The notes under the pieces: model-generated
What the model was told of the DNA's origin: nothing
What the model saw: only the letters and a program-made list of their open reading frames with translations
Database searches by the model: none
Part shown: positions 1 to 64,000 of the stretch, in pieces
How the letters are laid out: each line of letters starts with the position of its first letter
Numbering within the stretch: position 1 is the first letter of the stretch
Assembly (NCBI GenBank): GCA_016744995.1
Contig: JADGDG010000001.1
Coordinates: 722,011 to 786,010, forward strand
DNA: 64,000 bases
Reading direction: 5' to 3'
Source: Gammaproteobacteria bacterium
GTDB taxonomy: Bacteria; Pseudomonadota; Gammaproteobacteria; GRL18
Program-made: the position numbers and the translations under genes

Positions 1-2
1 AT

Positions 3-455
3 TTAAATAAATTTTCCACTAAGCTTAGTGGAGATATTAGTCTGAACTATTATCAAGGTTGGAATAAGGATCTTGAATATAGTGTATTTATTAATAAAAA
101 AATCAATGAAGATTTATCATCAGGGTTTACTCGTTATGGGACACATCGTGGTGAGTTGAAGATACAGTATAAAAATAACCTTGCTCGTGACATTCTTTCC
201 AGAGGCCAGAAGAAAATTGTTATCATTTGTTTAATCCTCGCTCAATTCAAATATTTAATAGATCTTGATAAGCGTAGAGATCATAATTTACTTTTATTAG
301 ATGATATTGACAGTGAATTGGATTCAAATAATTTATCTATACTATTTGATATTCTACAAACTTTTAAAAGCCAGATAATTGTCACTACAACAAATCAAAA
401 TAAATATTATTTTTTAAAAAATGATATTCATCAGAAGATCCATATTGACTCTTAG
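3..455 (+). CDS. recF: RecF, DNA replication and repair protein (C-terminal part, 5' end outside window)
   Basis: This is the C-terminal ~150 residues of RecF, the SMC-like ATPase that loads RecA at single-strand gaps together with RecO and RecR. The frame is open from the window edge. Visible family landmarks are a YGTHRGEL stretch (RecF has GPHR there), the ABC signature LSRGQKK, the Walker B-like LLLLDDIDSELD and a terminal Q-I-IVTTT segment. The order recF then gyrB is the classic dnaA-dnaN-recF-gyrB arrangement, so dnaN and dnaA probably lie just upstream. The first methionine in the visible part (156) is internal and is not the start. Identification is secure; only the N-terminus is missing. 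Confidence 0.93.
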   Translation, partial: LNKFSTKLSGDISLNYYQGWNKDLEYSVFINKKINEDLSSGFTRYGTHRGELKIQYKNNLARDILSRGQKKIVIICLILAQFKYLIDLDKRRDHNLLLLDDIDSELDSNNLSILFDILQTFKSQIIVTTTNQNKYYFLKNDIHQKIHIDS

Positions 456-540
456 AGAATATGAATATTTTCGTTGTTTGAAAATCTAATTTTCAGATTG
501 CATTTAATAAAGTTGTTTTTTTAAACTAACAATCTATATA

Positions 541-556
541 TGTTTCACGTGGAACA
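541..556 (-). promoter_or_regulatory. parS: parS-like ParB binding site
   Basis: The plus strand reads TGTTTCACGTGGAACA. Its reverse complement, TGTTCCACGTGAAACA, fits the widely conserved chromosomal parS consensus TGTTNCACGTGAAACA at every fixed position. It lies in the recF-gyrB intergenic region, and parS sites cluster near replication origins. ParB loading here is an inference from the sequence match and position. Confidence 0.85.
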
Positions 557-577
557 ATAGGGAAGTTATTAAAAACC

Positions 578-586
578 TGTGGATAA
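578..586 (-). promoter_or_regulatory. DnaA box (consensus 9-mer)
   Basis: TGTGGATAA on the plus strand is the exact reverse complement of the strong DnaA box TTATCCACA. It sits 21 bp after the parS-like site and about 130 bp before gyrB. A single box does not make an origin. It could belong to an origin region or make gyrB expression DnaA-responsive. No array of further perfect boxes was seen in 456-716. Confidence 0.7.
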
Positions 587-713
587 ATTGTATATAAGTT
601 GTTGATAGATAATTAATGTCAATTAAGTATAAAGTGCTGTAAATACAAGAAGATCAAATTGAGATAGAGTATAATAATACAATAAATACCACCCCCTAAA
701 CGGAGTTCAATAA

Positions 714-3137
<2,424 letters not shown>

Positions 3138-3157
3138 CTAAATGGACTCCCCTGCTT

Positions 3158-3200
3158 TAGTAAGCTTAGCTATCACTCACTTTATAGTCTAAGTTTACTG
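3158..3200. terminator. Imperfect hairpin after gyrB
   Basis: TAGTAAGCTTAG (3158-3169) and CTAAGTTTACTG (3189-3200) can pair over 12 positions with about two mismatches and a ~19-nt loop. No U-tract follows, so a termination role is weakly supported. The rest of 3138-3350 shows nothing else clear. Confidence 0.3.
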
Positions 3201-3350
3201 AGAAGTCATTTGCTAAAAGGTCATTAAAAAATCATTCTTAATAAATAAAAATGTTTAGTCAATCAATCAGTATTTCTATTCATTATTCATTAAGTAATAC
3301 TTTGATATAATTATCTGAGTTATAGTACATAGTACTTCATTAAATTACAT

Positions 3351-4112
3351 ATGATGCTTAAAATGGATATTAAACAAAATATATGTCTCTTACTACTATT
3401 AGTTTTATTTAATAATAGTGCCTATTCTTTGACCCAATCAAAACAAAGTTATCAAACTCTTAAAGAGACTATTCAGGCTCTGGATGTCACAAAAAATAAA
3501 TCCAAAAGTAAATTATTAAGTCTGGATCAATATAGAGACAAGTCACTATATAACGAGTATTCAGTATTTATCGAATATTTAAGCTTTCGCATTAAGGAAA
3601 ATTGTTTAAAAATAGAAGAATATTACGGTATCAAACACCTGTCAGAGCTTCCCTGCAATCTGATAAAAAATAAAAAACAACAACTTGATAATAATAAATA
3701 TAAAACTGAGGATGAAAAAATTCAATCCCTTGATGATGAATTGATGACAGCCTTAGGTGAGTTTGATGATATGCTTTTAAAAGAGGAAGAAGCAATTGCT
3801 CAAAGCAGCAGACAGAATTCAACAGATGAAGGAACATCAAAGGCATCTTATAATTCAGGTTTAGATGGCAAAGGTGCTCTTAATCAGAATCAAAACCGGA
3901 ATGAAACAACTGGCTCTATTATAGATAAATCAAAAAATTCTAAGAGTAAGGCGAAACAGACAAAAAAATATAAAAAGAATAAGTTAGATAAAATTAATGA
4001 TGATATTGTTGCGAGACAATTAAAAGAAGCAGCAGAGAGTGAAAAAGATCCAGTATTAAAAGAAAAACTATGGCAAGAATATTATAAATATAAACAGAAA
4101 ATGATTAAATGA
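3351..4112 (+). CDS. Secreted coiled-coil protein of unknown function (first gene of VWA/ExbB/SUMF1 cluster)
   Basis: I do not recognise a family. The N-terminus has a charged start followed by a hydrophobic stretch (LLLLLVLFNNSAYS, about residues 13-26), which fits a Sec signal peptide cleaved after AYS. The mature protein is Lys/Glu/Asn-rich and mostly predicted helical, with a low-complexity Asn/Gln/Ser region around residues 165-200 and a basic C-terminus. It has two Cys (in NCLKIEEY and LPCNLI) that could form a disulfide. The last four bases overlap the start of the following lipoprotein gene (ATGA), so the two are probably translationally coupled. Two further in-frame ATGs near the start leave the exact start uncertain by a few codons. 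Confidence 0.6.
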   Translation: MMLKMDIKQNICLLLLLVLFNNSAYSLTQSKQSYQTLKETIQALDVTKNKSKSKLLSLDQYRDKSLYNEYSVFIEYLSFRIKENCLKIEEYYGIKHLSELPCNLIKNKKQQLDNNKYKTEDEKIQSLDDELMTALGEFDDMLLKEEEAIAQSSRQNSTDEGTSKASYNSGLDGKGALNQNQNRNETTGSIIDKSKNSKSKAKQTKKYKKNKLDKINDDIVARQLKEAAESEKDPVLKEKLWQEYYKYKQKMIK

Positions 4113-5308
4113 AACCTATTCAATATAAAAGAAATCTTACACAGATAATGACAATTCTTATGGTACTCCTCCTTACCAGTGCCTGTAGTTCAATACCTAA
4201 TCAATTTTCAAAATCAGTTGAAGATACGAAACCAATAATGGCGCAACAAGAGATCAGTAATGAGAAATTATTAGATGTATCAATTATAGTATTTTCACCT
4301 GGTAGTTTGCCAGAGAATAAAGAAGATAGAAGAGGTTTATCTGAAAAGATAAGAAATTCTGAATCTCGCTTTATTCCAATACATCTAAAATATACAATGC
4401 AGCGTACTGGTTTTTGGGGAAGTGTTCGGGTTGTACCTGTTGAAAGTGAAGGTAGCGAAGTTATAGTAAAAGGAAAAATTTTAAAATCTGATGGTGAAAA
4501 TCTTATTTTAAATATTAGTGTTTTTGATGCCAGTAATAAAAAATGGTTTGAAAAAGAATATGAGAAATCTGTTCTGTATGAAAATAGAAAAGAAACAGAA
4601 GTAGAGCGTGAGGATGTTTTTCAGGATATCTATAATCGGATCTCAAATGATATTATTAACTATAGAAAAAAACTTACATCAAATGAGATAAAACAAATAA
4701 AGCAAATAGCAGAATTAAGATTTTCGCAAAACATGGCACCTGATACTTATAATAATTATTTAACAATGGATAAAAATGGTTATCATCAATTAGCTAGATT
4801 AGCATCGAATGATGATCCAATGATGCATAGAATTCGCACACTTAAAGCTCGAGATGAAATGCTGACTGATAGTATTAATAACTATTATAATATTTATTAT
4901 ACAGATATGTGGGATAGTTATGATAATTGGAGAAAATTTAGAAGTGAAGAAATAGCCACAATTCGAGAAATAGAAAATAAAGCGATGACCCAAAAAGTAC
5001 TAGGTATTGCAGCCATTGTCGGTGCGATAGCCCTGGGTGCATCTGGCAATGAGAATACCGGTGTTTTATCAACGGTAATGGTCGCAGGTGGGACTTATGC
5101 ACTCTATGAAGGCATTAAAACCAGTAAAGAAAGTGAAATCAATAAAGAAGCTATTGAGGAACTTGGAGAGTCATTTACCACTGAAATTGAACCAATATTA
5201 ATTGATGTAGATGGTAAAACATTAGAATTAACTGGATCAGCTGATCAACAATATTTGAAATGGAAATCAATATTGAAAAAAATATATCATAAAGAGACAG
5301 GGTTTTAG
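4109..5308 (+). CDS. Lipoprotein of unknown function in VWA/ExbB/SUMF1 cluster
   Basis: A 399-residue predicted lipoprotein: the signal peptide ends in LLTSAC, a good lipobox, so the mature protein would start at Cys26 or so and be membrane-anchored. Residues ~50-150 form an alpha/beta region with the flavour of CsgG/LpoB-type periplasmic domains (LDVSIIVFSPG, RFIPIHLKYTMQRTGFWGSVRVVP, VIVKGKILKSDGENLIL). A helical middle follows. A Gly/Ala-rich hydrophobic stretch at ~294-335 could be a membrane hairpin. It resembles uncharacterised lipoproteins I recall from other gammaproteobacteria; no function is known to me. It overlaps the upstream gene by 4 bp, and the next gene follows 18 bp later. 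Confidence 0.7.
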   Translation: MKPIQYKRNLTQIMTILMVLLLTSACSSIPNQFSKSVEDTKPIMAQQEISNEKLLDVSIIVFSPGSLPENKEDRRGLSEKIRNSESRFIPIHLKYTMQRTGFWGSVRVVPVESEGSEVIVKGKILKSDGENLILNISVFDASNKKWFEKEYEKSVLYENRKETEVEREDVFQDIYNRISNDIINYRKKLTSNEIKQIKQIAELRFSQNMAPDTYNNYLTMDKNGYHQLARLASNDDPMMHRIRTLKARDEMLTDSINNYYNIYYTDMWDSYDNWRKFRSEEIATIREIENKAMTQKVLGIAAIVGAIALGASGNENTGVLSTVMVAGGTYALYEGIKTSKESEINKEAIEELGESFTTEIEPILIDVDGKTLELTGSADQQYLKWKSILKKIYHKETGF

Positions 5309-5326
5309 CCTGCTTCAAGTTAATTT

Positions 5327-6838
5327 TTGAAAAAATTGGATATTATATCATTGCAAACGCCTGAATTAAGAGCCCCTTCAAAATCGAATTTTATTAATGA
5401 AAAAGAAAGTGTAAATAAGCACTCCTCAATAATAGTTTATCTATTGCTGAGTATAGTTGTATGCCTATTGCTCATCATTTTTTTTCTAATATTAGATTCA
5501 AAACTCAGTCAGACAAATGGAAATTTATCTGAAGAAAAAATATCAGTCTCACAAGAAATAAATAATACGCCTAATGTTGTTTCTATAGAAGAAAAAAATA
5601 ATGAGCACATTGAATTTGACTGGATGTTAAAAAAATCTGAGGCTGAAGATCATAAAATACCAGTTTGGGCAAATGAGCAGTATATAGAAGCGTTAGAATT
5701 AGGCTCTCAGGCAGAGGCATATAAAGATAATGCACAATATAGCAAGTCTGAAGAAAAATTTAATCAGGCAATACAATTAATTGAAGTTGTTTTTGAAAAA
5801 AAAGAAGAAATATTAAAACAGCTAATAAAACAAGGGTTTATAAACCTGGAAGAAGAAAACTTAGATCAGGCAAAGAAAAACTTTGATAAAGCTTTAGCTA
5901 TAAATGAAAAAAATAAATTAGCTAATAGAGGGCTGCAGAGAATATCACAACGTCAGAAAGTGGTAACTTTGTATGAAAAATCATTAGAGTTAGAAAAAAA
6001 ATCAGATATTAATAGTGCAATTATTGTGTTGAAACAAGCAATAGAGATTGAACCGGAATATAAAATAATTAATAAAAAACTACAGGAATTATTAATAAGA
6101 AAAAAATTAAATATTTTTGATATTGCGATCAATAATACTCTTGCTGCATTAGATAAGAATAATTTCACATTAGCCAGGAAAGAAATAAAAATTGCCCAAT
6201 TACAAAAACCAAATGATCCTACTATTAATGAGTTAAATTTAAGGATTAAGAATGGTATCGTGAGCAAAAATATTTCTATTTTGAAGCATAATGCTCAGCA
6301 AGAAGAAAATAAAGAACAATGGCAGGAAGCAATAAAAAGCTATAAAAAAATACTATTAATTGATCCTGGTATTAGTCAGATTATTGTTAAACAACAACGT
6401 GTGAAAGCTTATATTAAAATAAATCAATTATTGGATGATATTATTAATGATCCAATACGTTTGCAAAATGATAAAATATTTGAACAAGCAAAGACATCAC
6501 TGGAATATGTAAAATTTGAATTAGCTCAAAAAAATAATCACTATTATTCAGAAATTAAAACACCATTATTAATGAAGAAAATTGTATCAGCAGAAGATGT
6601 CATTATGAATGCCGGAAAAGAAATAAATGTGACAATACAATCTGATAACAAAACCAATATAAGCATTTATAGAGTTTCAAAATTAGGGAAAATATTAAGT
6701 AAACAAATTAAACTCAGACCAGGAAAATATACCGTTTTTGGTTCCAGGGTTGGCTATAAAGATTTTAGAAAAATTGTTGAAATTAATGCCAATGATCAGT
6801 CTGTGATTATTCATGTCCAGTGTAAAGAAAAAATATGA
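5327..6838 (+). CDS. Membrane-anchored TPR protein with C-terminal PEGA-like domain
   Basis: The 503-residue protein begins at a TTG codon; no ATG is available before the membrane segment, so TTG is the likely start. A cytoplasmic N-terminus of ~34 residues precedes one transmembrane helix (about 36-58). Residues ~115-375 contain several TPR-like helical pairs (for example AQYSKSEEKFNQAIQL, ENLDQAKKNFDKALAI, EQWQEAIKSYKKILLIDP), a protein-interaction scaffold probably facing the periplasm. The final ~75 residues form a beta-rich PEGA-like module (LRPGKYTVFGSRVGYKDF). Its stop overlaps the next gene by 4 bp. Its partner is likely the following FHA/PEGA/SUMF1 protein, which has the same PEGA theme. 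Confidence 0.75.
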   Translation: MKKLDIISLQTPELRAPSKSNFINEKESVNKHSSIIVYLLLSIVVCLLLIIFFLILDSKLSQTNGNLSEEKISVSQEINNTPNVVSIEEKNNEHIEFDWMLKKSEAEDHKIPVWANEQYIEALELGSQAEAYKDNAQYSKSEEKFNQAIQLIEVVFEKKEEILKQLIKQGFINLEEENLDQAKKNFDKALAINEKNKLANRGLQRISQRQKVVTLYEKSLELEKKSDINSAIIVLKQAIEIEPEYKIINKKLQELLIRKKLNIFDIAINNTLAALDKNNFTLARKEIKIAQLQKPNDPTINELNLRIKNGIVSKNISILKHNAQQEENKEQWQEAIKSYKKILLIDPGISQIIVKQQRVKAYIKINQLLDDIINDPIRLQNDKIFEQAKTSLEYVKFELAQKNNHYYSEIKTPLLMKKIVSAEDVIMNAGKEINVTIQSDNKTNISIYRVSKLGKILSKQIKLRPGKYTVFGSRVGYKDFRKIVEINANDQSVIIHVQCKEKI

Positions 6839-9318
6839 ATCGATATTTTGAAATAATAGATGAAAATAATACTATAAGGCAACTGAATAGTAATGATCTT
6901 CCTTTTCAAATTAGTCTTGAACAACAAAATAATGATCTGAGTTATTTGCTTATAACTCAGATAAAGTCAGACGAAAAGAATGAGGCTAAGATTTGTGCCC
7001 ATATTGCAGAATCAGAGGGTTATATTTTTTTTCAGCCTGATGTAAATTCAAATAGAATTGATATCTTCCATAATGATGAAAAAATTGAAAAATCAGTCTG
7101 GTTGAAGTCAGGTGATATCTTATTAATTGGAAGCAAGATAATTACATATGATGTTTCAGGCGATATTGTAAAAATAAAAGTATCGGAAAAAAATCATAAT
7201 AATAGACAATCAAATATTGAACCACAACTAACCCCTCCCCCTCCAATTAAGCAAGCTCTCATTGAACAAGAGTCACCTAAGATAAAACAATCTATTAAAA
7301 AGAAATCTATATTTATCTTTATGACTATTTTTTTATTAGTTTCTGCCGCTTTTATTTTGTTTGCGAACATAATTAAAATCGATATTAATCCAGCAGAAGA
7401 TAAATTGACATTATCTGGAAATTTTCCAGCTATAAAAATAAGTGATCGCTATATGCTTTTAAGTGGATTATATCAACTTAAAGCTGAAAAAGATGGTTAT
7501 CAGCCTTTAAATAAAACTGTCGATATTAATTCAGATAATAAGATTTATAAATTTTCATTGAATGAAAAACCAGGCCAAATATTTTTTGAAATTCAACCAG
7601 AGATTAATAATAAGATCTACCAGGACAATGTTCTTTTGGCTAAGAACAGGAAAAATCAATATGAAATTAACAGGGGTGAATATAATTTTGTTATAAAAAA
7701 TCCTCGTTTTCAGACACTTTTACAAAAAATTGAAATAAAAGGAAAAGGAAAAAAACAAATACTTAAATTTAAACTAATACCTAATTGGGGTTATATTAAA
7801 TTTATCTCTAAAATAGATGAAGCATCATTACAGATATTTTCAATACAGCAAGAAAAATTAAAAAAAATATATGATGGAAAATTGCTTAATAGTAGTGAGA
7901 TTGAATTAATTTCAGGTCAGTATGTTGCTAAGATTAACAAAGAAAAGTATAAAGAAATAATAATTAATTTTAATATTGAGGTAAAAGGACATGAGGAACT
8001 AGAAATTAAAACGCTTGAACCGTTAGATGCAATAGTCAATGTTACATCAAATCCTCCTGGTACTATAATTCGAATCAACGGTCAATATAAAGGTGAAACA
8101 CCAAAAATTATAAATCTTGCTCCTTATACTAAACATGAACTGGAACTTAGTTTATCGGGCTATAAAAAAGTAATGCAGGAACTTAGTTTTAAACCTGGAG
8201 AAAAAGCAGAATTAAAGCATAGACTGAAGATGATTGATGGTAGTGTTTTTATTACAGTGTTCCCCAGCAGTGCAAAATTAATTATAGATGGAAAAATTCA
8301 AAAGGAATCATCAGGAAGATTTAACTTAGCAGGTAAAAATCATATTATTACGGTAAAACAAAAAGGCTATGTTAGTCAGACAAAAAAATTGACTACAGGA
8401 AATTACAATAAAAACATAAGCTTTAGTTTAAAGAAGTTATCACTTTCATCACACTCAAAAACAAAATCGATACATAATAAATCAACCAGTAATAATTATG
8501 CTAATACGATAAATCAAAAAATGATCTTAATGAGAGCAATGAGTTTCAGCGTGGGTTCAAAGAATAATGAATCCGGTCGGGGTTCTAATGAAAGACAGTA
8601 TAAAGTGAAACTCGACTATGATTATTATCTCTCTGATAAAGAAGTGAGCAATAAACAATTTAAAGCATTTAAAGAAAAACACAGTTCAGGATCAGTGTCA
8701 GGTACGACACTTAATGCAGATGATCAGCCTGTAGTAAATATTTCGTGGAATGAAGCAGCAGAATTTGCTAATTGGTTAAGTGCAAAAGAAGGTTTGACAG
8801 CCTTTTACAAAGAAGTTTCTGGAAAAATGATCCCGGCTGATTTATCAAAGAAAAATAATGGCTACCGATTACCCTTTGAAGCTGAGTGGGTTCTGGCAGC
8901 CAGAGGAACTATGCAGAATAAATATCCCTGGCAGGGAACTTATCCGCCTAAAAATATGAATGGTAATTATGCTGACGAAACCGCCAGATCTTATGTTGCT
9001 AATGTTATACAAGGCTACAATGATCAACAGGGTGTTTCTGCTCCTATTGGCAGCTATAAAAAGAACGCATCTGGATTTTATGATATGGGTGGCAATGTTT
9101 CTGAATGGTGTCAGGATTATTATTCTCCAAATCCTTCACTATCATCAAGAAGTAAAGTTATTGTTAATCCTACCGGGCCGAGCAAAGGTAGTCATAAGGT
9201 GATCAAAGACTCAAGTTGGAGGGATGCTTCAATTACAGAGTTAAGATTAAGTTATCGAAGCTATAGTAGAAAAAAAGCCAAAGATCTTGGTTTTAGATTA
9301 GCCCGGTATGCACTATGA
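6835..9318 (+). CDS. FHA-like / TM / PEGA repeats / SUMF1 (formylglycine-generating enzyme-like) fusion protein
   Basis: An 827-residue single-pass membrane protein. Residues ~20-120 look like a divergent FHA domain (WLKSGDILLIGSKIITYDV), predicted cytoplasmic. A transmembrane helix lies at ~158-178. Then come PEGA-type beta modules, clearest at ~400-466 (SNPPGTIIRINGQYKGETP) and ~467-540 (VFPSSAKLIIDG). From ~562 to the end is a complete FGE-sulfatase/SUMF1 fold with PVVNISWNEAAEFANWLS, YRLPFEAEWVLAARG, GFYDMGGNVSEWCQDYY and DLGFRLAR. SUMF1 domains can be enzymes or carbohydrate/protein binders; I see no sulfatase in the window, so a binding or structural role is more likely. The gene overlaps both neighbours by 4 bp. 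Confidence 0.85.
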   Translation: MNRYFEIIDENNTIRQLNSNDLPFQISLEQQNNDLSYLLITQIKSDEKNEAKICAHIAESEGYIFFQPDVNSNRIDIFHNDEKIEKSVWLKSGDILLIGSKIITYDVSGDIVKIKVSEKNHNNRQSNIEPQLTPPPPIKQALIEQESPKIKQSIKKKSIFIFMTIFLLVSAAFILFANIIKIDINPAEDKLTLSGNFPAIKISDRYMLLSGLYQLKAEKDGYQPLNKTVDINSDNKIYKFSLNEKPGQIFFEIQPEINNKIYQDNVLLAKNRKNQYEINRGEYNFVIKNPRFQTLLQKIEIKGKGKKQILKFKLIPNWGYIKFISKIDEASLQIFSIQQEKLKKIYDGKLLNSSEIELISGQYVAKINKEKYKEIIINFNIEVKGHEELEIKTLEPLDAIVNVTSNPPGTIIRINGQYKGETPKIINLAPYTKHELELSLSGYKKVMQELSFKPGEKAELKHRLKMIDGSVFITVFPSSAKLIIDGKIQKESSGRFNLAGKNHIITVKQKGYVSQTKKLTTGNYNKNISFSLKKLSLSSHSKTKSIHNKSTSNNYANTINQKMILMRAMSFSVGSKNNESGRGSNERQYKVKLDYDYYLSDKEVSNKQFKAFKEKHSSGSVSGTTLNADDQPVVNISWNEAAEFANWLSAKEGLTAFYKEVSGKMIPADLSKKNNGYRLPFEAEWVLAARGTMQNKYPWQGTYPPKNMNGNYADETARSYVANVIQGYNDQQGVSAPIGSYKKNASGFYDMGGNVSEWCQDYYSPNPSLSSRSKVIVNPTGPSKGSHKVIKDSSWRDASITELRLSYRSYSRKKAKDLGFRLARYAL

Positions 9319-9563
9319 AAACTAAAATAATACTTTGTTGTTTTATATTAATTTTTTTTAGTGAAATAGTCTATACACAAGAAAATAGTGATCCTTCAGG
9401 CTTAGATCAAAATACTACTAAAAAGGTAGATTCAAACAATCATAAACAAAATTCAGAAAAAAACAATTTAAAGAAAAAGGCTCTGAAAAACTGGCCTGCT
9501 ACCTTTGTTCCAAGTGAAAAAATTAATGCAGATAGCTCTGTTTCGTTCCCCGTTGATATATAA
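9315..9563 (+). CDS. Small secreted protein of unknown function
   Basis: An 82-residue product starting 4 bp inside the SUMF1 gene (ATGA). Residues 1-21 form a short basic start and hydrophobic core (IILCCFILIFFSEIVYT) consistent with a signal peptide. The remainder is Lys/Asn/Ser-rich and hydrophilic, ending in a WPATFVPSEKINADSSVSFPVDI-like tail that may be the only ordered part. The two adjacent Cys in the hydrophobic core do not make a clear lipobox. No family is recognised. Coupling to the cluster suggests a periplasmic accessory peptide, but this is inference only. Confidence 0.55.
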   Translation: MKTKIILCCFILIFFSEIVYTQENSDPSGLDQNTTKKVDSNNHKQNSEKNNLKKKALKNWPATFVPSEKINADSSVSFPVDI

Positions 9564-9587
9564 CAGCCTAAGGAAATGGTTAATAAC

Positions 9588-10403
9588 ATGAATAGTAGAA
9601 GAGATATTCCAGTGGAATTAATTTATCAGATATTTTCTCTGCTGATTGCATTTATTATTGTTCATACGTTTTACATTTCAGTGATACGCCCTCAGGCCGA
9701 TGAATTTATTGAGCAGGAACATCAACAAATGTTGGCTGATTCAAGCTATGTGCAAAAGAGAAATTTCTACGTAGTGGTAAGAGATTATGAGCAGGAAGCG
9801 TGTTTTATTTTAATGTTCTGGGCTTTTTCCATTATGGGGTTTAAGGGGTATTTGTCATGGAAACAAGGTCAACTGCTTGATATGGATCTCCTGAAATTGC
9901 CAATTGATTTGCCGGTTGGACCTGAAGATACCAAATTGCTTATAGAACGCCTTAGAGATTTACCTGCATCATTACAGCAGTATTTACTGCCAAGAGCATT
10001 ATTAATAACTATTCAAAGATTTGCAGCAACTCGCAATGTTCATGATGCAGCGACAGCAATGAGAGATGTCTGTGAATCAGAGTCTCAGAGATTGGATACG
10101 GAATTATCAATTATTCGTTATATTGCCTGGGCAATACCATCAGTGGGATTTATAGGAACAGTTCGAGGAATTGGCGATGCTCTTTCTCAGGCCAACAGAG
10201 CAATGGAAGGAGATATCACTGGGGTAACAGAATCTCTGGGCGTGGCATTTAATTCGACATTTATTGCGCTGGTTATTTCGATTCTGTTAATGTTTTTTAT
10301 TCACCAGTTACAATTATTACAGGAACGCCTGGTTTTAGATTCTGAAAGTTATTGTGATATCAACCTTGTTGCCCGTTTAAGAAGTGCTTCAGGATTTAAT
10401 TGA
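9588..10403 (+). CDS. MotA/TolQ/ExbB-family proton channel protein
   Basis: The inner-membrane channel component of a proton-motive-force-driven machine. Hydrophobic segments lie at ~11-34, ~68-87, ~180-200 and ~222-246. The third carries the family signature (IPSVGFIGTVRGIGDAL), and the fourth continues as LGVAFNSTFIALVISILL, typical of TolQ/ExbB helices that line the ion path. There is an ATG at 9576, but the AGGAA Shine-Dalgarno abuts it. The ATG at 9588 has a workable spacing, so I chose that start. No ExbD/TolR homologue follows. Instead two VWA proteins, each with an N-terminal helix, occupy the ExbD position. Confidence 0.85.
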   Translation: MNSRRDIPVELIYQIFSLLIAFIIVHTFYISVIRPQADEFIEQEHQQMLADSSYVQKRNFYVVVRDYEQEACFILMFWAFSIMGFKGYLSWKQGQLLDMDLLKLPIDLPVGPEDTKLLIERLRDLPASLQQYLLPRALLITIQRFAATRNVHDAATAMRDVCESESQRLDTELSIIRYIAWAIPSVGFIGTVRGIGDALSQANRAMEGDITGVTESLGVAFNSTFIALVISILLMFFIHQLQLLQERLVLDSESYCDINLVARLRSASGFN

Positions 10404-10425
10404 TTATTCTGGCTTTAACTAGCAA

Positions 10426-11526
10426 ATGAAAAATAAAAAAAAATATATATCATCCTTTAATCTGTCTTTTCTGGATATTATGTTTTGTGGTTTTGGTGCC
10501 GTTGTTTTATTAGTGCTGATTATTAATTCACAGATAGTCAGTGATAATAAAATAAAAAATGAAACTCTTTTTTTAGAGCTGGAACAGCTTAAAAAAGAAT
10601 CCAAAATATCAGAAAATTATCATCAGAAATTAAAAAAAACCTTACAGGAAAGCCATGAAAGTTTTAAAAATTTAAAGCAGGCACATTCTATAGTTAAAAA
10701 AAATCTGACTGAGATCCAAAAAGAAAAGATGAATGATCAGGAAAAATCTTTAAGCCTGAAAAAACAGATTAATAATCTGGAAAATGAGATCAAAAAAATT
10801 GACATTCAAAATGGGGAACAAAAAAATAAGGTTGAAATAGCGGTTAAACGTAGTGGTGACAAACTTCGACAATATGAAGGTGATGGCCATCGACAATATT
10901 TAACCGGTTTAAAAATGGGTGGTAAACGGGTACTTTTTTTAATTGATAGTTCTGCATCGATGCTGGATGAGACAATTGTCAATATTATCTTAAAAAGAAA
11001 TCTTTCTGATAAAGTAAAAAGAAATACAAGAAAGTGGCAGCAGGCCATTAAGAGTGTTCAATGGATGCTTGCAAACCTGCCCTCTTCCAGTCAGTTTTTA
11101 CTATTGAGCTTTAATACAGAGGTCAAATCACTAAGTCGAGATCAGTCATATACCTGGATAAAGAGTCATGAGACCTCAAAGATTAATGATTTATATCTAC
11201 AGCTCAACAGGCTGATACCAGAAAAAGGGACAAACTTAATACAAGCGTTAAGCAGTATTAAAACAATGTCGAAACAGCCAGATAATATTATTCTGATCAC
11301 TGATGGTCTGCCGACGCAGGGTAATAATAAAACCAATAACACAAAAATAACTGCAGAAGAACGAATTAAATTATTTAAACTGGCGATTAAAAAAATACCG
11401 AAAGGAATTCCAGTGAATACTATTTTATTACCAATGGAAGGGGATCCGATAGCCGCAGCTCTTTTCTGGAAACTGGCTATTGATACCAATGGTTCATTTA
11501 TAACGCCCAGCCGGGACTGGCCATGA
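10426..11526 (+). CDS. Membrane-anchored VWA-domain protein (first of pair)
   Basis: A 366-residue protein with one N-terminal transmembrane helix containing SFLDIMFCGFGAVVLL, a coiled coil at ~45-135, and a C-terminal von Willebrand A domain from ~165. The MIDAS metal site is intact: DSSAS at residues 174-178, the Thr in KGTNLIQAL and the Asp in ILITDGLPTQG. The topology (short cytoplasmic tail, one helix, periplasmic domain) mimics ExbD/TolR, and the gene follows the ExbB-like channel. I infer it is the force-transmitting partner. It overlaps the second VWA gene by 4 bp. Confidence 0.8.
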   Translation: MKNKKKYISSFNLSFLDIMFCGFGAVVLLVLIINSQIVSDNKIKNETLFLELEQLKKESKISENYHQKLKKTLQESHESFKNLKQAHSIVKKNLTEIQKEKMNDQEKSLSLKKQINNLENEIKKIDIQNGEQKNKVEIAVKRSGDKLRQYEGDGHRQYLTGLKMGGKRVLFLIDSSASMLDETIVNIILKRNLSDKVKRNTRKWQQAIKSVQWMLANLPSSSQFLLLSFNTEVKSLSRDQSYTWIKSHETSKINDLYLQLNRLIPEKGTNLIQALSSIKTMSKQPDNIILITDGLPTQGNNKTNNTKITAEERIKLFKLAIKKIPKGIPVNTILLPMEGDPIAAALFWKLAIDTNGSFITPSRDWP

Positions 11527-12527
11527 AAAAACGCATTCAACGGCAGGGAATTGAAGTTTTTAGCCTCTCTTTTTTAGATGTTGTATCCTGTGGTTTTGGT
11601 GCAATTATTTTATTGCTGGTGATCAGTAAAATTGCCCAGCCTATTGTGTTTGAGGAAACTACAACTGAATTAAAAAAAGCATTACTGGAGGCTAAACAAG
11701 AGCTGCTCAGAACTCAGGAAAAAATTATAAGCACAAATAACAAATTAACTCAGTCCAGGCAGGAAATAGATCATATCAACCATAAGTTAACTAATGATTC
11801 ATTGAAATTGACTAAAATTAGTCATGCATATGAAGATTCAGGCAATAACTTGAATGTACAATTAATTATCAAGGAAAAACTAAAACAGGCACGCCAGGAG
11901 CTTACGGATGAAATGCGTCGTTTACAAAATAAAACACCAGTGACTAATAAACAAAATACCATTGGCGGGATAAGTGTCAGTAGTGAATATATTATTTTTA
12001 TAATTGATACATCCGGCTCAATGAAAAATTTTGCCTGGACGATGGTGCGAAAAAAAATGAAAGAAATCTTACAAATACATCCAAATGTCAAAGGAATTCA
12101 GGTGATGAATGATATGGGTGATTATATGTTCAGTCAATATGCCGGGCGTTGGATCCCTGATACACCCGCGAGAAGACGAGCTATTTTAAAGCAGCTATCT
12201 TATTGGGAACCTTTTTCTAATTCATCTCCAGAAGAAGGTATTACCAAAGCAATTCGCCGATTTTATGCCAATGATAAACAAATTTCCTTATATATTTTTG
12301 GAGATGATTTTTCCAGAGGTTCAATCCAGTCATTACTGAATACGGTGCAAAAATTAAATAAAAGCAACCGTTCAGGAGAAAAAAGGGTAAGAATTAATGC
12401 CGTAGGATTTCCGGTATTATTTGAACATCCTGGTACTGAAAGTAATATTGCCCGTTTTTCAGCTTTAATGAGAAAAATAACAGAAGATAATAATGGCAGC
12501 TTCGTTGGCTTGACTCATCTTAAATAA
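11523..12527 (+). CDS. Membrane-anchored VWA-domain protein (second of pair)
   Basis: A 334-residue paralogue-like partner of the preceding gene. The N-terminal helix repeats the motif (SFLDVVSCGFGAIILL), followed by a coiled coil at ~45-120 and a VWA domain from ~150. The MIDAS DTSGS is at residues 162-166; the third metal ligand probably lies in LYIFGDDFSRG. Beyond the membrane motif the two VWA proteins are quite different, so they look like two specialised subunits and not a recent duplication. Together with the channel they could form an ExbB-(VWA)2 complex. The gene ends the overlapping part of the cluster. Confidence 0.8.
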   Translation: MKKRIQRQGIEVFSLSFLDVVSCGFGAIILLLVISKIAQPIVFEETTTELKKALLEAKQELLRTQEKIISTNNKLTQSRQEIDHINHKLTNDSLKLTKISHAYEDSGNNLNVQLIIKEKLKQARQELTDEMRRLQNKTPVTNKQNTIGGISVSSEYIIFIIDTSGSMKNFAWTMVRKKMKEILQIHPNVKGIQVMNDMGDYMFSQYAGRWIPDTPARRRAILKQLSYWEPFSNSSPEEGITKAIRRFYANDKQISLYIFGDDFSRGSIQSLLNTVQKLNKSNRSGEKRVRINAVGFPVLFEHPGTESNIARFSALMRKITEDNNGSFVGLTHLK

Positions 12528-12612
12528 TTTCTACTATTTCATCATAATATCCTGCTACTCACCTATAAATGGTTTAGAATATAGATAGAATAAAAGATTT
12601 AAGGTCATTAAT

Positions 12613-13098
12613 TTGAAAACACTCACTTTTTCTATACTGATTCTATTTTATATAACTGCTTGTCAGACTCATCTACCGATTGTAGGAGGTGATGATGTGG
12701 ACACACCGTGTCCGGAAAATATTGAATCCATAGAATTAGCGGATATTGATTATCTGCTTTATGCTAATAAGATGATAGATTCGATGGTTGAAAACAATAA
12801 TGTAAAGCAGGAAACGATCAATAGCAGAATGCGATTGTCCATATCCCCCATCACTCAAAGTTATAGTGATATCAATATGAGTACCCTGAACACAGCAATT
12901 AAAAATAGAGTTTTACGCTCAGGACTATTTATCATTGTCAGTGATATGAGTGTCACAAATTTTAATCTGTCTGGAGAACTTAAAGAAGTAGTACAGCAAT
13001 CAAGCTCATGCAGCCAACGCTATGATGAGTTTTCCTTACAACTAAAAAACATTAAAAATGGTTCAACGCTTTGGTCTGAATTAAAGCAATTTAGATAA
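12613..13098 (+). CDS. LpoB-like lipoprotein (penicillin-binding protein activator family)
   Basis: A 161-residue predicted lipoprotein starting at TTG with AAGG 8 bp upstream; the signal ends in YITAC. The sequence follows the LpoB pattern: ANKMIDSMVEN, a strand with RMRLSISPIT, then INMSTLNTAIKNRVLRSGLFIIV and a terminal strand GSTLWSELKQFR. LpoB activates the peptidoglycan synthase PBP1B from the outer membrane. Here the protein is the last member of the envelope cluster, after an 85-bp gap, so it may instead be a structural part of that system. It is shorter than enteric LpoB and lacks its long Pro-rich linker. Confidence 0.65.
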   Translation: MKTLTFSILILFYITACQTHLPIVGGDDVDTPCPENIESIELADIDYLLYANKMIDSMVENNNVKQETINSRMRLSISPITQSYSDINMSTLNTAIKNRVLRSGLFIIVSDMSVTNFNLSGELKEVVQQSSSCSQRYDEFSLQLKNIKNGSTLWSELKQFR

Positions 13099-13102
13099 TA
13101 AA

Positions 13103-13657
13103 ATGGCTAAACTACCAGAAAAAACCAAACAAATTGCCAAAGTACATGCTCAGCTGATTAATAGTGTTGTTATGGCCTGTCATAACAAAGAAATATTCCC
13201 TCAGCTTGAGCCAGTATTAAAATCATCTGCAGAAAATGGCTGGGTGGCACTGATTGCCAGAATTCGTAAAATACTAGCGGGTTCACGTAATAGTAAGCTT
13301 TTAGTCGGTCTTGATGATGAAGATGCTGCTATAATTCTTGCTATTTTAGTCGGTTTACAGGATCCCTCTCAATTACCAAAAATGGAACAAGCCACTGACT
13401 CCAAATTTGCTGCTCCCGGATTAGCAAAAATGATTGATGCTGCGGCAAAAGGTGATGTAAAAGCCCTCTCAGTACTTGCTGATATGGCTCAGAAAATGGT
13501 CTCCACTCCTGGTGATATGCGTCAGCTGGGTGGCATTATACAGATTATGATTAATGGTGAGCGTGATCAGATAATACTCACTAAGAACATGGATGAGAGA
13601 GGTGTTAAACTGGTTGAAAATTTGCTAGAAGAATTAGCCTTACTAAATCCGCAATAA
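13103..13657 (+). CDS. Conserved hypothetical protein, helical
   Basis: A 184-residue cytosolic protein beginning 4 bp after the LpoB-like gene. There is no signal peptide or membrane helix. The sequence is almost entirely helical with a Gly/Ala-rich middle (LLVGLDDEDAAIILAILVGLQDPSQLP) and a ...KMIDAAAKGDVKALSVLADMAQ stretch that is vaguely repeat-like. I do not recognise the family. Its close spacing makes cotranscription with the envelope cluster possible, but the next gene (a CZB protein) and PhnA look unrelated to the envelope, so it may belong to a separate group. Confidence 0.6.
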   Translation: MAKLPEKTKQIAKVHAQLINSVVMACHNKEIFPQLEPVLKSSAENGWVALIARIRKILAGSRNSKLLVGLDDEDAAIILAILVGLQDPSQLPKMEQATDSKFAAPGLAKMIDAAAKGDVKALSVLADMAQKMVSTPGDMRQLGGIIQIMINGERDQIILTKNMDERGVKLVENLLEELALLNPQ

Positions 13658-13670
13658 CTATAAAGTCATT

Positions 13671-14033
13671 ATGAGCAGTGAAACAATTTTCTTACAAGCA
13701 ATTAAGGCACATGTTGAATATTTAAAAAATATTCAACAAAATATTAATGGTGTGTCTGATTATTGCGGTACTGATCACTACTCTTGTGAATTTGGAATAT
13801 GGCTGCATGATGAAGCAGTGGATAATGCAAAAGTTCTGGGAAAAAGAGCTGAAGAAATTGTTGGGCAACTCTATGAACCACATAAACAATTTCATTATGC
13901 GAGTAGTGAAGCGATTATAGCATTTGATGAAAATGATCACCTGTTAGCAAAGCGCTCGATGACAAAAATGATTTACTTATCAGATAAACTCATCAAACTA
14001 TTACTTGAGTTGAATGAAATTGCTGATAAATGA
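13671..14033 (+). CDS. Stand-alone CZB (chemoreceptor zinc-binding) domain protein
   Basis: A 120-residue protein made almost only of a CZB domain. The four zinc ligands of the family can be seen: His in IKAHVEYL (residue ~13), the Cys of CEFGIWLH (~39) and the two His of EPHKQFHYAS (~71 and 75). CZB domains usually sit at the C-terminus of chemoreceptors or on diguanylate cyclases such as DgcZ and sense zinc or hypochlorous acid through the Cys. A solo version probably acts as a soluble sensor or regulator of a partner. No partner is adjacent; the chemoreceptor at 19786 lacks its own CZB. Confidence 0.8.
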   Translation: MSSETIFLQAIKAHVEYLKNIQQNINGVSDYCGTDHYSCEFGIWLHDEAVDNAKVLGKRAEEIVGQLYEPHKQFHYASSEAIIAFDENDHLLAKRSMTKMIYLSDKLIKLLLELNEIADK

Positions 14034-14048
14034 ACCAGGATCTAAAGA

Positions 14049-14633
14049 ATGACAATAGAAAAAATTTTAAATGAACGTAGTGGCTCAAAATGCGAACTTT
14101 GTGGTGCAGAAGAAAACCTAAATAGCTATGAAGTCCCTTCTTCTCCAGGCTGTCAAAGCACTGTAGAAGAAATGATTTTAGTTTGTCCAATCTGCATGGA
14201 ACAAATTGAAATCCAGGAAAAAATGGATCCGAATCACTGGCGTTGCTTAAATGACAGTATGTGGAGCCAAATTCCGGTTGTTCAGGTTATGGCCTGGAGA
14301 ATGCTGACCCGTCTTCAAAGTGAAGGTTGGCCTCAGGACTTATTAGATATGCTGTATCTGGATGAAAAGACTTTGGCCTGGGCACAATTAACAGCAGCAG
14401 AGGGTTCAGATGAAGGGTTCATTATCCATAAAGATAGTAATGGTGTAACCCTTGAAACAGGTGACACAGTTGTTATTATTAAGGATTTGAATGTCAAAGG
14501 AACCAGCTTTACAGCTAAACGTGGTCTATCAGTTCGAGGTATTTCTCTTGTTGCTGATAATTCTGAACATATTGAAGGACGGGTTAATGGACAGCGAATA
14601 GTTATACTGACCAAATTTGTAAAAAAATTGTAA
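14049..14633 (+). CDS. phnA: PhnA family zinc-ribbon protein
   Basis: A 194-residue PhnA-family protein. The N-terminal zinc ribbon has paired CELCGAEE and CPICMEQI motifs. The C-terminal PhnA domain has KDSNGVTLETGDTVVIIKDL, KGTSFTAKRG and the DNSEHIEGRVNGQRIVILTKFVKK tail (positions ~137-194). PhnA was once linked to phosphonate use, but that assignment was not borne out for most members and the role is unclear. The protein is longer than E. coli PhnA (~111 residues) because of a middle segment (RCLNDSMWSQIPVVQVMAWR) found in the longer subgroup. It lies 15 bp after the CZB gene. Confidence 0.85.
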   Translation: MTIEKILNERSGSKCELCGAEENLNSYEVPSSPGCQSTVEEMILVCPICMEQIEIQEKMDPNHWRCLNDSMWSQIPVVQVMAWRMLTRLQSEGWPQDLLDMLYLDEKTLAWAQLTAAEGSDEGFIIHKDSNGVTLETGDTVVIIKDLNVKGTSFTAKRGLSVRGISLVADNSEHIEGRVNGQRIVILTKFVKKL

Positions 14634-14673
14634 TAAAGCATTAATTGTACTTTTACCTAATCAGGATTAACCA

Positions 14674-15135
14674 ATGACCAATAATGATGTTTTGCGTCGA
14701 ATTCGATATACCTTTAATTATAATGACTCAAAAATGATAGCTCTATTTGGTCTTGCTGAACACAAGGTCACACGGGAGCAAATTAGCAGCTGGTTGAAAA
14801 AAGAAGAAGATGAAGCCTATCAACAGTTGACGGATATTCAACTGGCTATTTTTTTAAATGGTTTGATTAATGATAAACGCGGTAAAAGGGAGGGACCCCA
14901 GCATACCCCGGAAAAACATCTGACTAATAATATTATTTTCATGAAATTAAAAATTGCCTTAAATCTTCAAGCAGAAGAGGTTCTGGAGATAATGAATCTG
15001 GCTGGTTTTAAGATGAGCAAACATGAACTCAGTGCTTTTTTCCGTAAACCTGGACATAAACACTATCGAGAATGTAAAGATCAGATTTTACGCAATTTTC
15101 TTAAAGGCCTTCAGCTTAAATATCGTAAACCATAA
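14674..15135 (+). CDS. DUF1456 (YehS-like) protein
   Basis: A 153-residue protein matching the YehS/DUF1456 family: two tandem ~70-residue helical repeats. The first starts NNDVLRRIRYTFNYNDSKMIALF and ends in the FLNGLINDKRGKREG motif; the second starts NNIIFMKLKIALNLQAEEVLEI and ends FLRKPGHKHYRECKDQ-like. Family members are cytosolic and of unknown function. It follows phnA by 40 bp and has an AGGATT-type ribosome-binding site. Assignment to the family is confident; function is not. Confidence 0.82.
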   Translation: MTNNDVLRRIRYTFNYNDSKMIALFGLAEHKVTREQISSWLKKEEDEAYQQLTDIQLAIFLNGLINDKRGKREGPQHTPEKHLTNNIIFMKLKIALNLQAEEVLEIMNLAGFKMSKHELSAFFRKPGHKHYRECKDQILRNFLKGLQLKYRKP

Positions 15136-15214
15136 TAAAGAAATAAAATGATCCTTATTTATTAAAATTTAATTTAAATTTGTAAGTCTAGACTTAAATT
15201 GTCAGAGGAAACGC

Positions 15215-15766
15215 ATGAAAAAATTAACCCTGTTTATCTCGTTTATTTTGCTTCAACTTTCATTAGTTGCTGTTTACGCTGATGGTTTTTCTCTGTCCAG
15301 TCCTGATATAAATGGGCAATTATCAAAGGCTCATGTTTTTAATGGTTTTGGTTGCCAGGGGGAAAATATTTCTCCAAAACTTGATTGGACTAATGCCCCA
15401 AAAGGCACAAAAAGCTTTGCAGTCACGGTTTATGATCCAGATGCACCCACTGGAAGCGGGTGGTGGCATTGGCTTATATTTGATATTCCACAAGATAGTT
15501 CTTCACTGGCCCGGAATACTGGTCGGGTAAAGAATTCAATTGCTCCTGAAGGGAGTATTCAGAGTCGAACCAGTTTTGGCCAAACAGGTTATGGTGGTGC
15601 ATGTCCTCCTGAAGGAGATACAGCACATCAATATATCTTTACTGTTTATGCGCTGAAAGTGAAACAATTAGGACTGGATTCAGATGCACCTCCAGCAATG
15701 GTCGGCTTCTATCTTAATAGTAATCAACTGGCTAAGGCTTCAGTAATTGCTTATTATGCTCGATAG
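15215..15766 (+). CDS. YbhB/YbcL family (PEBP-like) secreted protein
   Basis: A 183-residue phosphatidylethanolamine-binding-protein fold. A signal peptide covers residues 1-22 (hydrophobic core LFISFILLQLSLVAVYA). Family motifs are CQGENISPKLDWTNAPKGTKS, VTVYDPDAPTGSGWWHWL and YGGACPPEGDTAHQYIFTVYAL, which build the conserved ligand pocket. Bacterial members resemble Raf kinase inhibitor protein by fold, but their role is unknown; this one is likely periplasmic. AGAGGAA precedes the ATG. Its 3' end overlaps the convergent RRM gene by 13 bp, so there is no room for a separate terminator. Confidence 0.9.
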   Translation: MKKLTLFISFILLQLSLVAVYADGFSLSSPDINGQLSKAHVFNGFGCQGENISPKLDWTNAPKGTKSFAVTVYDPDAPTGSGWWHWLIFDIPQDSSSLARNTGRVKNSIAPEGSIQSRTSFGQTGYGGACPPEGDTAHQYIFTVYALKVKQLGLDSDAPPAMVGFYLNSNQLAKASVIAYYAR

Positions 15767-16023
15767 ATATTTGAATCCTGTTTTTTTGGCTCAGATTTTT
15801 TGACTCGAATAATAGCACCATCAATATTTGCACCATTAAGATTTTTCATTGCAGCCTTAGCTTCGCCCTGCTTAGGCATTTCGATAAAGGCAAAACCCTT
15901 GGATTTTCCAGTGCTTTGATCCAGAACCAGATCACAGGATTGTACCCTGCCATAACCTTCAAATAGATCCTGAAGATCAGCTTCGGTGGTATCACGATCA
16001 AGGTTGCGTATCAGCAGTTTCAT
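15754..16023 (-). CDS. RRM-domain RNA-binding protein
   Basis: An 89-residue protein consisting of one RNA recognition motif. RNP2 is LLIRNLDR at the N-terminus and RNP1 is KGFAFIEMP (residues ~44-52), both with the aromatic residues that stack on RNA. A short Lys/Gln tail follows. Such small proteins resemble cyanobacterial and proteobacterial cold-induced Rbp proteins and probably bind mRNA. The gene is isolated on the minus strand, tail-to-tail with the YbhB-like gene, with ~150 bp upstream for its own promoter. Confidence 0.92.
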   Translation of the reverse strand: MKLLIRNLDRDTTEADLQDLFEGYGRVQSCDLVLDQSTGKSKGFAFIEMPKQGEAKAAMKNLNGANIDGAIIRVKKSEPKKQDSNIYRA

Positions 16024-16172
16024 ATTTAATGCTCAAATTTAATTAATGTAATTGTTTATATGTTAACAGTTTCTGTTTTCTGGTGCAGATATTTATTATT
16101 TATTTTAGTGTTTTAATTATAAGATCCCCTCATTAAGTGCGATGAATAAGGAGGCTGATAATTTTAATTGCC

Positions 16173-16841
16173 CTAATTTCTTAAGGTAATGCAATAGGTT
16201 TTAAGCTCCTCATAACAGCTCCCCAGTTGACTGACAAATTCATTGGCTGTTTGAAAATCAGCCATTGGTGGGGCAATAACAACATCACAATTAAACGGCA
16301 CAAATAAAGCTTCACCTCTTGGTAGTGTCTTACCTAAACCATGCATAAGCACCGGTGTTATTGAGGTTTTTTTTCTATCATGGGCAATATGAAAAAGTCC
16401 TTTTTTAATACTGCTGATTTGTTCAGGTTTGCCGCGACTGCCTTCGGGAAAAATGATTAGGATGGCTTCATTGTCCAAAGCTTCATGACAGCCGGAGAAT
16501 AATTCTGTTTTAGAGACACGACGCTGGCGTTCAATGGGAATAATGCCAATAATATTCAAAGCAAACCAGGCTCTGTATTTATTGCTCAAAAAATAGTCTG
16601 CAGCAGCGACAGGTCGTAGTTTGTGTAATTGCTTTAATGGATATAAGCTCATTAAAACCAGAGTATCAAGGTGACTATTATGGTTGGCAGCAATGATAGC
16701 AGGTCCATTTTTCGGCAGATTGTTTCTCCCCCGAATATTAAGACCTATAACTATAAATACCAATGGTTTAACCAGTAAGGCAAAAAAAATAACTTTTAGC
16801 AGCTTGTATTTGCCAGGAACAGGCATATTAATAAGCCACAT
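16173..16841 (-). CDS. 1-acyl-sn-glycerol-3-phosphate acyltransferase-like protein
   Basis: A 222-residue PlsC-superfamily acyltransferase. The catalytic HX4D motif is in NHNSHLD (~residues 54-58), and the second conserved block is IIFPEGSRGKPEQI. One N-terminal hydrophobic segment (~15-35) anchors it to the inner membrane. It overlaps the upstream cdsA-like gene by 14 bp, so the pair probably works in one phospholipid step: acylation to phosphatidate, then CDP-diacylglycerol formation. A second plsC-like gene at 23550 is the closer match to canonical PlsC, so this one may have a special acceptor. Confidence 0.85.
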   Translation of the reverse strand: MWLINMPVPGKYKLLKVIFFALLVKPLVFIVIGLNIRGRNNLPKNGPAIIAANHNSHLDTLVLMSLYPLKQLHKLRPVAAADYFLSNKYRAWFALNIIGIIPIERQRRVSKTELFSGCHEALDNEAILIIFPEGSRGKPEQISSIKKGLFHIAHDRKKTSITPVLMHGLGKTLPRGEALFVPFNCDVVIAPPMADFQTANEFVSQLGSCYEELKTYCITLRN

Positions 16842-17763
16842 AATACAGATAATGGAAAAAAAGTGGTGCAGTAAAAATTAAACTATCAAAGCGATCCAGA
16901 ATACCTCCATGGCCAGGAATAAGTTGGCCACTGTCTTTTATCTCAAGATCGCGCTTTACAGAAGAAATAACAACATCACCGATAAAACCAAAAACATTAA
17001 TTAATAAGCCGGCGAGCAAACTCAATTCCAGTGATAAGGGTGTTAAATAAGGCCCGACAAATGCTGAGGCCAGAGTGATAGTGAACATTCCTCCCAGAAA
17101 ACCTTCCCAGGTCTTATTCGGACTGACCTTGGGAATGATGGGATGTTTACCCAGAGCCTTACCCCAGATATATTGGCTGACATCATTGAATTGAGTCATA
17201 AAGAGCAAAAAAATCACCAGACCAATGTTGCCTGCAGCTGAATTTTTTTCCGGTAATACCAGTAAGTAAGCAATATGACTTAAACAAAATACCGTTAACA
17301 TGACAGCCCAATGCATCACACCTGCAGCCTTGATAAAGCCTTTGGTTTCACCAATTAAAACCATTCTCATGGGTAAAAAAAGAAAGATATAAATGGGTAT
17401 AAAAATAATAAAGAGGCCATACCATTGAATGCTGACCAGATAATATTGTACTGGAATGGCAGCATAGGCCCAGAAAATAACTCTCCTATCGGATTGTCGG
17501 CTGGGCACAATAGACAAAAATTCTTTCAGTGCCAAAAAACTGATTAAGGCAAATAATGATATAGCATAAGTAGTTCCCAGACTTAAACAGGCAAATAAAA
17601 TGGCAATCATCCACCACCAGGACTGAATACGCTGACGTAATTCGCTATAGTCTTTATCAGGCTCCTTTCTACTGATGAAAATGCTGCTCATGGAGCCAAT
17701 GACCAATAAGCCAAAGACCAGCAGCATAAAATTGAATGAATGATGCGGTATATTAAAGATCAT
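16828..17763 (-). CDS. cdsA: Phosphatidate cytidylyltransferase (CdsA)
   Basis: A 311-residue polytopic membrane protein with about eight hydrophobic helices. It makes CDP-diacylglycerol from phosphatidate and CTP. The signature sits near the C-terminus: SSVKRDLEIKDSGQLIPGHG continuing to GILDRFDS (about residues 265-295), with the metal-binding Asp residues. The family-typical DVSQYIWGKALGKHP and SPNKTWEGFLGG motifs are also present. It overlaps the downstream acyltransferase. In this lineage it could be a second CdsA copy next to the usual uppS-cdsA-dxr set, which is not in the window. Confidence 0.9.
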   Translation of the reverse strand: MIFNIPHHSFNFMLLVFGLLVIGSMSSIFISRKEPDKDYSELRQRIQSWWWMIAILFACLSLGTTYAISLFALISFLALKEFLSIVPSRQSDRRVIFWAYAAIPVQYYLVSIQWYGLFIIFIPIYIFLFLPMRMVLIGETKGFIKAAGVMHWAVMLTVFCLSHIAYLLVLPEKNSAAGNIGLVIFLLFMTQFNDVSQYIWGKALGKHPIIPKVSPNKTWEGFLGGMFTITLASAFVGPYLTPLSLELSLLAGLLINVFGFIGDVVISSVKRDLEIKDSGQLIPGHGGILDRFDSLIFTAPLFFHYLYYVAY

Positions 17764-17788
17764 TATTATTTTTTATTGGAATGCTTAG

Positions 17789-18391
17789 CTACTGACTTAT
17801 GGATTTTGTGATCAGAGGAATTAGAGGTTCAGGCAATATAAGATCACCGGACAAAGCAAATTGCTGTGCCTGCTCTGACATTTTGTTCCAGGTTCTAAGA
17901 ATGATAGTGATCCATTTATCTTCATCGTATTCAGGATGTTTTTCAGCAAACTCCAGCATATAATGCTCAATAAAAACCAGAGCACTAATATTTTCCAGTA
18001 GTTGAGTATCAGGATTATTTTTCAGATTTTTCTTTCCTACAGCCAGTTTGGCTCGTTCAATATTCTCTGAATCATAGCCTGCTTTAAGCATCAGTTCAGC
18101 CAGAGTATCAGCATGAAACTGATAAAGTTGTGTACGCCATTGATAATAACCTTTTTTATCCATTGGATAATCACTTCTTGCTGATTTCCAGCGTTCAATA
18201 TGCTGTGCTCTAATGGCTAATCCCATGACGTCATCAGCATCCGGTGCAAAGCGTTGTAACATGTCAGCCATTCTATGGGTATACAACAATTCTTTTGGCC
18301 AGTCTTTATTCCCGTCATTTTCTATATTGAGATCCTTAGCATTTGCAGAATCAATGAGTTCGCAAACCCGGCTAAATAATTCCTGAGTCAT
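17789..18391 (-). CDS. DUF4202 family protein
   Basis: A 200-residue cytosolic, mainly helical protein that I assign to DUF4202 from the pattern ELIDSANAKDLN, ELLYTHRMADMLQRF, AIRAQHIERWKSARSDYP and LVFIEHYMLEFAEKH. The conserved His/Glu/Asp residues are reminiscent of an HD-type metal site but not of a proven enzyme. It lies 25 bp upstream of cdsA on the same strand and may be cotranscribed with cdsA and the acyltransferase. Upstream, 18392-18632 is an AT-rich intergenic region in which I see no clear gene. Confidence 0.8.
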   Translation of the reverse strand: MTQELFSRVCELIDSANAKDLNIENDGNKDWPKELLYTHRMADMLQRFAPDADDVMGLAIRAQHIERWKSARSDYPMDKKGYYQWRTQLYQFHADTLAELMLKAGYDSENIERAKLAVGKKNLKNNPDTQLLENISALVFIEHYMLEFAEKHPEYDEDKWITIILRTWNKMSEQAQQFALSGDLILPEPLIPLITKSISQ

Positions 18392-18632
18392 ATTTAAATC
18401 CTATTCTTAATAAGCTTATTTATTATGTGTTTTTTTTACCATCAATGATTAGTTTCTTCACACTATTTCATTTTAATATGGGGATGAGATAATCAAATCA
18501 CCATGAATATTAGTAATAAGTTGGATATTTAGTGAGTACTTCAGATGAAAACGAGTATGATACTATTTTTATCAAGTATCAGCTGAATATATTTTTCCCT
18601 CAACAAACATAATTCATGAGAAAAAACTATTT

Positions 18633-19325
18633 CTAACTCATTGATGCAATTTCATCTTCCGTTAAATACCGCCATTCACCTTCAGCCAATTGAATATCTA
18701 AAGTGATGCGACCAATACTGATACGATGCAGTGCTTCAACATGATTGCCCACGGCAGCAAACATACGTTTAACCTGATGGTAGCGGCCTTCTTGAATGCT
18801 TAACAATGCCTTCTGTTTAGATTGTAAAATAAGTTGCGCAGGTAGTGTCGGTTTTAACTCGTTATTGAGTAATAGCCCTTTTTTAAAGACTTCAATATTA
18901 TCTGCACTAACATTTTCTGCCAAATCAACCTGATAAGATTTCTGACAGTTTCTTTTAGGAGAGGTGATACGATGTGACCATTGGCCATCATCAGTGATAA
19001 GAACTAATCCGGTGGTATCTACATCCAGTCGTCCGACAATATGCAGACGTTCATGTTTATCAATATCAATCAGATTTAAAACCGAAGGATGTACTTCATC
19101 CTGAGTCGAACAAATATATCCTGAAGGCTTATTCAGCATCAGATATCGATGGCCTAAAGTTGAAATCTGTTCATCACAATAAAATACCTGATCACTCATT
19201 TTAACTTTAAAGGCTGGATTTTTTATGCCGTCAAAATTAACAGAAATCTGACCAGATGAAATTGCTTTTTTTGCTGCAGAGCGACTTAGATTTGTATTTT
19301 GGCAGATATATTTATCGAGTCTCAT
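18633..19325 (-). CDS. rsuA: 16S rRNA pseudouridine(516) synthase RsuA
   Basis: RsuA isomerises U516 of 16S rRNA. The protein shows an S4 domain at the N-terminus (MRLDKYICQNTNLSRSAAKK), the catalytic GRLDVDTTGLVLITDDG block with the nucleophilic Asp, and the EGRYHQVKRMFAAVGNHV motif, all very close to E. coli RsuA. I placed the start at the MRLDKY methionine (19325), giving 230 residues like E. coli. An in-frame ATG 27 bp upstream would add nine residues with no homologous counterpart. Neither start has a convincing Shine-Dalgarno sequence. Confidence 0.92.
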   Translation of the reverse strand: MRLDKYICQNTNLSRSAAKKAISSGQISVNFDGIKNPAFKVKMSDQVFYCDEQISTLGHRYLMLNKPSGYICSTQDEVHPSVLNLIDIDKHERLHIVGRLDVDTTGLVLITDDGQWSHRITSPKRNCQKSYQVDLAENVSADNIEVFKKGLLLNNELKPTLPAQLILQSKQKALLSIQEGRYHQVKRMFAAVGNHVEALHRISIGRITLDIQLAEGEWRYLTEDEIASMS

Positions 19326-19785
19326 AAGAATAATTAATCGGACTTCCATCATTAACTAAAATACTAAAAAATCTTTACAGGTTTCATAGAAATTATTGTT
19401 TGTGAATAACAATTTCATTCAGTATAAAGCAGACAAAAACCTAAAACAAACTATCTCGAATAGAAATAATTTGATTATCAAACAAATAAAAATATCCCTT
19501 GTTTTTATAATGATTTAAATGGAGTTAATCAATGCCCATCCCAGCCATAACTTCATTTTTCCAGGATTAAATTTATCTGAAAACTTCACCAACTTTTTAA
19601 TCTTTTAATTATGGCTGTCTTGAGCCACTGTCTGCGATTCAAACTAATTTTATTATAAATATATATTATAAATTACCTATAAATTCATGTTATTTTTATA
19701 AATATTTTATTAAAAAATATTGAATAATTAAAAAAGATCTCCTAAGCTTTATTAATAGAGTTTAGAGTAAAAAGTAGAGGTAATT
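19326..19785. other. AT-rich intergenic region with a long-range inverted repeat
   Basis: About 460 bp between the divergent rsuA and chemoreceptor genes. CAGCCATAA (19542-19550) pairs perfectly with TTATGGCTG (19609-19617) across 58 bp, which could be a large stem-loop in the chemoreceptor leader or a short transcript. The rest is AT-rich, especially 19640-19735. I see no ORF with a ribosome-binding site. Confidence 0.35.
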
Positions 19786-21927
19786 ATGTTAAACGAACTC
19801 AAGTTTAAAACCAAGTTGCTCACTGGGTATGCTCTTATATTATTATTGATGGTGATCATCACTGTGGTTGTAACACTCAGTGTTAAATCACTGGAAACTA
19901 ATTTTAACTGGGTTAACCATACCCATGAAGTCTTAGACAAAGCCTCAAAAATTGAAGCTGCTGCTGTTGACATGGAAACAGGTATGAGAGGTTACCTTCT
20001 TGCTGGTAAGAAAGAATTTCTGAGTCCTTACAATCAAGGTCAGAAAGCTTTTGATACACTGCTTAATGAATTATCAAATACAGTATCAGACAATCCCGCA
20101 CAGGTTAAACTATTATCAGAGATTTCCTCTACAATTAGCCAATGGAAAAGTAATGTAACAGAGCCTGTTATTAAATTAAGAACAGAGATTGGTGATTCTA
20201 AATCAATGAATGATATGGCAGATGTTATAAAGCAGGCAAAAGGTAAACAATATTTTGATAAATTCAGAGGTCAGTTAAAACTTTTTATCGAACGTGAACA
20301 GGCACTGATGAGTGAGCGTCAGGAAAAAGCAAAAACCAGTGAAGATATTACAGAGCTTAAACAATTAACTGCCTGGGTTGAACATACTTATAAAGTCATT
20401 GCTACTGCACAAAAAATAGTTGCCTCGGCAGTTGATATGGAAACAGGTATGCGTGGTTTCTTACTTGCAGGACAAGATCAATTTCTTGAGCCTTATAATA
20501 ATGGTAAGCAGCATTTTTTTCTGTTAATAGAAGAGTTAACTAAAACAGTTTCTGATAACCCAGCGCAAGTTACACTATTGAATGAAAGCAGCAAAACAAT
20601 TAGTGACTGGATTAGTTTAGTTGTGGAACAACAAATAAACCTGCGCCGTGAAATTGGTCACGCTAAAACAATGGATGATATGGCAGATCTGGTGGGTCAG
20701 GCAAAAGGAAAAGTCTATTTTGATAAATTTAGAAAGCAAATTAGTACATTCAAAGAAAGAGAAAGCAGGCTAATGGAGCAGCGCATGGATTCTTTACAAA
20801 GTACAGAATCTTTTCTCATTAATATTACTATTTTTGGCACCCTGCTTGCTATTTTCATTGGTTTAGGAATTGCCTTATGGTTAACTAAACACATTACGGA
20901 TCTTTTAGGTGGTGAGCCTGCTTATATTGCTAAAATTGCACAAACAGTTGCTGCAGGTGATTTATCAATGGAGCTTGAACATGAAGGCACAGCTAAAGGT
21001 ATTTTTTCTGAAATGAAAAAAATGATGTTAACATTGCAGGAAAAGGCTGAGCTGGCCCAAAAAATTGCGTCAGGTGAACTTGATCATAAAGTCAGCCTGG
21101 CTTCAGAAAAAGATTCTTTAGGGCATGCCTTAGAAGCAATGATCACTAACCTGAATGAAGTTTTAGCACAAACACAACTGTCCAGTAACGAAATTTCTCA
21201 AGGAAGCAGCAGTGTCTCTAATAGCAGCTCTGTACTTTCTAATGGTGCTGCTCAACAAGCAGAAAGCCTGAAAAATATTGCTGTTTCATTAAATGACTTA
21301 ACATCTAAAGCCAATAGCAATGCTGAAAGTGCCAATGAAGCACGTAAATTAGTCTCACAGGCGCAGCAGGAAGCTACTCAGGGCAGAGCTAAAATGGAAG
21401 AAATGATACAGGCAATGGAAGATATTTCTCAATCTGGGAAGAGCATATCTGAATTTATTAGCAGTATAGATGAAATTGCTGAGCAGACCAATTTACTCGC
21501 TTTAAATGCTGCAATTGAAGCTGCTCGAGCAGGTGAACAAGGTCGTGGCTTTGCTGTTGTTGCAGACGAAGTTCGGAGCCTTGCTGCAAAAAGTACAGCT
21601 GCTGCTGAAGAGACATCAAAATTAATCTCAGGCTCTGTTGATAAAACAAAAAATGGCAGTCTCATTGCCACTAATACAGCTGAAAGCCTTAAAAATATTT
21701 CTGAAACAATCAGTAAAGCAGCCAATCTTGTTAATGAAATTGCAAGTGCAAGTGATGAACAGGCACAAGGTGCAGAGGTCATTAATCAAGAGGTCGTAGT
21801 AATCGATGGAGTTACTCGAAAAAATAATGAAACAGCTCAGGAAAGTGCAGCAGCAGCTGAACAATTATCTATGCAGGCAGAGCAACTACAGGATATGTTA
21901 TCACGCTTTAAACTTGCGAATAGTTAG
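19786..21927 (+). CDS. Methyl-accepting chemotaxis protein with duplicated CHASE3-like sensor
   Basis: A 713-residue chemoreceptor. TM1 is at ~12-32. Two CHASE3-like units follow: the first around 42-180 and the second around 197-335, each with the DMETGMRG(Y/F)LLAG motif and SDNPAQV, at a constant offset of 155 residues. TM2 (~345-365) leads into a HAMP-type linker and the methyl-accepting domain. The signalling tip is conserved ([20 protein letters not shown], then [14 protein letters not shown]). AGAGG precedes the ATG. No C-terminal CheR-binding pentapeptide is obvious. No che genes are adjacent, so it feeds a pathway encoded elsewhere. A strong terminator follows. Confidence 0.93.
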
Positions 21928-21996
21928 CGAAATTGTATCTTTTTATTTTTCAGCAAAAGCAAAATGACTTTTGCCTGAATTTTTTTAAGGTACATT

Positions 21997-22035
21997 GCCC
22001 TGTCTGCAGATGATGTTAGAGCAGACAGGGCTTTT
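21997..22035 (+). terminator. Intrinsic terminator of the chemoreceptor gene
   Basis: GCCCTGTCTGC (21997-22007) pairs perfectly with GCAGACAGGGC (22021-22031), loop 13 nt, followed directly by TTTT. It is 70 bp after the chemoreceptor stop. Confidence 0.88.
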
Positions 22036-22244
22036 CCATTATCAGGAAAAACTGCTATTCCAGTACTACAACCTATATAAAATCTATATCATTCACATAT
22101 AAAAATCCTGGCAGCAGCAAATTCAAATATGTTAAATCACGTGAAACTTCTGTCCGTGATCCTGGGATCTAAATTAGTAGATTCAAAATATCAGGCAATT
22201 AATTCATAAGCCGTCATATTATCCGAATAATTAAGGAGCAGCCT

Positions 22245-22403
22245 GTGACACAAAGCTATGTTCAATTACATTTGTGTGAGAGCCAGAGCAGGTATTCAGT
22301 CAAAGAGCTTATTAATATAGATATTTTAGTTTTTGCTCGTGAAATTGCTCGAAAAATCCAGCATCATTGTGCCCGGATGACTGTCTGGCAGCGTGAAGGC
22401 TGA
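22245..22403 (+). CDS. Small protein of unknown function coupled to aminotransferase
   Basis: A 52-residue ORF starting at GTG with AAGGAG six bases upstream, the best ribosome-binding site in this stretch. Its stop TGA overlaps the aminotransferase ATG (TGATG at 22401-22405), the classic arrangement for translational coupling. The product has two Cys and a basic, partly hydrophobic helix (LVFAREIARKIQHHCARM); no family recognised. It may be a real small protein or a leader peptide that sets aminotransferase translation. The rest of 22036-22244 holds nothing clear. Confidence 0.45.
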   Translation: MTQSYVQLHLCESQSRYSVKELINIDILVFAREIARKIQHHCARMTVWQREG

Positions 22404-23542
22404 TGGCATTTCCTGAGCTGAAAATGGCCGCCTGGCATGCGGCAATGCAGGCACATGTAAAATATGACTTATCAGCATCCAGTGCGCAGTCAGCCAGTAT
22501 TGCTGATTTGCTTGAATGGAGTGATGCTGCAGCCAGAGTACTCTGGACTGACTTCTGTGGGGATAATGTCAAGCTGGGTTATAATAGCCCACTGGGGATG
22601 TCGATACTGAGAAATGAAATTGCTCGATGGTATGGTATCAGCCCGGAGCATTGTCTTACTTTTGCCGGTGCTGTTGAAGCTATTTTTTGTGCCTGCGCCA
22701 CATTACTTTCAGAGTCTGATGAAGTGGTGCTTATAACTCCGGGATTTGAACCACTTTGGGCAATTCCTGAGGCATTAAAATGCAAGGTCACTAAAGTCCC
22801 TTTAGATTATTCCGTTGAGAAGGACAATAGCTGGTCACTTGATCTCAATAAAGTAGAGCAGGCACTACATAGTTTGCCAAAGTTACTGATTGTTAATTTC
22901 CCCAATAATCCTACCGGTATGACCATTTCTGAGGATGATATGAAGGGTATTATTGAGCTTGTTGATAAAAAAGGTATCTGGCTGCTCTCAGATGAGGTTT
23001 TTCGCGGTCTGGAATATAATACACCTTCGTTACCGTCTTTTGCTTCCCTGTATCATCGTGCTATCAGTATCGGGGTCTTATCCAAAGCTCTTGGTCTGGG
23101 TGGTGTTCGTGTTGGCTGGGCTGCTTGTCAGGATCAAACTATGTTGCAGCAAATGCTTAATCGAAAGTTCTATTTTTCAGTTTGTAATGGTCAGGCTGAT
23201 GAAATTTTGGCAACTCTGGCACTTCGAGCTAGGGAGACTATATTATGGAAAAATAATTTGCTTATTCAGGAAAATCTAAAAGCACTGAAGGTGTTTTTCC
23301 AACAACACTCTGAATTATTATCCTGTGCTCAACCCCAAAGTGGCTGCACTGCTTTTCCTCAATTCAATGAACGGAGTAAGCATACATCTTGTGAAGATCT
23401 TGTTAAAAGCTCTGGCATAAAACTTTTGCCGGGTCATCTTTTTTCAGAGGATAAAGCTTTGCATTTTCGTATTGGTTTTGGTTATGCTTCATTTAATGAA
23501 AATCTGTGTCGATTGTCAAAGGCGTTCAGTTTGCTGCAATAG
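22403..23542 (+). CDS. PLP-dependent aminotransferase (class I/II)
   Basis: A 379-residue fold-type I aminotransferase. The PLP lysine is in SIGVLSKALGLGGVRVGW (~residue 230). Other landmarks are NFPNNPTGMTIS (substrate and PLP Asn), LLSDEVFRGLEY (Asp binding the pyridine nitrogen), YNSPLGMSILRNEIA near the N-terminus and the C-terminal HFRIGFG arginine that binds the carboxylate. The substrate cannot be read from the sequence; it resembles small branches near aspartate/capreomycidine-type enzymes. Its ATG overlaps the stop of a 52-codon ORF. Its 3' end is only 7 bp from the convergent plsC gene. Confidence 0.88.
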   Translation: MAFPELKMAAWHAAMQAHVKYDLSASSAQSASIADLLEWSDAAARVLWTDFCGDNVKLGYNSPLGMSILRNEIARWYGISPEHCLTFAGAVEAIFCACATLLSESDEVVLITPGFEPLWAIPEALKCKVTKVPLDYSVEKDNSWSLDLNKVEQALHSLPKLLIVNFPNNPTGMTISEDDMKGIIELVDKKGIWLLSDEVFRGLEYNTPSLPSFASLYHRAISIGVLSKALGLGGVRVGWAACQDQTMLQQMLNRKFYFSVCNGQADEILATLALRARETILWKNNLLIQENLKALKVFFQQHSELLSCAQPQSGCTAFPQFNERSKHTSCEDLVKSSGIKLLPGHLFSEDKALHFRIGFGYASFNENLCRLSKAFSLLQ

Positions 23543-23549
23543 TGAAGGT

Positions 23550-24269
23550 TTAGGAATAATCCTTTTCATAAATTGTTTCAAGTGTTGACTCAATCCAGTG
23601 TTCAGAAGTCTGTTTTATTTGCTTAGTCGTGAGTTCATTGCTTTTAATAACCGGGCCGATGACCATTTTTATAGTGCCGGCTTTTTTAACAAATTGACCT
23701 TTGGGCCAAAATTCTCCAGCATTATGCGCAATGGGTAAAATATCAAACTTTGATTTGCTGGCCAGCATGGCACCGCCAATTTTATAATCGGGTTTATCTC
23801 CGGGCCGCTTACGTGTGCCTTCTGGAAAAATAACCACCCAGTTACCCTCTTTCAGGCGCTGAGTACCTTGATCAACAATTTGTTTTAAAGCTTTTTTCCC
23901 ACTGCTGCGATCAATAGCAATGGACTTCATTGATGCAAGGGTCCAGCCGAAAAAAGGAACCCATAATAACTCTCGTTTTAATATCCAGACCTGTGGAGTG
24001 AAAAGCAACTGCAATGCCATGGTTTCCCAGGTTGACTGATGTTTACAAAAAATAATGCAGGGCTTTTCTGGAATATTTTCCAGACCAGTGATTTCAAATT
24101 TCAGGCCGCAAATAAAACTCAGCACATGAAGTGTGACTCTTGACCAGCTTGAAATTAATTTTGAACGGTATTTATAAGGGACAGGATAAGCAAGTAAAAA
24201 AAATGACGTGGCAATAGGAATAGTAAGCCACATAAAGGCCAGATATAATGTTGAACGAAAATGAGCCAT
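23550..24269 (-). CDS. plsC: 1-acyl-sn-glycerol-3-phosphate acyltransferase (PlsC)
   Basis: A 239-residue lysophosphatidate acyltransferase. HX4D is in CKHQSTWETMAL (~residues 75-82). The second block is VVIFPEGTRKRPGDKPDYKI with GGAMLA following. Two hydrophobic N-terminal stretches (~8-28 and ~44-58) tether it to the inner membrane. It follows gmhB by 10 bp on the minus strand; the order glyQ-glyS-gmhB-plsC is a familiar gammaproteobacterial operon. A second acyltransferase at 16173 makes the window carry two PlsC-like proteins. Confidence 0.92.
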   Translation of the reverse strand: MAHFRSTLYLAFMWLTIPIATSFFLLAYPVPYKYRSKLISSWSRVTLHVLSFICGLKFEITGLENIPEKPCIIFCKHQSTWETMALQLLFTPQVWILKRELLWVPFFGWTLASMKSIAIDRSSGKKALKQIVDQGTQRLKEGNWVVIFPEGTRKRPGDKPDYKIGGAMLASKSKFDILPIAHNAGEFWPKGQFVKKAGTIKMVIGPVIKSNELTTKQIKQTSEHWIESTLETIYEKDYS

Positions 24270-24279
24270 ATTAAAATCT

Positions 24280-24978
24280 CTAATGTGTCGTTAATAGTTG
24301 TTTTGTAAAGTCGGCCAGATCATCATAAACTGGAAGCTGTGCATACTCTGTTAAGTTATCCTGCGATATTTTATTTAGACTGCGTAAGCCTTTTCCCGTT
24401 TTAACCAGAGCAACTTTAGCACCTGCCGCCATCCCGGCCTGCAGATCACGTAGAGAATCTCCGACAACAAAAACATTGGCGAGAGAGCCTTCAGCGTGTA
24501 AAGAGCCTTCAGCGCGCGAGGAGCCTTCAGCGGATAAAGAGTCATCAGCCGGTAAAGAGCCATCAGCGGGTCGAGAGCCTTCAGCCGGCAAAGAGTCATC
24601 AGCGGATAAAGAGCTATTAGCCAATAAGGAATGATGATCCTCAGCTATCTGTAAAATCATGCCGGGTTTAGGCTTGCGGCAGCTGCAATGATCATCCGGG
24701 CCATGAGGGCAATAATAAAACTGTTCAATTTTTCCACCAAGCGGTGCCAGCAACAACTGTAACTTGTTATGCATTGCCTCCAGAGTTGCGGTGCTGAATA
24801 ATTTTCGGGCAATTCCAGACTGATTGGTTGCAACCATGACCGAATAACCTGCCTGGCAAAGTTGAGCGATGGCTTCAAGACTGCCGGGAAGTGGAATGAA
24901 CTCGTCTGGTGTTTTAATAAAGTGATCAGAATCCTGATTAATCACTCCATCCCGATCAAGAATAATGAGTCGTGACAT
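24280..24978 (-). CDS. gmhB: D-glycero-beta-D-manno-heptose 1,7-bisphosphate 7-phosphatase with repeat insertion
   Basis: A HAD-family phosphatase of ADP-heptose synthesis for LPS core. The catalytic LDRDGVINQD is at residues 7-16, followed by ATNQSGIAR. The zinc-site Cys/His set is CPHGPDDHCSCRKP and motif III is KPKPGMI. VVGDSLRDLQAGMAAGAKV completes the fold. Between the KPKPGM helix and VVGDS lies a 48-residue insertion of eight hexapeptides of the type LPADGS/LSAEGS, encoded by an 18-bp tandem repeat (24485-24628). The E. coli enzyme is about 191 residues; this one is 232, and the insertion explains the difference. It falls in a surface loop position and all catalytic motifs are intact, so the enzyme is probably active. 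Confidence 0.92.
   Translation of the reverse strand: MSRLIILDRDGVINQDSDHFIKTPDEFIPLPGSLEAIAQLCQAGYSVMVATNQSGIARKLFSTATLEAMHNKLQLLLAPLGGKIEQFYYCPHGPDDHCSCRKPKPGMILQIAEDHHSLLANSSLSADDSLPAEGSRPADGSLPADDSLSAEGSSRAEGSLHAEGSLANVFVVGDSLRDLQAGMAAGAKVALVKTGKGLRSLNKISQDNLTEYAQLPVYDDLADFTKQLLTTH
24485..24628. repeat. 18-bp tandem repeat, eight units, inside gmhB
   Basis: Eight exact-length 18-bp units with consensus close to GAGCCTTCAGCGGRTAAA and no indels, running from 24485 to 24628. Read on the minus strand they give hexapeptides with Ala-Asp/Glu-Gly/Asp-Ser. The units differ from each other at a few positions, so the array is not brand new. Confidence 0.92.
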
Positions 24979-24996
24979 CTTCTGCAGACCTGAGTG

Positions 24997-27075
24997 CTAT
25001 TTTTTTGCCAGTAAAGACAGATCAGCAACCTGCATAAACTGCCCCTGTAACTGACCAAGCAATGCAATACGATTATTTTTTAATGTTTCATCATCAGCCA
25101 TGACCATGACATCATCAAAGAAAGTATCAACAACTTCTCTTAACTCAGCAAGCTCAGTGAGTGCCTGGGTATAAAGGGATTGGGCTAATAAAGGCTCGAC
25201 CCGTTGAGTTATAGTAGTTAATTTCTCAGCCAAATTCTTTTCGGCTGTCTCAACAAATAAAGCACTATTAACTTCAGTGGGTTTATTGCCTTTTAATTTC
25301 TTCAGTATATTAGCTATGCGTTTATTGGCAGCAGCGAGTGATTCTGCGGCATCAAGTTGTTTAAACTGATTAACAGCTGTAATTCGACAGGCAAGATCAT
25401 AGGGCTGAGGTGGTGTTAAAGCGATCACAGAATCAAACACATCAGGGCTGATACCCTGTTCGGCAAAGTAACCCTTTAGACGATCCAGCATAAATTTATA
25501 AACTGGCTGACAGGCCTTTTCGGCTTCGATTTCCGTGGGAAATAATGTTGCAGATTTTTGCAGCAGCTGTGGAATATCCAGCACCAGTTTATTTTCAATA
25601 ATGGTGCGTAATAGTCCAAGTGCCGCACGTCTTAAAGCAAAGGGATCTTTATCACCGCTGGGAATTTGTCCTAAGGCAAAAATACCCATGAGGGTGTCAA
25701 TGCGTTCAGCAATAGAAACAATCTGCCCAGTTGCAGAGGCGGGTGTCTGATCTCCGGAAAAACGCGGCATGTATTGTTCATCAAGTGCCATAGCAACGGC
25801 TTTATCTTCGCCGTCATTATGTGCGTAATAGCGTCCCATAATTCCCTGTAAATCTGGAAATTCATTTACCATGTCCGTCATGAGATCACACTTGGCTAAT
25901 TGGGCAGCGCGCTTTGCCAGGGTGCTGTCTTCATTCATTTCATTGGCTATGATGGCAGCTAATTCTGTGACGCGCTGGGTTTTGTCATAAACAGTGCCTA
26001 ATTTGTTTTGAAAAATGACACTCTTCAGGCGTTCAAGTTTATTTTCAAGAGGTGTTTTTTTATCCTGAGACCAGAAAAAATTAGCATCAGATAAACGTGG
26101 GCGAATGACTCTTTCATTACCCTTTTTAATTTGTTCCGGATCAGTGCTGTCAATATTACTGATGGTAATAAAATAAGGCATTAACTGATCCTGGGCATCT
26201 ACGATATGAAAATATTTCTGGTGTTTTTTCATAGCTGAAATCAATGCTTCAGAAGGGACATCAAGAAAGTGTTTTTCGAACTCGCCGACAATGACCTGAG
26301 GCCACTCAACCATACTGGTGACTTCATCAAGTAAATCCGGATCGATGATTGCCTGACCACCTGTTTTGGCTGCAGCTTCATTAATCTGCTGGCGTATCAG
26401 GCTTTGACGTTTATTAAAGTCTGCGATAACCATGCCCTGCTGTTCTAATAATGTTTCATATTCAGAAGGTGCAGATATGGTAATTTGCTGAGGTTTATGA
26501 AAACGGTGGCCACGGGTTTTATTTGCTGTAGTGACACTGAGGATCTTAGTGGTGATGACTTCATCACCTAATAAGATAATGGCCCAGTGAACGGGTCTGA
26601 CAAACAGAGCATCCAGATCACCCCAATGCATTCGTTTTGGTATCGGTAGTTTATCCAGAGCCGTTTGAAAAATAGCCGGGATAAGCGCAGCGGCCTGTTT
26701 GCCTTGTTCTTTAATAGTGTAAGCCAGCCATGCTCCTTTGTCGGTTTCCAGTTTGGTCAGCTGTTCCACTTCAACATTGCAGGATTTTGCAAAGCCCTGA
26801 GCGGCTTTTGTTGGGCAACCCTCTTCGTCAAATGCAGCCTGTAGAGCCGGGCCTCGTCGTTCAATGGATTTATCAGGTGATGTGGTGCTTAATTGGCTGA
26901 TCACCAGAGCAAGACGACGTGGTGTGGCATAGGATTTGATCGCATCATAACTTAAATCTGCATCATCGAGTCCTTTTGCTATGCCATTTTTAAAAGCCTG
27001 AAGTAATCCTTTTAATGCAGTAGGAGGCAGCTCTTCAGTTCCCAGCTCTATTAATAAATCTTTTTTATCTGACAC
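24997..27075 (-). CDS. glyS: Glycine--tRNA ligase beta subunit
   Basis: The 692-residue beta chain of the bacterial alpha2beta2 glycyl-tRNA synthetase, which carries tRNA recognition. The N-terminus (LLIELGTEELPPTAL), the YATPRRLALVI block, MHWGDLDALFVRPVHWAIIL and the HHWQKYF-like MKKHQKYFHIVD segment are typical, as is the C-terminal anticodon-binding domain ending in FFDDVMVMADDETLKNNR. The length matches E. coli GlyS (689). It lies 81 bp downstream of glyQ and 18 bp upstream of gmhB on the same strand. Confidence 0.97.
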   Translation of the reverse strand: MSDKKDLLIELGTEELPPTALKGLLQAFKNGIAKGLDDADLSYDAIKSYATPRRLALVISQLSTTSPDKSIERRGPALQAAFDEEGCPTKAAQGFAKSCNVEVEQLTKLETDKGAWLAYTIKEQGKQAAALIPAIFQTALDKLPIPKRMHWGDLDALFVRPVHWAIILLGDEVITTKILSVTTANKTRGHRFHKPQQITISAPSEYETLLEQQGMVIADFNKRQSLIRQQINEAAAKTGGQAIIDPDLLDEVTSMVEWPQVIVGEFEKHFLDVPSEALISAMKKHQKYFHIVDAQDQLMPYFITISNIDSTDPEQIKKGNERVIRPRLSDANFFWSQDKKTPLENKLERLKSVIFQNKLGTVYDKTQRVTELAAIIANEMNEDSTLAKRAAQLAKCDLMTDMVNEFPDLQGIMGRYYAHNDGEDKAVAMALDEQYMPRFSGDQTPASATGQIVSIAERIDTLMGIFALGQIPSGDKDPFALRRAALGLLRTIIENKLVLDIPQLLQKSATLFPTEIEAEKACQPVYKFMLDRLKGYFAEQGISPDVFDSVIALTPPQPYDLACRITAVNQFKQLDAAESLAAANKRIANILKKLKGNKPTEVNSALFVETAEKNLAEKLTTITQRVEPLLAQSLYTQALTELAELREVVDTFFDDVMVMADDETLKNNRIALLGQLQGQFMQVADLSLLAKK

Positions 27076-27156
27076 GGTTTCAACTCTTTTTGAATTCTAT
27101 TTGTTGGTAAGTGTTTACTTACTTGCTAGTCGTTAACTTTGTTAAGTTTTTATGTC

Positions 27157-28098
27157 TTACTTTTTAGCATTATTTTTCACCATAGGAAAACCAAGTGCTT
27201 CCCTTCGGTCATAATAGGCCTGAGCAACGGCTCTGGATAAGGCTCGAACACGACCAATAAAGCGGGCTCTTTCTGTGACAGAAATAGCATGGCGAGCATC
27301 CAGTAAGTTAAAGGCATGGGAGGCTTTGACCATCATTTCATAGGCAGGCAGTGGTAAATTCTCTTCAATCAGGCGTTTACTCTCTGATTCAAGATGATCG
27401 AATTGCCCAAATAAGGCATCAACCGGTGCCTGTTCAAAGTTATAGGCAGACATTTCGACTTCATTTTGATGAAATACATCGCCATAAGTGACTTTGCCTA
27501 AAGGGCCATCAGTCCAGATCAGATCATAGATGCTTTCAACGCCCTGTAAATACATGGCAATACGTTCCAGGCCATAGGTGATTTCACCTGTAACAGGTTT
27601 ACATTCAATTCCACCAACTTGTTGGAAATAAGTGAATTGAGTGACTTCCATGCCATTAAGCCAGACTTCCCAGCCCAGTCCCCATGCTCCAAGAGTCGGA
27701 GATTCCCAGTTGTCTTCAACAAAACGAATATCATGAACCAGTGGATCAAGTCCCAGCATTTTTAAGGAGCCAAGGTATAATTCCTGGATCTCAAGAGGAG
27801 ATGGCTTAATAACCACCTGAAATTGGTAATAATGTTGCAGGCGGTTTGGGTTTTCACCATAACGGCCATCAGTTGGACGTCTGCAGGGCTGTACATAAGC
27901 GGCACTCCATGGCTCAGGGCCAATGGCGCGCAGAAAGGTGGCTGGATGGAAGGTGCCGGCACCCATTTCCATATCGTAGGGCTGCTGCAAAACACAGCCC
28001 TTTTCGGCCCAATAAGATTGCAGTGACAGAATGAGTCCCTGAAAAGTAGAAACATCTAATGGATTCGGTTTGTTATTGTCTGGTGCTGTAGTAGACAT
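27157..28098 (-). CDS. glyQ: Glycine--tRNA ligase alpha subunit
   Basis: The catalytic alpha chain of glycyl-tRNA synthetase, very close to E. coli Gly[61 protein letters not shown] and [15 protein letters not shown] chose the start at 28098 (MSTTAPDNN), giving 313 residues. The longer reading frame would add 17 residues absent from homologues. It heads the glyQ-glyS-gmhB-plsC operon, so aminoacylation and lipid A/LPS and phospholipid functions are cotranscribed. Confidence 0.95.
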
Positions 28099-28368
28099 GG
28101 TCTTTATCTGATTTCTGTTAAGTTTATTAAATATATAAAAAGCATACAATTATACATTATCCCTGAACCACTTGGAAATACAGTTTTTTCAAGAAAATTA
28201 AGCCTACTCTTCGACTTATGGAATTTCTAAACAGGTGATTGGGAGCTTGTAAAAACAAAAAACGTCCTTTTTATATTGTGATTTTGAAAGATTATCAGTT
28301 ATGGTCAGGTCTGTTAGCTACTAGCTGAGAACTTTCATTTACACAACTGTCAAAAAAGGAATAGAACA

Positions 28369-28833
28369 TTGAAATTTATAAAAAGCGGATTAGTACTACT
28401 ATTATTACTTATGAATACAGCAGCATTTGCTGTTGATGGATTAATAGTAAAATCCAGTGCGTATAGCGTGGCTGAGACTCTGGATCGTTTTGAAATGATT
28501 ATTAAAAAGAAAGGTATTACTGTTTTTGCCCGGATTAATCATGCACAAGGGGCAGAAAAAGTTGGCCTGGTTATGGCTCCGACTGAAGTTATTATTTTCG
28601 GTAATCCTAAATTAGGTTCCCCTTTGATGCTGAGTGAACGCACTGCTGCCATTGATTTACCACTTAAAGCCATTGTCTGGCAAGATAAAGAAGGTAAAGT
28701 CTGGCTGGCCTATAACTCACCTGACTATATTGCTGGCCGGCATGGCATAAAAGATAAACAGAAGGTTATCAAAAAAATGACCGGTGCATTAAATAAATTT
28801 TCTAACTATGCGACTAAAAAGAGCGACTCCTGA
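28369..28833 (+). CDS. DUF302 domain protein, secreted
   Basis: A 154-residue protein with a signal peptide (residues ~1-21, core GLVLLLLLMNTAAFA) and one DUF302 domain: YSVAETLDRFEMIIKKKGI, then IIFGNPKLGSPLM and DLPLKAIVWQDKEGKVWLAY, ending in the RHGI motif. DUF302 proteins are small alpha/beta proteins, often periplasmic and near redox or sulfur genes, with no firm function. The start is TTG (28369) with AAGGA eight bases upstream; no ATG precedes the signal peptide in frame. Confidence 0.85.
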   Translation: MKFIKSGLVLLLLLMNTAAFAVDGLIVKSSAYSVAETLDRFEMIIKKKGITVFARINHAQGAEKVGLVMAPTEVIIFGNPKLGSPLMLSERTAAIDLPLKAIVWQDKEGKVWLAYNSPDYIAGRHGIKDKQKVIKKMTGALNKFSNYATKKSDS

Positions 28834-29076
28834 TTTTTTTCTTAATTCAAAATTGGTCACTATTCAGCCCTTCATGAGGGCTTGTGAATTTCATCACATT
28901 ATTCAGTGTAAGGGGGTGATCCCTAATCACAGGGAAAAGCAACTTCGAATAGACTAAATTACTATCTCTGAATGGTGAACATTATTTACTGAAAGACCGT
29001 CTCAGCACCTACCATTTAGGAATAGATATTTAGACTTAGTAAAGGAACCTCAACCAGTACATAAAAAGGAATTGTC
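28834..29076. other. Intergenic region carrying a copy of a short dispersed palindromic element
   Basis: From about 28969 the sequence resembles the 62701 element (shared ATTATTTACTG core with similar flanks over ~31 bp). Inverted GGGATCAC-like segments near 28915-28935 (GGGGTGATCCCTAATCACAG) are also visible. No ORF was found before 29077. Confidence 0.4.
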
Positions 29077-29175
29077 ATGTATATGGAATATTCTTTATCG
29101 GTATCTCGAACACAGTTCGAATCATCAAGCATTAAAAGTGCCGCTCATTTCATGAGAGGTGCTTCTAATGTTTAA
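29077..29175 (+). CDS. Possible 32-codon leader ORF
   Basis: ATG at 29077 is preceded by AAAAAGGA with a seven-base spacing, and the ORF ends at TAA 29173-29175, overlapping the next gene's ATG (29168) by eight bases. The peptide is Ser-rich with no recognisable motif. The good ribosome-binding site and the overlap are the only support. It could be a small protein or only a translational coupling leader. Confidence 0.3.
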   Translation: MYMEYSLSVSRTQFESSSIKSAAHFMRGASNV

Positions 29176-29431
29176 GTTAATTAATAATACGAAACAATAT
29201 TTTGCTCTTCGTGCGTACCAAAGTAAGCTGCCTTACCAATTACGCGCACTTTATGGTGAACGCAGGCAATACACTCCGACACAAATTACCATTGCCATTC
29301 ATAAAGCAGGCTTGTGCATTGAACACCGTCAACTGGCGTATGAAATGTACCTGTCAAAGGATGAAATTAAGAGCTTTCATGAAAATAGTCGAATTCACCG
29401 TGAGACTTCGCCCCAGCACCAACCTCCTTAA
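29168..29431 (+). CDS. DUF6559-like small protein
   Basis: An 87-residue basic cytosolic protein. The pattern LPYQLRALYGERRQYTPTQI followed by a helix with a central Cys and a YEMYLSKDEIKSFHEN end reminds me of the DUF6559 family of short gammaproteobacterial proteins. Function is unknown. I chose the ATG at 29168, with GAGAGG at good spacing, over an upstream GTG at 29159. It is encoded 79 bp before the PP-loop enzyme, with a strong extended -10 element in between, so the two are probably separate transcription units. Confidence 0.55.
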   Translation: MFKLINNTKQYFALRAYQSKLPYQLRALYGERRQYTPTQITIAIHKAGLCIEHRQLAYEMYLSKDEIKSFHENSRIHRETSPQHQPP

Positions 29432-29464
29432 ATCTATCCGGCTTACCCCTGGCCTCCACTTTTT

Positions 29465-29473
29465 TGTTATAAT
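29465..29473 (+). promoter_or_regulatory. Extended -10 promoter element upstream of PP-loop gene
   Basis: TGTTATAAT is a perfect extended -10 (TGnTATAAT). It lies 38 bp before the PP-loop enzyme start. No good -35 is visible at 17 bp, which extended -10 promoters tolerate. Confidence 0.5.
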
Positions 29474-29510
29474 CCCGGCTTTATTTTTTATAGATGAGAT
29501 CGTTTGAGTA

Positions 29511-30572
29511 ATGAAACCACAAGCAATGGAAAAACAACGTAAGGCAGTTGCTTTAATCTCTGGTGGACTGGATTCCATGCTGGCAGTTAAAGTCATTCAG
29601 GATCAGGGTATTCACGTCGAGGGAATTAATTTTTTTACCGGATTTTGTGTCGAAGGTCATACTCATGCTGTGCGTAAAAAGCATAAAGACAAACAAAAGC
29701 GCAATAATGCCCTCTGGGTTGCAGAGCAGTTGGGGATCAAACTGCACATTGTTGATGTGGTGGAAGAATATAAGGATATCTTATTAAATCCTGTGCATGG
29801 TTATGGCAAAAACGTCAATCCCTGCCTGGATTGTAAAACGTTTATGGTCAAAAAAGCGGTTGAATGGATTAAAGAGCATGATTTTGATTTCATAATTACC
29901 GGTGAAGTTGTGGGCCAACGGCCAATGTCACAGCGCAAAGAGACTATGCCTGTTGTTGCCAAAAATTCTGGCAGTGCTGACTTGCTGGTCAGACCGCTCA
30001 GTGCCCGGCAGTTACCGGCGACTCTGCCTGAGCGTGAGGGCTGGCTGAAACGGGAACAAATGTATGACTTTAGTGGTCGCACCCGAAAGCCGCAAATGGC
30101 TCTGGCCAAACAATATGGTTTTGATGATTATGCACAGCCCGCAGGTGGCTGCTGTATGCTGACGGATGAAAATTATGCCGTTAAGTTAATAGATATGTGG
30201 GACAATCGTCCCAGTCGTGAATATGAGCTGGATGATATTATTATGCTGAAGATGGGACGGCATTTTCGTCTGGCACCTCATTTAAAAATTATTATTGGCC
30301 GCGAAGAAGGTGAAAATAATTTTATGCAGGGTTACAAAGGTCTGTTTGTTTCAATTTTCCCCACCAGCCATCCCGGAGCCTTGTGTCTGGTTGACGGTGA
30401 ATTTAAATCGGCTGTTGAATTAAACCAGGCACTGGCACTTGTTGCTCGTTATAGTCAGGGGAAAAATGCACCGGAAGTGACATTGAGTGTGCGCCAGATT
30501 GACGGCACTGAAAAGGAATATAATATCGCTCCAATGGCAGTTGATGATATTAATAAGGAGTGGATTATATGA
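29511..30572 (+). CDS. PP-loop tRNA thiolation-type enzyme (MnmA/ThiI-like)
   Basis: A 353-residue adenine-nucleotide alpha-hydrolase protein. The ATP-binding PP-loop is SGGLDSMLA (residues ~17-25). Candidate sulfur-handling cysteines are in NPCLDCKTFM and AGGCCMLTD, and TGEVVGQRPMSQ is typical of this subgroup, often annotated as a thiouridylase-like tRNA enzyme. The family is related to MnmA and ThiI but lacks the THUMP domain of ThiI. The C-terminal ~100 residues form a separate small domain. The gene overlaps a TusA-like gene by 4 bp (ATGA), strongly suggesting a sulfur donor/acceptor pair. The target RNA or cofactor is not evident. Confidence 0.8.
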   Translation: MKPQAMEKQRKAVALISGGLDSMLAVKVIQDQGIHVEGINFFTGFCVEGHTHAVRKKHKDKQKRNNALWVAEQLGIKLHIVDVVEEYKDILLNPVHGYGKNVNPCLDCKTFMVKKAVEWIKEHDFDFIITGEVVGQRPMSQRKETMPVVAKNSGSADLLVRPLSARQLPATLPEREGWLKREQMYDFSGRTRKPQMALAKQYGFDDYAQPAGGCCMLTDENYAVKLIDMWDNRPSREYELDDIIMLKMGRHFRLAPHLKIIIGREEGENNFMQGYKGLFVSIFPTSHPGALCLVDGEFKSAVELNQALALVARYSQGKNAPEVTLSVRQIDGTEKEYNIAPMAVDDINKEWII

Positions 30573-30856
30573 GCCATCAGCCAGATAAGAGCCATCAGCC
30601 AGCAGATATGAGCCTTGAGCATGACAAGGATCATCAATTGGATGCACGTCGCTTACTTTGCCCTTTGCCAGTAATTCGTACTCAGGATGCCATTGCAAAG
30701 CTTCAAGTTGGAGAATTGTTAACAGTCACCAGCACTGATCCGGGTGCAAAAATGGATATACCCTGCTGGTGCCGAATTAATGGCCATGAGGTGGTAGAAA
30801 TTAAAGAGCAGGATCATGAAATTATTATTACTATCCGGGTTATGGCAGAAAAGTAA
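30569..30856 (+). CDS. TusA-family sulfur carrier protein
   Basis: A 95-residue TusA-like protein. The sulfur-carrying Cys is in the family motif LDARRLLCPLPVIRTQDAI (residues ~28-46). I chose ATG 30569, with AAGGAG eight bases upstream, over a GTG at 30560. The first ~25 residues form an extension rich in SHQP/H/D absent from usual TusA. Its DNA is two units of an 18-bp repeat related to the array in gmhB. TusA proteins relay persulfide sulfur for tRNA thiolation or, in sulfur oxidisers, to the Dsr/Hdr pathway. The PP-loop enzyme directly upstream is the likely recipient. Confidence 0.87.
   Translation: MSHQPDKSHQPADMSLEHDKDHQLDARRLLCPLPVIRTQDAIAKLQVGELLTVTSTDPGAKMDIPCWCRINGHEVVEIKEQDHEIIITIRVMAEK
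30571..30606. repeat. Two 18-bp repeat units at the 5' end of tusA-like gene
   Basis: GAGCCATCAGCCAGATAA (30571-30588) and GAGCCATCAGCCAGCAGA (30589-30606) match the gmhB array consensus over the first ~11-12 bases; a degenerate third unit follows. Here the repeat is read on the opposite relative strand. Confidence 0.7.
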
Positions 30857-30993
30857 TAAATATGTAATATTAATTCTTGCTTATATTAATAATATCTAAT
30901 ATACTTATCCCACGTTGAAACACAATACAAAAATTAATCAACAAATTAATACATTTATAAAACACACACAAAATTCATACTGGAGAGTATAAA

Positions 30994-31422
30994 ATGAAAA
31001 AATTAATTATTGCCTCTGCAATCATCACATCTGTTATTTCTATGTCTGCTAATGCCTTTTGGGGTGATGACAGCAATTCCAACACTAACTGGAATGGCAA
31101 CACCAATAACAACATGAACAACAATGCCTACGGAAATGGTTATGGCAATGGTTGGGGTGACGGCAGCATGGACAGTGATATGGATGGTGACTTCGAAATC
31201 ACAATTAAAGCACGTGGTCGTGGCCGTGGTAAAGGAAATACACGTGGTTCAGCTTATGGAAGTGGTGACAGCCGTTATAATGGCTACAATAACATGGACA
31301 ATCGTTTCAATGGTTATAATAACTATTCTAACCAGGGTAATGGTTATTATCCTCGTCCAGTACAGGCGCCTGTTGCCCCAGCTGCGGCACCAGCTCCTGT
31401 AGCAAAACAAGCAGCTAAATAA
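30994..31422 (+). CDS. Secreted Asn/Gly-rich protein, sulfur globule protein-like
   Basis: A 142-residue low-complexity protein. The signal peptide (MKKLIIASAIITSVISMSANA) is followed by FWGDD, long Asn/Gly/Tyr-rich stretches, an acidic MDSDMDGDFEITIKARGRG block with an RGRGRGK segment, then GYNN/NGYY repeats and an Ala/Pro tail. This composition and order resemble the sulfur globule envelope proteins (SgpA/SgpB type), which coat intracellular or periplasmic sulfur. A TusA-like gene lies just upstream. GGAGAG lies eight bases before ATG. The composition could also fit a generic Asn-rich structural protein, so this is a probable call. Confidence 0.6.
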   Translation: MKKLIIASAIITSVISMSANAFWGDDSNSNTNWNGNTNNNMNNNAYGNGYGNGWGDGSMDSDMDGDFEITIKARGRGRGKGNTRGSAYGSGDSRYNGYNNMDNRFNGYNNYSNQGNGYYPRPVQAPVAPAAAPAPVAKQAAK

Positions 31423-31485
31423 ATATCTGCTTGCTTTAACTGCCCGGCATTAGTTTGCTCAGGCAGTTGCTGTAAACAATTTTTT

Positions 31486-31541
31486 AAAAAGCCCGTTTCA
31501 CTCATTTTATTGCTAAATGACAGTGAAACGGGCTTTTTTTT
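31486..31541. terminator. Strong bidirectional intrinsic terminator
   Basis: AAAAAGCCCGTTTCACT (31486-31502) pairs perfectly over 17 bp with 31522-31538, and a run of eight T follows the plus-strand stem. On the minus strand the stem is followed by TTTTT, so it can also end transcripts of the small minus ORF at 31551. Confidence 0.93.
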
Positions 31542-31550
31542 GCCAAATTT

Positions 31551-31664
31551 TTATAAATTAGAGTATCCTACGCACTGTTTTGGGGCATAAGAACTTACTT
31601 CTTTAGGGGCAATATGGGTTCTTTTACCTTTATATCGATTACGTCTAAGCTTAAAGCTTGCCAT
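31551..31664 (-). CDS. Small basic protein of unknown function
   Basis: A 37-codon ORF with an AGGAG Shine-Dalgarno five to six bases upstream of ATG (31664). The product is strongly basic in its first half (ASFKLRRNRYKGKRTH) and ends in SSYAPKQCVGYSNL. An upstream in-frame start would give 74 residues but without a ribosome-binding site. A perfect terminator lies directly downstream. Its start region overlaps the plus-strand glnN promoter, so the two may be divergent. No family is recognised. Confidence 0.45.
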   Translation of the reverse strand: MASFKLRRNRYKGKRTHIAPKEVSSYAPKQCVGYSNL

Positions 31665-31692
31665 TATCACTCCTGGCAAATCGTGGTATAAT
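31664..31692 (+). promoter_or_regulatory. Sigma-70-type promoter of glnN
   Basis: TTATCA (31664-31669, four of six -35 bases) is followed by a 17-bp spacer and TATAAT (31687-31692), with an upstream TG making an extended -10. The predicted start near 31699 gives a ~95-nt leader for glnN. Confidence 0.65.
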
Positions 31693-31794
31693 AATTGCTT
31701 CCAAAATACGCATCCTTGTTGTGCTGAGTCATTATGGAATGATGTCTGAGCATTGCAAACAAAATATTTAGTCATTAAAGCAGAGGAATACAGA

Positions 31795-33969
31795 ATGAGT
31801 GGAAATGAATCACGCCTTCAAGCGATTTACCAGATCACAAATCGTGAAATTTTAGAAATAGAAAAAACTGAGCCGCTGAAAGATATCTGGGGATGCGATG
31901 TTTTTAACCTGGCAAAAATGGAAGATTCTCTTTCAAAAAATGCTTATAAAGCCATCAAGAAAACTGTAAAAACGGGAGAGCCTCTTGATTCAGCTACTGC
32001 AGATATTGTTGCTGCAGCGATGAAAGAGTGGGCCGTTTCTAAAGGTGTTAAATTCTATTCTCACATTTTCTATCCTCTGACTCATGCCACTGCTGAAAAG
32101 CATGATGGCTTTATTATCACTAATTCTGATGGTAATGCTATTACTGAATTTACCGGCAGTCTACTGATCAAAGGTGAGCCAGATGGTTCATCCTTCCCTA
32201 ATGGCAGTATCCGTATGACCAATGCTGCACGTGGTTATACTGCATGGGATCCCACCAGCCCGGTTTATGTTCAGCATACTGATAATGGTGCAACACTGAT
32301 GATCCCGTGTGTATTCATGTCATGGACAGGTGAAGCTCTGGATAAGAAAATTCCTCTTTTACGTTCAAATGATGCTATGAACAAAGCGGGCAACAGAGTG
32401 CTTTCATTGATGGGTGAAGAAGAAATTGCTCCTCTGAATTCCAGTTGTGGTGCTGAGCAGGAATACTTTCTGGTTGATTGCAACTTTGCCAATAGTCGCC
32501 CGGATTTATTATTAACAGGTCGTACCTTGTTTGGCGCGCCTTCTGCAAAAGGTCAGGAGTTTGATGATCATTACTTTGGTGCGATTCCAGCTCGCGTCCA
32601 GGTTTATATGCAGGATGTTGAAGATCAGCTGTACCGCCTGGGTATCCCGGCTAAAACTCACCACAACGAAGTTGCTCCTGGTCAATTCGAAATTGCACCC
32701 TATTTTGAAGCAGCTAATGTCGCCGCTGACCACCAGCAGATGTTAATGACTATTTTAAAAGGCACCGCTAAGAAACACGGTTTCATTTGTTTATTACATG
32801 AAAAGCCTTTTGCCGGAATCAATGGTTCTGGTAAACACGTTAACTGGTCTGTGGGCAATGCCACACAGGGCAACCTGCTGGATCCAGGCCGTACTCCCCA
32901 TGATAATCTGAATTTCTTATTATTCTGTGGTGCGGTCATCCGTGGAGTCAATCAATTTGGTCCATTATTGCGCGCAGTGATTGCTTCTGCAGGAAATGAC
33001 CATCGCCTGGGAGCCAATGAAGCACCTCCTGCGATCTTATCTGTTTATCTTGGTTCACAGCTTGAAAAAGTGTATGAAGATATCAAAGAGGGTAAGCTGC
33101 TAAAAGCCGAAAGTGGTGGTGAAATGGATTTGGGGCTAACTCAGATCCTGAACTTTGAACGCGATCCGGGTGACCGTAATCGTACTTCTCCATTTGCTTT
33201 TACCGGTAACCGTTTTGAGTTTCGTGCTGTTGGTTCTGCACAATCGGTTTCAGGTCCACTGATTGTTATGAATACCATGCTTGCAGACTCTCTGAGCTGG
33301 ATTGGGGATAAGCTTGAAGCAGAACTAAAATCAGGTGCTGAAAAAACTGCAGCAGTAATTAATGTACTTCAGGAATTGATTAAGGACAATGGCAATGCGG
33401 TCTTTGGTGGTGATGGTTACTCCAGTGAGTGGCATGAAGCTGCAGTTAAAGAGCGTGGCCTGAAAAATATCCCTACCACGGCTGATGCTCTTCCTGCATT
33501 TCAGGATGATGCGGTAAAAGCACTATTTGAAAGCACTGGAGTTCTTACTCCGGTTGAGCTTGCCAGTCGTTATGAAGTGTATGCTGAGCAATATATTCTC
33601 TCCATTGAAGTGGAAGCGAAGCTGGTGGTTGATATGGCAACTACTTCAATCTATCCAGCGGCAACTCGTTACCTGTCAGAATTATCAATGACAGCCTCAG
33701 GTCTGGGTGAGATGGGTATTGAAATAGATAACTCAACTGCAAAAACTGTGGCTACTGAAGCCAATGAGATGATGGCAGCAGTAACAAGTCTTAGTGAAGC
33801 AATGACTAAAGAAGACTTTGCAACAACTGATGATCATACACAGTACTTTGCCACTGAAATTCGTGCTTTGATGGATGCAGTTCGTGTGCATGCTGATGCA
33901 CTTGAGACAGTTGTTGCTGATGAGTTATGGCCTCTGCCTAAGTATCATGAAATGTTGTTTATTAAGTAA
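31795..33969 (+). CDS. glnN: Type III glutamine synthetase (GlnN)
   Basis: A 724-residue GSIII enzyme, making glutamine from glutamate, ammonia and ATP. GSIII is a dodecamer quite unlike GSI. The family pattern is clear: IWGCDVFNLAKM, KFYSHIFYPLTHATAEKHDGF, SCGAEQEYFLVD, THHNEVAPGQFEIAP and INGSGKHVNWSVG (metal and glutamate site), and DRNRTSPFAFTGNRFEFRAVG. The ATG at 31795 has AGAGGAA upstream; the frame is open further but without a signal. GSIII next to a GSI (35763) gives the cell two unrelated glutamine synthetases. The stop codon lies inside the target duplication of a MITE. Confidence 0.95.
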   Translation: MSGNESRLQAIYQITNREILEIEKTEPLKDIWGCDVFNLAKMEDSLSKNAYKAIKKTVKTGEPLDSATADIVAAAMKEWAVSKGVKFYSHIFYPLTHATAEKHDGFIITNSDGNAITEFTGSLLIKGEPDGSSFPNGSIRMTNAARGYTAWDPTSPVYVQHTDNGATLMIPCVFMSWTGEALDKKIPLLRSNDAMNKAGNRVLSLMGEEEIAPLNSSCGAEQEYFLVDCNFANSRPDLLLTGRTLFGAPSAKGQEFDDHYFGAIPARVQVYMQDVEDQLYRLGIPAKTHHNEVAPGQFEIAPYFEAANVAADHQQMLMTILKGTAKKHGFICLLHEKPFAGINGSGKHVNWSVGNATQGNLLDPGRTPHDNLNFLLFCGAVIRGVNQFGPLLRAVIASAGNDHRLGANEAPPAILSVYLGSQLEKVYEDIKEGKLLKAESGGEMDLGLTQILNFERDPGDRNRTSPFAFTGNRFEFRAVGSAQSVSGPLIVMNTMLADSLSWIGDKLEAELKSGAEKTAAVINVLQELIKDNGNAVFGGDGYSSEWHEAAVKERGLKNIPTTADALPAFQDDAVKALFESTGVLTPVELASRYEVYAEQYILSIEVEAKLVVDMATTSIYPAATRYLSELSMTASGLGEMGIEIDNSTAKTVATEANEMMAAVTSLSEAMTKEDFATTDDHTQYFATEIRALMDAVRVHADALETVVADELWPLPKYHEMLFIK

Positions 33970-33971
33970 AT

Positions 33972-34132
33972 GTAACTACTCAGCATATTCATCTTTTACC
34001 TGATTTCTGCGTTATTTTCGTACTCAAATGGTCACATATACTTATATGCTCACACAACGCCTGTGGCGCCCATAAAGGGCCATGCGAAAATGCCTTGAAC
34101 TCAGGCAAAATCTAAACACGCTGAATAGTTAC
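33972..34132. mobile_element. MITE-like element, copy 1 (161 bp), with 8-bp target duplication
   Basis: The element begins GTAACTACTCAGC and ends GCTGAATAGTTAC, inverted ends matching over about 17 bp with three mismatches. It is bounded on both sides by AAGTAAAT (33964-33971 and 34133-34140). It has no coding capacity. The 8-bp duplication and GTAA ends fit what is known of IS66-family elements, so it may be mobilised by such a transposase. Copy 2 (43622-43823) shares most of the interior; this copy has two internal deletions relative to it. Confidence 0.9.
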
Positions 34133-34232
34133 AAGTAAATTAGCTTTCTTTATCCTTTAAAGAAGTATTTACTGCCAGGCACTTGAGTGTCTTACCCGTA
34201 ATAAAAATGGGTAAGAGGCTTATGCTCCCGGC

Positions 34233-34265
34233 AAAAAAAGCCACTATTTATAGTGGCTTTTTTTT
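34233..34265. terminator. Intrinsic terminator downstream of glnN
   Basis: AAAAAAAGCCACTA (34233-34246) and TAGTGGCTTTTTTT (34251-34264) form a perfect 14-bp stem with a TTTA loop and a T-run. It now lies ~265 bp from the glnN stop because of the MITE insertion. A second small hairpin (CTTACCC / GGGTAAG, 34191-34215) precedes it. Confidence 0.88.
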
Positions 34266-34318
34266 GTGTCTCACGTATGATTCTAATAATAAATATTCAT
34301 GCAGGTCAGCCCTACCTT

Positions 34319-35455
34319 ATGCCAAATAATAATGAACGCTATCAGTTAACCACCCGAGTAACTATTGTCGGTGCTGTGGTCAATTTTATTCTGGCAATAA
34401 TTAAGATCTTTATTGGTAGTATTGGTCATTCACACGCCTTGATAGTTGATGGTATACATTCATTTTCAGATTTGCTCAGTGATGCTCTGGTGGTTTTTGC
34501 GGCAAAAAAAGGTAATAAATCACCCGATGATGACCATCCCTACGGTCATGCTCGTATAGAAACAGCCTTTGCTGCTGTTTTAGGCGGTATTTTAATTGCC
34601 GTTGGTGTTGGTATTGTTATTGATGCACTGGAAAGATTGACCTCCGGGGATGTTGTGACACCAGAAAGTATGACAATCTGGGTAGCATTAATCTCTGTTT
34701 TATCAAAAGAAGCTCTCTATCGTTACACTCTCATCTATGCCAGGCGTCTGAATTCACCCATACTCAAAGCCAATGCATGGCATCATCGCAGTGATGCAAT
34801 TTCATCCATTGTGGTGCTTGTTGGTATTGCAGGAAGCATGTCAGGTATCCCTTATCTGGATGCGGCGGCGGCAGTCATTGTCTCTATGATGATTGCAAAA
34901 ATAGGCTGGGAAATTGCTAAAGAAAGTATCGAGCAGTTAGTTGATAAAGGGCTTGATCCTAAGAAGGTTCAACATATCAGTTCACATATCACTGATATAC
35001 CCGGAGTGAACCATATGCATATGTTGCGCAGCAGACAAATGGGAGCGGATGCATTATTAGATGTGCATATTGAAGTTGCACCGCAGCTAAGTGTCTCCGA
35101 GGGACATCGTATCAGTGATGAAGTGAGTAAAGGTTTAACCAGAGAGTTCCCTGATATTGCCCAGGTTCTGGTACATATTGATCCTGAAGATGATGAAGAA
35201 GATTCCAGTTGTTCTCACTTACCACTGAGGAAAGAAATATTAGGAGACTTAGAGCAGCATTGGCAGCATATTGAGCAATCAAAATTAATTGAAGATGTTG
35301 TTTTGCACTATCTTAACGGCAAAGTCAGTGTCCAGCTTATTTTGCCCTTGTCTGTTTTATCAGCAGTTGATAAACCTGATACCCTGTTAAAAGAATTTAC
35401 TTCAGTGGTGGAAAAATTAAATTATATAGTCAATCTTGAATTACTCTATCGCTAA
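34319..35455 (+). CDS. Cation diffusion facilitator (FieF-like) transporter
   Basis: A 378-residue CDF antiporter that exports divalent metals (iron, zinc or similar) in exchange for protons. Metal-site residues are visible in HSFSDLLSDAL (TM2) and HHRSDAISS (TM5), with HPYGHARIET between. About six hydrophobic helices occupy residues 10-215, and a cytosolic domain begins near VNHMHMLRSRQMGADALLDV. The last ~85 residues extend beyond FieF (~300). I chose ATG 34319 because the longer frame would start within the glnN terminator. No clear Shine-Dalgarno is present. Confidence 0.87.
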   Translation: MPNNNERYQLTTRVTIVGAVVNFILAIIKIFIGSIGHSHALIVDGIHSFSDLLSDALVVFAAKKGNKSPDDDHPYGHARIETAFAAVLGGILIAVGVGIVIDALERLTSGDVVTPESMTIWVALISVLSKEALYRYTLIYARRLNSPILKANAWHHRSDAISSIVVLVGIAGSMSGIPYLDAAAAVIVSMMIAKIGWEIAKESIEQLVDKGLDPKKVQHISSHITDIPGVNHMHMLRSRQMGADALLDVHIEVAPQLSVSEGHRISDEVSKGLTREFPDIAQVLVHIDPEDDEEDSSCSHLPLRKEILGDLEQHWQHIEQSKLIEDVVLHYLNGKVSVQLILPLSVLSAVDKPDTLLKEFTSVVEKLNYIVNLELLYR

Positions 35456-35466
35456 AAATATCATAA

Positions 35467-35526
35467 CGAACCAAAATGGTGCTAATTGATATTTGCTGTA
35501 TCATTTTGGTGCATTGTTTTGGTGCG
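35467..35526 (+). promoter_or_regulatory. Three NtrC-like binding sites upstream of glnA
   Basis: The sequence matches the NtrC pattern TGCACC-N5-GGTGCA three times: CGAACC-AAAAT-GGTGCT (35467-35483), TGTATC-ATTTT-GGTGCA (35497-35513) and TGCATT-GTTTT-GGTGCG (35510-35526). The right half is near perfect each time, with 4/6 in the left half. They lie ~240-300 bp before glnA and the ntrB-ntrC genes are close downstream. A matching -24/-12 sigma-54 promoter with correct spacing was not found by eye. Confidence 0.65.
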
Positions 35527-35762
35527 TCAGGCAGGTGGAACTTATTAGCTCAAAACTAATAATATAAAACTCTATTGCAATCATTTTTAATTTATCCTTG
35601 TACAATCGACATCTTTTCTAAATATTTGATAATTGTAAAACCTTCAGTTAATCTAAAGAATTAAAGTGCTTTTAATATTGCTTGTAACTTCCCCCTTTTG
35701 CAAAATAGGGAAAGTCTAAACCTAAATTTTTAATATCTTTTCTGGAATTTTGGAGACAAAGA

Positions 35763-37166
35763 ATGTCTGATGTTTTAAAAATGATCGAAGAAAACGGTGT
35801 GAAGTTTGTAGATTTTCGCTTCACTGATACTCATGGAAAAGAGCAGCATGTGAGTGTGCCTGCTAAAACAGTCGATGCCAGTACGTTTGAAGATGGTAAA
35901 ATGTTTGACGGCTCTTCAATTTCAGGTTGGAAGGGGATTAATGATTCCGATATGATTTTAATGCCTGATGCTGCGACTGCAGTGATGGATCCTTTCACGG
36001 ATGAGCCTACCATTATTATTACCTGTGATATTGTTGAGCCATTGACGATGCAGGGCTATGAGCGAGATCCCCGTTCCGTGGCTAAACGTGCGATTGATTA
36101 TTTAAAATCGACCGGTATTGGTGATGAAGCATATTTTGGTCCTGAGCCGGAATTTTTTATTCTTGATGATGTTCGTTGGGGCTCAGATATGAGTGGCACC
36201 TTTGTTAAGGTGGATTCTGAAGAGTCTGAGTGGAACTCTGAAAAAGTGTATCATGATGGTAATATGGGACATAGACCGGGAGTAAAAGGTGGTTATTTCC
36301 CTGTGCCTCCGGTTGATTCTCTGCATGATATTCGGGCACAGATGTGTCTGACACTGGAAGAAATGGGTCAGGAAGTTGAAGTTCATCACCATGAAGTAGC
36401 AACAGCAGGTCAATGTGAAATTGGTGTTAAATTTAATACCCTGATATGTAAGGCAGATGAAGTCCAGCAAATGAAGTATGTGATCCACAATGTCTCGCAT
36501 GCTTATGGTAAAACAGCGACTTTTATGCCCAAGCCCATTGTCGGCGATAATGGCTCGGGTATGCATGTGCATCAGTCTATTTTTAAAGATGGTGAAAATC
36601 TATTCTCCGGGGATGGTTATGCAGGTTTGTCTGAGACTGCTCTGTACTACATTGGCGGCATTATTAAACATGCCAGGGCATTGAATGCTTTTACTAATGC
36701 CTCGACCAATAGTTATAAACGTCTGGTGCCGGGATTCGAAGCGCCTGTCATGCTGGCTTATTCTGCTCGAAATCGCTCAGCAGCGATTCGTATTCCCTAT
36801 GAATCAAACCCTAAGGGACGTCGGGTTGAAGTTCGTTTCCCCGATCCAACGGCAAATCCGTATCTGGCTTTTTCTGCAATGCTGTTAGCAGGTCTGGATG
36901 GTATCCAGAATAAGATCCACCCAGGCGATCCAATGGATAAAGATTTATATGATCTGCCACCGGAAGAGGCATCAGAAATACCCACAGTGGCCAGCTCTCT
37001 GAATCAGGCTTTAGAGGCTCTGGAAAATGATATGGATTTTCTAACTGTCGGCGGCGTTTTCCCTGAAGATATGATTCAGGCCTTTATTGATCTCAAAATG
37101 GAAGAAGTCACACGCTTACGTATGACCACACATCCAATTGAATTTGATATGTATTATAGCTGTTAA
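35763..37166 (+). CDS. glnA: Type I glutamine synthetase (GlnA)
   Basis: A 467-residue GSI-beta enzyme, the main ammonia-assimilating glutamine synthetase. Motifs are [63 protein letters not shown] (ATP-site signature), and [20 protein letters not shown]. The adenylylation site is the Tyr in [10 protein letters not shown] (~residue 398), so GlnE control is likely. The ATG has TTGGAGA upstream. Upstream NtrC-like sites and downstream ntrB-ntrC make a nitrogen-regulated locus. A strong terminator follows. Confidence 0.97.
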
Positions 37167-37206
37167 GAGTCATTAGCTGCTAAAAGCAGCTAACCTTAAG
37201 TATAAG

Positions 37207-37240
37207 AAAAGCGCCTTTAAGGAAAAGGCGCTTTTTTTTG
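37207..37240 (+). terminator. Intrinsic terminator after glnA
   Basis: AAAAGCGCCTTT (37207-37218) pairs perfectly with AAAGGCGCTTTT (37224-37235) across a five-base loop, followed by further T residues. It separates glnA from ntrB. Confidence 0.9.
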
Positions 37241-37372
37241 CACTAAAAAAGTGCATAATAGAGCTGGAAGGACATTAATAGAGCTGCTTGAAATTAATAT
37301 AAAACTTATTAAAACAATAGCTTACAAAAATAATTCAATAGAAAATGGTACTTGGTTTAAATATTGCTTCAG

Positions 37373-37445
37373 TAGCTTTAAATAGAGTAGCTTCAAATAC
37401 TTTAATAGCCTCAAATAGAGTCGCTTTAAACAGAGCAGCTTTAAC
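37373..37445. repeat. Degenerate 15-bp tandem repeat upstream of ntrB
   Basis: Units close to TAGCTTTAAATAGAG run at 37373-37387, 37388-37402, 37406-37420 (after a 3-bp insert), 37421-37435 and a partial unit to 37445. The stretch is non-coding on the plus strand and ends 53 bp before ntrB. The rest of 37241-37372 shows nothing else. Confidence 0.75.
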
Positions 37446-37498
37446 TTATTGTTAAAGTAAATAAATAGCAGATGAATTAGAAAATCTTTTATTGACGT

Positions 37499-38611
37499 AT
37501 GATAATGAATATTCAAACAAAACAACAATGTGATATAGCAGAAAACGTGCTGGACAACTTGAATACTGCGATTGTTTTATTGGATGGCGATTCAAAGGTT
37601 CTGTGTATTAATCCGGCAGCGGAGATGCTTCTGGGGGTGAGTTCAAATAAAATCACTTCCAAAGGTATTGCACAATTACTGATTGATGATGAATTGGTTA
37701 CTGCAATTGAAGAGACACTGAAGAGCAATCATCCCTTTATGCAAAGGGAGAGAGTTGTTCAGTTAATAGACAGAAAAGTGACTGTTGATATTAGTGTTCA
37801 ACCAATCCTATCCCCTTTACCATTGGACAAAAATGACAAACGTCTGTTAATCGAATTTAGTCAACTGGATCGGCACCTGCGAATTTCCAGAGAAGAAAAC
37901 CTTCTGGCACAACATGAAACCATTCAGGCATTGTTGCGCAGTATGGCACATGAAGTAAAAAACCCATTAGGTGGCATACGTGGTGCTGCACAATTATTGG
38001 AGCGTGAGTTAAATAACCCAGATTTGGCGGAATACACTCAAGTAATTATTGATGAAGCAGACAGACTAAAAAAGCTAGTAGATCGTATGCTTGGGCCTAA
38101 CTCCCGTCCAAATAAAATTAAGGTAAATATTCACTCAGTTTCTGAACGTGTGCGCAGCCTGTTAAAAACAGATAAAAATAAAGATGTAAAAATATTTTTT
38201 GATTATGATCCCAGTATTCCTGATGTCACTTTTGATCCGGAGCACTTGATACAAGCCGTGTTAAACATTGTTCGTAATGCGACTCAGGCTCTTTCAGAGC
38301 AGGATCAAAGTGGGAAGAAGAAAAAAAATAAGACGATTACCATAAAAACAAGAATTATGAGACATTTTAATATCGGCCATAAGCGTCATAAACTCGTGGC
38401 TAAAATGGATATTATTGATAATGGTCCCGGTATATCTGAACAAATGCAGGAAAGGATCTTTATGCCGCTGATCACAGGAAGAGCTGAGGGTACAGGGCTG
38501 GGCCTATCCATTGCACAATCATTGGTCAGCCAGAATGGCGGTTTAATTGAATGCCATAGTCACCCGGGAAAAACAATTTTCAGTCTTTTATTACCAATAA
38601 CAGATGTATAA
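37499..38611 (+). CDS. ntrB: Nitrogen regulation sensor kinase NtrB (GlnL)
   Basis: A 370-residue cytosolic kinase/phosphatase controlling NtrC in response to PII. A PAS domain covers ~15-115 (GDSKVLCINPAAEMLLGV). The phosphorylated His is H151 in SMAHEVKNPLGGIRGAAQ. The HATPase domain has VLNIVRNATQAL (N box), DNGPGI (G1) and GTGLGLSIAQS (G2). The length is like E. coli NtrB (349). ATG at 37499 and an alternative at 37505 are equally possible. ntrC follows 122 bp later. Confidence 0.95.
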   Translation: MIMNIQTKQQCDIAENVLDNLNTAIVLLDGDSKVLCINPAAEMLLGVSSNKITSKGIAQLLIDDELVTAIEETLKSNHPFMQRERVVQLIDRKVTVDISVQPILSPLPLDKNDKRLLIEFSQLDRHLRISREENLLAQHETIQALLRSMAHEVKNPLGGIRGAAQLLERELNNPDLAEYTQVIIDEADRLKKLVDRMLGPNSRPNKIKVNIHSVSERVRSLLKTDKNKDVKIFFDYDPSIPDVTFDPEHLIQAVLNIVRNATQALSEQDQSGKKKKNKTITIKTRIMRHFNIGHKRHKLVAKMDIIDNGPGISEQMQERIFMPLITGRAEGTGLGLSIAQSLVSQNGGLIECHSHPGKTIFSLLLPITDV

Positions 38612-38648
38612 GTTGTATTCGTAGAGGTAGCTTAAAAATTGCTCTTAG

Positions 38649-38680
38649 CCTCCCCCTTTTTCAAAGGGGGACTGAGGAGG
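38649..38680. repeat. REP-like palindrome between ntrB and ntrC
   Basis: TCCCCCTTT (38651-38659) and AAAGGGGGA (38663-38671) form a perfect 9-bp stem with a three-base loop, flanked by CC and GAGG that extend the palindrome. A degenerate version (CCCCCTTTTGCAAAATAGGG) lies in the glnA upstream region near 35691. The copies look like dispersed palindromes that may also attenuate ntrC transcription. Confidence 0.55.
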
Positions 38681-38733
38681 TTGTACTTTTAAAACACGTA
38701 CCTCCGTAACTATAAATTAATTTGGAGTGCATT

Positions 38734-40137
38734 TTGAGCACGCAAAATATTGTTTGGATCATAGATGACGACCGCTCTATCCGCTGGGTTTTGGAAAAAG
38801 CATTTAAACAGGCTGATCTACTGGTGGAAAGCTTTGAAAATGCAGAAAGTGTTTTAAGTGCTTTAAAAAAGGTACAGCCTGACACTATAGTGACAGACAT
38901 TCGTATGCCGGGAATGGGCGGTTTTGATCTGCTTGAAAAGTTACAGCAGAACTATAAAGATATTCCTGTGATAATAATGACAGCGCACTCTGATCTGGAC
39001 AGTGCTGTTTCGGCATATGAAGGTGGCGCTTTTGAATACCTCCCCAAGCCATTTGATGTTGATGAAGCTGTGGAACTGGTACAGCGGGCACTGAGCCTGC
39101 GAAAAACAAAGAAAGTGAAGCAAATTGATAGTGAAAAAATCAATGCAACGCCTGAAATTATTGGTGAAGCAGCTTCAATGCAGGAGGTCTTTCGCGCCAT
39201 TGGGCGTTTGTCCCGGTCTAATATTACAGTCATGATCAATGGCGCCTCTGGTACTGGCAAAGAGCTGGTTGCTCAGGCTCTCCATCGTCATAGTCCTCGC
39301 TCAGAGGAGCCTTTTATTGCTTTAAATACGGCTGCAATTCCCAAAGATTTATTGGAATCGGAGCTTTTTGGTCATGAACGAGGAGCATTTACCGGTGCAC
39401 AGGCACAACGGGTTGGGCGCTTTGAGCAGGCGGATGGCGGAACATTGTTTCTTGATGAAATTGGAGATATGCCGGCAGAGTTGCAAACACGTTTGCTCAG
39501 AGTGCTTTCAGATGGTGAATTTTATCGGGTTGGAGGACGCCTGCCGATAAAAGTCGATGTTCGGATCATCGCTGCAACACATCAGGATCTGGAGAAACGG
39601 GTACAGGAAGGTTTGTTTCGTGAGGATTTATTCCATCGGCTTAATGTTATACGCATCCACATGCCGACCTTAAGTGAGCGACAGGAAGACATTGCCCTGC
39701 TGGCAAGTTATTTTCTAAAACGGGCAGCAACTGAGCTGAATGTTGAAAAGAAAACCCTGGATGCAGAAAGTGTAACCTTTTTAACCCATCAGCCCTGGCC
39801 AGGTAATGTCCGGCAGCTTGAAAATGTGTGCCGCTGGTTGACTGTCATGTCGCCTGCTCAGATTGTCCATCTTGAGGACATGCCGCCAGAATTGCATGCT
39901 GGTGATGCGGCAGATGCGGTGAATAGTAACTGGGAGGATGCACTGAAACTGTGGTTAAATTCACAATTATCCTCAGGTGCAGAAAATGTACTGGATACTC
40001 TGATGCCAAATATGGAGCGAATTATGATTGATGTTGCCTTGAAGCATACCGGGGGCCGCAAGCAGGATGCTGCTCGTTTATTAGGCTGGGGTAGAAATAC
40101 ACTCACTCGAAAGATAAAAGAGCTGGCGATTGAATAA
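38734..40137 (+). CDS. ntrC: Nitrogen regulation response regulator NtrC (GlnG)
   Basis: A sigma-54-dependent activator phosphorylated by NtrB. The receiver domain (1-120) has [12 protein letters not shown] and the phospho-acceptor Asp in [13 protein letters not shown]. The AAA+ domain has [15 protein letters not shown] (Walker A), the sigma-54-binding GAFTGAQ loop, and [10 protein letters not shown] (Walker B). The C-terminal helix-turn-helix is [22 protein letters not shown] chose the TTG at 38734, with GGAG six bases upstream, giving 467 residues. An earlier in-frame TTG (38722) overlaps the ribosome-binding site. It should control the glnA sites upstream. Confidence 0.95.
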
Positions 40138-40188
40138 ACATAATGCTCGGGAATATGGGGATCTTGTTGTAAATTATTCAAAGAAGGC

Positions 40189-40205
40189 GGGCGGGATCCC
40201 CGCCC
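40189..40205. terminator. GC-rich hairpin at the ntrC/mlaC convergent junction
   Basis: GGGCGGG and CCCGCCC pair around a three-base ATC loop. On the minus strand the stem runs into CCTTCTTTG, so it more likely ends the mlaC transcript than ntrC. No long T-run is present. Confidence 0.5.
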
Positions 40206-40215
40206 TGTTAACAGC

Positions 40216-40935
40216 TTATAATCGGCTGTTTTCCTTATTGATGGCCAGGGACTTTGGGCCGTTGCTATCTACTGCAGAATCTTTATTAAGCGCTGAATTT
40301 TTATCCTGTAAATCTGTCAGCAGACCATCCATTCCTTTTTTTGAAATAATTTGCTTAAAACTGGAACGATAAGTGGTGACCAGGCTGATACCTTCAACTG
40401 AGACATCATAGACCTGCCATTGACCGCTTTTGCTATGGTATAGATCATAATAGACTTTAATTGGTTCACTGCCGCTGGGAGGGTTAATTTGTGATCTTAC
40501 TGTGGCATATTTGCCCTTGATCTTGCCCCGAAATGGCGTAAAAGTAATAACATCATCGGTTAAATCGTTGTTTAATAAATATTCAACTAAAGCTTTGGAA
40601 TAAAATTTAACAACCAGATCCTGGAATTCAATTATAAATGTCTGCTGCTGCTCTGGCGTGGCCTTTCTCCAGTTTTTCCCCAGCACCCAGCGAGACATGA
40701 GTGGAAAATTTATTTTGGGCACCAGGTTTTCATCAACTAAGGTGTAGGCAACTTTAGGATCGGAACGAATAGCTTCTGTGCTGCCCTTAAAAGCACTGAT
40801 CATTTTTTTGGAAGTATCTTCCATCAATTGTTGGGGTGTGGGCACTGACTCTGCATAAGTATTTGACAGCAGGATCATTGCAATTAAGACTGAATGCATT
40901 ATCACTTGCACAGTGCGACTATAAAAGTTGAACAT
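40216..40935 (-). CDS. mlaC: MlaC-like phospholipid-binding periplasmic protein
   Basis: A 239-residue periplasmic lipid carrier of the MlaC/Ttg2D family. The signal peptide spans ~1-28 (SVLIAMILLSNTYA). The fold is recognisable from VDENLVPKINFPLMSRWVLG, WRKATPEQQQTFIIEFQDLV, YSKALVEYL and the IKVYYDLYHSKSGQWQVYDV strand pair that forms the lipid pocket. GGGAGAA precedes the ATG. Usually mlaC sits in mlaFEDCB; here it stands alone between ntrC (convergent) and trhP (divergent), so it is either a second copy or a solo lipid carrier. Confidence 0.88.
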   Translation of the reverse strand: MFNFYSRTVQVIMHSVLIAMILLSNTYAESVPTPQQLMEDTSKKMISAFKGSTEAIRSDPKVAYTLVDENLVPKINFPLMSRWVLGKNWRKATPEQQQTFIIEFQDLVVKFYSKALVEYLLNNDLTDDVITFTPFRGKIKGKYATVRSQINPPSGSEPIKVYYDLYHSKSGQWQVYDVSVEGISLVTTYRSSFKQIISKKGMDGLLTDLQDKNSALNKDSAVDSNGPKSLAINKENSRL

Positions 40936-41183
40936 GTGTTCTCCCGGATTGACCGTTTTATTATTCAGATTTATTGTCTGTATTACCTATGAGCAAACCT
41001 GATGTAATTTCCATTTACTTTATCTGAGTCCAAATGAACTGTTGATGAACTCACTTATTCCAACTGCGTATTTTCTAATAAAGAAAGCACATAAACAAGA
41101 AATAAAGAGTATAATTGTGAGTTATTTCCATTTTATTTGCTAACGTTTTTTAGCATAGCAAAATATAAACTAACTTTTTGGTT

Positions 41184-43593
<2,410 letters not shown>

Positions 43594-43621
43594 CATGTGT
43601 TAATATTTAACCGTAAAACTA

Positions 43622-43823
43622 GTAACTACCCAGCGTATTCATCTTTTACCAGATTTCTGCGTTATTTTCGTACTCTACCCACAAGGGGCACTTGGAAATG
43701 GTCACATATACTTATATGCTCACACAACGCCTGTGGCGCCCATAAAGGGCCGTGCGCCTCTTTGAGGTGCCGTAGGCATTGTGCCTTGAACTCAGGCAAA
43801 ATCTAAACACGCTGAATAGTTAC
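43622..43823. mobile_element. MITE-like element, copy 2 (202 bp), with 8-bp target duplication
   Basis: The element begins GTAACTACCCAGCG and ends CGCTGAATAGTTAC. It is bounded by TAAAACTA on both sides (43614-43621 and 43824-43831). It shares the ATTTCTGCGTTATTTTCGTA core, the ACATATACTTATATGCTCAC core and the GAACTCAGGCAAAATCTAAA core with copy 1, and carries two extra internal segments. It sits in the hemB-43855 intergenic region. Confidence 0.9.
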
Positions 43824-43854
43824 TAAAACTATTCCTAATACAGAGTAATTAATT

Positions 43855-44115
43855 GTGCGGATCCTATTTGGCTTAATTTATTTTATTATTTTTCTTGTCC
43901 TGGCATTTGCTGCAATGTTTCTGGGTGGTGTCTTTGGTGTCGCAGGGACCTTTTATTTAATGGTTGAGCCGGGTGATCTTGAGGCGAACCTGACAAAAGC
44001 AATGACTGCCTTGGGTCTGCTCTGGCTGTTGGTTGTTGTATTACGCCGTCATAATAAAAAAATAATTAAACGCAACCTCAGGCTGAAAGCTGCAGCAGAA
44101 GCATCTGAATCCTAA
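43855..44115 (+). CDS. Small two-helix membrane protein
   Basis: An 86-residue protein with two hydrophobic segments (about 3-35 and 50-65) and a basic C-terminus (RRHNKKIIKRNLRLK), which fits the cytoplasmic side by the positive-inside rule. The start is GTG (43855), preceded by only a weak ribosome-binding signal. It lies 21 bp before aroE, so it may be cotranscribed, and the MITE upstream separates it from hemB. No family is recognised. Confidence 0.6.
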   Translation: MRILFGLIYFIIFLVLAFAAMFLGGVFGVAGTFYLMVEPGDLEANLTKAMTALGLLWLLVVVLRRHNKKIIKRNLRLKAAAEASES

Positions 44116-44136
44116 AGAAAGAAACTGGATATAAAA

Positions 44137-44994
44137 ATGAGTGATATTTTTGATTTTGATAAGCCGGATCGTTATGCCGTAATGGGCAACCCGATTAATC
44201 ACAGTAAATCACCTCAAATACATACTGCCTTTGCTCTGGAAACAGGACAAAAAATTGAATATACAGCCATCCACGTTGATGTTGGAGGTTTTGCTCAGGC
44301 TGTTAGTCATTTTCAGGCTCATGGCGGTAAGGGGCTCAATGTTACTGTGCCGTTTAAGCTGGATGCCTGGAAGTTGGCAGACTCATTAACAGAAAGAGCC
44401 AAAAGAGCTGGTGCTGTGAATACATTGATCCTCGGCAAGGATGGTGAAATAAGCGGTGATAATACCGATGGTATTGGGCTGGTAAATGATATTGTCGAAC
44501 ACCTTGGCTGGACAATTACACAAAAAAAAGTATTAATTCTGGGGGCCGGAGGGGCTTCAAGAGGTGTTGTCGGGCCTATTTTAGATAAAAAACCTCAGGC
44601 ACTCTACATTGCCAACCGAACGGCGTCAAAAGCACATGAGCTGGTGAATTTATTTAGTGATGTTAAAGACATCGAATCCATTCAGGGTGGTGGTTATGAT
44701 TCCCTGATTGGTCAGAGCTTTGATTTAGTGATTAATGCAACCGCGGCCAGTCTGCAGGGTGAGGTTCCTCCCCTACCTGATGACTTATTGATGGCAGAGG
44801 CTTGCTGTTATGACATGATGTATGCGGCACAACCCACAGCATTTATGCTGTGGGCAAAAGCACATGCTGCTGCGCAGATCAGTGATGGCCTGGGTATGCT
44901 GGTTGGCCAGGCAGCAGAATCATTTCATATCTGGCGGGGTATCAGACCTTCGCTAAGCCCGGTTATCGAAAGTATCAAAAAAAGCCAGGTGTAG
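44137..44994 (+). CDS. aroE: Shikimate dehydrogenase
   Basis: Reduces 3-dehydroshikimate to shikimate with NADPH in aromatic amino acid synthesis. The 285-residue protein shows YAVMGNPINHSKSPQIHTAF, the catalytic Lys in GLNVTVPFKLDAWKL, NTDGIGLVND (substrate Asp), the dinucleotide loop VLILGAGGASRGVVGP and NRTASKAHEL (NADP phosphate Arg). AAAGAAAG-type spacing precedes the ATG. The length and all catalytic residues are normal. Confidence 0.96.
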   Translation: MSDIFDFDKPDRYAVMGNPINHSKSPQIHTAFALETGQKIEYTAIHVDVGGFAQAVSHFQAHGGKGLNVTVPFKLDAWKLADSLTERAKRAGAVNTLILGKDGEISGDNTDGIGLVNDIVEHLGWTITQKKVLILGAGGASRGVVGPILDKKPQALYIANRTASKAHELVNLFSDVKDIESIQGGGYDSLIGQSFDLVINATAASLQGEVPPLPDDLLMAEACCYDMMYAAQPTAFMLWAKAHAAAQISDGLGMLVGQAAESFHIWRGIRPSLSPVIESIKKSQV

Positions 44995-45025
44995 TTCCTA
45001 CATTACATTTTTTGTAAAATACGGC

Positions 45026-45031
45026 TATACT
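45026..45031 (+). promoter_or_regulatory. -10 element placed 8 bp before the HD-GYP start codon
   Basis: TATACT ends eight bases before ATG 45039, with a weak TTACAT -35 at a 17-bp spacing. Transcription would begin at or within two bases of the start codon, giving a leaderless mRNA. No Shine-Dalgarno is visible. Confidence 0.4.
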
Positions 45032-45038
45032 TTATTCC

Positions 45039-46301
45039 ATGGCGACAAAGAAAATTTTAATTTCCCAATTACGCTCAGGAATGTTCATTCATGAGCTTGA
45101 TATTTCGTGGATGAAAAGTCCTTTTTTGCGACACAGACGTAAAATTAATACCGCGAATGATATTGCCTTGCTGAAAAAAGCAGGAGTTAAAAAGCTATAT
45201 ATTGATTTATCTCGTGGTGAGGATGTTCAGGAGGTAGAAAAGTCTGGGCAAGATGTTATTCTTCAGGAAGATAAGTTGGCTAGCCAGAAGCCAAACGATA
45301 GTCTTGATCCAAATAATGTCCCTGATCCATGTCAGGCAACTGAAAAAGTAGAGCTGAAAAAAGAGCTGGAAGTTGCTAAAGTTTTACAGGGAAAAATCAG
45401 CAAGCTGGTTACTCAGTTAGGATCATTAATTAAAGCTGGGCGACCTGTGTCCGCAGATAGTATTACTCCGGTTATAAATGAGGCTCTGAAAAGTATCAGT
45501 CGAAATGATCAAGCCCTGTTAACATTACTGCATATTCAGCGACAGGACTTGAAATTAAGCGATCATGGTTTTGGTGTTTTTGCCGTCATTCTGCCCCTTG
45601 CATTACAACTGAAATGCAGCGATCAGGAGGTCAGTGAATTAGGTATGGCTGCTTTACTGCATGATACGGGCTGGACGCGTTTGCCCATGCACCTTTTTGG
45701 TAAGAAAAAAACCTATACTGCAGCTGAAATGCAACTCATAAAACAACATCCCAATATTGTTGCCAGTGTACTTAGTAAGAGTGATGATTTTCCTGAGACA
45801 GTTAAAACTCTGGTTAAACAGCATCATGAATTAAGTGACGGCAGCGGTTTTCCAGATAAGCTTAAAAAAGGAAAAATTCATAAGTTAGTCGAGATATTAC
45901 AGGTTGCCGATAGCTATGATGAATATATACATGGACTCAATGATCAAGCAGGAATGCTGCCAGCCAATGCCTTGAAAAAAATTTATCAGGCGGCAAGAAA
46001 TGGTCACTATAGTGAAACGGTTGTCAGTGAAATGATACATGTTATGGGGATTTTTCCACTGACCAGTGCCATTGAGCTAAGTAATGGTGAAAAAGCCCTG
46101 GTGGTTGAAATTGATAAAAAAATGCCCCTCTTGCCTAAAGTAAGAGTGATTTATGAAATGGATGGTCAGCCCTGTCAATCGGAAAAGTTTAGAGATTTGG
46201 CAAATCAGAGTGAGGGTGAAAATATTAAAATAATTAAGGTTATTGATCCGATTGATGACAAAGCAGATCCGCTAGGATTGTTACGTGTTAATTCTGTTTA
46301 A
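45039..46301 (+). CDS. HD-GYP-type phosphodiesterase with altered motif
   Basis: A 420-residue cytosolic protein. The N-terminal ~70 residues match the DUF3391 region that precedes many HD-GYP domains (ISQLRSGMFIHELDISWMKSPF). The HD-GYP domain is at ~180-310 with LLHDTGWTRLP, IKQHPNIVASVL, QHHELSDGSGFP and ILQVADSYDEYIHG. HD-GYP enzymes break down cyclic-di-GMP. The usual HDIGK Lys is Trp here and GYP is GFP, so activity may be altered. It lies 31 bp before a hybrid histidine kinase. Confidence 0.88.
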   Translation: MATKKILISQLRSGMFIHELDISWMKSPFLRHRRKINTANDIALLKKAGVKKLYIDLSRGEDVQEVEKSGQDVILQEDKLASQKPNDSLDPNNVPDPCQATEKVELKKELEVAKVLQGKISKLVTQLGSLIKAGRPVSADSITPVINEALKSISRNDQALLTLLHIQRQDLKLSDHGFGVFAVILPLALQLKCSDQEVSELGMAALLHDTGWTRLPMHLFGKKKTYTAAEMQLIKQHPNIVASVLSKSDDFPETVKTLVKQHHELSDGSGFPDKLKKGKIHKLVEILQVADSYDEYIHGLNDQAGMLPANALKKIYQAARNGHYSETVVSEMIHVMGIFPLTSAIELSNGEKALVVEIDKKMPLLPKVRVIYEMDGQPCQSEKFRDLANQSEGENIKIIKVIDPIDDKADPLGLLRVNSV

Positions 46302-46332
46302 CCGGTGACCTTGAGCATGACCACGAATTATT

Positions 46333-48708
46333 ATGCATAAAAAAATAACCAATACGCTTGCAGTTGATAGTTTGGTCTCCAAAGTAACGGCCATTAGTCT
46401 CTACCAGCACCTTTCCGATGGTGTGATGCATCTTGATGCAGAAAATAAAATTATTGCAATTAATCCGGCGGCTGAAAATATACTTAAATGGACTCAGGCT
46501 GATATTCTTGGTCATAAGGTTCATGAAATTATTTGTGCGGTTGATGGTCGTTATCAACATGAGCCTGATAACTGCTGTTTCAACCACCGACTTGCTCAAA
46601 GTAAAAATCAGGAATTATCTCCAGAGAGTACTACAGAATTTGTCTGGGTTGATAAAGAGGGTTCTTATCTTCAGATTGATGCCAAAATAATTCTACTGGA
46701 TTCTGATGTCGAGGGGGTTGATGCTCAGGAAGTGGCAAATAACACCCTTGTTTTATTTCGTGATTGTTCAGAATCTGGATACAGTGAAGGTGAAATTAAA
46801 CGCTTATCCTTGTTTCCCGAGCTAAACCCGGCCCCTATTCTTCAATTAGATGATGCAGTAATGATTCATTATGCAAACCCAGCAATGACTGAGTTGATGG
46901 TTGAGTACGGCTTTAATGAATCAGGCAGACCTGCTATTTTTCCTGATGATATTGAAAAATATCTTAAGCAATGTATTTCTAGTAATGAAAGTATTGAAGG
47001 TATTGAAAGCCAATTTGAGAAAAAATGGTTTTTGTGGAACTTTCATCCTGTTGAGCAGCACGGACTAAATCTGGTTCAGGCTTATGGTATGGAAATTACC
47101 GCACGTAAAAAATATGAGCAAAACCTTAAAGAGCTTAAAGAACTGGCTGAATCACATAATGAACAAAAAAGTAATTTTGTAGCTAATATGAGTCATGAAC
47201 TTAGAACGCCAATGAATGGTGTGATGGGAATGAGTGCTTTGTTGCTGGACACTGCATTAAATGATGAGCAAGAAGATTTTGTACATAAAATACAATCATC
47301 CGCCAGCTCTTTATTACACATAATTAATGATATTTTAGATATTTCAAAAATAGAGTCCGGTAAATTAGATATTGATCCAATAGCGTTTAATTTTCATAAA
47401 TTAATTATTGAGGCTATTAATACTGTTGATTTAAAAGCAAAAGAAAAACAAATTGAATTAGAATACCGCCTTGATGCCCAAATGCCTGAGTATCTTGTTG
47501 CTGACGTCGTTCGTATCAGGCAGATCTTAATTAACTTTATTACCAATGCAGTTAAATTTACGGCAAAAGGTTATGTGTTAATTAATGTTGTTTGTCATGA
47601 ACGTTCCAGGCAATTTGTTGATTTCAGTATAAGAGTTGAAGATTGTGGGATAGGGATCAGCAGTGAAAAAATTGATTATGTCTTTGGTAAATTTAATCAG
47701 GCAGATATTTCAACAACACGGAAATTCGGTGGGACAGGTCTTGGGCTTGCAATCAGTAAAGAGCTGACTGAACTCATGGATGGTCAGATTGGCCTGGAAA
47801 GCGAAATGGATAAAGGTTCAACTTTTTGGTCACGATTTAATTTTCCAATTGGTGAGCATCAGGTTAATATTGAAAAAATTAATAAAAACTTACCGGAAAA
47901 CCTGATGCTCTTGCTGATTGGTGGTTTCCCTGTTGGCAAAAGAGTATTAACTGAGTTAATTGATACATGGCAGATTAAAGTTATTCATTTTGAACAGGTC
48001 AAACAATTACAGGAATTTCTGGCTGATGTTGAAAAAAACTCATCTCAATCAATTATTAGTCTCTTTTTCGATAATATCAGTGATGCTGATATAAAAGATA
48101 CGATTGATTGTCCAGATTTTCAGCAATATAAGCGGATTAAAGCACTGGTCATTAACAATGAAAATGAAACAAATCTGAAGAAAAGATATAAAAATCTGGG
48201 ACTCAATGGTTATATTAAAAAGCCATTTAGTCCAAGATTGTTTAAACAATTTATCTTTGATGTATTAAAAACAGATAATTTTATGATTGGCCGCTGCAGA
48301 CCAGAAAATGAGAATTCTGTTCAGGATAAACCGGTGCAGCTGCATGTCTTACTGGCTGAAGATAATCTGGTAAATCAGATGGTGGCTAAATCATTATTAG
48401 AAAAATCAGGCTGCACCGTCGATGTGGTAGAAAATGGTCAGTTGGCAATCAGTGCATGGCAAAAAGGACATTATGATGCCGTCTTCATGGACTGTCAGAT
48501 GCCTGTTATGGATGGTTACCAGTCAACCAGAGAAATACGGGAATTAGAGCGGGAGCAACACATTCCAATTGTTGCTTTAACCGCTAATGCAATGGATGGT
48601 GAAAAAGAAAAATGCTATGCAGCTGGTATGGATAAGTTTTTAACAAAACCCGTTAATGTTTCTAACCTGAATCAGATATTGCAGGAGATATCGAAGCAAG
48701 GGATATGA
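46333..48708 (+). CDS. Hybrid sensor histidine kinase with two receivers
   Basis: A 791-residue soluble hybrid kinase. Two PAS-like regions (~20-140 and ~155-260) precede the HisKA domain with [20 protein letters not shown] (~295) and the HATPase domain with [21 protein letters not shown] and [10 protein letters not shown] first receiver-like segment (~515-640) keeps the Lys in YIKKPFSP but has no obvious phospho-acceptor Asp (SLFFDNISD). The second receiver (~670-785) is intact with [19 protein letters not shown] and KFLTKPVN. No membrane helix is seen. The input is unknown. It probably feeds the neighbouring HD-GYP protein or a remote regulator. Confidence 0.92.
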
Positions 48709-48709
48709 C

Positions 48710-49237
48710 TTATAGATACTCGTTTTTTAACTTAACATAATGATCCGCTGAATATTGTAAACCTTCAATTTCTTCAACAGTCAATTCCCGTAGCCTTTTT
48801 GCAGGACTGCCGACATACAGATAACCGCTTTCAAGGCGTTTATTTGGTGAAACCAGAGCACCGGCGGCAAGAAAGACATTTTTTTCTAAATGAACCCCAT
48901 CTAAAATTATGGCGCCCATGCCTATCAGGCAATTATCCTCAATAGTGCATCCATGCAAAACCACATTGTGGCCAATAGTCACCTGACTGCCAATGCTCAG
49001 AGGAAAACCTCCTGGATGTTTATTGGTGTGATCATGGGTGACGTGCAGGGTACTGCCATCCTGAATACTGGTGTTAGCACCAATTTTAATCCAGTTAACA
49101 TCACCTCGAATTGTGGTGTTGGGCCAGATAGAACTATTTGAGCCGATTTCGACCTGGCCAATGATCTGGGCAGATTCATCAACAAAAACATCATCAGCAA
49201 TGACCGGGGTAAATTCCTTAAAGCTTCGAATGCTCAT
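48710..49237 (-). CDS. Gamma-type carbonic anhydrase family protein (YrdA-like)
   Basis: A 175-residue left-handed beta-helix protein with hexapeptide repeats. The zinc His set of gamma carbonic anhydrases is visible in [13 protein letters not shown] and [17 protein letters not shown]. The [18 protein letters not shown] loop is also family-typical. It is close to E. coli YrdA, whose carbonic anhydrase activity is uncertain. It overlaps the upstream gor gene by 4 bp and its stop is 1 bp from the convergent hybrid kinase. Confidence 0.9.
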
Positions 49238-50586
49238 CGCATGGTAACCAGTTCTTCTGCACTGCAGGGATGTATGGCGATGGTATTATCAAAGTCAGCC
49301 TTAGTTGCGCCCATTTTGATTGCCACAGCAAAACCCTGCATCATTTCATCAACTCCGGGACCAATGATATGGCAGCCGATAATTTTTTCTTGTGCACCGA
49401 CACAAATTAGTTTCATGGCGGTGGGTGCTTTATGTTCAGTGAAAGCGTGAGTCATTGGGGTAAAACTGGTGCTGTAGACCTTAACTGAATCACCGTGGGT
49501 TTTTATTGCTTCAGTCTCAGTTAAGCCGATGGTGGCAATAGGCGGGTGACTGAAAACAACTGTTGGGATCAGATTGTAATCCAGTTTACGATCCGTCATA
49601 TTATTAAACAAACGATCTGACAGACGTCTGGCTGCGGCTATGGCAACAGGTGTTAAAGTGGCTTTGCCATTGACATCGCCTAATGAATAAATACCCTTTA
49701 TATTGGTTTCTTCATATTCATTGCTGGGGATAAAACCTCGCTTGTCCATTTCAATGCCGGCAGCCTCCAGATTGAGATCAGCAGTATTGGGTGCCCTTCC
49801 AATAGCCCAGACAAGTGCATCAACATTATTCACTTGTTGGTTTTTGGTGCAATGTAAAGTGAGTTTACCTTGCTCATTGCTTTCAACCGATTCAACTTCA
49901 GTGGTGGTGAGTAAAACAATGTTTGGATCATCCTGAATTACTTTGGCTAATGTGCCGTTTAACATGCCATCCATTTGGCTCAGTACATGGCCCTTACGGA
50001 TTAACAGAGTCACCTGACTGCCGAGGCTACTCATAAGACCTGCTAATTCAACAGCAATATAACCTGAGCCGACAATGGTAATATGTTCGGGTTGTTCCTT
50101 AAGAGCAAAGAAGCCATCTGATGTTATGCCAAGTTCTGCCCCAGGAATATCTGGAGTCACAGGGTAGCCGCCAGGGGCAACAACAATATGATCTGCTGTG
50201 TAGAACTCACCATTGACCTCAAGGGTTTTGGCATCAACAAAACGGGCTTTACCATTAATGTAGTCAATATTGGAGTCACTGAGATAATTGCCGTACCAGT
50301 TGGTGATGCCGGAAATATAAGCCTCTCGCTGCTCGATCAGCTTAGACCAGTTCAGGCCATTGTTAGTGACATCAAAACCATAGTCGCGAGCATCTGCCAT
50401 ACCATGAGCCAGATTTGCTGCATTCCACATGACTTTTTTGGGTACGCAGCCAATATTGACGCAGGTGCCGCCTACTTTACTGCTTTCTATAATGGCACAT
50501 TTCTTACCATACTGAGCACCCCGCTCTGCTGCAGAAAGGCCGCCGCTGCCAGCGCCAATGGAGATTAAATCATAGTGTTTTGACAT
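49234..50586 (-). CDS. gor: Glutathione-disulfide reductase
   Basis: A 450-residue FAD/NADPH disulfide oxidoreductase. The N-terminus ([20 protein letters not shown]) binds FAD, and [18 protein letters not shown] holds the redox Cys pair. [15 protein letters not shown] is the NADPH site, but the NADPH-phosphate Arg region reads [13 protein letters not shown]. The C-terminal [11 protein letters not shown] contains the catalytic His-Pro of the partner subunit; glutathione reductases usually have IHPTxAEE. I chose ATG 50586, matching E. coli Gor; the frame extends 11 codons further upstream. Glutathione is the likely substrate. Confidence 0.93.
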
Positions 50587-50670
50587 AAAATTACCCAAAA
50601 AGTCTGTGAAAAAAATCAATATGTTCTTTATAATAGGGATTTATATGAATATTATCAATCCCAAGAGCCT

Positions 50671-51192
50671 ATGATCAGCCAGGAATTAATACAACTTATC
50701 CGGGAAACATTTCAGCTTAACTGGAAAGGCGTGCATGGGGTGTCTCATTGGGCCAGAGTTCGTCTTAATGGTCTGTTAATAGCTGAAAAAAATGGTGCCA
50801 ACCTGCGTGTAGTTGAATTATTTGCTTTTTTGCATGATATTAAGCGAGAAGCTGATTTTAATGATCCCCTTCATGGTGAACGGGCTGCTCAATTTATTGA
50901 AACACTGCCTGATGAACTATTGGAAATCAATCAAGGAGAAAAAAAACTATTAATGCTTGCCTGCCATGATCATAGCAAAGGTTTTATTGAGGCTGATATG
51001 ACGGTAGGCACCTGCTGGGATGCAGACCGACTGGATTTAGGGCGTGGTGGTCAACGGCCCAATACCAGAAAGCTTTGCACCGAGGTTGCAAAGCAGCCAG
51101 ATTTTTTTGAGCAGGCTTATCAGCGTGCAATTTATCAGCACCGTTCTCAATCGAATATTGCCTTAGTTCAGAAATGGAAACCAGCACTGTGA
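50671..51192 (+). CDS. HD-domain phosphohydrolase-like protein
   Basis: A 173-residue protein with an HD-type metal site: HGVSHWARVRLNGLLIA, FAFLHDIKREADFNDPLHGERAA and LACHDHSKGF, then TCWDADRLDLGRGG. Such small HD proteins hydrolyse nucleotides or phosphate esters; the substrate is not known. The coding 3' end overlaps the next gene by 19 bp. It is divergent from gor, with 84 bp between the start codons. Confidence 0.83.
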   Translation: MISQELIQLIRETFQLNWKGVHGVSHWARVRLNGLLIAEKNGANLRVVELFAFLHDIKREADFNDPLHGERAAQFIETLPDELLEINQGEKKLLMLACHDHSKGFIEADMTVGTCWDADRLDLGRGGQRPNTRKLCTEVAKQPDFFEQAYQRAIYQHRSQSNIALVQKWKPAL

Positions 51193-51701
51193 AGTTCGAT
51201 AGTTTAACTGCAGAGCTAATTCAGCGCAGACATCAGGTTCATGATATGTGTCGGCAGTTCAGCCGCAGCCCATCCAAAGGCAACCTGATACGCTTAAAGT
51301 CATTATTTGCCAGTTGCGGTGAAGATGTTTTTATTGAGCAGGGCTTCTACTGTGACTATGGTGATAAAATCTCCCTGGGAGATCGTGTTTATCTCAATAT
51401 CAACTGCACCTTATTAGATGGTGGACTGATCACTATTGGTGATGACTGCTTAATCGGATCCAATGTGCAAATATTAACAATAAATCATGCCGTTGCCCCG
51501 CAGGAAAGATTAAAAAAAGAAAATTTTTCTGAAGATATTTTTATTGACAGCAATGTCTGGATAGGTGCAGGAGCAATTATTTTACCCGGGGTTAATATTG
51601 GTGAAGGTGCAGTGGTTGGTGCTGGCAGTATCGTCACCAGAGATATCCAGGCAAACTGTTTATTTGCAGGTAATCCAGCAAAACTAATACGGCAGCTTTA
51701 A
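51174..51701 (+). CDS. Hexapeptide-repeat sugar O-acetyltransferase (Maa/LacA-like)
   Basis: A 175-residue left-handed beta-helix acetyltransferase. The N-terminal segment before the helix is shorter than in LacA. Family motifs are GYCDYGDKISLGDRVYLN-like FYCDYGDKISLGDRVYLN, NCTLLDGGLITIGD, the catalytic His in ILTINHAV and WIGAGAIILPGVNIGEGAVV with AGNPAKLIRQ at the end. The acceptor is probably a sugar or maltose-like compound, but it cannot be told from the sequence. It overlaps the HD gene by 19 bp, which suggests coupled expression. A hairpin at 51700-51725 follows. Confidence 0.88.
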   Translation: METSTVKFDSLTAELIQRRHQVHDMCRQFSRSPSKGNLIRLKSLFASCGEDVFIEQGFYCDYGDKISLGDRVYLNINCTLLDGGLITIGDDCLIGSNVQILTINHAVAPQERLKKENFSEDIFIDSNVWIGAGAIILPGVNIGEGAVVGAGSIVTRDIQANCLFAGNPAKLIRQL

Positions 51702-51725
51702 AATGGGGGCTAAACCCGCCGTTTT
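51700..51725 (+). terminator. Probable intrinsic terminator after acetyltransferase
   Basis: AAAATGGGGGC and GCCGTTTT arms pair with one mismatch and one wobble around a CTAAAC loop, ending in TTTT. It begins inside the stop codon of the acetyltransferase gene. Confidence 0.4.
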
Positions 51726-52038
51726 AAATACAGAGTTAATAAACAGGTACTGTCAGAGATCCTCTGGCTCTTGCAAATCGATAAATAATAAATACCCACG
51801 TTATTTTATCTAATCGTGCGGATCCCAGGGTGTTTAATCTGGGAGAAGTATTTTCTAATAATGAGTAATTGCCTACCCTCCCCTTTAGAACAATAGGAGC
51901 TGATACTCTGTGCGCACTATATCAGGAACAGTTATTCAGGAGCTGTTATTTAGTATCAATCGCCTTGAGTCATTATAAAAGATAAAAGTAAGGAAATAGT
52001 TAGAAAATTATAAAAGCTCAGTATCTTTTAAAAGGGCT
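51726..52038. other. Intergenic region with a copy of the short palindromic element
   Basis: About 310 bp without a convincing gene. A TCCCAG/CTGGGA hairpin is at 51823-51844. The stretch 51891-51936 (ATAGGAGCTGATACTC, then TCAGGAACAGTTATT) matches the element at 62740-62782. The rest is ordinary AT-rich sequence. Confidence 0.5.
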
Positions 52039-52128
52039 ATGAATATGACTGGATATTTGTTAAATTTCGGGAGTTTAGTGAATTTTTTAAAGTTAAATTC
52101 CATCTCTGGATTAAAAATTGATGAAGAT

Positions 52129-52830
52129 ATGAAAAACCTACAAGAAATGACTTTGCTTTATGCTGAAGATGAATTGATCACGCAGGCAATATATAAACAA
52201 TATTTTTCTAGTTATTTTAAGACTATTTATACCGCAGAAAATGGTCAGCAGGCGTTTGCATTATATCGAAAAAATAAACCGGATGTGGTGATTTTAGATA
52301 TTAATATGCCGCTTATGGATGGTCTGCAGGTCTGTAAAAAAATTCGTCAAACTGATCAGCAAACAAAAATAATTTTATTAACCAGCCGCACTGACAAACA
52401 AACATTGATGGATGCCGTTGAGCTGGGGCTGACCAGTTATCTTGATAAGCCAGTAACAAAAGAACGCATCATTGAAGCACTTAATAAGCTTTTTGATTTA
52501 AATAAATCTCATGAAATTGTTTCGTGGATGGAAGGTTCTGAAAAATATATCTGGCATCTCAGCAAGCGTGAACTATTTTGTGAACAACAAGTTGTTCACC
52601 TGACAAAAAATGAAAAAAGTTTATTAGAATTACTTATTACGACAAAAAATAAAAACCTGAATTATCAAAGCATTTGTGATGCAATCACTTCACTTGATAA
52701 CGACAAGATATTAAGTGATGCTGCAATTAAGACATTGCTTTGTGGTTTACGAAACAAATTACCGGATAATACTATTAAAAATGAATATGGTTTAGGTTAT
52801 TTTTTTGATAGAAAAATCATAGGACATTAA
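52129..52830 (+). CDS. Response regulator with OmpR-like DNA-binding domain
   Basis: A receiver domain (MTLLYAEDELITQ, phospho-acceptor in VVILDINMPLMDG, Thr in LLTSRT, Lys in YLDKPVTK) is followed by a winged-helix output resembling OmpR/PhoB (LTKNEKSLLELLITTKNKNL, ILSDAAIKTLLCGLRNKLP, ending EYGLGYFF). I place the start at ATG 52129 (MKNLQEM), giving 233 residues. The frame stays open to ATG 52039/52045, the latter with an AAAGGG signal, and would add an atypical ~30-residue N-terminus. Divergent signalling genes downstream suggest a shared pathway. Confidence 0.85.
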   Translation: MKNLQEMTLLYAEDELITQAIYKQYFSSYFKTIYTAENGQQAFALYRKNKPDVVILDINMPLMDGLQVCKKIRQTDQQTKIILLTSRTDKQTLMDAVELGLTSYLDKPVTKERIIEALNKLFDLNKSHEIVSWMEGSEKYIWHLSKRELFCEQQVVHLTKNEKSLLELLITTKNKNLNYQSICDAITSLDNDKILSDAAIKTLLCGLRNKLPDNTIKNEYGLGYFFDRKIIGH

Positions 52831-52904
52831 TTATTTATGCCTGTCATGGCACTACAACTGTGGCCGGTATGAGAAAATTTTACATTTAAAACAAAGAAAA
52901 AATT

Positions 52905-54536
52905 ATGCAAAAAAAAATTTATTTTACTTTTCTGATCTGTCTGTTATTGTCATTTTCTGCGAGTGCAGAAAATTGGTTTTATACCTTTAAAAAAGGAGAT
53001 ACAGTCTGGGATTTTGGCCATAGTGCTTTAATTGAATGGCAACACTGGGATGATATTGTCACATTAAATAAAATTACCAATGATCATTATATGAAGCCGG
53101 GAATGCAAATTGCCATCCCCATGAAATGGTTAAAGCAACGTGAGTCAAAAATTAGTGTCAGAAAAATAACTGGTCAGGTTACTGTGCAACTGGATGAATC
53201 CAGGCGTACCATGATACTTAAACCAGGCATGCGGATCTCCCTGGGAGATTCGATTCACACTAAAGAAAATAGCACAATACAGCTTATCTTTGAAGATGGT
53301 ACAAAATTAACCTTGTTAGAGAAAAGCACTCTGATCCTGGTTTCGGCCAGAATGATTGGTGGTGATAAAATCAATGCCTCTGATATTAAAGCAAAAATAA
53401 TAAAGGGACGGGCTAATATTCATGCTAATCCTGAGAAACAAGCAGATAATCGTTTTGAAATTCTTACTGTGGCTGGAAATTCTGCAGTAAGGGGGACGAA
53501 ATTCAGGGTTAATGCAGATCAGACAAGCACCATGACAGAAGTATTAACCGGGAAAATCCTGGTTAGTAACCCACAGGGGCATACTGATCTAACATCGGGC
53601 TTTGGTACTATTGCACGAGTTGGAGAAAAACCATTAGCTCCAATTGTGCTGCTTGATGCCCCGAACATAGAACACCTGCCACGAATTATTCGTTATCTGC
53701 CGGAGTCAAATAAGTTGACCGATGCTGCATCAAAAGCAACTGCTTATCGACTTCAAATACTAAAAAAATCAGAGCCAGAGTTGATTCTTATTGATCAAAT
53801 AAGCAAACAAAGTGTAATTTTTAGTCAGCTTTTACCTGATGATGATTATATTGTTAAACTTCGGGCAATTGATGAAAATGGTCTTGAGGGAAAAACAGCA
53901 CAATACGTCATGCAGATTGATGCTCGCCCAGAAGCACCTTTTCAACAGCAACCGAAAGATACTTACGTACAAACTGTGGGAGAGGTTAACTTTAAGTGGT
54001 CTGAACCTGAAAACATTAAGCAGTATTTACTTGAACTTTCCACTCAGGAGAGTTTTCAGGAGTCTGAAACAAGTCAATTTAAATTGCTGGAAAATAAATA
54101 TAGCAGAGCTATTGAAGAACCAGGAAATTATTATTGGCGAATTTCCTCTATAGACAATAATGGGAAAATTGGCCCGCCAAGCAATAGCTCATCTTTAGTT
54201 ATTGTTCCCAAGCCGGAGCAGCCCAAGATAGAAGAACCAGCCATTGATGAGCACCAGCTGCTCCTAAAATGGCGTGATGCCGGTTCAGATATGCATTATA
54301 AAATACAATTTGCTAATGACTCTAAGTTTAGTCAGATTTTGACAGAGCAAACAATAACTCAAGCTCAGTTTAATCTGGAAAGACCTACGAGTGGGACATA
54401 CTATTTTCGTGTACAGACGATTAGTAGTGAGGGGGTTTCCAGCGGCTACAGCCCTACTCAAAAAATTGACGTGCCGCCAAAAAGTTATTGGCCGGCAGGG
54501 TTTGCCAGCCTGTTACTTTTGTTACTTGCTTTATAA
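52905..54536 (+). CDS. LysM / FecR-domain periplasmic protein with Ig-like repeats
   Basis: A 543-residue secreted protein. A signal peptide covers ~1-21 (FLICLLLSFSASA). A LysM domain for peptidoglycan binding follows (YTFKKGDTVWDFG to MKPGMQIAIP, ~25-70). The FecR domain at ~85-225 has DSIHTKENSTIQLIFEDGT and AVRGTKFRV. Two or more Fn3/Ig-like units fill ~235-515. A hydrophobic C-terminus (WPAGFASLLLLLLAL) may be a membrane anchor. FecR/LysM proteins are commonly paired with CHASE2 cyclases, as here: the next gene is a CHASE2-GGDEF protein. It probably senses the envelope state. Confidence 0.88.
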   Translation: MQKKIYFTFLICLLLSFSASAENWFYTFKKGDTVWDFGHSALIEWQHWDDIVTLNKITNDHYMKPGMQIAIPMKWLKQRESKISVRKITGQVTVQLDESRRTMILKPGMRISLGDSIHTKENSTIQLIFEDGTKLTLLEKSTLILVSARMIGGDKINASDIKAKIIKGRANIHANPEKQADNRFEILTVAGNSAVRGTKFRVNADQTSTMTEVLTGKILVSNPQGHTDLTSGFGTIARVGEKPLAPIVLLDAPNIEHLPRIIRYLPESNKLTDAASKATAYRLQILKKSEPELILIDQISKQSVIFSQLLPDDDYIVKLRAIDENGLEGKTAQYVMQIDARPEAPFQQQPKDTYVQTVGEVNFKWSEPENIKQYLLELSTQESFQESETSQFKLLENKYSRAIEEPGNYYWRISSIDNNGKIGPPSNSSSLVIVPKPEQPKIEEPAIDEHQLLLKWRDAGSDMHYKIQFANDSKFSQILTEQTITQAQFNLERPTSGTYYFRVQTISSEGVSSGYSPTQKIDVPPKSYWPAGFASLLLLLLAL

Positions 54537-54565
54537 TGATTTCCGTATCAGGCACGACTTAACGC

Positions 54566-56251
54566 ATGTATAAGAGAAGCCGGCCAGCAAAAATTATTAG
54601 CCTTGTAATCGTTGTTGTATCCAGTTTTCTTGCTGTTGCTTTACAGCACTGGAAAATAACCGAATACTTTGATCTGGTATTATATGATCTGCAAATGCCC
54701 TTATGGGGGCAGCCGGTGCCTGAAGATATTATTATCATTGCTATTGATGAAAAAAGCATTGCTGAACTTGGTCGCTGGCCATGGTCACGTCATATACATG
54801 CACAGCTGATTGAACGTTTATCAGAAGCCAAAACAGGCATGATTGTTTTTGATGTCTTGTTTTCAGAGCCCACAACTGCCGGCGAAGGTTCTATCGATGA
54901 AGCTCTGGTTCAGAATATTGCTGATAATCAGAAGGTGATCCTGCCTGTTGCTGGAATTATTTCGCCACAAAAAGGTATTCAGGAACTATTGCCTATTGAT
55001 GCTTTATTCCAGGCATCACACTCGATTGGTCATACAGATTTAGAACTTGATACTGATAGCAAATTCAGACGAGTGTTTCTTTATGCCGGGCTTAATGAAG
55101 CACGTTGGCCTAATCTGGCTGTTGCTGCTTTATTAGCGAACAATGAACTGGATAGACTACCAGGACAGCGATTAGAAAGGACTGTACGAAATCACAATGC
55201 CTGGGTGAGGGATCACTATGTTATGCTGCCTTTTATTGGCGGGCCGGGACATTTTAAAACACTTTCTTATAGTGATGTACTTGATAAAAATTTTGCTTTA
55301 GATGAGCTGCAAGATAAGGTCATTTTTATTGGTGCAACGGGAAGGGGTTTGAGTGCTGCATATCCTACACCTTTAAGACTTCATCAGGTAATGAGTGGTG
55401 TTGAAATTCAAGCTAATATTTATGAAGCTTTGCGCACTCATAATACCATTAGTGAAATGCCATTAAAGGTACTGTTGATGATAAGTTTTATCGTCACCTT
55501 TTTATCTTCACTGCTTATTAGTTTTGGTAATTGGGAAAAAAATCCATTTTATCTTATGGGCCTGATTTTTGGCGTTATTCTGCTGGGCGAAATAACACTT
55601 CTCATTACTAATATTTATATTCCAGTGATCTCTATTGTGGTTGCCTGTATTATGACCTCTTTTTCTATTAGCTGGCTTTATTTGAAGAATCTGCAAAATG
55701 TTGCTGAAAGTGATGCTTTAACTGGTTTGTATAATCGATATTTTTTCGATATTAATTTACGCCTCTTTTGGAATCTGGGAAAGCAATACCAACGACCTTT
55801 TTCAATGTTAATTATTGATATTGATTATTTTAAACTCTATAACGATGATTATGGACATGTTCAGGGTGATCAGGCGCTAATTGCTGTAGCCAAAGCGTTG
55901 CAGTTGCAAACAAATATGCAGGGGTATAAATCCTGTCGAATTGGAGGTGAAGAATTTTCTTGTTTAATGAATAATTGCTCAGCAATGAGAGCAAAACAAC
56001 ATGCAGAGCAACTAAGAGAAAAAATAGAATCTTTAAAGCTCGAACACAAGACATCCTTGTCAAGCTCGGTTGTTACCATCAGCATTGGCCTTGCTACGGT
56101 TATTCCTACAGACGAAAGTGATTCAGATATTTTATTTAAAGCTGCAGATAGTGCTCTGTATCAGGCTAAGGAGCAAGGTAGAAATAAAGTTATTGCTATT
56201 GATCTGGATGATCCTGATATGAATAAAGCTAATATAGATGGTTCAAAATGA
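54566..56251 (+). CDS. CHASE2-domain diguanylate cyclase
   Basis: A 561-residue membrane protein. After an N-terminal transmembrane helix (~8-25), the periplasmic CHASE2 domain (~35-295) has IIIIAIDEKSIAELGRWPWS and GMIVFDVLFSEPT. Three transmembrane helices follow (~297-375). The GGDEF domain (~390-545) has DALTGLYNRYFF and IDIDYFKLYNDDYGH, and the active-site GGEEF in CRIGGEEFSCLM, so it should make cyclic-di-GMP. No RxxD inhibitory site precedes GGEEF. The stop overlaps the following hybrid kinase by 4 bp. Confidence 0.93.
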   Translation: MYKRSRPAKIISLVIVVVSSFLAVALQHWKITEYFDLVLYDLQMPLWGQPVPEDIIIIAIDEKSIAELGRWPWSRHIHAQLIERLSEAKTGMIVFDVLFSEPTTAGEGSIDEALVQNIADNQKVILPVAGIISPQKGIQELLPIDALFQASHSIGHTDLELDTDSKFRRVFLYAGLNEARWPNLAVAALLANNELDRLPGQRLERTVRNHNAWVRDHYVMLPFIGGPGHFKTLSYSDVLDKNFALDELQDKVIFIGATGRGLSAAYPTPLRLHQVMSGVEIQANIYEALRTHNTISEMPLKVLLMISFIVTFLSSLLISFGNWEKNPFYLMGLIFGVILLGEITLLITNIYIPVISIVVACIMTSFSISWLYLKNLQNVAESDALTGLYNRYFFDINLRLFWNLGKQYQRPFSMLIIDIDYFKLYNDDYGHVQGDQALIAVAKALQLQTNMQGYKSCRIGGEEFSCLMNNCSAMRAKQHAEQLREKIESLKLEHKTSLSSSVVTISIGLATVIPTDESDSDILFKAADSALYQAKEQGRNKVIAIDLDDPDMNKANIDGSK

Positions 56252-58590
56252 AATATTGCATATTTAAAAAAATTATATACGGGCTAGGCTATGCTGTTAT
56301 TTCAATGTTGATAATAGTCAATACATTTGCCTCAGATAATGACTCCTCTTATGAATCCTATTTTAGTAATACCGCTGCTTATGGGACAAAACCAAATACC
56401 AATGATGGCTATCAGTCGATAACTCGAAATGCCTCACTGACCCAGCCTGGACCACCTAACTGGCTGCTTATTGTTATTGTGTTAATTGTTGTATCAGGTG
56501 TTCTTTATCGAAATAGAATTATACAGCAGGAACTGGAAAAAAGAATTCTCATTCAGGATCAACTTGCTATTAGTGAACAAAAGTTTAGAACGTTATTTGA
56601 TTTGTCACCCATTTTAATTAATGCTTTTGATGATGATGGCCGCTGTACATTGTGGAATAAAGAGTGTGAGAAAGTTTTTGGCTGGAGTCTTGAGGAACTT
56701 AATGATCATAAAAACCCTCTGGCTCTGTTCTATCCTGATGTGAAGGTACAGCAGGAAGTACTCAAAGCAATCAGAACTAGTGACCAAAATAGCTTTAAAG
56801 AATGGTATCCGAGAACAAAGGATGGTCGAGTATTAGTTACTCTCCTGGCAAATATTACTTTGCCGAGTGGTGAGATTATTAATATTGGATATGATATTAG
56901 CAGGCAAAGAAAAAAAGAGTTAGAAGTCAATGAAAAAACTCAAGAGCTAAAGGAGCAAAAAACTCAATTAACCATAGCAAAAAAGAATGCTGAAAAAGCA
57001 AATAAGAGTAAAAGTGAATTTTTGGCGAACATGTCTCATGAGATCAGAACACCGATGAATGGTGTTATTGGTATATTAAATTTGTTACAACGAACAAAAT
57101 TAACAGAACAACAAGTCAGTTATGTTGGGAAAATTAACACTTCATCACAATTATTGCTTGAAATTATCAATGACATTCTGGATTTTTCCAGAATAGAAGC
57201 AGGGAAATTAAATATTGAAAAAATTCATTTTAGTTTGCCTGATGTGCTATCTAATATTGAAAATATTATGCAAATAAAAGCTTCTGAAAATAATTTATTA
57301 TTTTTTATTACTAACAATAGCAATTTTGATACTTTCTATGGTGATCCCTTACGCTTGTCTCAGGTATTGATTAATCTGATTAATAATGCCATTAAATTTA
57401 CTCATGAAGGCAAGGTAGAATTAAAGATCGAATCAATCAATAATGATCATATGAAATTTTCTGTTATTGATACAGGTATTGGTATAAGTGATAAACAGAA
57501 AATCTCTTTGTTTCAGGCTTTTAATCAACTGGATAATAGTACTACTAGAAAATATGGTGGTTCAGGGCTGGGTTTAAGCATATCGAAGCAGTTAATTGAG
57601 CTAATGGGCGGACATATTGGTCTAAAAAGTGTTTTGCATAAAGGCAGTGATTTTTTCTTTGAGATACTCCTGGCTAAAGGTGATGTTAATAAAGTTACTT
57701 TTACCAGGCATGAACAAACAAAAATACAAGATTTGTCATTGTTTAAAAATAAACATATCTTATTGGTTGAAGATAATATAATTAATCAGGATGTATTATC
57801 TTTATTCCTTGTGGAAAGTGGTTTTACTATTAGTGTTGCTAATAATGGTCAGGAAGCATTAGAGAAATTATCACAGTCTGACTGTACTTTTGATCTGGTT
57901 TTAATGGATATTCATATGCCAATTATGGATGGCTATGAGTCCAGCCGAAAAATTCGAGAAACCCTTAAGTATACAAAAATACCTATCATTGCCTTAACTG
58001 CCAATGTTGTTCAGGATGTAGAAATAAAGTGCCGTCAATCTGGTATGAATGACTTTTTATCAAAACCAGTGGACTATAGTCACTTACTCAATGTTTTGAG
58101 TCGCCATCTTAAAGATAGTGAACAGGATCAGGATAAAAATTTAAAATGGCCTGTTGCAGATAGTGAATCATTAGCTGTGCAGTATGGATCCGGGTCATTG
58201 CCGGGAATTGTTCAAAGCAGAGCACGAAAGTTTTTAGGCGATGATATTGAGCAGTTAAAAAAAGTTTTAATCCAGTTCAGAGAGCAATATGAACAGAGTG
58301 CTCAACAGTTAAAAGAGTTTTTGCTGCAAAAAAACTATTCAGAGGCATATTTATTGGCACATTCCATAAAGGGAGTCTCTGCTATTTTTGGTGCTCAAGA
58401 GCTTTGCAATGCATCCCTGGCACTGGAAAAACTACTTCAATTGTCTGCTTCTGATAGCTCTGAGCCTGAACGTTCTGAACCAGATAGCTTTGATCCTGAT
58501 AGCCCTGAGCTAAAAAAAGCACTGCAAGAATATAAAAAAGAATTAATGCAAATTATCAAAACCAGTCATCTCATTGAAAAACAAATATAA
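56248..58590 (+). CDS. Hybrid histidine kinase with receiver and Hpt domains
   Basis: A 780-residue membrane kinase. A signal-anchor (~10-27) and a transmembrane helix (~71-90) bracket a short periplasmic region. A PAS domain (~110-225), a coiled coil and HisKA with ANMSHEIRTPMNGVIGILNL (~265) follow. HATPase motifs are NLINNAIKFTHEG, DTGIGIS and GSGLGLSIS. The receiver has LLVEDN and DLVLMDIHMPIMDG (~505-620), and the Hpt domain has LLAHSIKGVSAIFGA with the phosphorelay His (~706). A four-unit repeat (DSSEP-type) lies in the C-terminal region. It is coupled by 4 bp to the CHASE2 cyclase and likely drives a phosphorelay, perhaps to the 52129 regulator. Confidence 0.93.
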   Translation: MKYCIFKKIIYGLGYAVISMLIIVNTFASDNDSSYESYFSNTAAYGTKPNTNDGYQSITRNASLTQPGPPNWLLIVIVLIVVSGVLYRNRIIQQELEKRILIQDQLAISEQKFRTLFDLSPILINAFDDDGRCTLWNKECEKVFGWSLEELNDHKNPLALFYPDVKVQQEVLKAIRTSDQNSFKEWYPRTKDGRVLVTLLANITLPSGEIINIGYDISRQRKKELEVNEKTQELKEQKTQLTIAKKNAEKANKSKSEFLANMSHEIRTPMNGVIGILNLLQRTKLTEQQVSYVGKINTSSQLLLEIINDILDFSRIEAGKLNIEKIHFSLPDVLSNIENIMQIKASENNLLFFITNNSNFDTFYGDPLRLSQVLINLINNAIKFTHEGKVELKIESINNDHMKFSVIDTGIGISDKQKISLFQAFNQLDNSTTRKYGGSGLGLSISKQLIELMGGHIGLKSVLHKGSDFFFEILLAKGDVNKVTFTRHEQTKIQDLSLFKNKHILLVEDNIINQDVLSLFLVESGFTISVANNGQEALEKLSQSDCTFDLVLMDIHMPIMDGYESSRKIRETLKYTKIPIIALTANVVQDVEIKCRQSGMNDFLSKPVDYSHLLNVLSRHLKDSEQDQDKNLKWPVADSESLAVQYGSGSLPGIVQSRARKFLGDDIEQLKKVLIQFREQYEQSAQQLKEFLLQKNYSEAYLLAHSIKGVSAIFGAQELCNASLALEKLLQLSASDSSEPERSEPDSFDPDSPELKKALQEYKKELMQIIKTSHLIEKQI
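58453..58512. repeat. In-frame 15-bp repeat, four units, in the hybrid kinase C-terminus
   Basis: Units GATAGCTCTGAGCCT, GAACGTTCTGAACCA, GATAGCTTTGATCCT and GATAGCCCTGAGCTA encode DSSEP, ERSEP, DSFDP and DSPEL. The array inserts an acidic Pro-containing loop between the helices of the Hpt domain's end. Confidence 0.7.
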
Positions 58591-58674
58591 ATAGATTATT
58601 AGCTCAGCCTTTATTCATAAGCTAACTTTTTTCTAACTTTTGTCTTATATACTAGCTATTCATTTAATAACTAA

Positions 58675-58697
58675 AATCTAACCCGCTGCATAGTTAC
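58675..58697. mobile_element. Relic right end of the MITE-like element
   Basis: AATCTAACCCGCTGCATAGTTAC matches the right end shared by the two intact elements (AATCTAAACACGCTGAATAGTTAC) with three differences. No matching left end is visible upstream, so this is a decayed or solo end 31 bp before the 58729 gene. Confidence 0.55.
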
Positions 58698-58728
58698 AGT
58701 GAATTAGCCATATTATAGGATTATATTA

Positions 58729-59298
58729 ATGTTTCATAACGCTGTACAATTTGATGATGATAATATCGTATCAGGCTTGTTGCCTGTATACCATAGCTCA
58801 GAGGCTGCTGTAGACTCTAACGAAATGTTCCTCAAGGCTCTTGCTTACCTGGAGGCAGGAGAATGGGATCAAGCTAATGAATTATTATCACAAATAACCT
58901 ATTCAAGTGATCGCTTTTCTGTTAATTACTCAATGAGTTTGTCCTTATTAGGTTTGACGGAGGCTATCTTATTTGGGAGTAATGGCGGCATGCATCGATG
59001 TTATGAAGCACTTAATGAAACTTCTGAGAAGGCAGATTTGTATTTTCATATTGCTTATGGTGAATTTATTCTGGGTCATCGTAGTCGCTGTGTAAAAGCT
59101 TTGGAGCAATGCAAGGAGCATAAGTTTGCTAAACAATTTCAGGCTTGTATTGGTGAACGAAAAAAATTAAGAAAAAAGAGAGACTCAGTATTTCAGAAAA
59201 CAGTGGTTAAGCTGTTTAGGAAAACTAATCACGCTAAAGTCAGAGAAAAATGTACAGAAATATTATCCTGTTACTTATCAAGCAAGTTGACTGGCTGA
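58729..59298 (+). CDS. Hypothetical protein with TPR-like segment
   Basis: A 189-residue cytosolic protein without a signal peptide. An ALAYLEAGEWDQANELLSQI stretch (~33-52) and a later IAYGEFILGHRSRCVKALEQ stretch (~105-124) look like TPR helices; the C-terminus is strongly basic (KKLRKKRDSVFQKTVVKLFRKT). No known family is recognised. It stands alone between the signalling block and the convergent Sel1/SPOR gene, 12 bp away. The start region is preceded by a relic MITE end. Confidence 0.55.
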   Translation: MFHNAVQFDDDNIVSGLLPVYHSSEAAVDSNEMFLKALAYLEAGEWDQANELLSQITYSSDRFSVNYSMSLSLLGLTEAILFGSNGGMHRCYEALNETSEKADLYFHIAYGEFILGHRSRCVKALEQCKEHKFAKQFQACIGERKKLRKKRDSVFQKTVVKLFRKTNHAKVREKCTEILSCYLSSKLTG

Positions 59299-59309
59299 GT
59301 TAGTTACAT

Positions 59310-60527
59310 CTAATTTATATAAACTATTGATTTTAGATGCTTAACCTGACGAATCCAGGGTTTTGATTTGAGCTGAAAGGTTTCAGGCAATAGTTTGATG
59401 GCTTTTTTTGCCTCGTCATAACTTTTAAAATAGCCATAAATAAGCACGTATAAATCTTCATTGTCTTTTTTTATTTTAAAAAAATAAATGTGCTCATCAG
59501 TGTATTGCTCTGTTAACTGGCTAATACTACTGTATTGCCGAGCAATTAATAATTGTAAAAAATAAGCTTGATCATCCAGTTGTTTGAATCGAATCGCATC
59601 ATTCTCCAAATGTGAGTGAGTGCTTACCATCGCTTTAGGTACTTTTTTCACTGGCTTTATGGGTGAAATAGAGTGTTTGTTTAACTGTGTTAATTTTTGT
59701 TGAGCTTCTTTATAGCCTGCATTTTTAGATCGCTGAAACCATTTTTTTGCCTGATATAAATCCTTCCTGATACCGTGACCGCCGGTGGTATATATTTCAC
59801 CTAGTACAAATAAGGCTAGTCCACTGCCTTCTTCCGCTGGGGGGATTAATAAGTCACGTGCCTGATGAAAGTCTTTGTCCACACCCATGCCTTTATAATA
59901 CATAAAACCCAGGTCACGCATAGCATCAGGATCACGTTGTTCCGCTGCTTTCTCTAACCAGAAAATACCCTGCTTTAAGTTTAATGCAGTCCCCCTGCCG
60001 GTTAGAAAGCGAGCAGCCAGGCTGTGTTGAGCTGGTCCATAACCATTTTCAGCTGCTCGGGTAAACCATCGTGTGGCCAGCTTGAGATCCTGCTGTTTGC
60101 CATTTTGATCATAAATATTGGCTAATTGGAACTGAGCATTCAGATAATCACTTTGAGCGGCCTTGTTGAGTAAGTGATGTGCCTTAGTCATATTTTTTGT
60201 GACATCTAAACCGGCAAAATATTTCATGCCCAGATAATATTGTGCAACAGCAAGATCTTGATCGGATGCTGATTGAAAATATTTAAGGGCACGCTGAGGA
60301 TCTTTTTTTACCCCCTTACCCTGATCATAGAGCAGGCCGATAGAGTATTGTGCTGCTGAATTCCCTTCTGCAGCCAATGGTGACCAGAGACTCAGAGCAG
60401 AAATATAATCACCTTGTGCAAAATAAAAAGCGCCCTGATCATATTTATTCACAGCCAGTGCAGTTGTGGGGAGCATGAGAAAAGCAAATAATATGAAATA
60501 AAGGGATAAATGATTAAATGAGCACAC
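59310..60527 (-). CDS. Sel1-repeat and SPOR-domain protein
   Basis: A 405-residue secreted protein. A signal peptide spans ~1-26. Six or more Sel1-like repeats of ~36 residues (AAEGNSAAQYSIGLLYDQGKG, AQYYLGMKYFAGLDVTK, AENGYGPAQHSLAARFLTGRG and so on) fill residues ~35-275. A SPOR domain closes the protein at ~318-400 (YFLQLLIARQYSSISQL, LYVLIYGYFKSYDEAKKAI). SPOR domains bind denuded glycan strands at division sites, so this is likely a periplasmic septal or cell-wall protein. The Sel1 repeats probably bind a partner. Confidence 0.9.
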   Translation of the reverse strand: MCSFNHLSLYFILFAFLMLPTTALAVNKYDQGAFYFAQGDYISALSLWSPLAAEGNSAAQYSIGLLYDQGKGVKKDPQRALKYFQSASDQDLAVAQYYLGMKYFAGLDVTKNMTKAHHLLNKAAQSDYLNAQFQLANIYDQNGKQQDLKLATRWFTRAAENGYGPAQHSLAARFLTGRGTALNLKQGIFWLEKAAEQRDPDAMRDLGFMYYKGMGVDKDFHQARDLLIPPAEEGSGLALFVLGEIYTTGGHGIRKDLYQAKKWFQRSKNAGYKEAQQKLTQLNKHSISPIKPVKKVPKAMVSTHSHLENDAIRFKQLDDQAYFLQLLIARQYSSISQLTEQYTDEHIYFFKIKKDNEDLYVLIYGYFKSYDEAKKAIKLLPETFQLKSKPWIRQVKHLKSIVYIN

Positions 60528-60637
60528 AAATAGCCTCGTATAAAAAACTGTATAAATTATGACAGATTCAGTATAGTTAAACTTAATTATACTTTAACCT
60601 ATCCGGTATCAGATAGAAGCTTTTTATTGGAAAATTT

Positions 60638-62698
60638 ATGACTAACCCCCTTCTGGATTTTAGTGGTTTGCCGTGTTTTGGGCAGATTGAAGCACAACAT
60701 GTTATTCCGGCTATTGAACAATTGCTGGATGAAAATCGTAACAAACTGGCTGACTTATTGTCTCAACGTACGGCAGGATACAATTGGGATAACCTGCTTC
60801 ACCCTATGCAGGAAATGGATGATCGTCTGAGCCGTGCCTGGTCACCGGTGAGCCATCTGAATTCTGTAAAAAACTCAGAAGAGTTACGTGCTGCACATGA
60901 ACACTGCCTGCCTTTATTAAGTGAGTATCATACCGAACTAGGTCAAAATTGTGTGCTCTATGATGCCATAAAATCCATCTCAGAGAGCGATGACTATGAA
61001 CGATTGACTGCAGCACAAAAAAAGGTGATACAAAACCAACTCCGGGACTTTAAGCTGATGGGCATTGATCTGCCTGAGGGTAAGAAAAAGCACTTTAAAG
61101 CCATCAGACAAAAACTTTCAAAGTTAAAATCCAGTTATGAAAATAACGTCCTGGATGCGACCAATGGCTGGAGTGAAACTATTAGTGATAAATCACAATT
61201 GGCAGGCTTGCCGGATTCTGCTTTAGCGATGGCAAAGCAGACTGCTGAGCAGGAATCACTTGAAGGCTGGGTATTCAACCTACAGTTTCCCAGTTATTTT
61301 GCCATTATGACTCATGCCGATCAGCGTGATTTACGAGAAAAATTTTATACCGCTTATTGTACCAGAGCATCCGATCAGGGACCCAATGCGGGTCAGTGGG
61401 ATAATACAGATTGTATGGAGCAATTACTGGATTTACGTCAGGAACTTGCCCAGCTTTTAGGCTTTAATAATTATGCAGAATACTCACTGGCGACAAAAAT
61501 GGCGGAGTCAACGGATGAAGTGATAGAGTTTTTGCAGCAACTTGCAGAAAAATCAAAAACTGTTGCAAAAAATGACATTGCAGAACTCAGGCAGTTTGCC
61601 AGTGAGGAGCTGAATATTGATGATCTACAGACATGGGATCTGAACTATGTCGCAGAAAAATTACGCCAGCATCGCTATGATTTATCACAGGAACTATTAA
61701 AACCCTACTTTCCTGAAAGCCAGGTGCTGGAAGGGTTATTTACTATTGTTAAACAACTTTATCAGGTTGAAATTATAGCCGTTGCAGGTATCGAAACCTG
61801 GCATCCGGATGTGCGTTTTTATGAAATCAAAGATCGATATGGAATACTCAGAGGCCAGTTTTATCTGGATCTCTATGCACGACCGCTTAAACGTGGTGGT
61901 GCCTGGATGGATGAGTGTATTGTTCGTTATGCCCATAAGGGTATGGTGCAGATCCCAGTGGCCTATTTGACTTGTAATTTGACTCCACCCATTGGTGATG
62001 AGCCAGCCTTGTTTACCCATGATGAAGTGAATACCCTGTTTCATGAATTTGGTCATGGATTGCATCACATGCTAACCCAGGTTGATTATTCTGGAGTATC
62101 AGGCATTAATGGTGTGCCCTGGGATGCGGTTGAATTACCCAGCCAGTTTATGGAAAACTGGTGCTGGGAAAAAGAATCACTGGCATTGATTGCAAGGCAC
62201 TACCAGACGGGAGAAGTATTACCGGATGAAATTTTTGATAAAATGAATGCGGCAAAAAACTTTCAGTCTGGTCTGCAAATGCTCAGACAAATTGAATTCG
62301 CCCTGTTTGATTTTAATCTGCACATTCACTATCAGCGAAAAGAGCAGAGTAATGGTCAACCACAGATTCAGCAAATGCTGGATAAAACACGGCAGCAGAT
62401 TTCAGTTATGATTCCTCCTGAATTCAACCGTTTTCAAAACAGTTTTTCACACATCTTTGCAGGTGGGTATGCGGCAGGTTACTATAGTTATAAATGGGCA
62501 GAAGTATTGTCCGCTGATGCGTTCTCGTTGTTTGAAGAAAAGGGGATCTTTGATCAGCAGACGGGTGAACAATTTCTTCTTAATATCCTGGAAATGGGTG
62601 GTGTTGAGGAGCCTATGGATTTGTTTGTTCGCTTTAGGGGTCGTAAACCAGAAATTGATGCCTTATTAAGGCATAGTGGTATCGCTTTAGAGGCCTAA
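60638..62698 (+). CDS. prlC: Oligopeptidase A (M3 metallopeptidase)
   Basis: A 686-residue cytosolic zinc peptidase that degrades short peptides, including cleaved signal peptides. The catalytic motif TLFHEFGHGLHHML holds the zinc ligands. GYAAGYYSYKWAEVLSADAF near the end is typical. The N-terminus (NPLLDFSGLPCFGQIEAQHV) and length match E. coli PrlC (680). It is divergent from the Sel1/SPOR gene. The stop is directly followed by a short palindromic element (62701-62779). Confidence 0.96.
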   Translation: MTNPLLDFSGLPCFGQIEAQHVIPAIEQLLDENRNKLADLLSQRTAGYNWDNLLHPMQEMDDRLSRAWSPVSHLNSVKNSEELRAAHEHCLPLLSEYHTELGQNCVLYDAIKSISESDDYERLTAAQKKVIQNQLRDFKLMGIDLPEGKKKHFKAIRQKLSKLKSSYENNVLDATNGWSETISDKSQLAGLPDSALAMAKQTAEQESLEGWVFNLQFPSYFAIMTHADQRDLREKFYTAYCTRASDQGPNAGQWDNTDCMEQLLDLRQELAQLLGFNNYAEYSLATKMAESTDEVIEFLQQLAEKSKTVAKNDIAELRQFASEELNIDDLQTWDLNYVAEKLRQHRYDLSQELLKPYFPESQVLEGLFTIVKQLYQVEIIAVAGIETWHPDVRFYEIKDRYGILRGQFYLDLYARPLKRGGAWMDECIVRYAHKGMVQIPVAYLTCNLTPPIGDEPALFTHDEVNTLFHEFGHGLHHMLTQVDYSGVSGINGVPWDAVELPSQFMENWCWEKESLALIARHYQTGEVLPDEIFDKMNAAKNFQSGLQMLRQIEFALFDFNLHIHYQRKEQSNGQPQIQQMLDKTRQQISVMIPPEFNRFQNSFSHIFAGGYAAGYYSYKWAEVLSADAFSLFEEKGIFDQQTGEQFLLNILEMGGVEEPMDLFVRFRGRKPEIDALLRHSGIALEA

Positions 62699-62700
62699 AC

Positions 62701-62779
62701 AACTGTTCTTGAATAGTGAGTATTATTTACTGGCAAACCATAGGAGCTGATACTCAGTGGATACTCTTCAGGAACGGTT
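62701..62779. repeat. Short palindromic dispersed element (type copy)
   Basis: AACTGTTCTTGAATAGT (62701-62717) and ACTCTTCAGGAACGGTT (62763-62779) are inverted copies with three differences in 17 bp, bounding a 79-bp unit. Parts recur near 28969 and 51891. A TATAAT -10 (62800-62805) for the next gene follows just outside. Confidence 0.6.
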
Positions 62780-62835
62780 ATTTAGTTCTGTTGTCTGGCT
62801 ATAATACAAATAAAATAATAAGAAGGTATCTGTAA

Positions 62836-63657
62836 ATGAAAAAGGAAGTTGAATTTAGATGGTTAAAACTCAGTACTCTATTATTCTGTTTTGTATTGTT
62901 TAATAGCTCTCTGGCTCAGGCTGAGTCAGACAGCCCTGAATCCAGTGGCTCAGACACCGATCTTAGCCAGAATAAAGAACAGCACTATATCAGTCCGAGG
63001 CTGCAATTAGGCCTGCATACTAAAGCGAGTCTGGACAGTCCGATAAAAGAACTCATTAGCAGTGGTACAGCGGTTAGTGTCATCAAAACAGACAAAGAAT
63101 ATAGTCAGATTAAAACTGCAGAAGGTATAGAAGGCTGGGTAAAAAGTAAATTTATCACTGTGGAAGAGCCTGCTGCACTCAAAGTAGAAAAAATGCAGAC
63201 GGCATTACAAAAAGCTAAACAAACTATGCTGGCTCAATTAAATGAAAAAACGCCTGTTGAAAATCAACCTGTTGAAAGTCAATTGATGAGCAATGAAAAA
63301 ATAGCTTATGAAGAAACCATCGCAAAACTTGAGGAAGAACTCAATGCCTGGGAACAACTTGATCGACAGGATAAACTCGCCCTAGAAGAGCAGGCTGGAA
63401 AAGCTAATAGGATCCTCAAAGAAAAACTGGCTATGATTGCTTCCGTGGCTATTGGACAGGATGTGGATACCAGCCATATGGAGCTGCAAACACGGGGGGA
63501 ATTACCAGAATTAATCAGTCAGTCAAAGCAAAACTTTTTGCTTAAAATCAAAGAAAACTACATTCTATTGTTAATGGTCTCAGGCTTAAGCTTTTTTTTG
63601 GGGATCTTTATTGTGGATCTGATTAATCGCAAGCGTCATGGTGGATATCGGATATGA
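62836..63657 (+). CDS. SH3-domain protein with coiled coil and C-terminal membrane helix (YgiM-like)
   Basis: A 273-residue envelope protein of the YgiM/TIGR04211 type. A signal peptide (~1-30, ending LAQA) is followed by a Ser/Asp linker, an SH3b domain at ~50-115 (ISPRLQLGLHTKASLDSP to GIEGWVKSKFI), a Gln/Glu-rich coiled coil (~115-200) and one C-terminal transmembrane helix (~243-262) before a basic RKRHGGYR tail. The SH3b domain probably contacts cell-wall peptides. AGAAGG precedes ATG. The hairpin downstream is mainly oriented for the minus strand. Confidence 0.85.
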   Translation: MKKEVEFRWLKLSTLLFCFVLFNSSLAQAESDSPESSGSDTDLSQNKEQHYISPRLQLGLHTKASLDSPIKELISSGTAVSVIKTDKEYSQIKTAEGIEGWVKSKFITVEEPAALKVEKMQTALQKAKQTMLAQLNEKTPVENQPVESQLMSNEKIAYEETIAKLEEELNAWEQLDRQDKLALEEQAGKANRILKEKLAMIASVAIGQDVDTSHMELQTRGELPELISQSKQNFLLKIKENYILLLMVSGLSFFLGIFIVDLINRKRHGGYRI

Positions 63658-63681
63658 ATCTTTGAACGGAAACATAAAAAT

Positions 63682-63704
63682 GCCAGGGTGGGATGAACCC
63701 TGGC
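63682..63704 (-). terminator. Hairpin between SH3-protein gene and small minus ORF
   Basis: GCCAGGGT and ACCCTGGC pair perfectly across a seven-base loop. On the minus strand the stem is followed by ATTTTT, so it fits a terminator for the 63734-63907 ORF better than for the plus-strand gene. Confidence 0.55.
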
Positions 63705-63733
63705 TGATTAAATAATCAAAGGAAATGTAATGA

Positions 63734-63907
63734 TTAGGAAAATCTGAGCTTCAAGCCTTCTTTTTCAAGAAGAGTTTCTACAAGATCTCCTACAAACAAC
63801 CTACTGCTGCTGTATGCATTAAGTTGCTTAACCATATAGACAGTGTAGTTTCTAATTAGTTCAATGCAAGCTTCAAATTGAAACTTTTTGAAGTTTTTTT
63901 TAGACAT
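63734..63907 (-). CDS. Possible 57-residue protein of unknown function
   Basis: An ORF on the minus strand of 58 codons with stop, product basic at the start (MSKKNFKKFQFEACIELIRN) and mostly helical, ending in GDLVETLLEKEGLKLRFS. It has no obvious Shine-Dalgarno, but a terminator-like hairpin with a U-tract lies 30 bp downstream. It is divergent from ubiD, with 24 bp between start codons. No family is recognised. It may be a real small protein or a chance ORF. Confidence 0.4.
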   Translation of the reverse strand: MSKKNFKKFQFEACIELIRNYTVYMVKQLNAYSSSRLFVGDLVETLLEKEGLKLRFS

Positions 63908-63931
63908 AAGTAGTTATTTTTAAAGGTTTTT

Positions 63932-64000
63932 ATGAAATACAATGACTTGCGAGAGTTTCTTGATAAACTAGAAGAGATTGGTGAACTCAAGCGTATAAAG
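63932..64000 (+). CDS. ubiD: UbiD, 4-hydroxy-3-polyprenylbenzoate decarboxylase (5' end only)
   Basis: Only the first 23 codons lie in the window. The translated N-terminus MKYNDLREFLDKLEEIGELK (then RIK) closely matches E. coli UbiD near its start, the prenylated-FMN enzyme that decarboxylates the ubiquinone precursor. AAAGG sits six bases before ATG. Because only the N-terminus is visible, related UbiD-family decarboxylases of other pathways cannot be excluded, though the match to UbiD itself is close. Confidence 0.85.
   Translation, partial: MKYNDLREFLDKLEEIGELKRIK

Follow-up and report, generated by a model that had tools for sequence, protein, structure and literature searches.

A conserved channel–VWA gene module as a candidate proton-driven trans-envelope machine

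The locus described here raises the question of what a MotA/TolQ/ExbB-family channel does when it is encoded beside two VWA proteins and a set of envelope proteins. It lies in the window, the whole stretch of 64,000 nucleotides of a Gammaproteobacteria genome that was analyzed. A sequence-only reading had placed nine consecutive plus-strand genes at positions 3351-13098, and all nine ORFs were found at exactly these coordinates (Table 1). That most of them overlap by 4 bp was slightly overstated, as the overlaps are real but occur at only four of the eight junctions (g1/g2, g3/g4, g4/g5, and g7/g8), the remaining four being gaps of 18, 12, 22, and 85 bp. A scan for promoters and terminators scored no better than shuffles. 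The HMM check of the products placed MotA_ExbB, VWA_2, FGE-sulfatase, PEGA (in g4), TPR_2, and LpoB above their Pfam cut-offs.

Table 1. Genes of the locus, with positions in the window.
Gene	Position	Strand	Product
g1	3351..4112	+	253 aa, secreted; signal peptide, charged/coiled middle, conserved C-terminal segment
g2	4109..5308	+	399 aa, lipoprotein; FlgT/PelC/CsgG/TolB-D1-type fold (predicted) at residues 39-196
g3	5327..6838	+	503 aa; one TM, periplasmic TPRs
g4	6835..9318	+	827 aa; FHA-like cytoplasmic N-terminus/TM/PEGA repeats/C-terminal FGE-fold domain
g5	9315..9563	+	82 aa, small secreted protein; conserved C-terminal tail
g6	9576..10403	+	MotA/TolQ/ExbB-family channel
g7 (VWA1)	10426..11526	+	N-terminal pore-type helix SFLDIMFCGFGAVVLLVLII, coiled coil, VWA with DSSAS metal motif
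g8 (VWA2)	11523..12527	+	N-terminal pore-type helix SFLDVVSCGFGAIILLLVI, coiled coil, VWA with DTSGS metal motif
g9	12613..13098	+	LpoB-like lipoprotein; adjoins the module, not a conserved member

The channel and its VWA partners

The match of g6 to MotA_ExbB (PF01618) had an E-value of 7.6e-15 and 55.2 bits against a Pfam cut-off of 22.9. Thr195 and Thr228 of g6 align with Thr145 and Thr178 of E. coli TolQ, and both positions are occupied by Thr in 85 of 85 g6 relatives. VWA_2 was found in g7 at 2.1e-7; the VWA domain of g8 alone stays under the Pfam cut-off (9.7e-4), but the DTSGSM metal motif is invariant across the g8 family. Both proteins have a single TM helix, which bears a pore aspartate of the ExbD/TolR/MotB type. 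This motif was present in all 100 VWA1 proteins whose 5' end is complete, and 105 of 106 VWA2 proteins also have it (104 by pattern and L138 by eye; L137 was not resolved). As g7 and g8 are both present and distinct from each other, they constitute a heterologous pair. Searches of PDB sequences with the g6 or VWA2 family profile gave no useful match.

The domains and the pore Asp agree with the sequence-only reading that two VWA proteins occupy the ExbD position beside a protein of a proton-channel family. That reading had also raised the case of an ExbD or TolR encoded elsewhere and pairing with g6. None is left over in the genome, whose four ExbD and three MotB genes each adjoin their own channel and not g6. 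In comparison to ExbBD, TolQR, and MotAB, the module thus shares the MotA_ExbB-family channel, but VWA replaces the ExbD/TolR or MotB (OmpA) periplasmic domain of the partner. One channel with two different pore-helix proteins is known from AglRQS of Myxococcus (PMC9389320), which resembles the module in having one MotA-type protein and two pore-Asp partners, but these are TolR/MotB-like and not VWA. VWA1 and VWA2 could also form homodimers in separate motors, and g6 could conduct an ion other than protons; the Pfam match of just 55 bits counts against a proton motor.

The channel–VWA pairing cannot be called undescribed, because section 8 of PMC12204202 (Mol Biol Evol 2025) predicts exactly this architecture, namely tolQ with paired vWA genes that encode a pore helix, and no tolR/exbD. 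According to its text, that independent prediction used AF3 models, and a second vWA family (Fig. 4c,d), from Proteobacteria and Verrucomicrobia, has a pore helix with a conserved Asp and a Thr ring. As far as that text goes, its TolQ/TPH-vWA pair and g6-g8 share a tolQ-like gene adjoining a heterologous vWA pair, the absence of a tolR/exbD/motB partner, and the pore-helix Asp together with the channel Thr ring. The likeness is one of architecture; the proteins used there are from Idiomarina, and no named Idiomarina locus is among the loci found here. Among the papers found, only this one discusses TolQ–vWA pairs, and its text does not name the lipoprotein, TPR, PEGA/FGE, small secreted, Hsp70-FHA, kinase, or M48 partners, although its figures may show neighbors. 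Of the earlier claim of an undescribed machine, the core had therefore been predicted, whereas the wider module was not found described. The wider module, the g2 domain, the Cys-less FGE, the g5 tail, and the Hsp70-FHA/kinase/M48 variants appear to be previously undescribed.

Envelope components and their conservation

The product of g2 is a lipoprotein throughout its family, with Ser at +2 after Cys26 in the window copy. Searches of Pfam and of PDB sequences returned nothing for g2, and its identification needed the fold. The predicted structure (pLDDT 86.8) resembled FlgT (Z 11.8), the LPHT ring (11.0), PelC (10.9), the CsgG complex (10.2), and TolB (10.1), the likeness of the N-terminal domain spanning 101-172 residues at Z 10-12; near the C-terminus, the model has a long helix and a Gly-rich helical hairpin. 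From this fold resemblance, at middling Z values of a kind that is common, we infer that g2 may form a ring.

Two larger components, g3 and g4, have a TM segment. TPR_2 was detected in g3 at 2.1e-10, and in 7 of 39 relatives an N-terminal Pkinase domain is fused to g3 before the TM. The PEGA domain that the sequence-only reading had assigned to g3 was not borne out, as PF08308 had no match in the window copy and occurs in 1 of 39 relatives. In contrast, the FHA-like/TM/PEGA/SUMF1 fusion that it had read in g4 was recovered (FGE-sulfatase 7.7e-40, PEGA 3.8e-23, TM at residues about 165-183). The FHA likeness of the N-terminus is weak for the single sequence, but the family profile finds the structures of EmbR (3.9e-5) and Ki-67 (5e-4). 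Cys is present in the aligned FGE catalytic motif of none of 47 members, and as the two copper-binding catalytic Cys are absent, g4 was ruled out as a catalytic formylglycine-generating enzyme. Among NCBIfam models its FGE fold is nearest to GldK (6.7e-29, 101 bits against an equivalog cut-off of 350), and among the motor-system structures that have been solved it is nearest to PorK. PorK has an FGE fold without catalytic Cys that serves as a docking hub (PMC12421860).

The secreted protein g1 has the conserved C-terminal segment DDDIVARQLREAAExETDPELKEKLWEEYRKYK, and g5 ends in the tail FxPSExIxADxxVxFPxDI-COOH. In the g5 relatives, the C-terminal Ile and Pro at -4 are found in 78 of 78 and Asp at -2 in 75 of 78. 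The g5 tail is a single copy in the genome and is carried by no other ORF of the fetched loci; with just one protein of this genome bearing it, a role as general sorting tag or export signal was ruled out.

The gene order is found again in distant genomes. Where the sequence of a named locus extends 9 kb or more upstream (41 loci), g6 adjoins VWA2 in every case, and most of these loci have the whole order g1-g8; the members are g6 in 41, g4 in 40, g5 in 38, g2, g3, and g7 in 37 each, and g1 in 34. This very strong co-occurrence, which the sequence-only reading had proposed as a check, and the recurrence at such distances place the gene set far beyond chance. Carriers are Gammaproteobacteria, Desulfobacterota-type lineages, and planctomycete and Kiritimatiellia MAGs; the operon is also present in Kineobactrum sediminis (L133), which can be cultured. 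Among 369 sampled genomes of the class, 28 have VWA2, all of which also have g6, and g6 occurs in four further genomes, in one of them as a weak match. One genome has g6 on a separate contig from the other module genes (L139, L140), and the gene unit is therefore not unbreakable. A tblastn search with VWA2 against 72,556 plasmids, addressing plasmid spread, gave no match.

Variant loci in relatives encode an Hsp70-FHA protein, a protein kinase, or an M48 protease, and those bearing gX have two more lipoproteins and the M48 protease downstream of VWA2. The genome of the window lacks gX (the only match, E 8e-4, lies in the FHA range), and the window copy has neither the M48 gene nor the two extra lipoproteins. 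The FHA-like, Hsp70-FHA, and kinase parts suggest that the machine is under cytoplasmic control.

A proposed motor and its possible outputs

We consider it probable that g1-g8 encode one PMF-driven trans-envelope machine, a 5:2 motor whose VWA1/VWA2 axle acts on outer-membrane lipoproteins. The model builds on the gene order, domains, invariant residues, and predicted g2 fold; the stoichiometry, heterodimer, force transfer, g2 ring formation, and g5 role are its proposals. Five copies of g6 would form a TolQ/MotA-type ring in the inner membrane, in which the N-terminal helices of one g7 and one g8 would lie as a two-helix axle, their aspartates opposite the channel threonines and carrying protons. 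Proton flow would turn or shift the axle, and the coiled coils would pass this movement to the two differing periplasmic VWA domains, whose metal sites may bind partners linking to the lipoprotein g2. The TPR protein g3 and g4, with its PEGA stalk and Cys-less FGE fold, would form an inner-membrane-anchored scaffold, as PorK docks PorLM partners. The secreted peptide g5 may dock in the machine with its acidic C-terminus, possibly at a VWA metal site.

Two alternatives share this motor core and differ on the output. The first, possible but less likely than not, is an outer-membrane integrity and lipoprotein-turnover machine like Tol-Pal, in which the motor would pull lipoproteins and the M48 protease would clear faulty ones. 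Tol-Pal and the module have in common a TolQ-family channel, an outer-membrane-type lipoprotein, and, in g2, a TolB-D1-like fold; the lipoprotein nature of the entire g2 family and the M48 protease and additional lipoproteins of the gX-bearing loci also point this way. However, the TolR, TolA, Pal, and OmpA domain of Tol-Pal are missing from the module, in which the Pfam search found no OmpA-like peptidoglycan-binding domain, and the window copy does without the protease and extra lipoproteins.

The second, which we regard as unlikely, is a motor for surface movement or for outer-membrane protein export or assembly, like GldKLMN or Agl gliding, in which the VWA axle would turn or pull a ring in the outer membrane bearing surface proteins. 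GldKLMN/PorKLMN (T9SS, gliding motor) likewise combines a proton motor with an envelope protein of FGE fold that lacks the catalytic cysteines, and the closeness of the g4 fold to GldK and PorK and the two pore-helix proteins per channel, as in AglRQS, favor this output. Yet GldM stands where the module has VWA, and g7/g8 matched no GldM model; GldN, Sov, or a cargo domain was not found, and where GldK/PorK systems use a lipoprotein, the module has in g4 a TM protein of the inner membrane with PEGA repeats. Among the recurrent neighbors no translocon or adhesin gene was recognized, and a tail restricted to g5 is no general export signal. A flagellar stator with H/T rings (MotAB/PomAB, FlgT) shares the channel and pore-Asp partner, and FlgT is the best likeness of g2, but MotB, the OmpA domain, and flagellar genes are absent from the module.

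A Zorya-like anti-phage system, in which a proton motor would sense envelope injury and trigger an effector, is very improbable: the patchy distribution (28/369) and a weak ZorA2 match in PADLOC (E 3.4e-4, 17.7 bits) would fit, but no ZorB, nuclease, helicase, or other effector was matched, the remaining PADLOC matches, all weak, seem to stem from coiled coils or chance, the parts are mostly periplasmic or lipoproteins, and the order is kept across great distances. Hardly credible is a peptidoglycan-synthesis activator complex centered on g9, as the sequence-only reading had hinted in counting this gene among the set, since g9 does match LpoB (PF13036, 1.7e-9; TIGR02722, 7.7e-12, under its cut-off) but adjoins the module in the window's own close relatives only, two of which (L037, L040) have it displaced as well, and, lying outside the conserved module, does not point to peptidoglycan work. 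Compared with the two extra lipoprotein families of the gX-bearing loci, g9 gave no significant match.

Beyond the PMF-driven machine proposed above, g1-g8 may stand as one more complete class of PMF-driven trans-envelope machines, next to Tol-Pal, Ton, the flagellar stator, Agl, and T9SS. This class would combine a heterodimeric VWA axle, an outer-membrane lipoprotein ring, gating or loading by g5 through Asp-Ile at a VWA metal site, and kinase/FHA/Hsp70-like cytoplasmic control, a conjunction to which we give rather little credence. Few machines are known to deliver proton-motive energy to the outer membrane, which has no energy source of its own, and the kinase, FHA, and Hsp70-like variants suggest that this motor is switched from within the cell. 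As vWA motors had so far been predicted with the core alone named, a fixed parts list around this core is now given, in which g2 with its FlgT/TolB-like fold, g4 with its PorK-like repurposed FGE fold, and g5 with its near-invariant tail offer direct handles for genetics and structure.

Layout and recurrence of the gene set

The nine consecutive genes g1–g9 were recovered as ORFs on the plus strand, as the sequence-only reading had described; however, its statement that most of them overlap by 4 bp holds for just four junctions, the others being gaps of 18, 12, 22 and 85 bp, of which the widest lies directly before g9. Pfam matches were MotA_ExbB for g6, VWA for g7 (VWA1), FGE-sulfatase and PEGA for g4, TPR for g3, and LpoB for g9. 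Signal peptides are present in g1 and g5 and a lipobox in g2 and g9, and a hydropathy scan assigned a single TM helix each to g3, g4, g7 and g8 (VWA2).

Coordinates of features in the window
Feature	Window position	Strand	Residues
g1–g9, nine ORFs	3351-13098	+	
g1 conserved C-terminal segment, DDDIVARQLREAAxxETDPELKEKLWEEYRKYK	3999-4095	+	about 217-248

VWA2 was found in 28 of 369 genomes of the class, and all 28 also carry g6. Four further genomes of the 369 carry g6, with a weak match in one (G353) and a partial VWA1 match in G003. A scan of named genomes gave at least 387 VWA2 relatives, from which 80 loci were taken; these belong to Gammaproteobacteria, Desulfobulbaceae, Desulfuromonadales and Desulfobacterales, and to MAGs labelled Myxococcales, Phycisphaerales, Kiritimatiellia and Acidobacteria. 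Among the 41 named loci with at least 9 kb of upstream sequence, g6 was present in 41, g4 in 40, g5 in 38, g2, g3 and g7 in 37 each, g1 in 34, and the extra gene gX in 20, where it adjoins the VWA genes. Some absences probably reflect faulty ORF calling on high-GC contigs, for example in L068, where an antisense ORF occupies the g7 position. The association of the channel with the VWA pair thus recurs in other genomes, the check that had been proposed for it. Very probably, g1–g5 belong to the same machine as g6–g8.

The usual order is g1-g2-g3-g4-g5-g6-(gX)-g7-g8. In two genomes (L137, L138), g6 is relocated behind VWA2, and in one (L139/L140) it lies on a different contig from the remaining module.

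The LpoB-like lipoprotein g9, previously counted as a component of the machine, stands behind the module in close relatives alone (L036, L039, L042, L056, L057), is separated from it in L037 and L040, and was therefore excluded from the conserved module.

The channel and its probable VWA partners

The starting helices of VWA1 and VWA2 are near-identical (FNLSFLDIMFCGFGAVVLLVLII and FSLSFLDVVSCGFGAIILLLVI) and resemble the TolR helix (INIVPLLDVLLVLLLIFMA) in having one Asp at the helix start. This Asp motif is present in all 100 VWA1 sequences with a complete 5' end and, by pattern, in 104 of 106 VWA2 sequences; the two not matched by pattern are L138, in which it is present by eye (GISFLDTITCGIGAIILL), and L137. 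The metal motif DxSxS is kept in the aligned sets of both VWA families. Thr145 and Thr178 of E. coli TolQ align with Thr195 and Thr228 of g6, positions that are Thr in 85/85 relatives. Four hydrophobic helices were seen in g6 by eye, whereas the hydropathy scan marked three, the helix around residues 177-200 falling below its threshold; the four helices suggest a topology that is possibly MotA-like rather than TolQ-like.

A whole-genome search showed that all four ExbD and all three MotB genes adjoin other channels, and therefore no orphan ExbD or MotB remains for g6. Together with the Asp helix in both proteins, this supports the earlier placement of the VWA pair in the ExbD position. We consider it highly likely that g6–g8 form a PMF motor core of the paired pore-helix vWA kind.

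Other motor-like clusters were also seen. In G353, of the same class, L147:8493-17951 holds, with domains named by eye, a TolQ-like gene, an FHA protein, a PP2C-like phosphatase and two trypsin-like proteases (one with FHA), then a lone VWA protein, whose pore-type helix bears an Asp (NVSALDLFASALGAFILITVV), and after it a Ser/Thr protein kinase. In the window's own genome, a channel-family gene on contig C35 (L055:7984-10241) precedes a gene whose coiled-coil product has a pore-type helix with Asp (SFTDIMTVVVMIFLL); the whole-genome search gave no match of this product to ExbD or MotB models. On contig C25 (L054:7444-11251), a small MotA_ExbB-family gene, near which neither ExbD nor MotB was matched, adjoins a gene for a 747-aa protein; the two are possibly a further uncharacterised set.

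Accessory proteins and variants

Cys26 of g2 is invariant in the alignment (n=48), which marks g2 as a lipoprotein across the family. The N-terminal domain of its predicted model (pLDDT 86.8) is most similar to FlgT (Z 11.8, rmsd 4.0 over 133), followed by the LPHT ring (Z 11.0), PelC (10.9), the CsgG complex (10.2) and TolB (10.1). Several of these are outer-membrane ring or pore parts, but a likeness in fold does not establish one in function, and assembly of g2 as a ring is proposed with fairly low confidence.

The g4 protein comprises an FHA-like N-terminus, whose family profile matches the EmbR FHA domain (E 3.9e-5), a TM helix, PEGA repeats and an FGE fold. The cysteine of the FGE catalytic motif is found in 0/47 members. 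PorK of the PMF-driven T9SS shares this absence: it lacks both cysteines, and its FGE fold serves as a docking hub (PMC12421860).

Outside its C-terminal segment, the secreted protein g1 is poorly conserved. The short secreted protein g5 ends in Ile, with Pro at -4, in 78/78 copies, and has Asp at -2 in 75 and at -10 in 74 of these; the tail occurs once in the genome. Ligands of VWA metal sites commonly contribute an acidic residue to the binding, which makes the acidic g5 tail a good candidate for such a ligand; docking of g5 on a VWA domain is proposed with fairly low confidence.

The predicted model of the gX product (pLDDT 89.9) has a nucleotide-binding fold of the Hsp70 type (Z 27.3, rmsd 3.3 over 321), and 10/25 members carry an FHA domain; a search of the window's genome did not find gX. 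In the gX-bearing loci L044, L115, L121, L124, L133 and L144, an M48 metalloprotease and two extra lipoproteins lie behind or near VWA2. A protein kinase domain is fused to g3 in 7/39 relatives; in long g3 copies such as L108 and L120 it is N-terminal, ahead of the TM helix. Only two examined sequences keep HRDxKxxN and DFG, and the other fused kinase domains look degenerate.

Proposed working and relation to published predictions

In the reading considered most likely, a g6 ring and a VWA1/VWA2 axle would form a 5:2 motor, in which proton flow would move the periplasmic VWA domains. These could then act on the outer-membrane lipoprotein g2 via a g3/g4 scaffold, with the g5 tail as the putative metal-site ligand. 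Any particular output of g1–g8, be it outer-membrane maintenance, export or movement, is doubtful at best.

In PMC12204202, section 8 predicts, with AF3 models, TolQ with heterologous pore-helix vWA pairs and without tolR/exbD, and leaves their function unassigned. The text of that paper, its figure aside, names no further partners of the TolQ-vWA family and nowhere mentions sulfatase or PEGA; in the literature searched beyond this paper, no discussion of such pairs was found. The machine had been called undescribed, which does not apply to its core but stands, as far as that text extends, for the remainder. What is new is thus the machine around the core, which itself falls within a kind already predicted in print.

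Follow-up and report, generated by a model that had tools for sequence, protein, structure and literature searches.

The Locus and its Features

The window is a stretch of 64,000 nucleotides from a gammaproteobacterial genome, and it carries a gene for a small, predicted exported protein, referred to below as Sgp. The gene lies downstream of a TusA-like gene and a PP-loop gene, and the features of the locus are the following:

29511..30572, + strand: MnmA/ThiI-like PP-loop protein with a C-terminal NFACT-R_2 domain (domain matches)
30572..30856, + strand: TusA-like sulfur carrier (PF01206, E 9e-24), whose start overlaps the PP-loop stop by one base
30867-30886, no strand: second inverted repeat, overlapping, with one mismatch (sequence symmetry)
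30877..30905, + strand: shared Sgp promoter TTGCTWATATTAA-N10-TATACT, sigma70-type, with -35 TTGCTT, a 17-bp spacer and -10 TATACT
30883..30902, no strand: inverted repeat ATATTA-N8-TAATAT in the promoter, a possible repressor operator judged by its symmetry
30980..30993, + strand: conserved leader and ribosome-binding site CTGGAGAGTATAAA, directly before the ATG
30994..31422, + strand: Sgp gene, ATG-to-TAA open reading frame of 142 amino acids, predicted exported, belonging to a set of six paralogues
30994..31056, + strand: signal peptide MKKLIIASAIITSVISMSANA, read from the sequence and kept in the 63-member alignment, with probable cleavage after ANA
31162..31251 (approximate span), + strand: conserved core GSMDSDMDGDFEITIKARGRGRGKGNTRGS (63-member alignment)
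31486..31538, + strand: hairpin (-27.8 kcal/mol, z -8.08) and T run, which probably end Sgp transcription as an intrinsic terminator

The sequence-only reading had described a secreted Asn/Gly/Tyr-rich protein with a FWGDD start and an RGRGRGK block, and the open reading frame at exactly 30994-31422 has all of these traits. The leader contains Lys-Lys and a hydrophobic stretch and ends in SANA, after which FWGDD begins. The body after position 21 holds 23 Asn, 20 Gly and 9 Tyr among its 121 residues, lacks Cys, and includes an ARGRGRGKGN block and an Ala/Pro-rich C-terminal end. Invariant columns of the 63-member alignment include D62, D64, G65, D66, T70, I71, K72, R76, G77, R78, and G79. AlphaFold2 predicted disorder with a signal helix only (pLDDT 43, pTM 0.12), and a structural fold for the protein was rejected on this result. 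With a GRAVY of -1.28 (Kyte-Doolittle) the protein is hydrophilic; 27 comparison SGP proteins from other families are also all below zero (median -0.94, range -1.40 to -0.27), so this scale does not separate them. The Sgps of Allochromatium vinosum have been termed extremely hydrophobic (PMC10386293, in part).

A simple terminator scan listed nothing at 31486..31538. Further downstream are a glutamine synthetase-like reading frame of 738 amino acids (31753-33969) and a glutamine synthetase of 467 amino acids (35763-37166), with a cation efflux-like gene between them (names by eye). A plasmid relative was rejected, as a 24-kb megablast gave no match.

Relationship to Sulfur Globule Proteins

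The search with the sulfur globule family that the sequence-only reading had proposed supports its assignment through the matches across the relatives. The Pfam SGP family (PF17228) matches the window protein at E 4.5e-5 and 24.6 bits, just under the curated cut-off of 26.7, and matches 55 of 63 relatives at E <= 0.01 (best 1.5e-10). These relatives comprise the copies from 60 outside loci, labelled Gammaproteobacteria, Proteobacteria/Pseudomonadota or Thiohalomonas bins, from which three cut copies were dropped, and the six copies of the genome itself. When the residues of the mature part were shuffled, none of 10 shuffles matched Pfam SGP (limit E <= 10); the match is therefore more than composition, and a composition-only explanation was rejected. 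A profile of the 63 relatives was also compared with one built from 27 SGP proteins that belong to other families, obtained from 30 loci after L100 and L103 (wrong frame) and L102 (same genus) were dropped. The match between the two profiles (probability 99.7, E 1.5e-26) takes in the signal peptide, AWW/FW, GWGDG, DGDF, and RGRG, and the GSMDSDMDGDFEITIKARGRGRGKGNTRGS core aligned with the GDF-F-M-RGRG stretch of the other families' proteins.

At E <= 1e-5 the window's own genome (G000) gave no PF17228 match, and in G010, a genome of the same genus, there are matches that exceed the cut-off. The genome carries the window's Sgp and five further copies at 60-80% identity, and the family profile matches all 24 genomes of the order group, with 2 to 9 matches each. 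A charged, KAYEERMKQW-like C-terminal tail is borne by 24 of the 63 relatives (e.g., L004 and L005), seven others have MKAA repeats, and Pfam Decapeptide matches seven of the 63.

The Sgps of A. vinosum are rich in Gly, Asn, and Tyr. Compared with the 27 proteins of other families, the window subfamily is higher in Asn and lower in Gly, Tyr, and Pro, and it has an Asp-rich DGDxEITIK-RGRGRG core in an alignment made apart from the A. vinosum sequences. Like SgpA, SgpB, SgpC, and SgpD of A. vinosum (PF17228), its members combine a signal peptide with a small body and occur as several genes per genome (PMC10386293, in part). By its sequence, the window protein is best taken as an Sgp of a distinct subfamily, and thus of a known kind.

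Sulfur Oxidation Genes in the Host and in the Class

The genome of 5.18 Mb is assembled in 65 contigs. On contig C40, dsrA adjoins dsrB, E, F, H, C, M, K, L-like, O, and P; DsrM and DsrP score below their curated cut-offs, and the L-like gene owes its name to its position. The presence of DsrEFH beside dsrAB marks the oxidative pathway. In addition, two soxB genes score over the family cut-off (G000:C17:306108 and G000:C48:122743). The proposed search for dsr and sox genes thus returned dsrABEFHC, more dsr genes and two soxB. A lack of sulfur oxidation genes had been named as grounds for abandoning the sulfur globule assignment, and such a lack does not apply, because the dsr genes and both soxB are present.

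A second complete dsrA occurs at G000:C35:885603-886814 (L078:10535-11830), with no dsrB among the matches listed. This lone copy is flanked by genes for a sigma-54 activator and an EamA transporter, and two dsrA matches were also seen in four other genomes of the class (G074, G094, G152, and G161).

Across 140 genomes of the class, about one per family, 20 have SGP, 50 have dsrA and 18 have the two together (Fisher 9e-8, the Fisher tests here and below treating genomes as independent). The two of the 20 SGP genomes that are without dsrA are G082 and G139. The suggestion of a sulfur globule coat protein has thus gained from the SGP matches across relatives, the dsr and sox genes and the co-occurrence of SGP with dsrA, and the gene very probably encodes such a protein in a sulfur oxidizer.

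A Predicted Promoter Shared by Five of the Six Sgp Paralogues

The pattern TTGCTWATATTAA-N10-TATACT was drawn from the regions upstream of 21 genes, which took in the two own copies on C35, the copy C23:168 and 15 near relatives. At that stage the C23:188 copy showed the -10 only, and the C9 copy was not in view at all. The sequence GGAGAGTAT stands at <=30 nt from the start in 20 of the 21 genes looked at, and 88 nt separate the -10 from the ATG of the window Sgp. At <= 2 mismatches, the 5.18-Mb genome contains five promoter places, each before an Sgp paralogue, and the reversed pattern used as a control gave none. The sixth paralogue, on C28, is without the shared promoter. This copy (G000:C28:199994-200548, L006) is the most diverged of the six. 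The full promoter had no place at dsr or sox genes in the genome. The overlapping repeats of window positions 30867-30902 stand 16 bp apart, and the same double arrangement is found at the C9 paralogue.

Across the order group (24 genomes) the promoter has 72 places vs 16 for the reversed pattern, and 60 of the 72 are followed on the same strand by an Sgp match <=350 bp downstream. In these genomes an Sgp match follows every one of the 43 places with 0-1 mismatch, and 17 of the 29 with two; part of the 43 had been seen when the pattern was drawn, which leaves the absence of such near-exact places elsewhere unaffected. The site is present at 60 of 131 profile matches, fragments included, and many paralogues therefore have a weaker site or none. 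Among the upstream regions of the family, 34 of 60 have <= 2 mismatches and 26 have more (three further regions were too short), and none of 1200 shuffled regions had fewer than four.

The shared promoter was not listed by a simple promoter scan. The inverted repeat alone has 47 places in the genome vs 25 for its reversed control, and it was rejected as a genome-wide marker on these counts. A description of the shared promoter or palindrome was not found in the literature searched or in the accessible part of PMC10386293 and may exist elsewhere; a search on the letters of the repeat returned nothing relevant among the matches listed. The window gene resembles sgpD of A. vinosum in being a single-gene unit with a terminator and a predicted promoter with -10 TATACT (PMC10386293, in part). 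The predicted sgpD promoter is TTGATA-N13-TTATATACT, which ends 79 nt before the ATG, and the sgpD transcript is up 28-fold on sulfide (same source, in part). What is new is the palindrome-bearing promoter of the coat genes; the protein itself is of a known kind.

Occurrence of the Promoter in other Families

Upstream of distant SGP genes, eight of 27 regions have <= 4 mismatches to the pattern, vs three of 540 shuffled regions. A relaxed class pattern, drawn after these 27 regions had been read, was found at 51 places in 33 of the 140 genomes, vs 14 places for the reversed control. It occurs in 22 of 50 dsrA genomes vs 11 of 90 others (p 5e-5, two members of the own family included), and in 10 of 20 SGP genomes vs 23 of 120 others (p 0.008); the other 10 SGP genomes have no class-pattern place.

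Of the 46 class places beyond the own family, 43 were examined, those left out being G136:C228, G132:C35, and G105:C59. Four of the examined places, two in G036 and two in G159, have a contig end just downstream, and the side opposite the promoter direction was covered for 15 loci. Twelve of the 43, in G054, G064, G067, G075 (5/5), G076, G139 (two), and G159, precede genes that match Pfam SGP, and three of these matches fall below the Pfam cut-off. Four of these 12 (G054, G064, G067, and one in G139) are partly circular because they were seen before the class pattern was drawn; the other eight and all the non-SGP sites were not. One further place precedes an SGP-looking gene without a Pfam match (G087), and five precede sulfur genes in four genomes. 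In G055, sites stand before rhodanese and HdrA-like genes, in G147 before a TsuA-like transporter gene and in G107 before a gene of the TsoY family, which is linked to sulfur oxidation, and in G116 SoxX-SoxY-like genes lie on the other side of the palindrome. Cut sequences gave the SoxX, SoxY, HdrA, and TsuA matches, which score below the curated cut-offs. The remaining 25 places face genes that are unrelated or unnamed, no gene, or the end of the contig. The promoter also located SGP genes in G076 and G159 that the Pfam search had left uncalled. Another class site (G159:C54, L158) precedes a secreted Tyr/Pro/Asn-rich protein of ~340 amino acids that is unlike a plain Sgp.

The Palindrome and a Candidate Regulator

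The sites are symmetric, ATATTAG-N6-CTAATAT, which can be read as ATTA-N8-TAAT (16 sites of the family and 19 picked by hand from the class). In the class pattern ATATT and CTAATATACT were fixed, and the positions next to them were left free. At the free positions of the left arm, A was found in 39 and G in 33 of 46 sites; the palindrome is therefore completed at positions that the pattern did not constrain.

Operators of the BigR/SqrR/YgaV/SoxR type are likewise inverted repeats over the core promoter, and the SqrR site, ATTC-N8-GAAT (PMC9774250, in part), has an equal N8 spacing. Its arms differ from those at the Sgp genes, ATTA-N8-TAAT (ATATTAG/CTAATAT). Escherichia coli YgaV has been reported to bind close to the sigma recognition sites and the point where its own transcription begins (PMC9774250, in part). 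Unlike operators of the BigR/SqrR type, the full site in the genome of the window marks only Sgp genes.

Two BigR/SqrR-like ArsR proteins, 84% identical, are encoded in the genome (C35 and C56), and both have Cys46 and Cys112, which are 66 apart. Their genes lie on the reverse strand at L199:2676-3023 and L200:2644-2991. When the C56 protein was compared with solved structures, BigR, HlyU, and YgaV chains ranked first and the nearest was BigR 3pqj; the solved chain group 6o8l, labelled 'ArsR family', is presumably SqrR. SoxR of H. denitrificans has Cys50 and Cys116 (PMC10451225, in part). The C35 ArsR gene adjoins rhodanese-like and glutaredoxin-like genes (names by eye), and there is no repeat near it at <= 2 mismatches. 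Near the C56 gene there are weak repeats only, in AT-rich DNA. A repressor of the BigR/SqrR type, released by reduced sulfur, may be put forward only tentatively as the factor that acts on the shared promoter.

The strongest competing explanation, which is credible if somewhat doubtful, is that the inverted repeat is simply a strong AT-rich sigma70 promoter inherited by duplication, with no repressor, and that another factor regulates the genes. Gene copies may indeed bring their promoter along, the repeat is overlapped by the -35 and -10, and alone it is common in the genome. Such a promoter fits less well with the completion of the left arm at free positions (39 and 33 of 46) while the middle varies, with the occurrence of the site at soxXY-like, HdrA-like, and rhodanese genes, which are not paralogues, and with the eight of 12 SGP sites outside the family that were unseen when the class pattern was drawn.

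The PP-Loop and TusA Genes Upstream

The sequence-only reading placed the Sgp gene downstream of a pair of TusA genes. Just one TusA is present (30572-30856), and the gene before it (29511-30572) encodes the PP-loop/NFACT-R_2 protein. The TusA carrier upstream of Sgp is thus real, and as a pointer to sulfur storage or oxidation it is weak, since the pair is common without SGP. The same pair of TusA and MnmA/ThiI-like PP-loop/NFACT-R_2 genes is found in other gammaproteobacteria, where 26 of 30 fetched PP-loop loci (of 73 matches) have tusA alongside and none of the 30 has an Sgp match beside the PP-loop gene. What differs here from the usual pair is the Sgp gene that follows it, an arrangement seen only in near relatives. 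The PP-loop family PF18297 occurs in 73 of the 140 genomes, 42 of 50 with dsrA vs 31 of 90 without. The pair is common, and commoner in dsrA lineages, and therefore says little on storage; TusA adjacency was rejected as a marker of sulfur storage because the pair occurs without SGP in other families. A literature search for NFACT-R together with TusA gave no match.

That the PP-loop, TusA, and Sgp genes form one operon jointly delivering sulfur is unlikely. The three genes stand in this order at 14 of the 60 outside loci with relatives, and the higher frequency of PF18297 in dsrA genomes would agree with a joint role; against this, Sgp has a promoter-like site of its own, this TusA adjoins only the window's copy among the six own Sgp genes, and 26 of the 30 fetched loci of other families combine the PP-loop gene with tusA, none of the 30 having an Sgp match.

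Proposed Function and Significance

The explanation that accounts best for the sequence evidence, and a probable one, is that of a periplasmic Sgp expressed from a shared, perhaps repressor-controlled promoter. The protein would be exported by Sec and would then assemble with its paralogues into an envelope round elemental sulfur. The stored sulfur would be an intermediate of sulfide or thiosulfate oxidation, to be oxidized later by the Dsr system. A repressor of the BigR/SqrR type, responsive to sulfide or persulfide, may sit on the promoter common to five of the six paralogues; on the arrival of reduced sulfur it would be released from this shared promoter, and the coat proteins would therefore be made together.

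A coat on some other inclusion, or on sulfur outside the cell, is a quite improbable alternative to one on intracellular globules in the periplasm. The sequence does not tell localization, and the long-tailed paralogues could serve different surfaces; the signal peptide and the SGP homology, by comparison, fit the periplasmic envelope of A. vinosum (PMC10386293, in part). Very improbable is a disordered protein, rich in Asn and Gly, that is secreted for the matrix or surface and has no part in sulfur storage, with a purely compositional SGP match, as the sub-threshold Pfam score and low complexity might suggest (the AlphaFold2 disorder, pLDDT 43, being compatible with both readings), given the lack of any match among the 10 shuffles, the ordered profile match over the signal peptide, WGDG, DGDF, and RGRG, the association of SGP with dsrA, and a promoter common to SGP and some sulfur genes in other families.

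For the sulfur globule coat as preferred here, the sites in other families suggest, tentatively, a sulfur-storage regulon that may be ancestral to several gammaproteobacterial families. In such a regulon a BigR/SqrR-like repressor on ATATTAG-N6-CTAATAT would let sulfide switch on the coat genes and, in some lineages, also sox, Hdr-like, rhodanese, and thiosulfate transport genes, and the site would be almost private to coat genes in the family of the window. Apparently little is known about how coat synthesis is timed with sulfur supply; the accessible part of PMC10386293 gives induction data and predicted promoters and names no regulator. The coat-gene promoter sequence across families would offer a direct test of the regulator, and it is also a way to find coat genes missed by protein profiles, as in G076 and G159.
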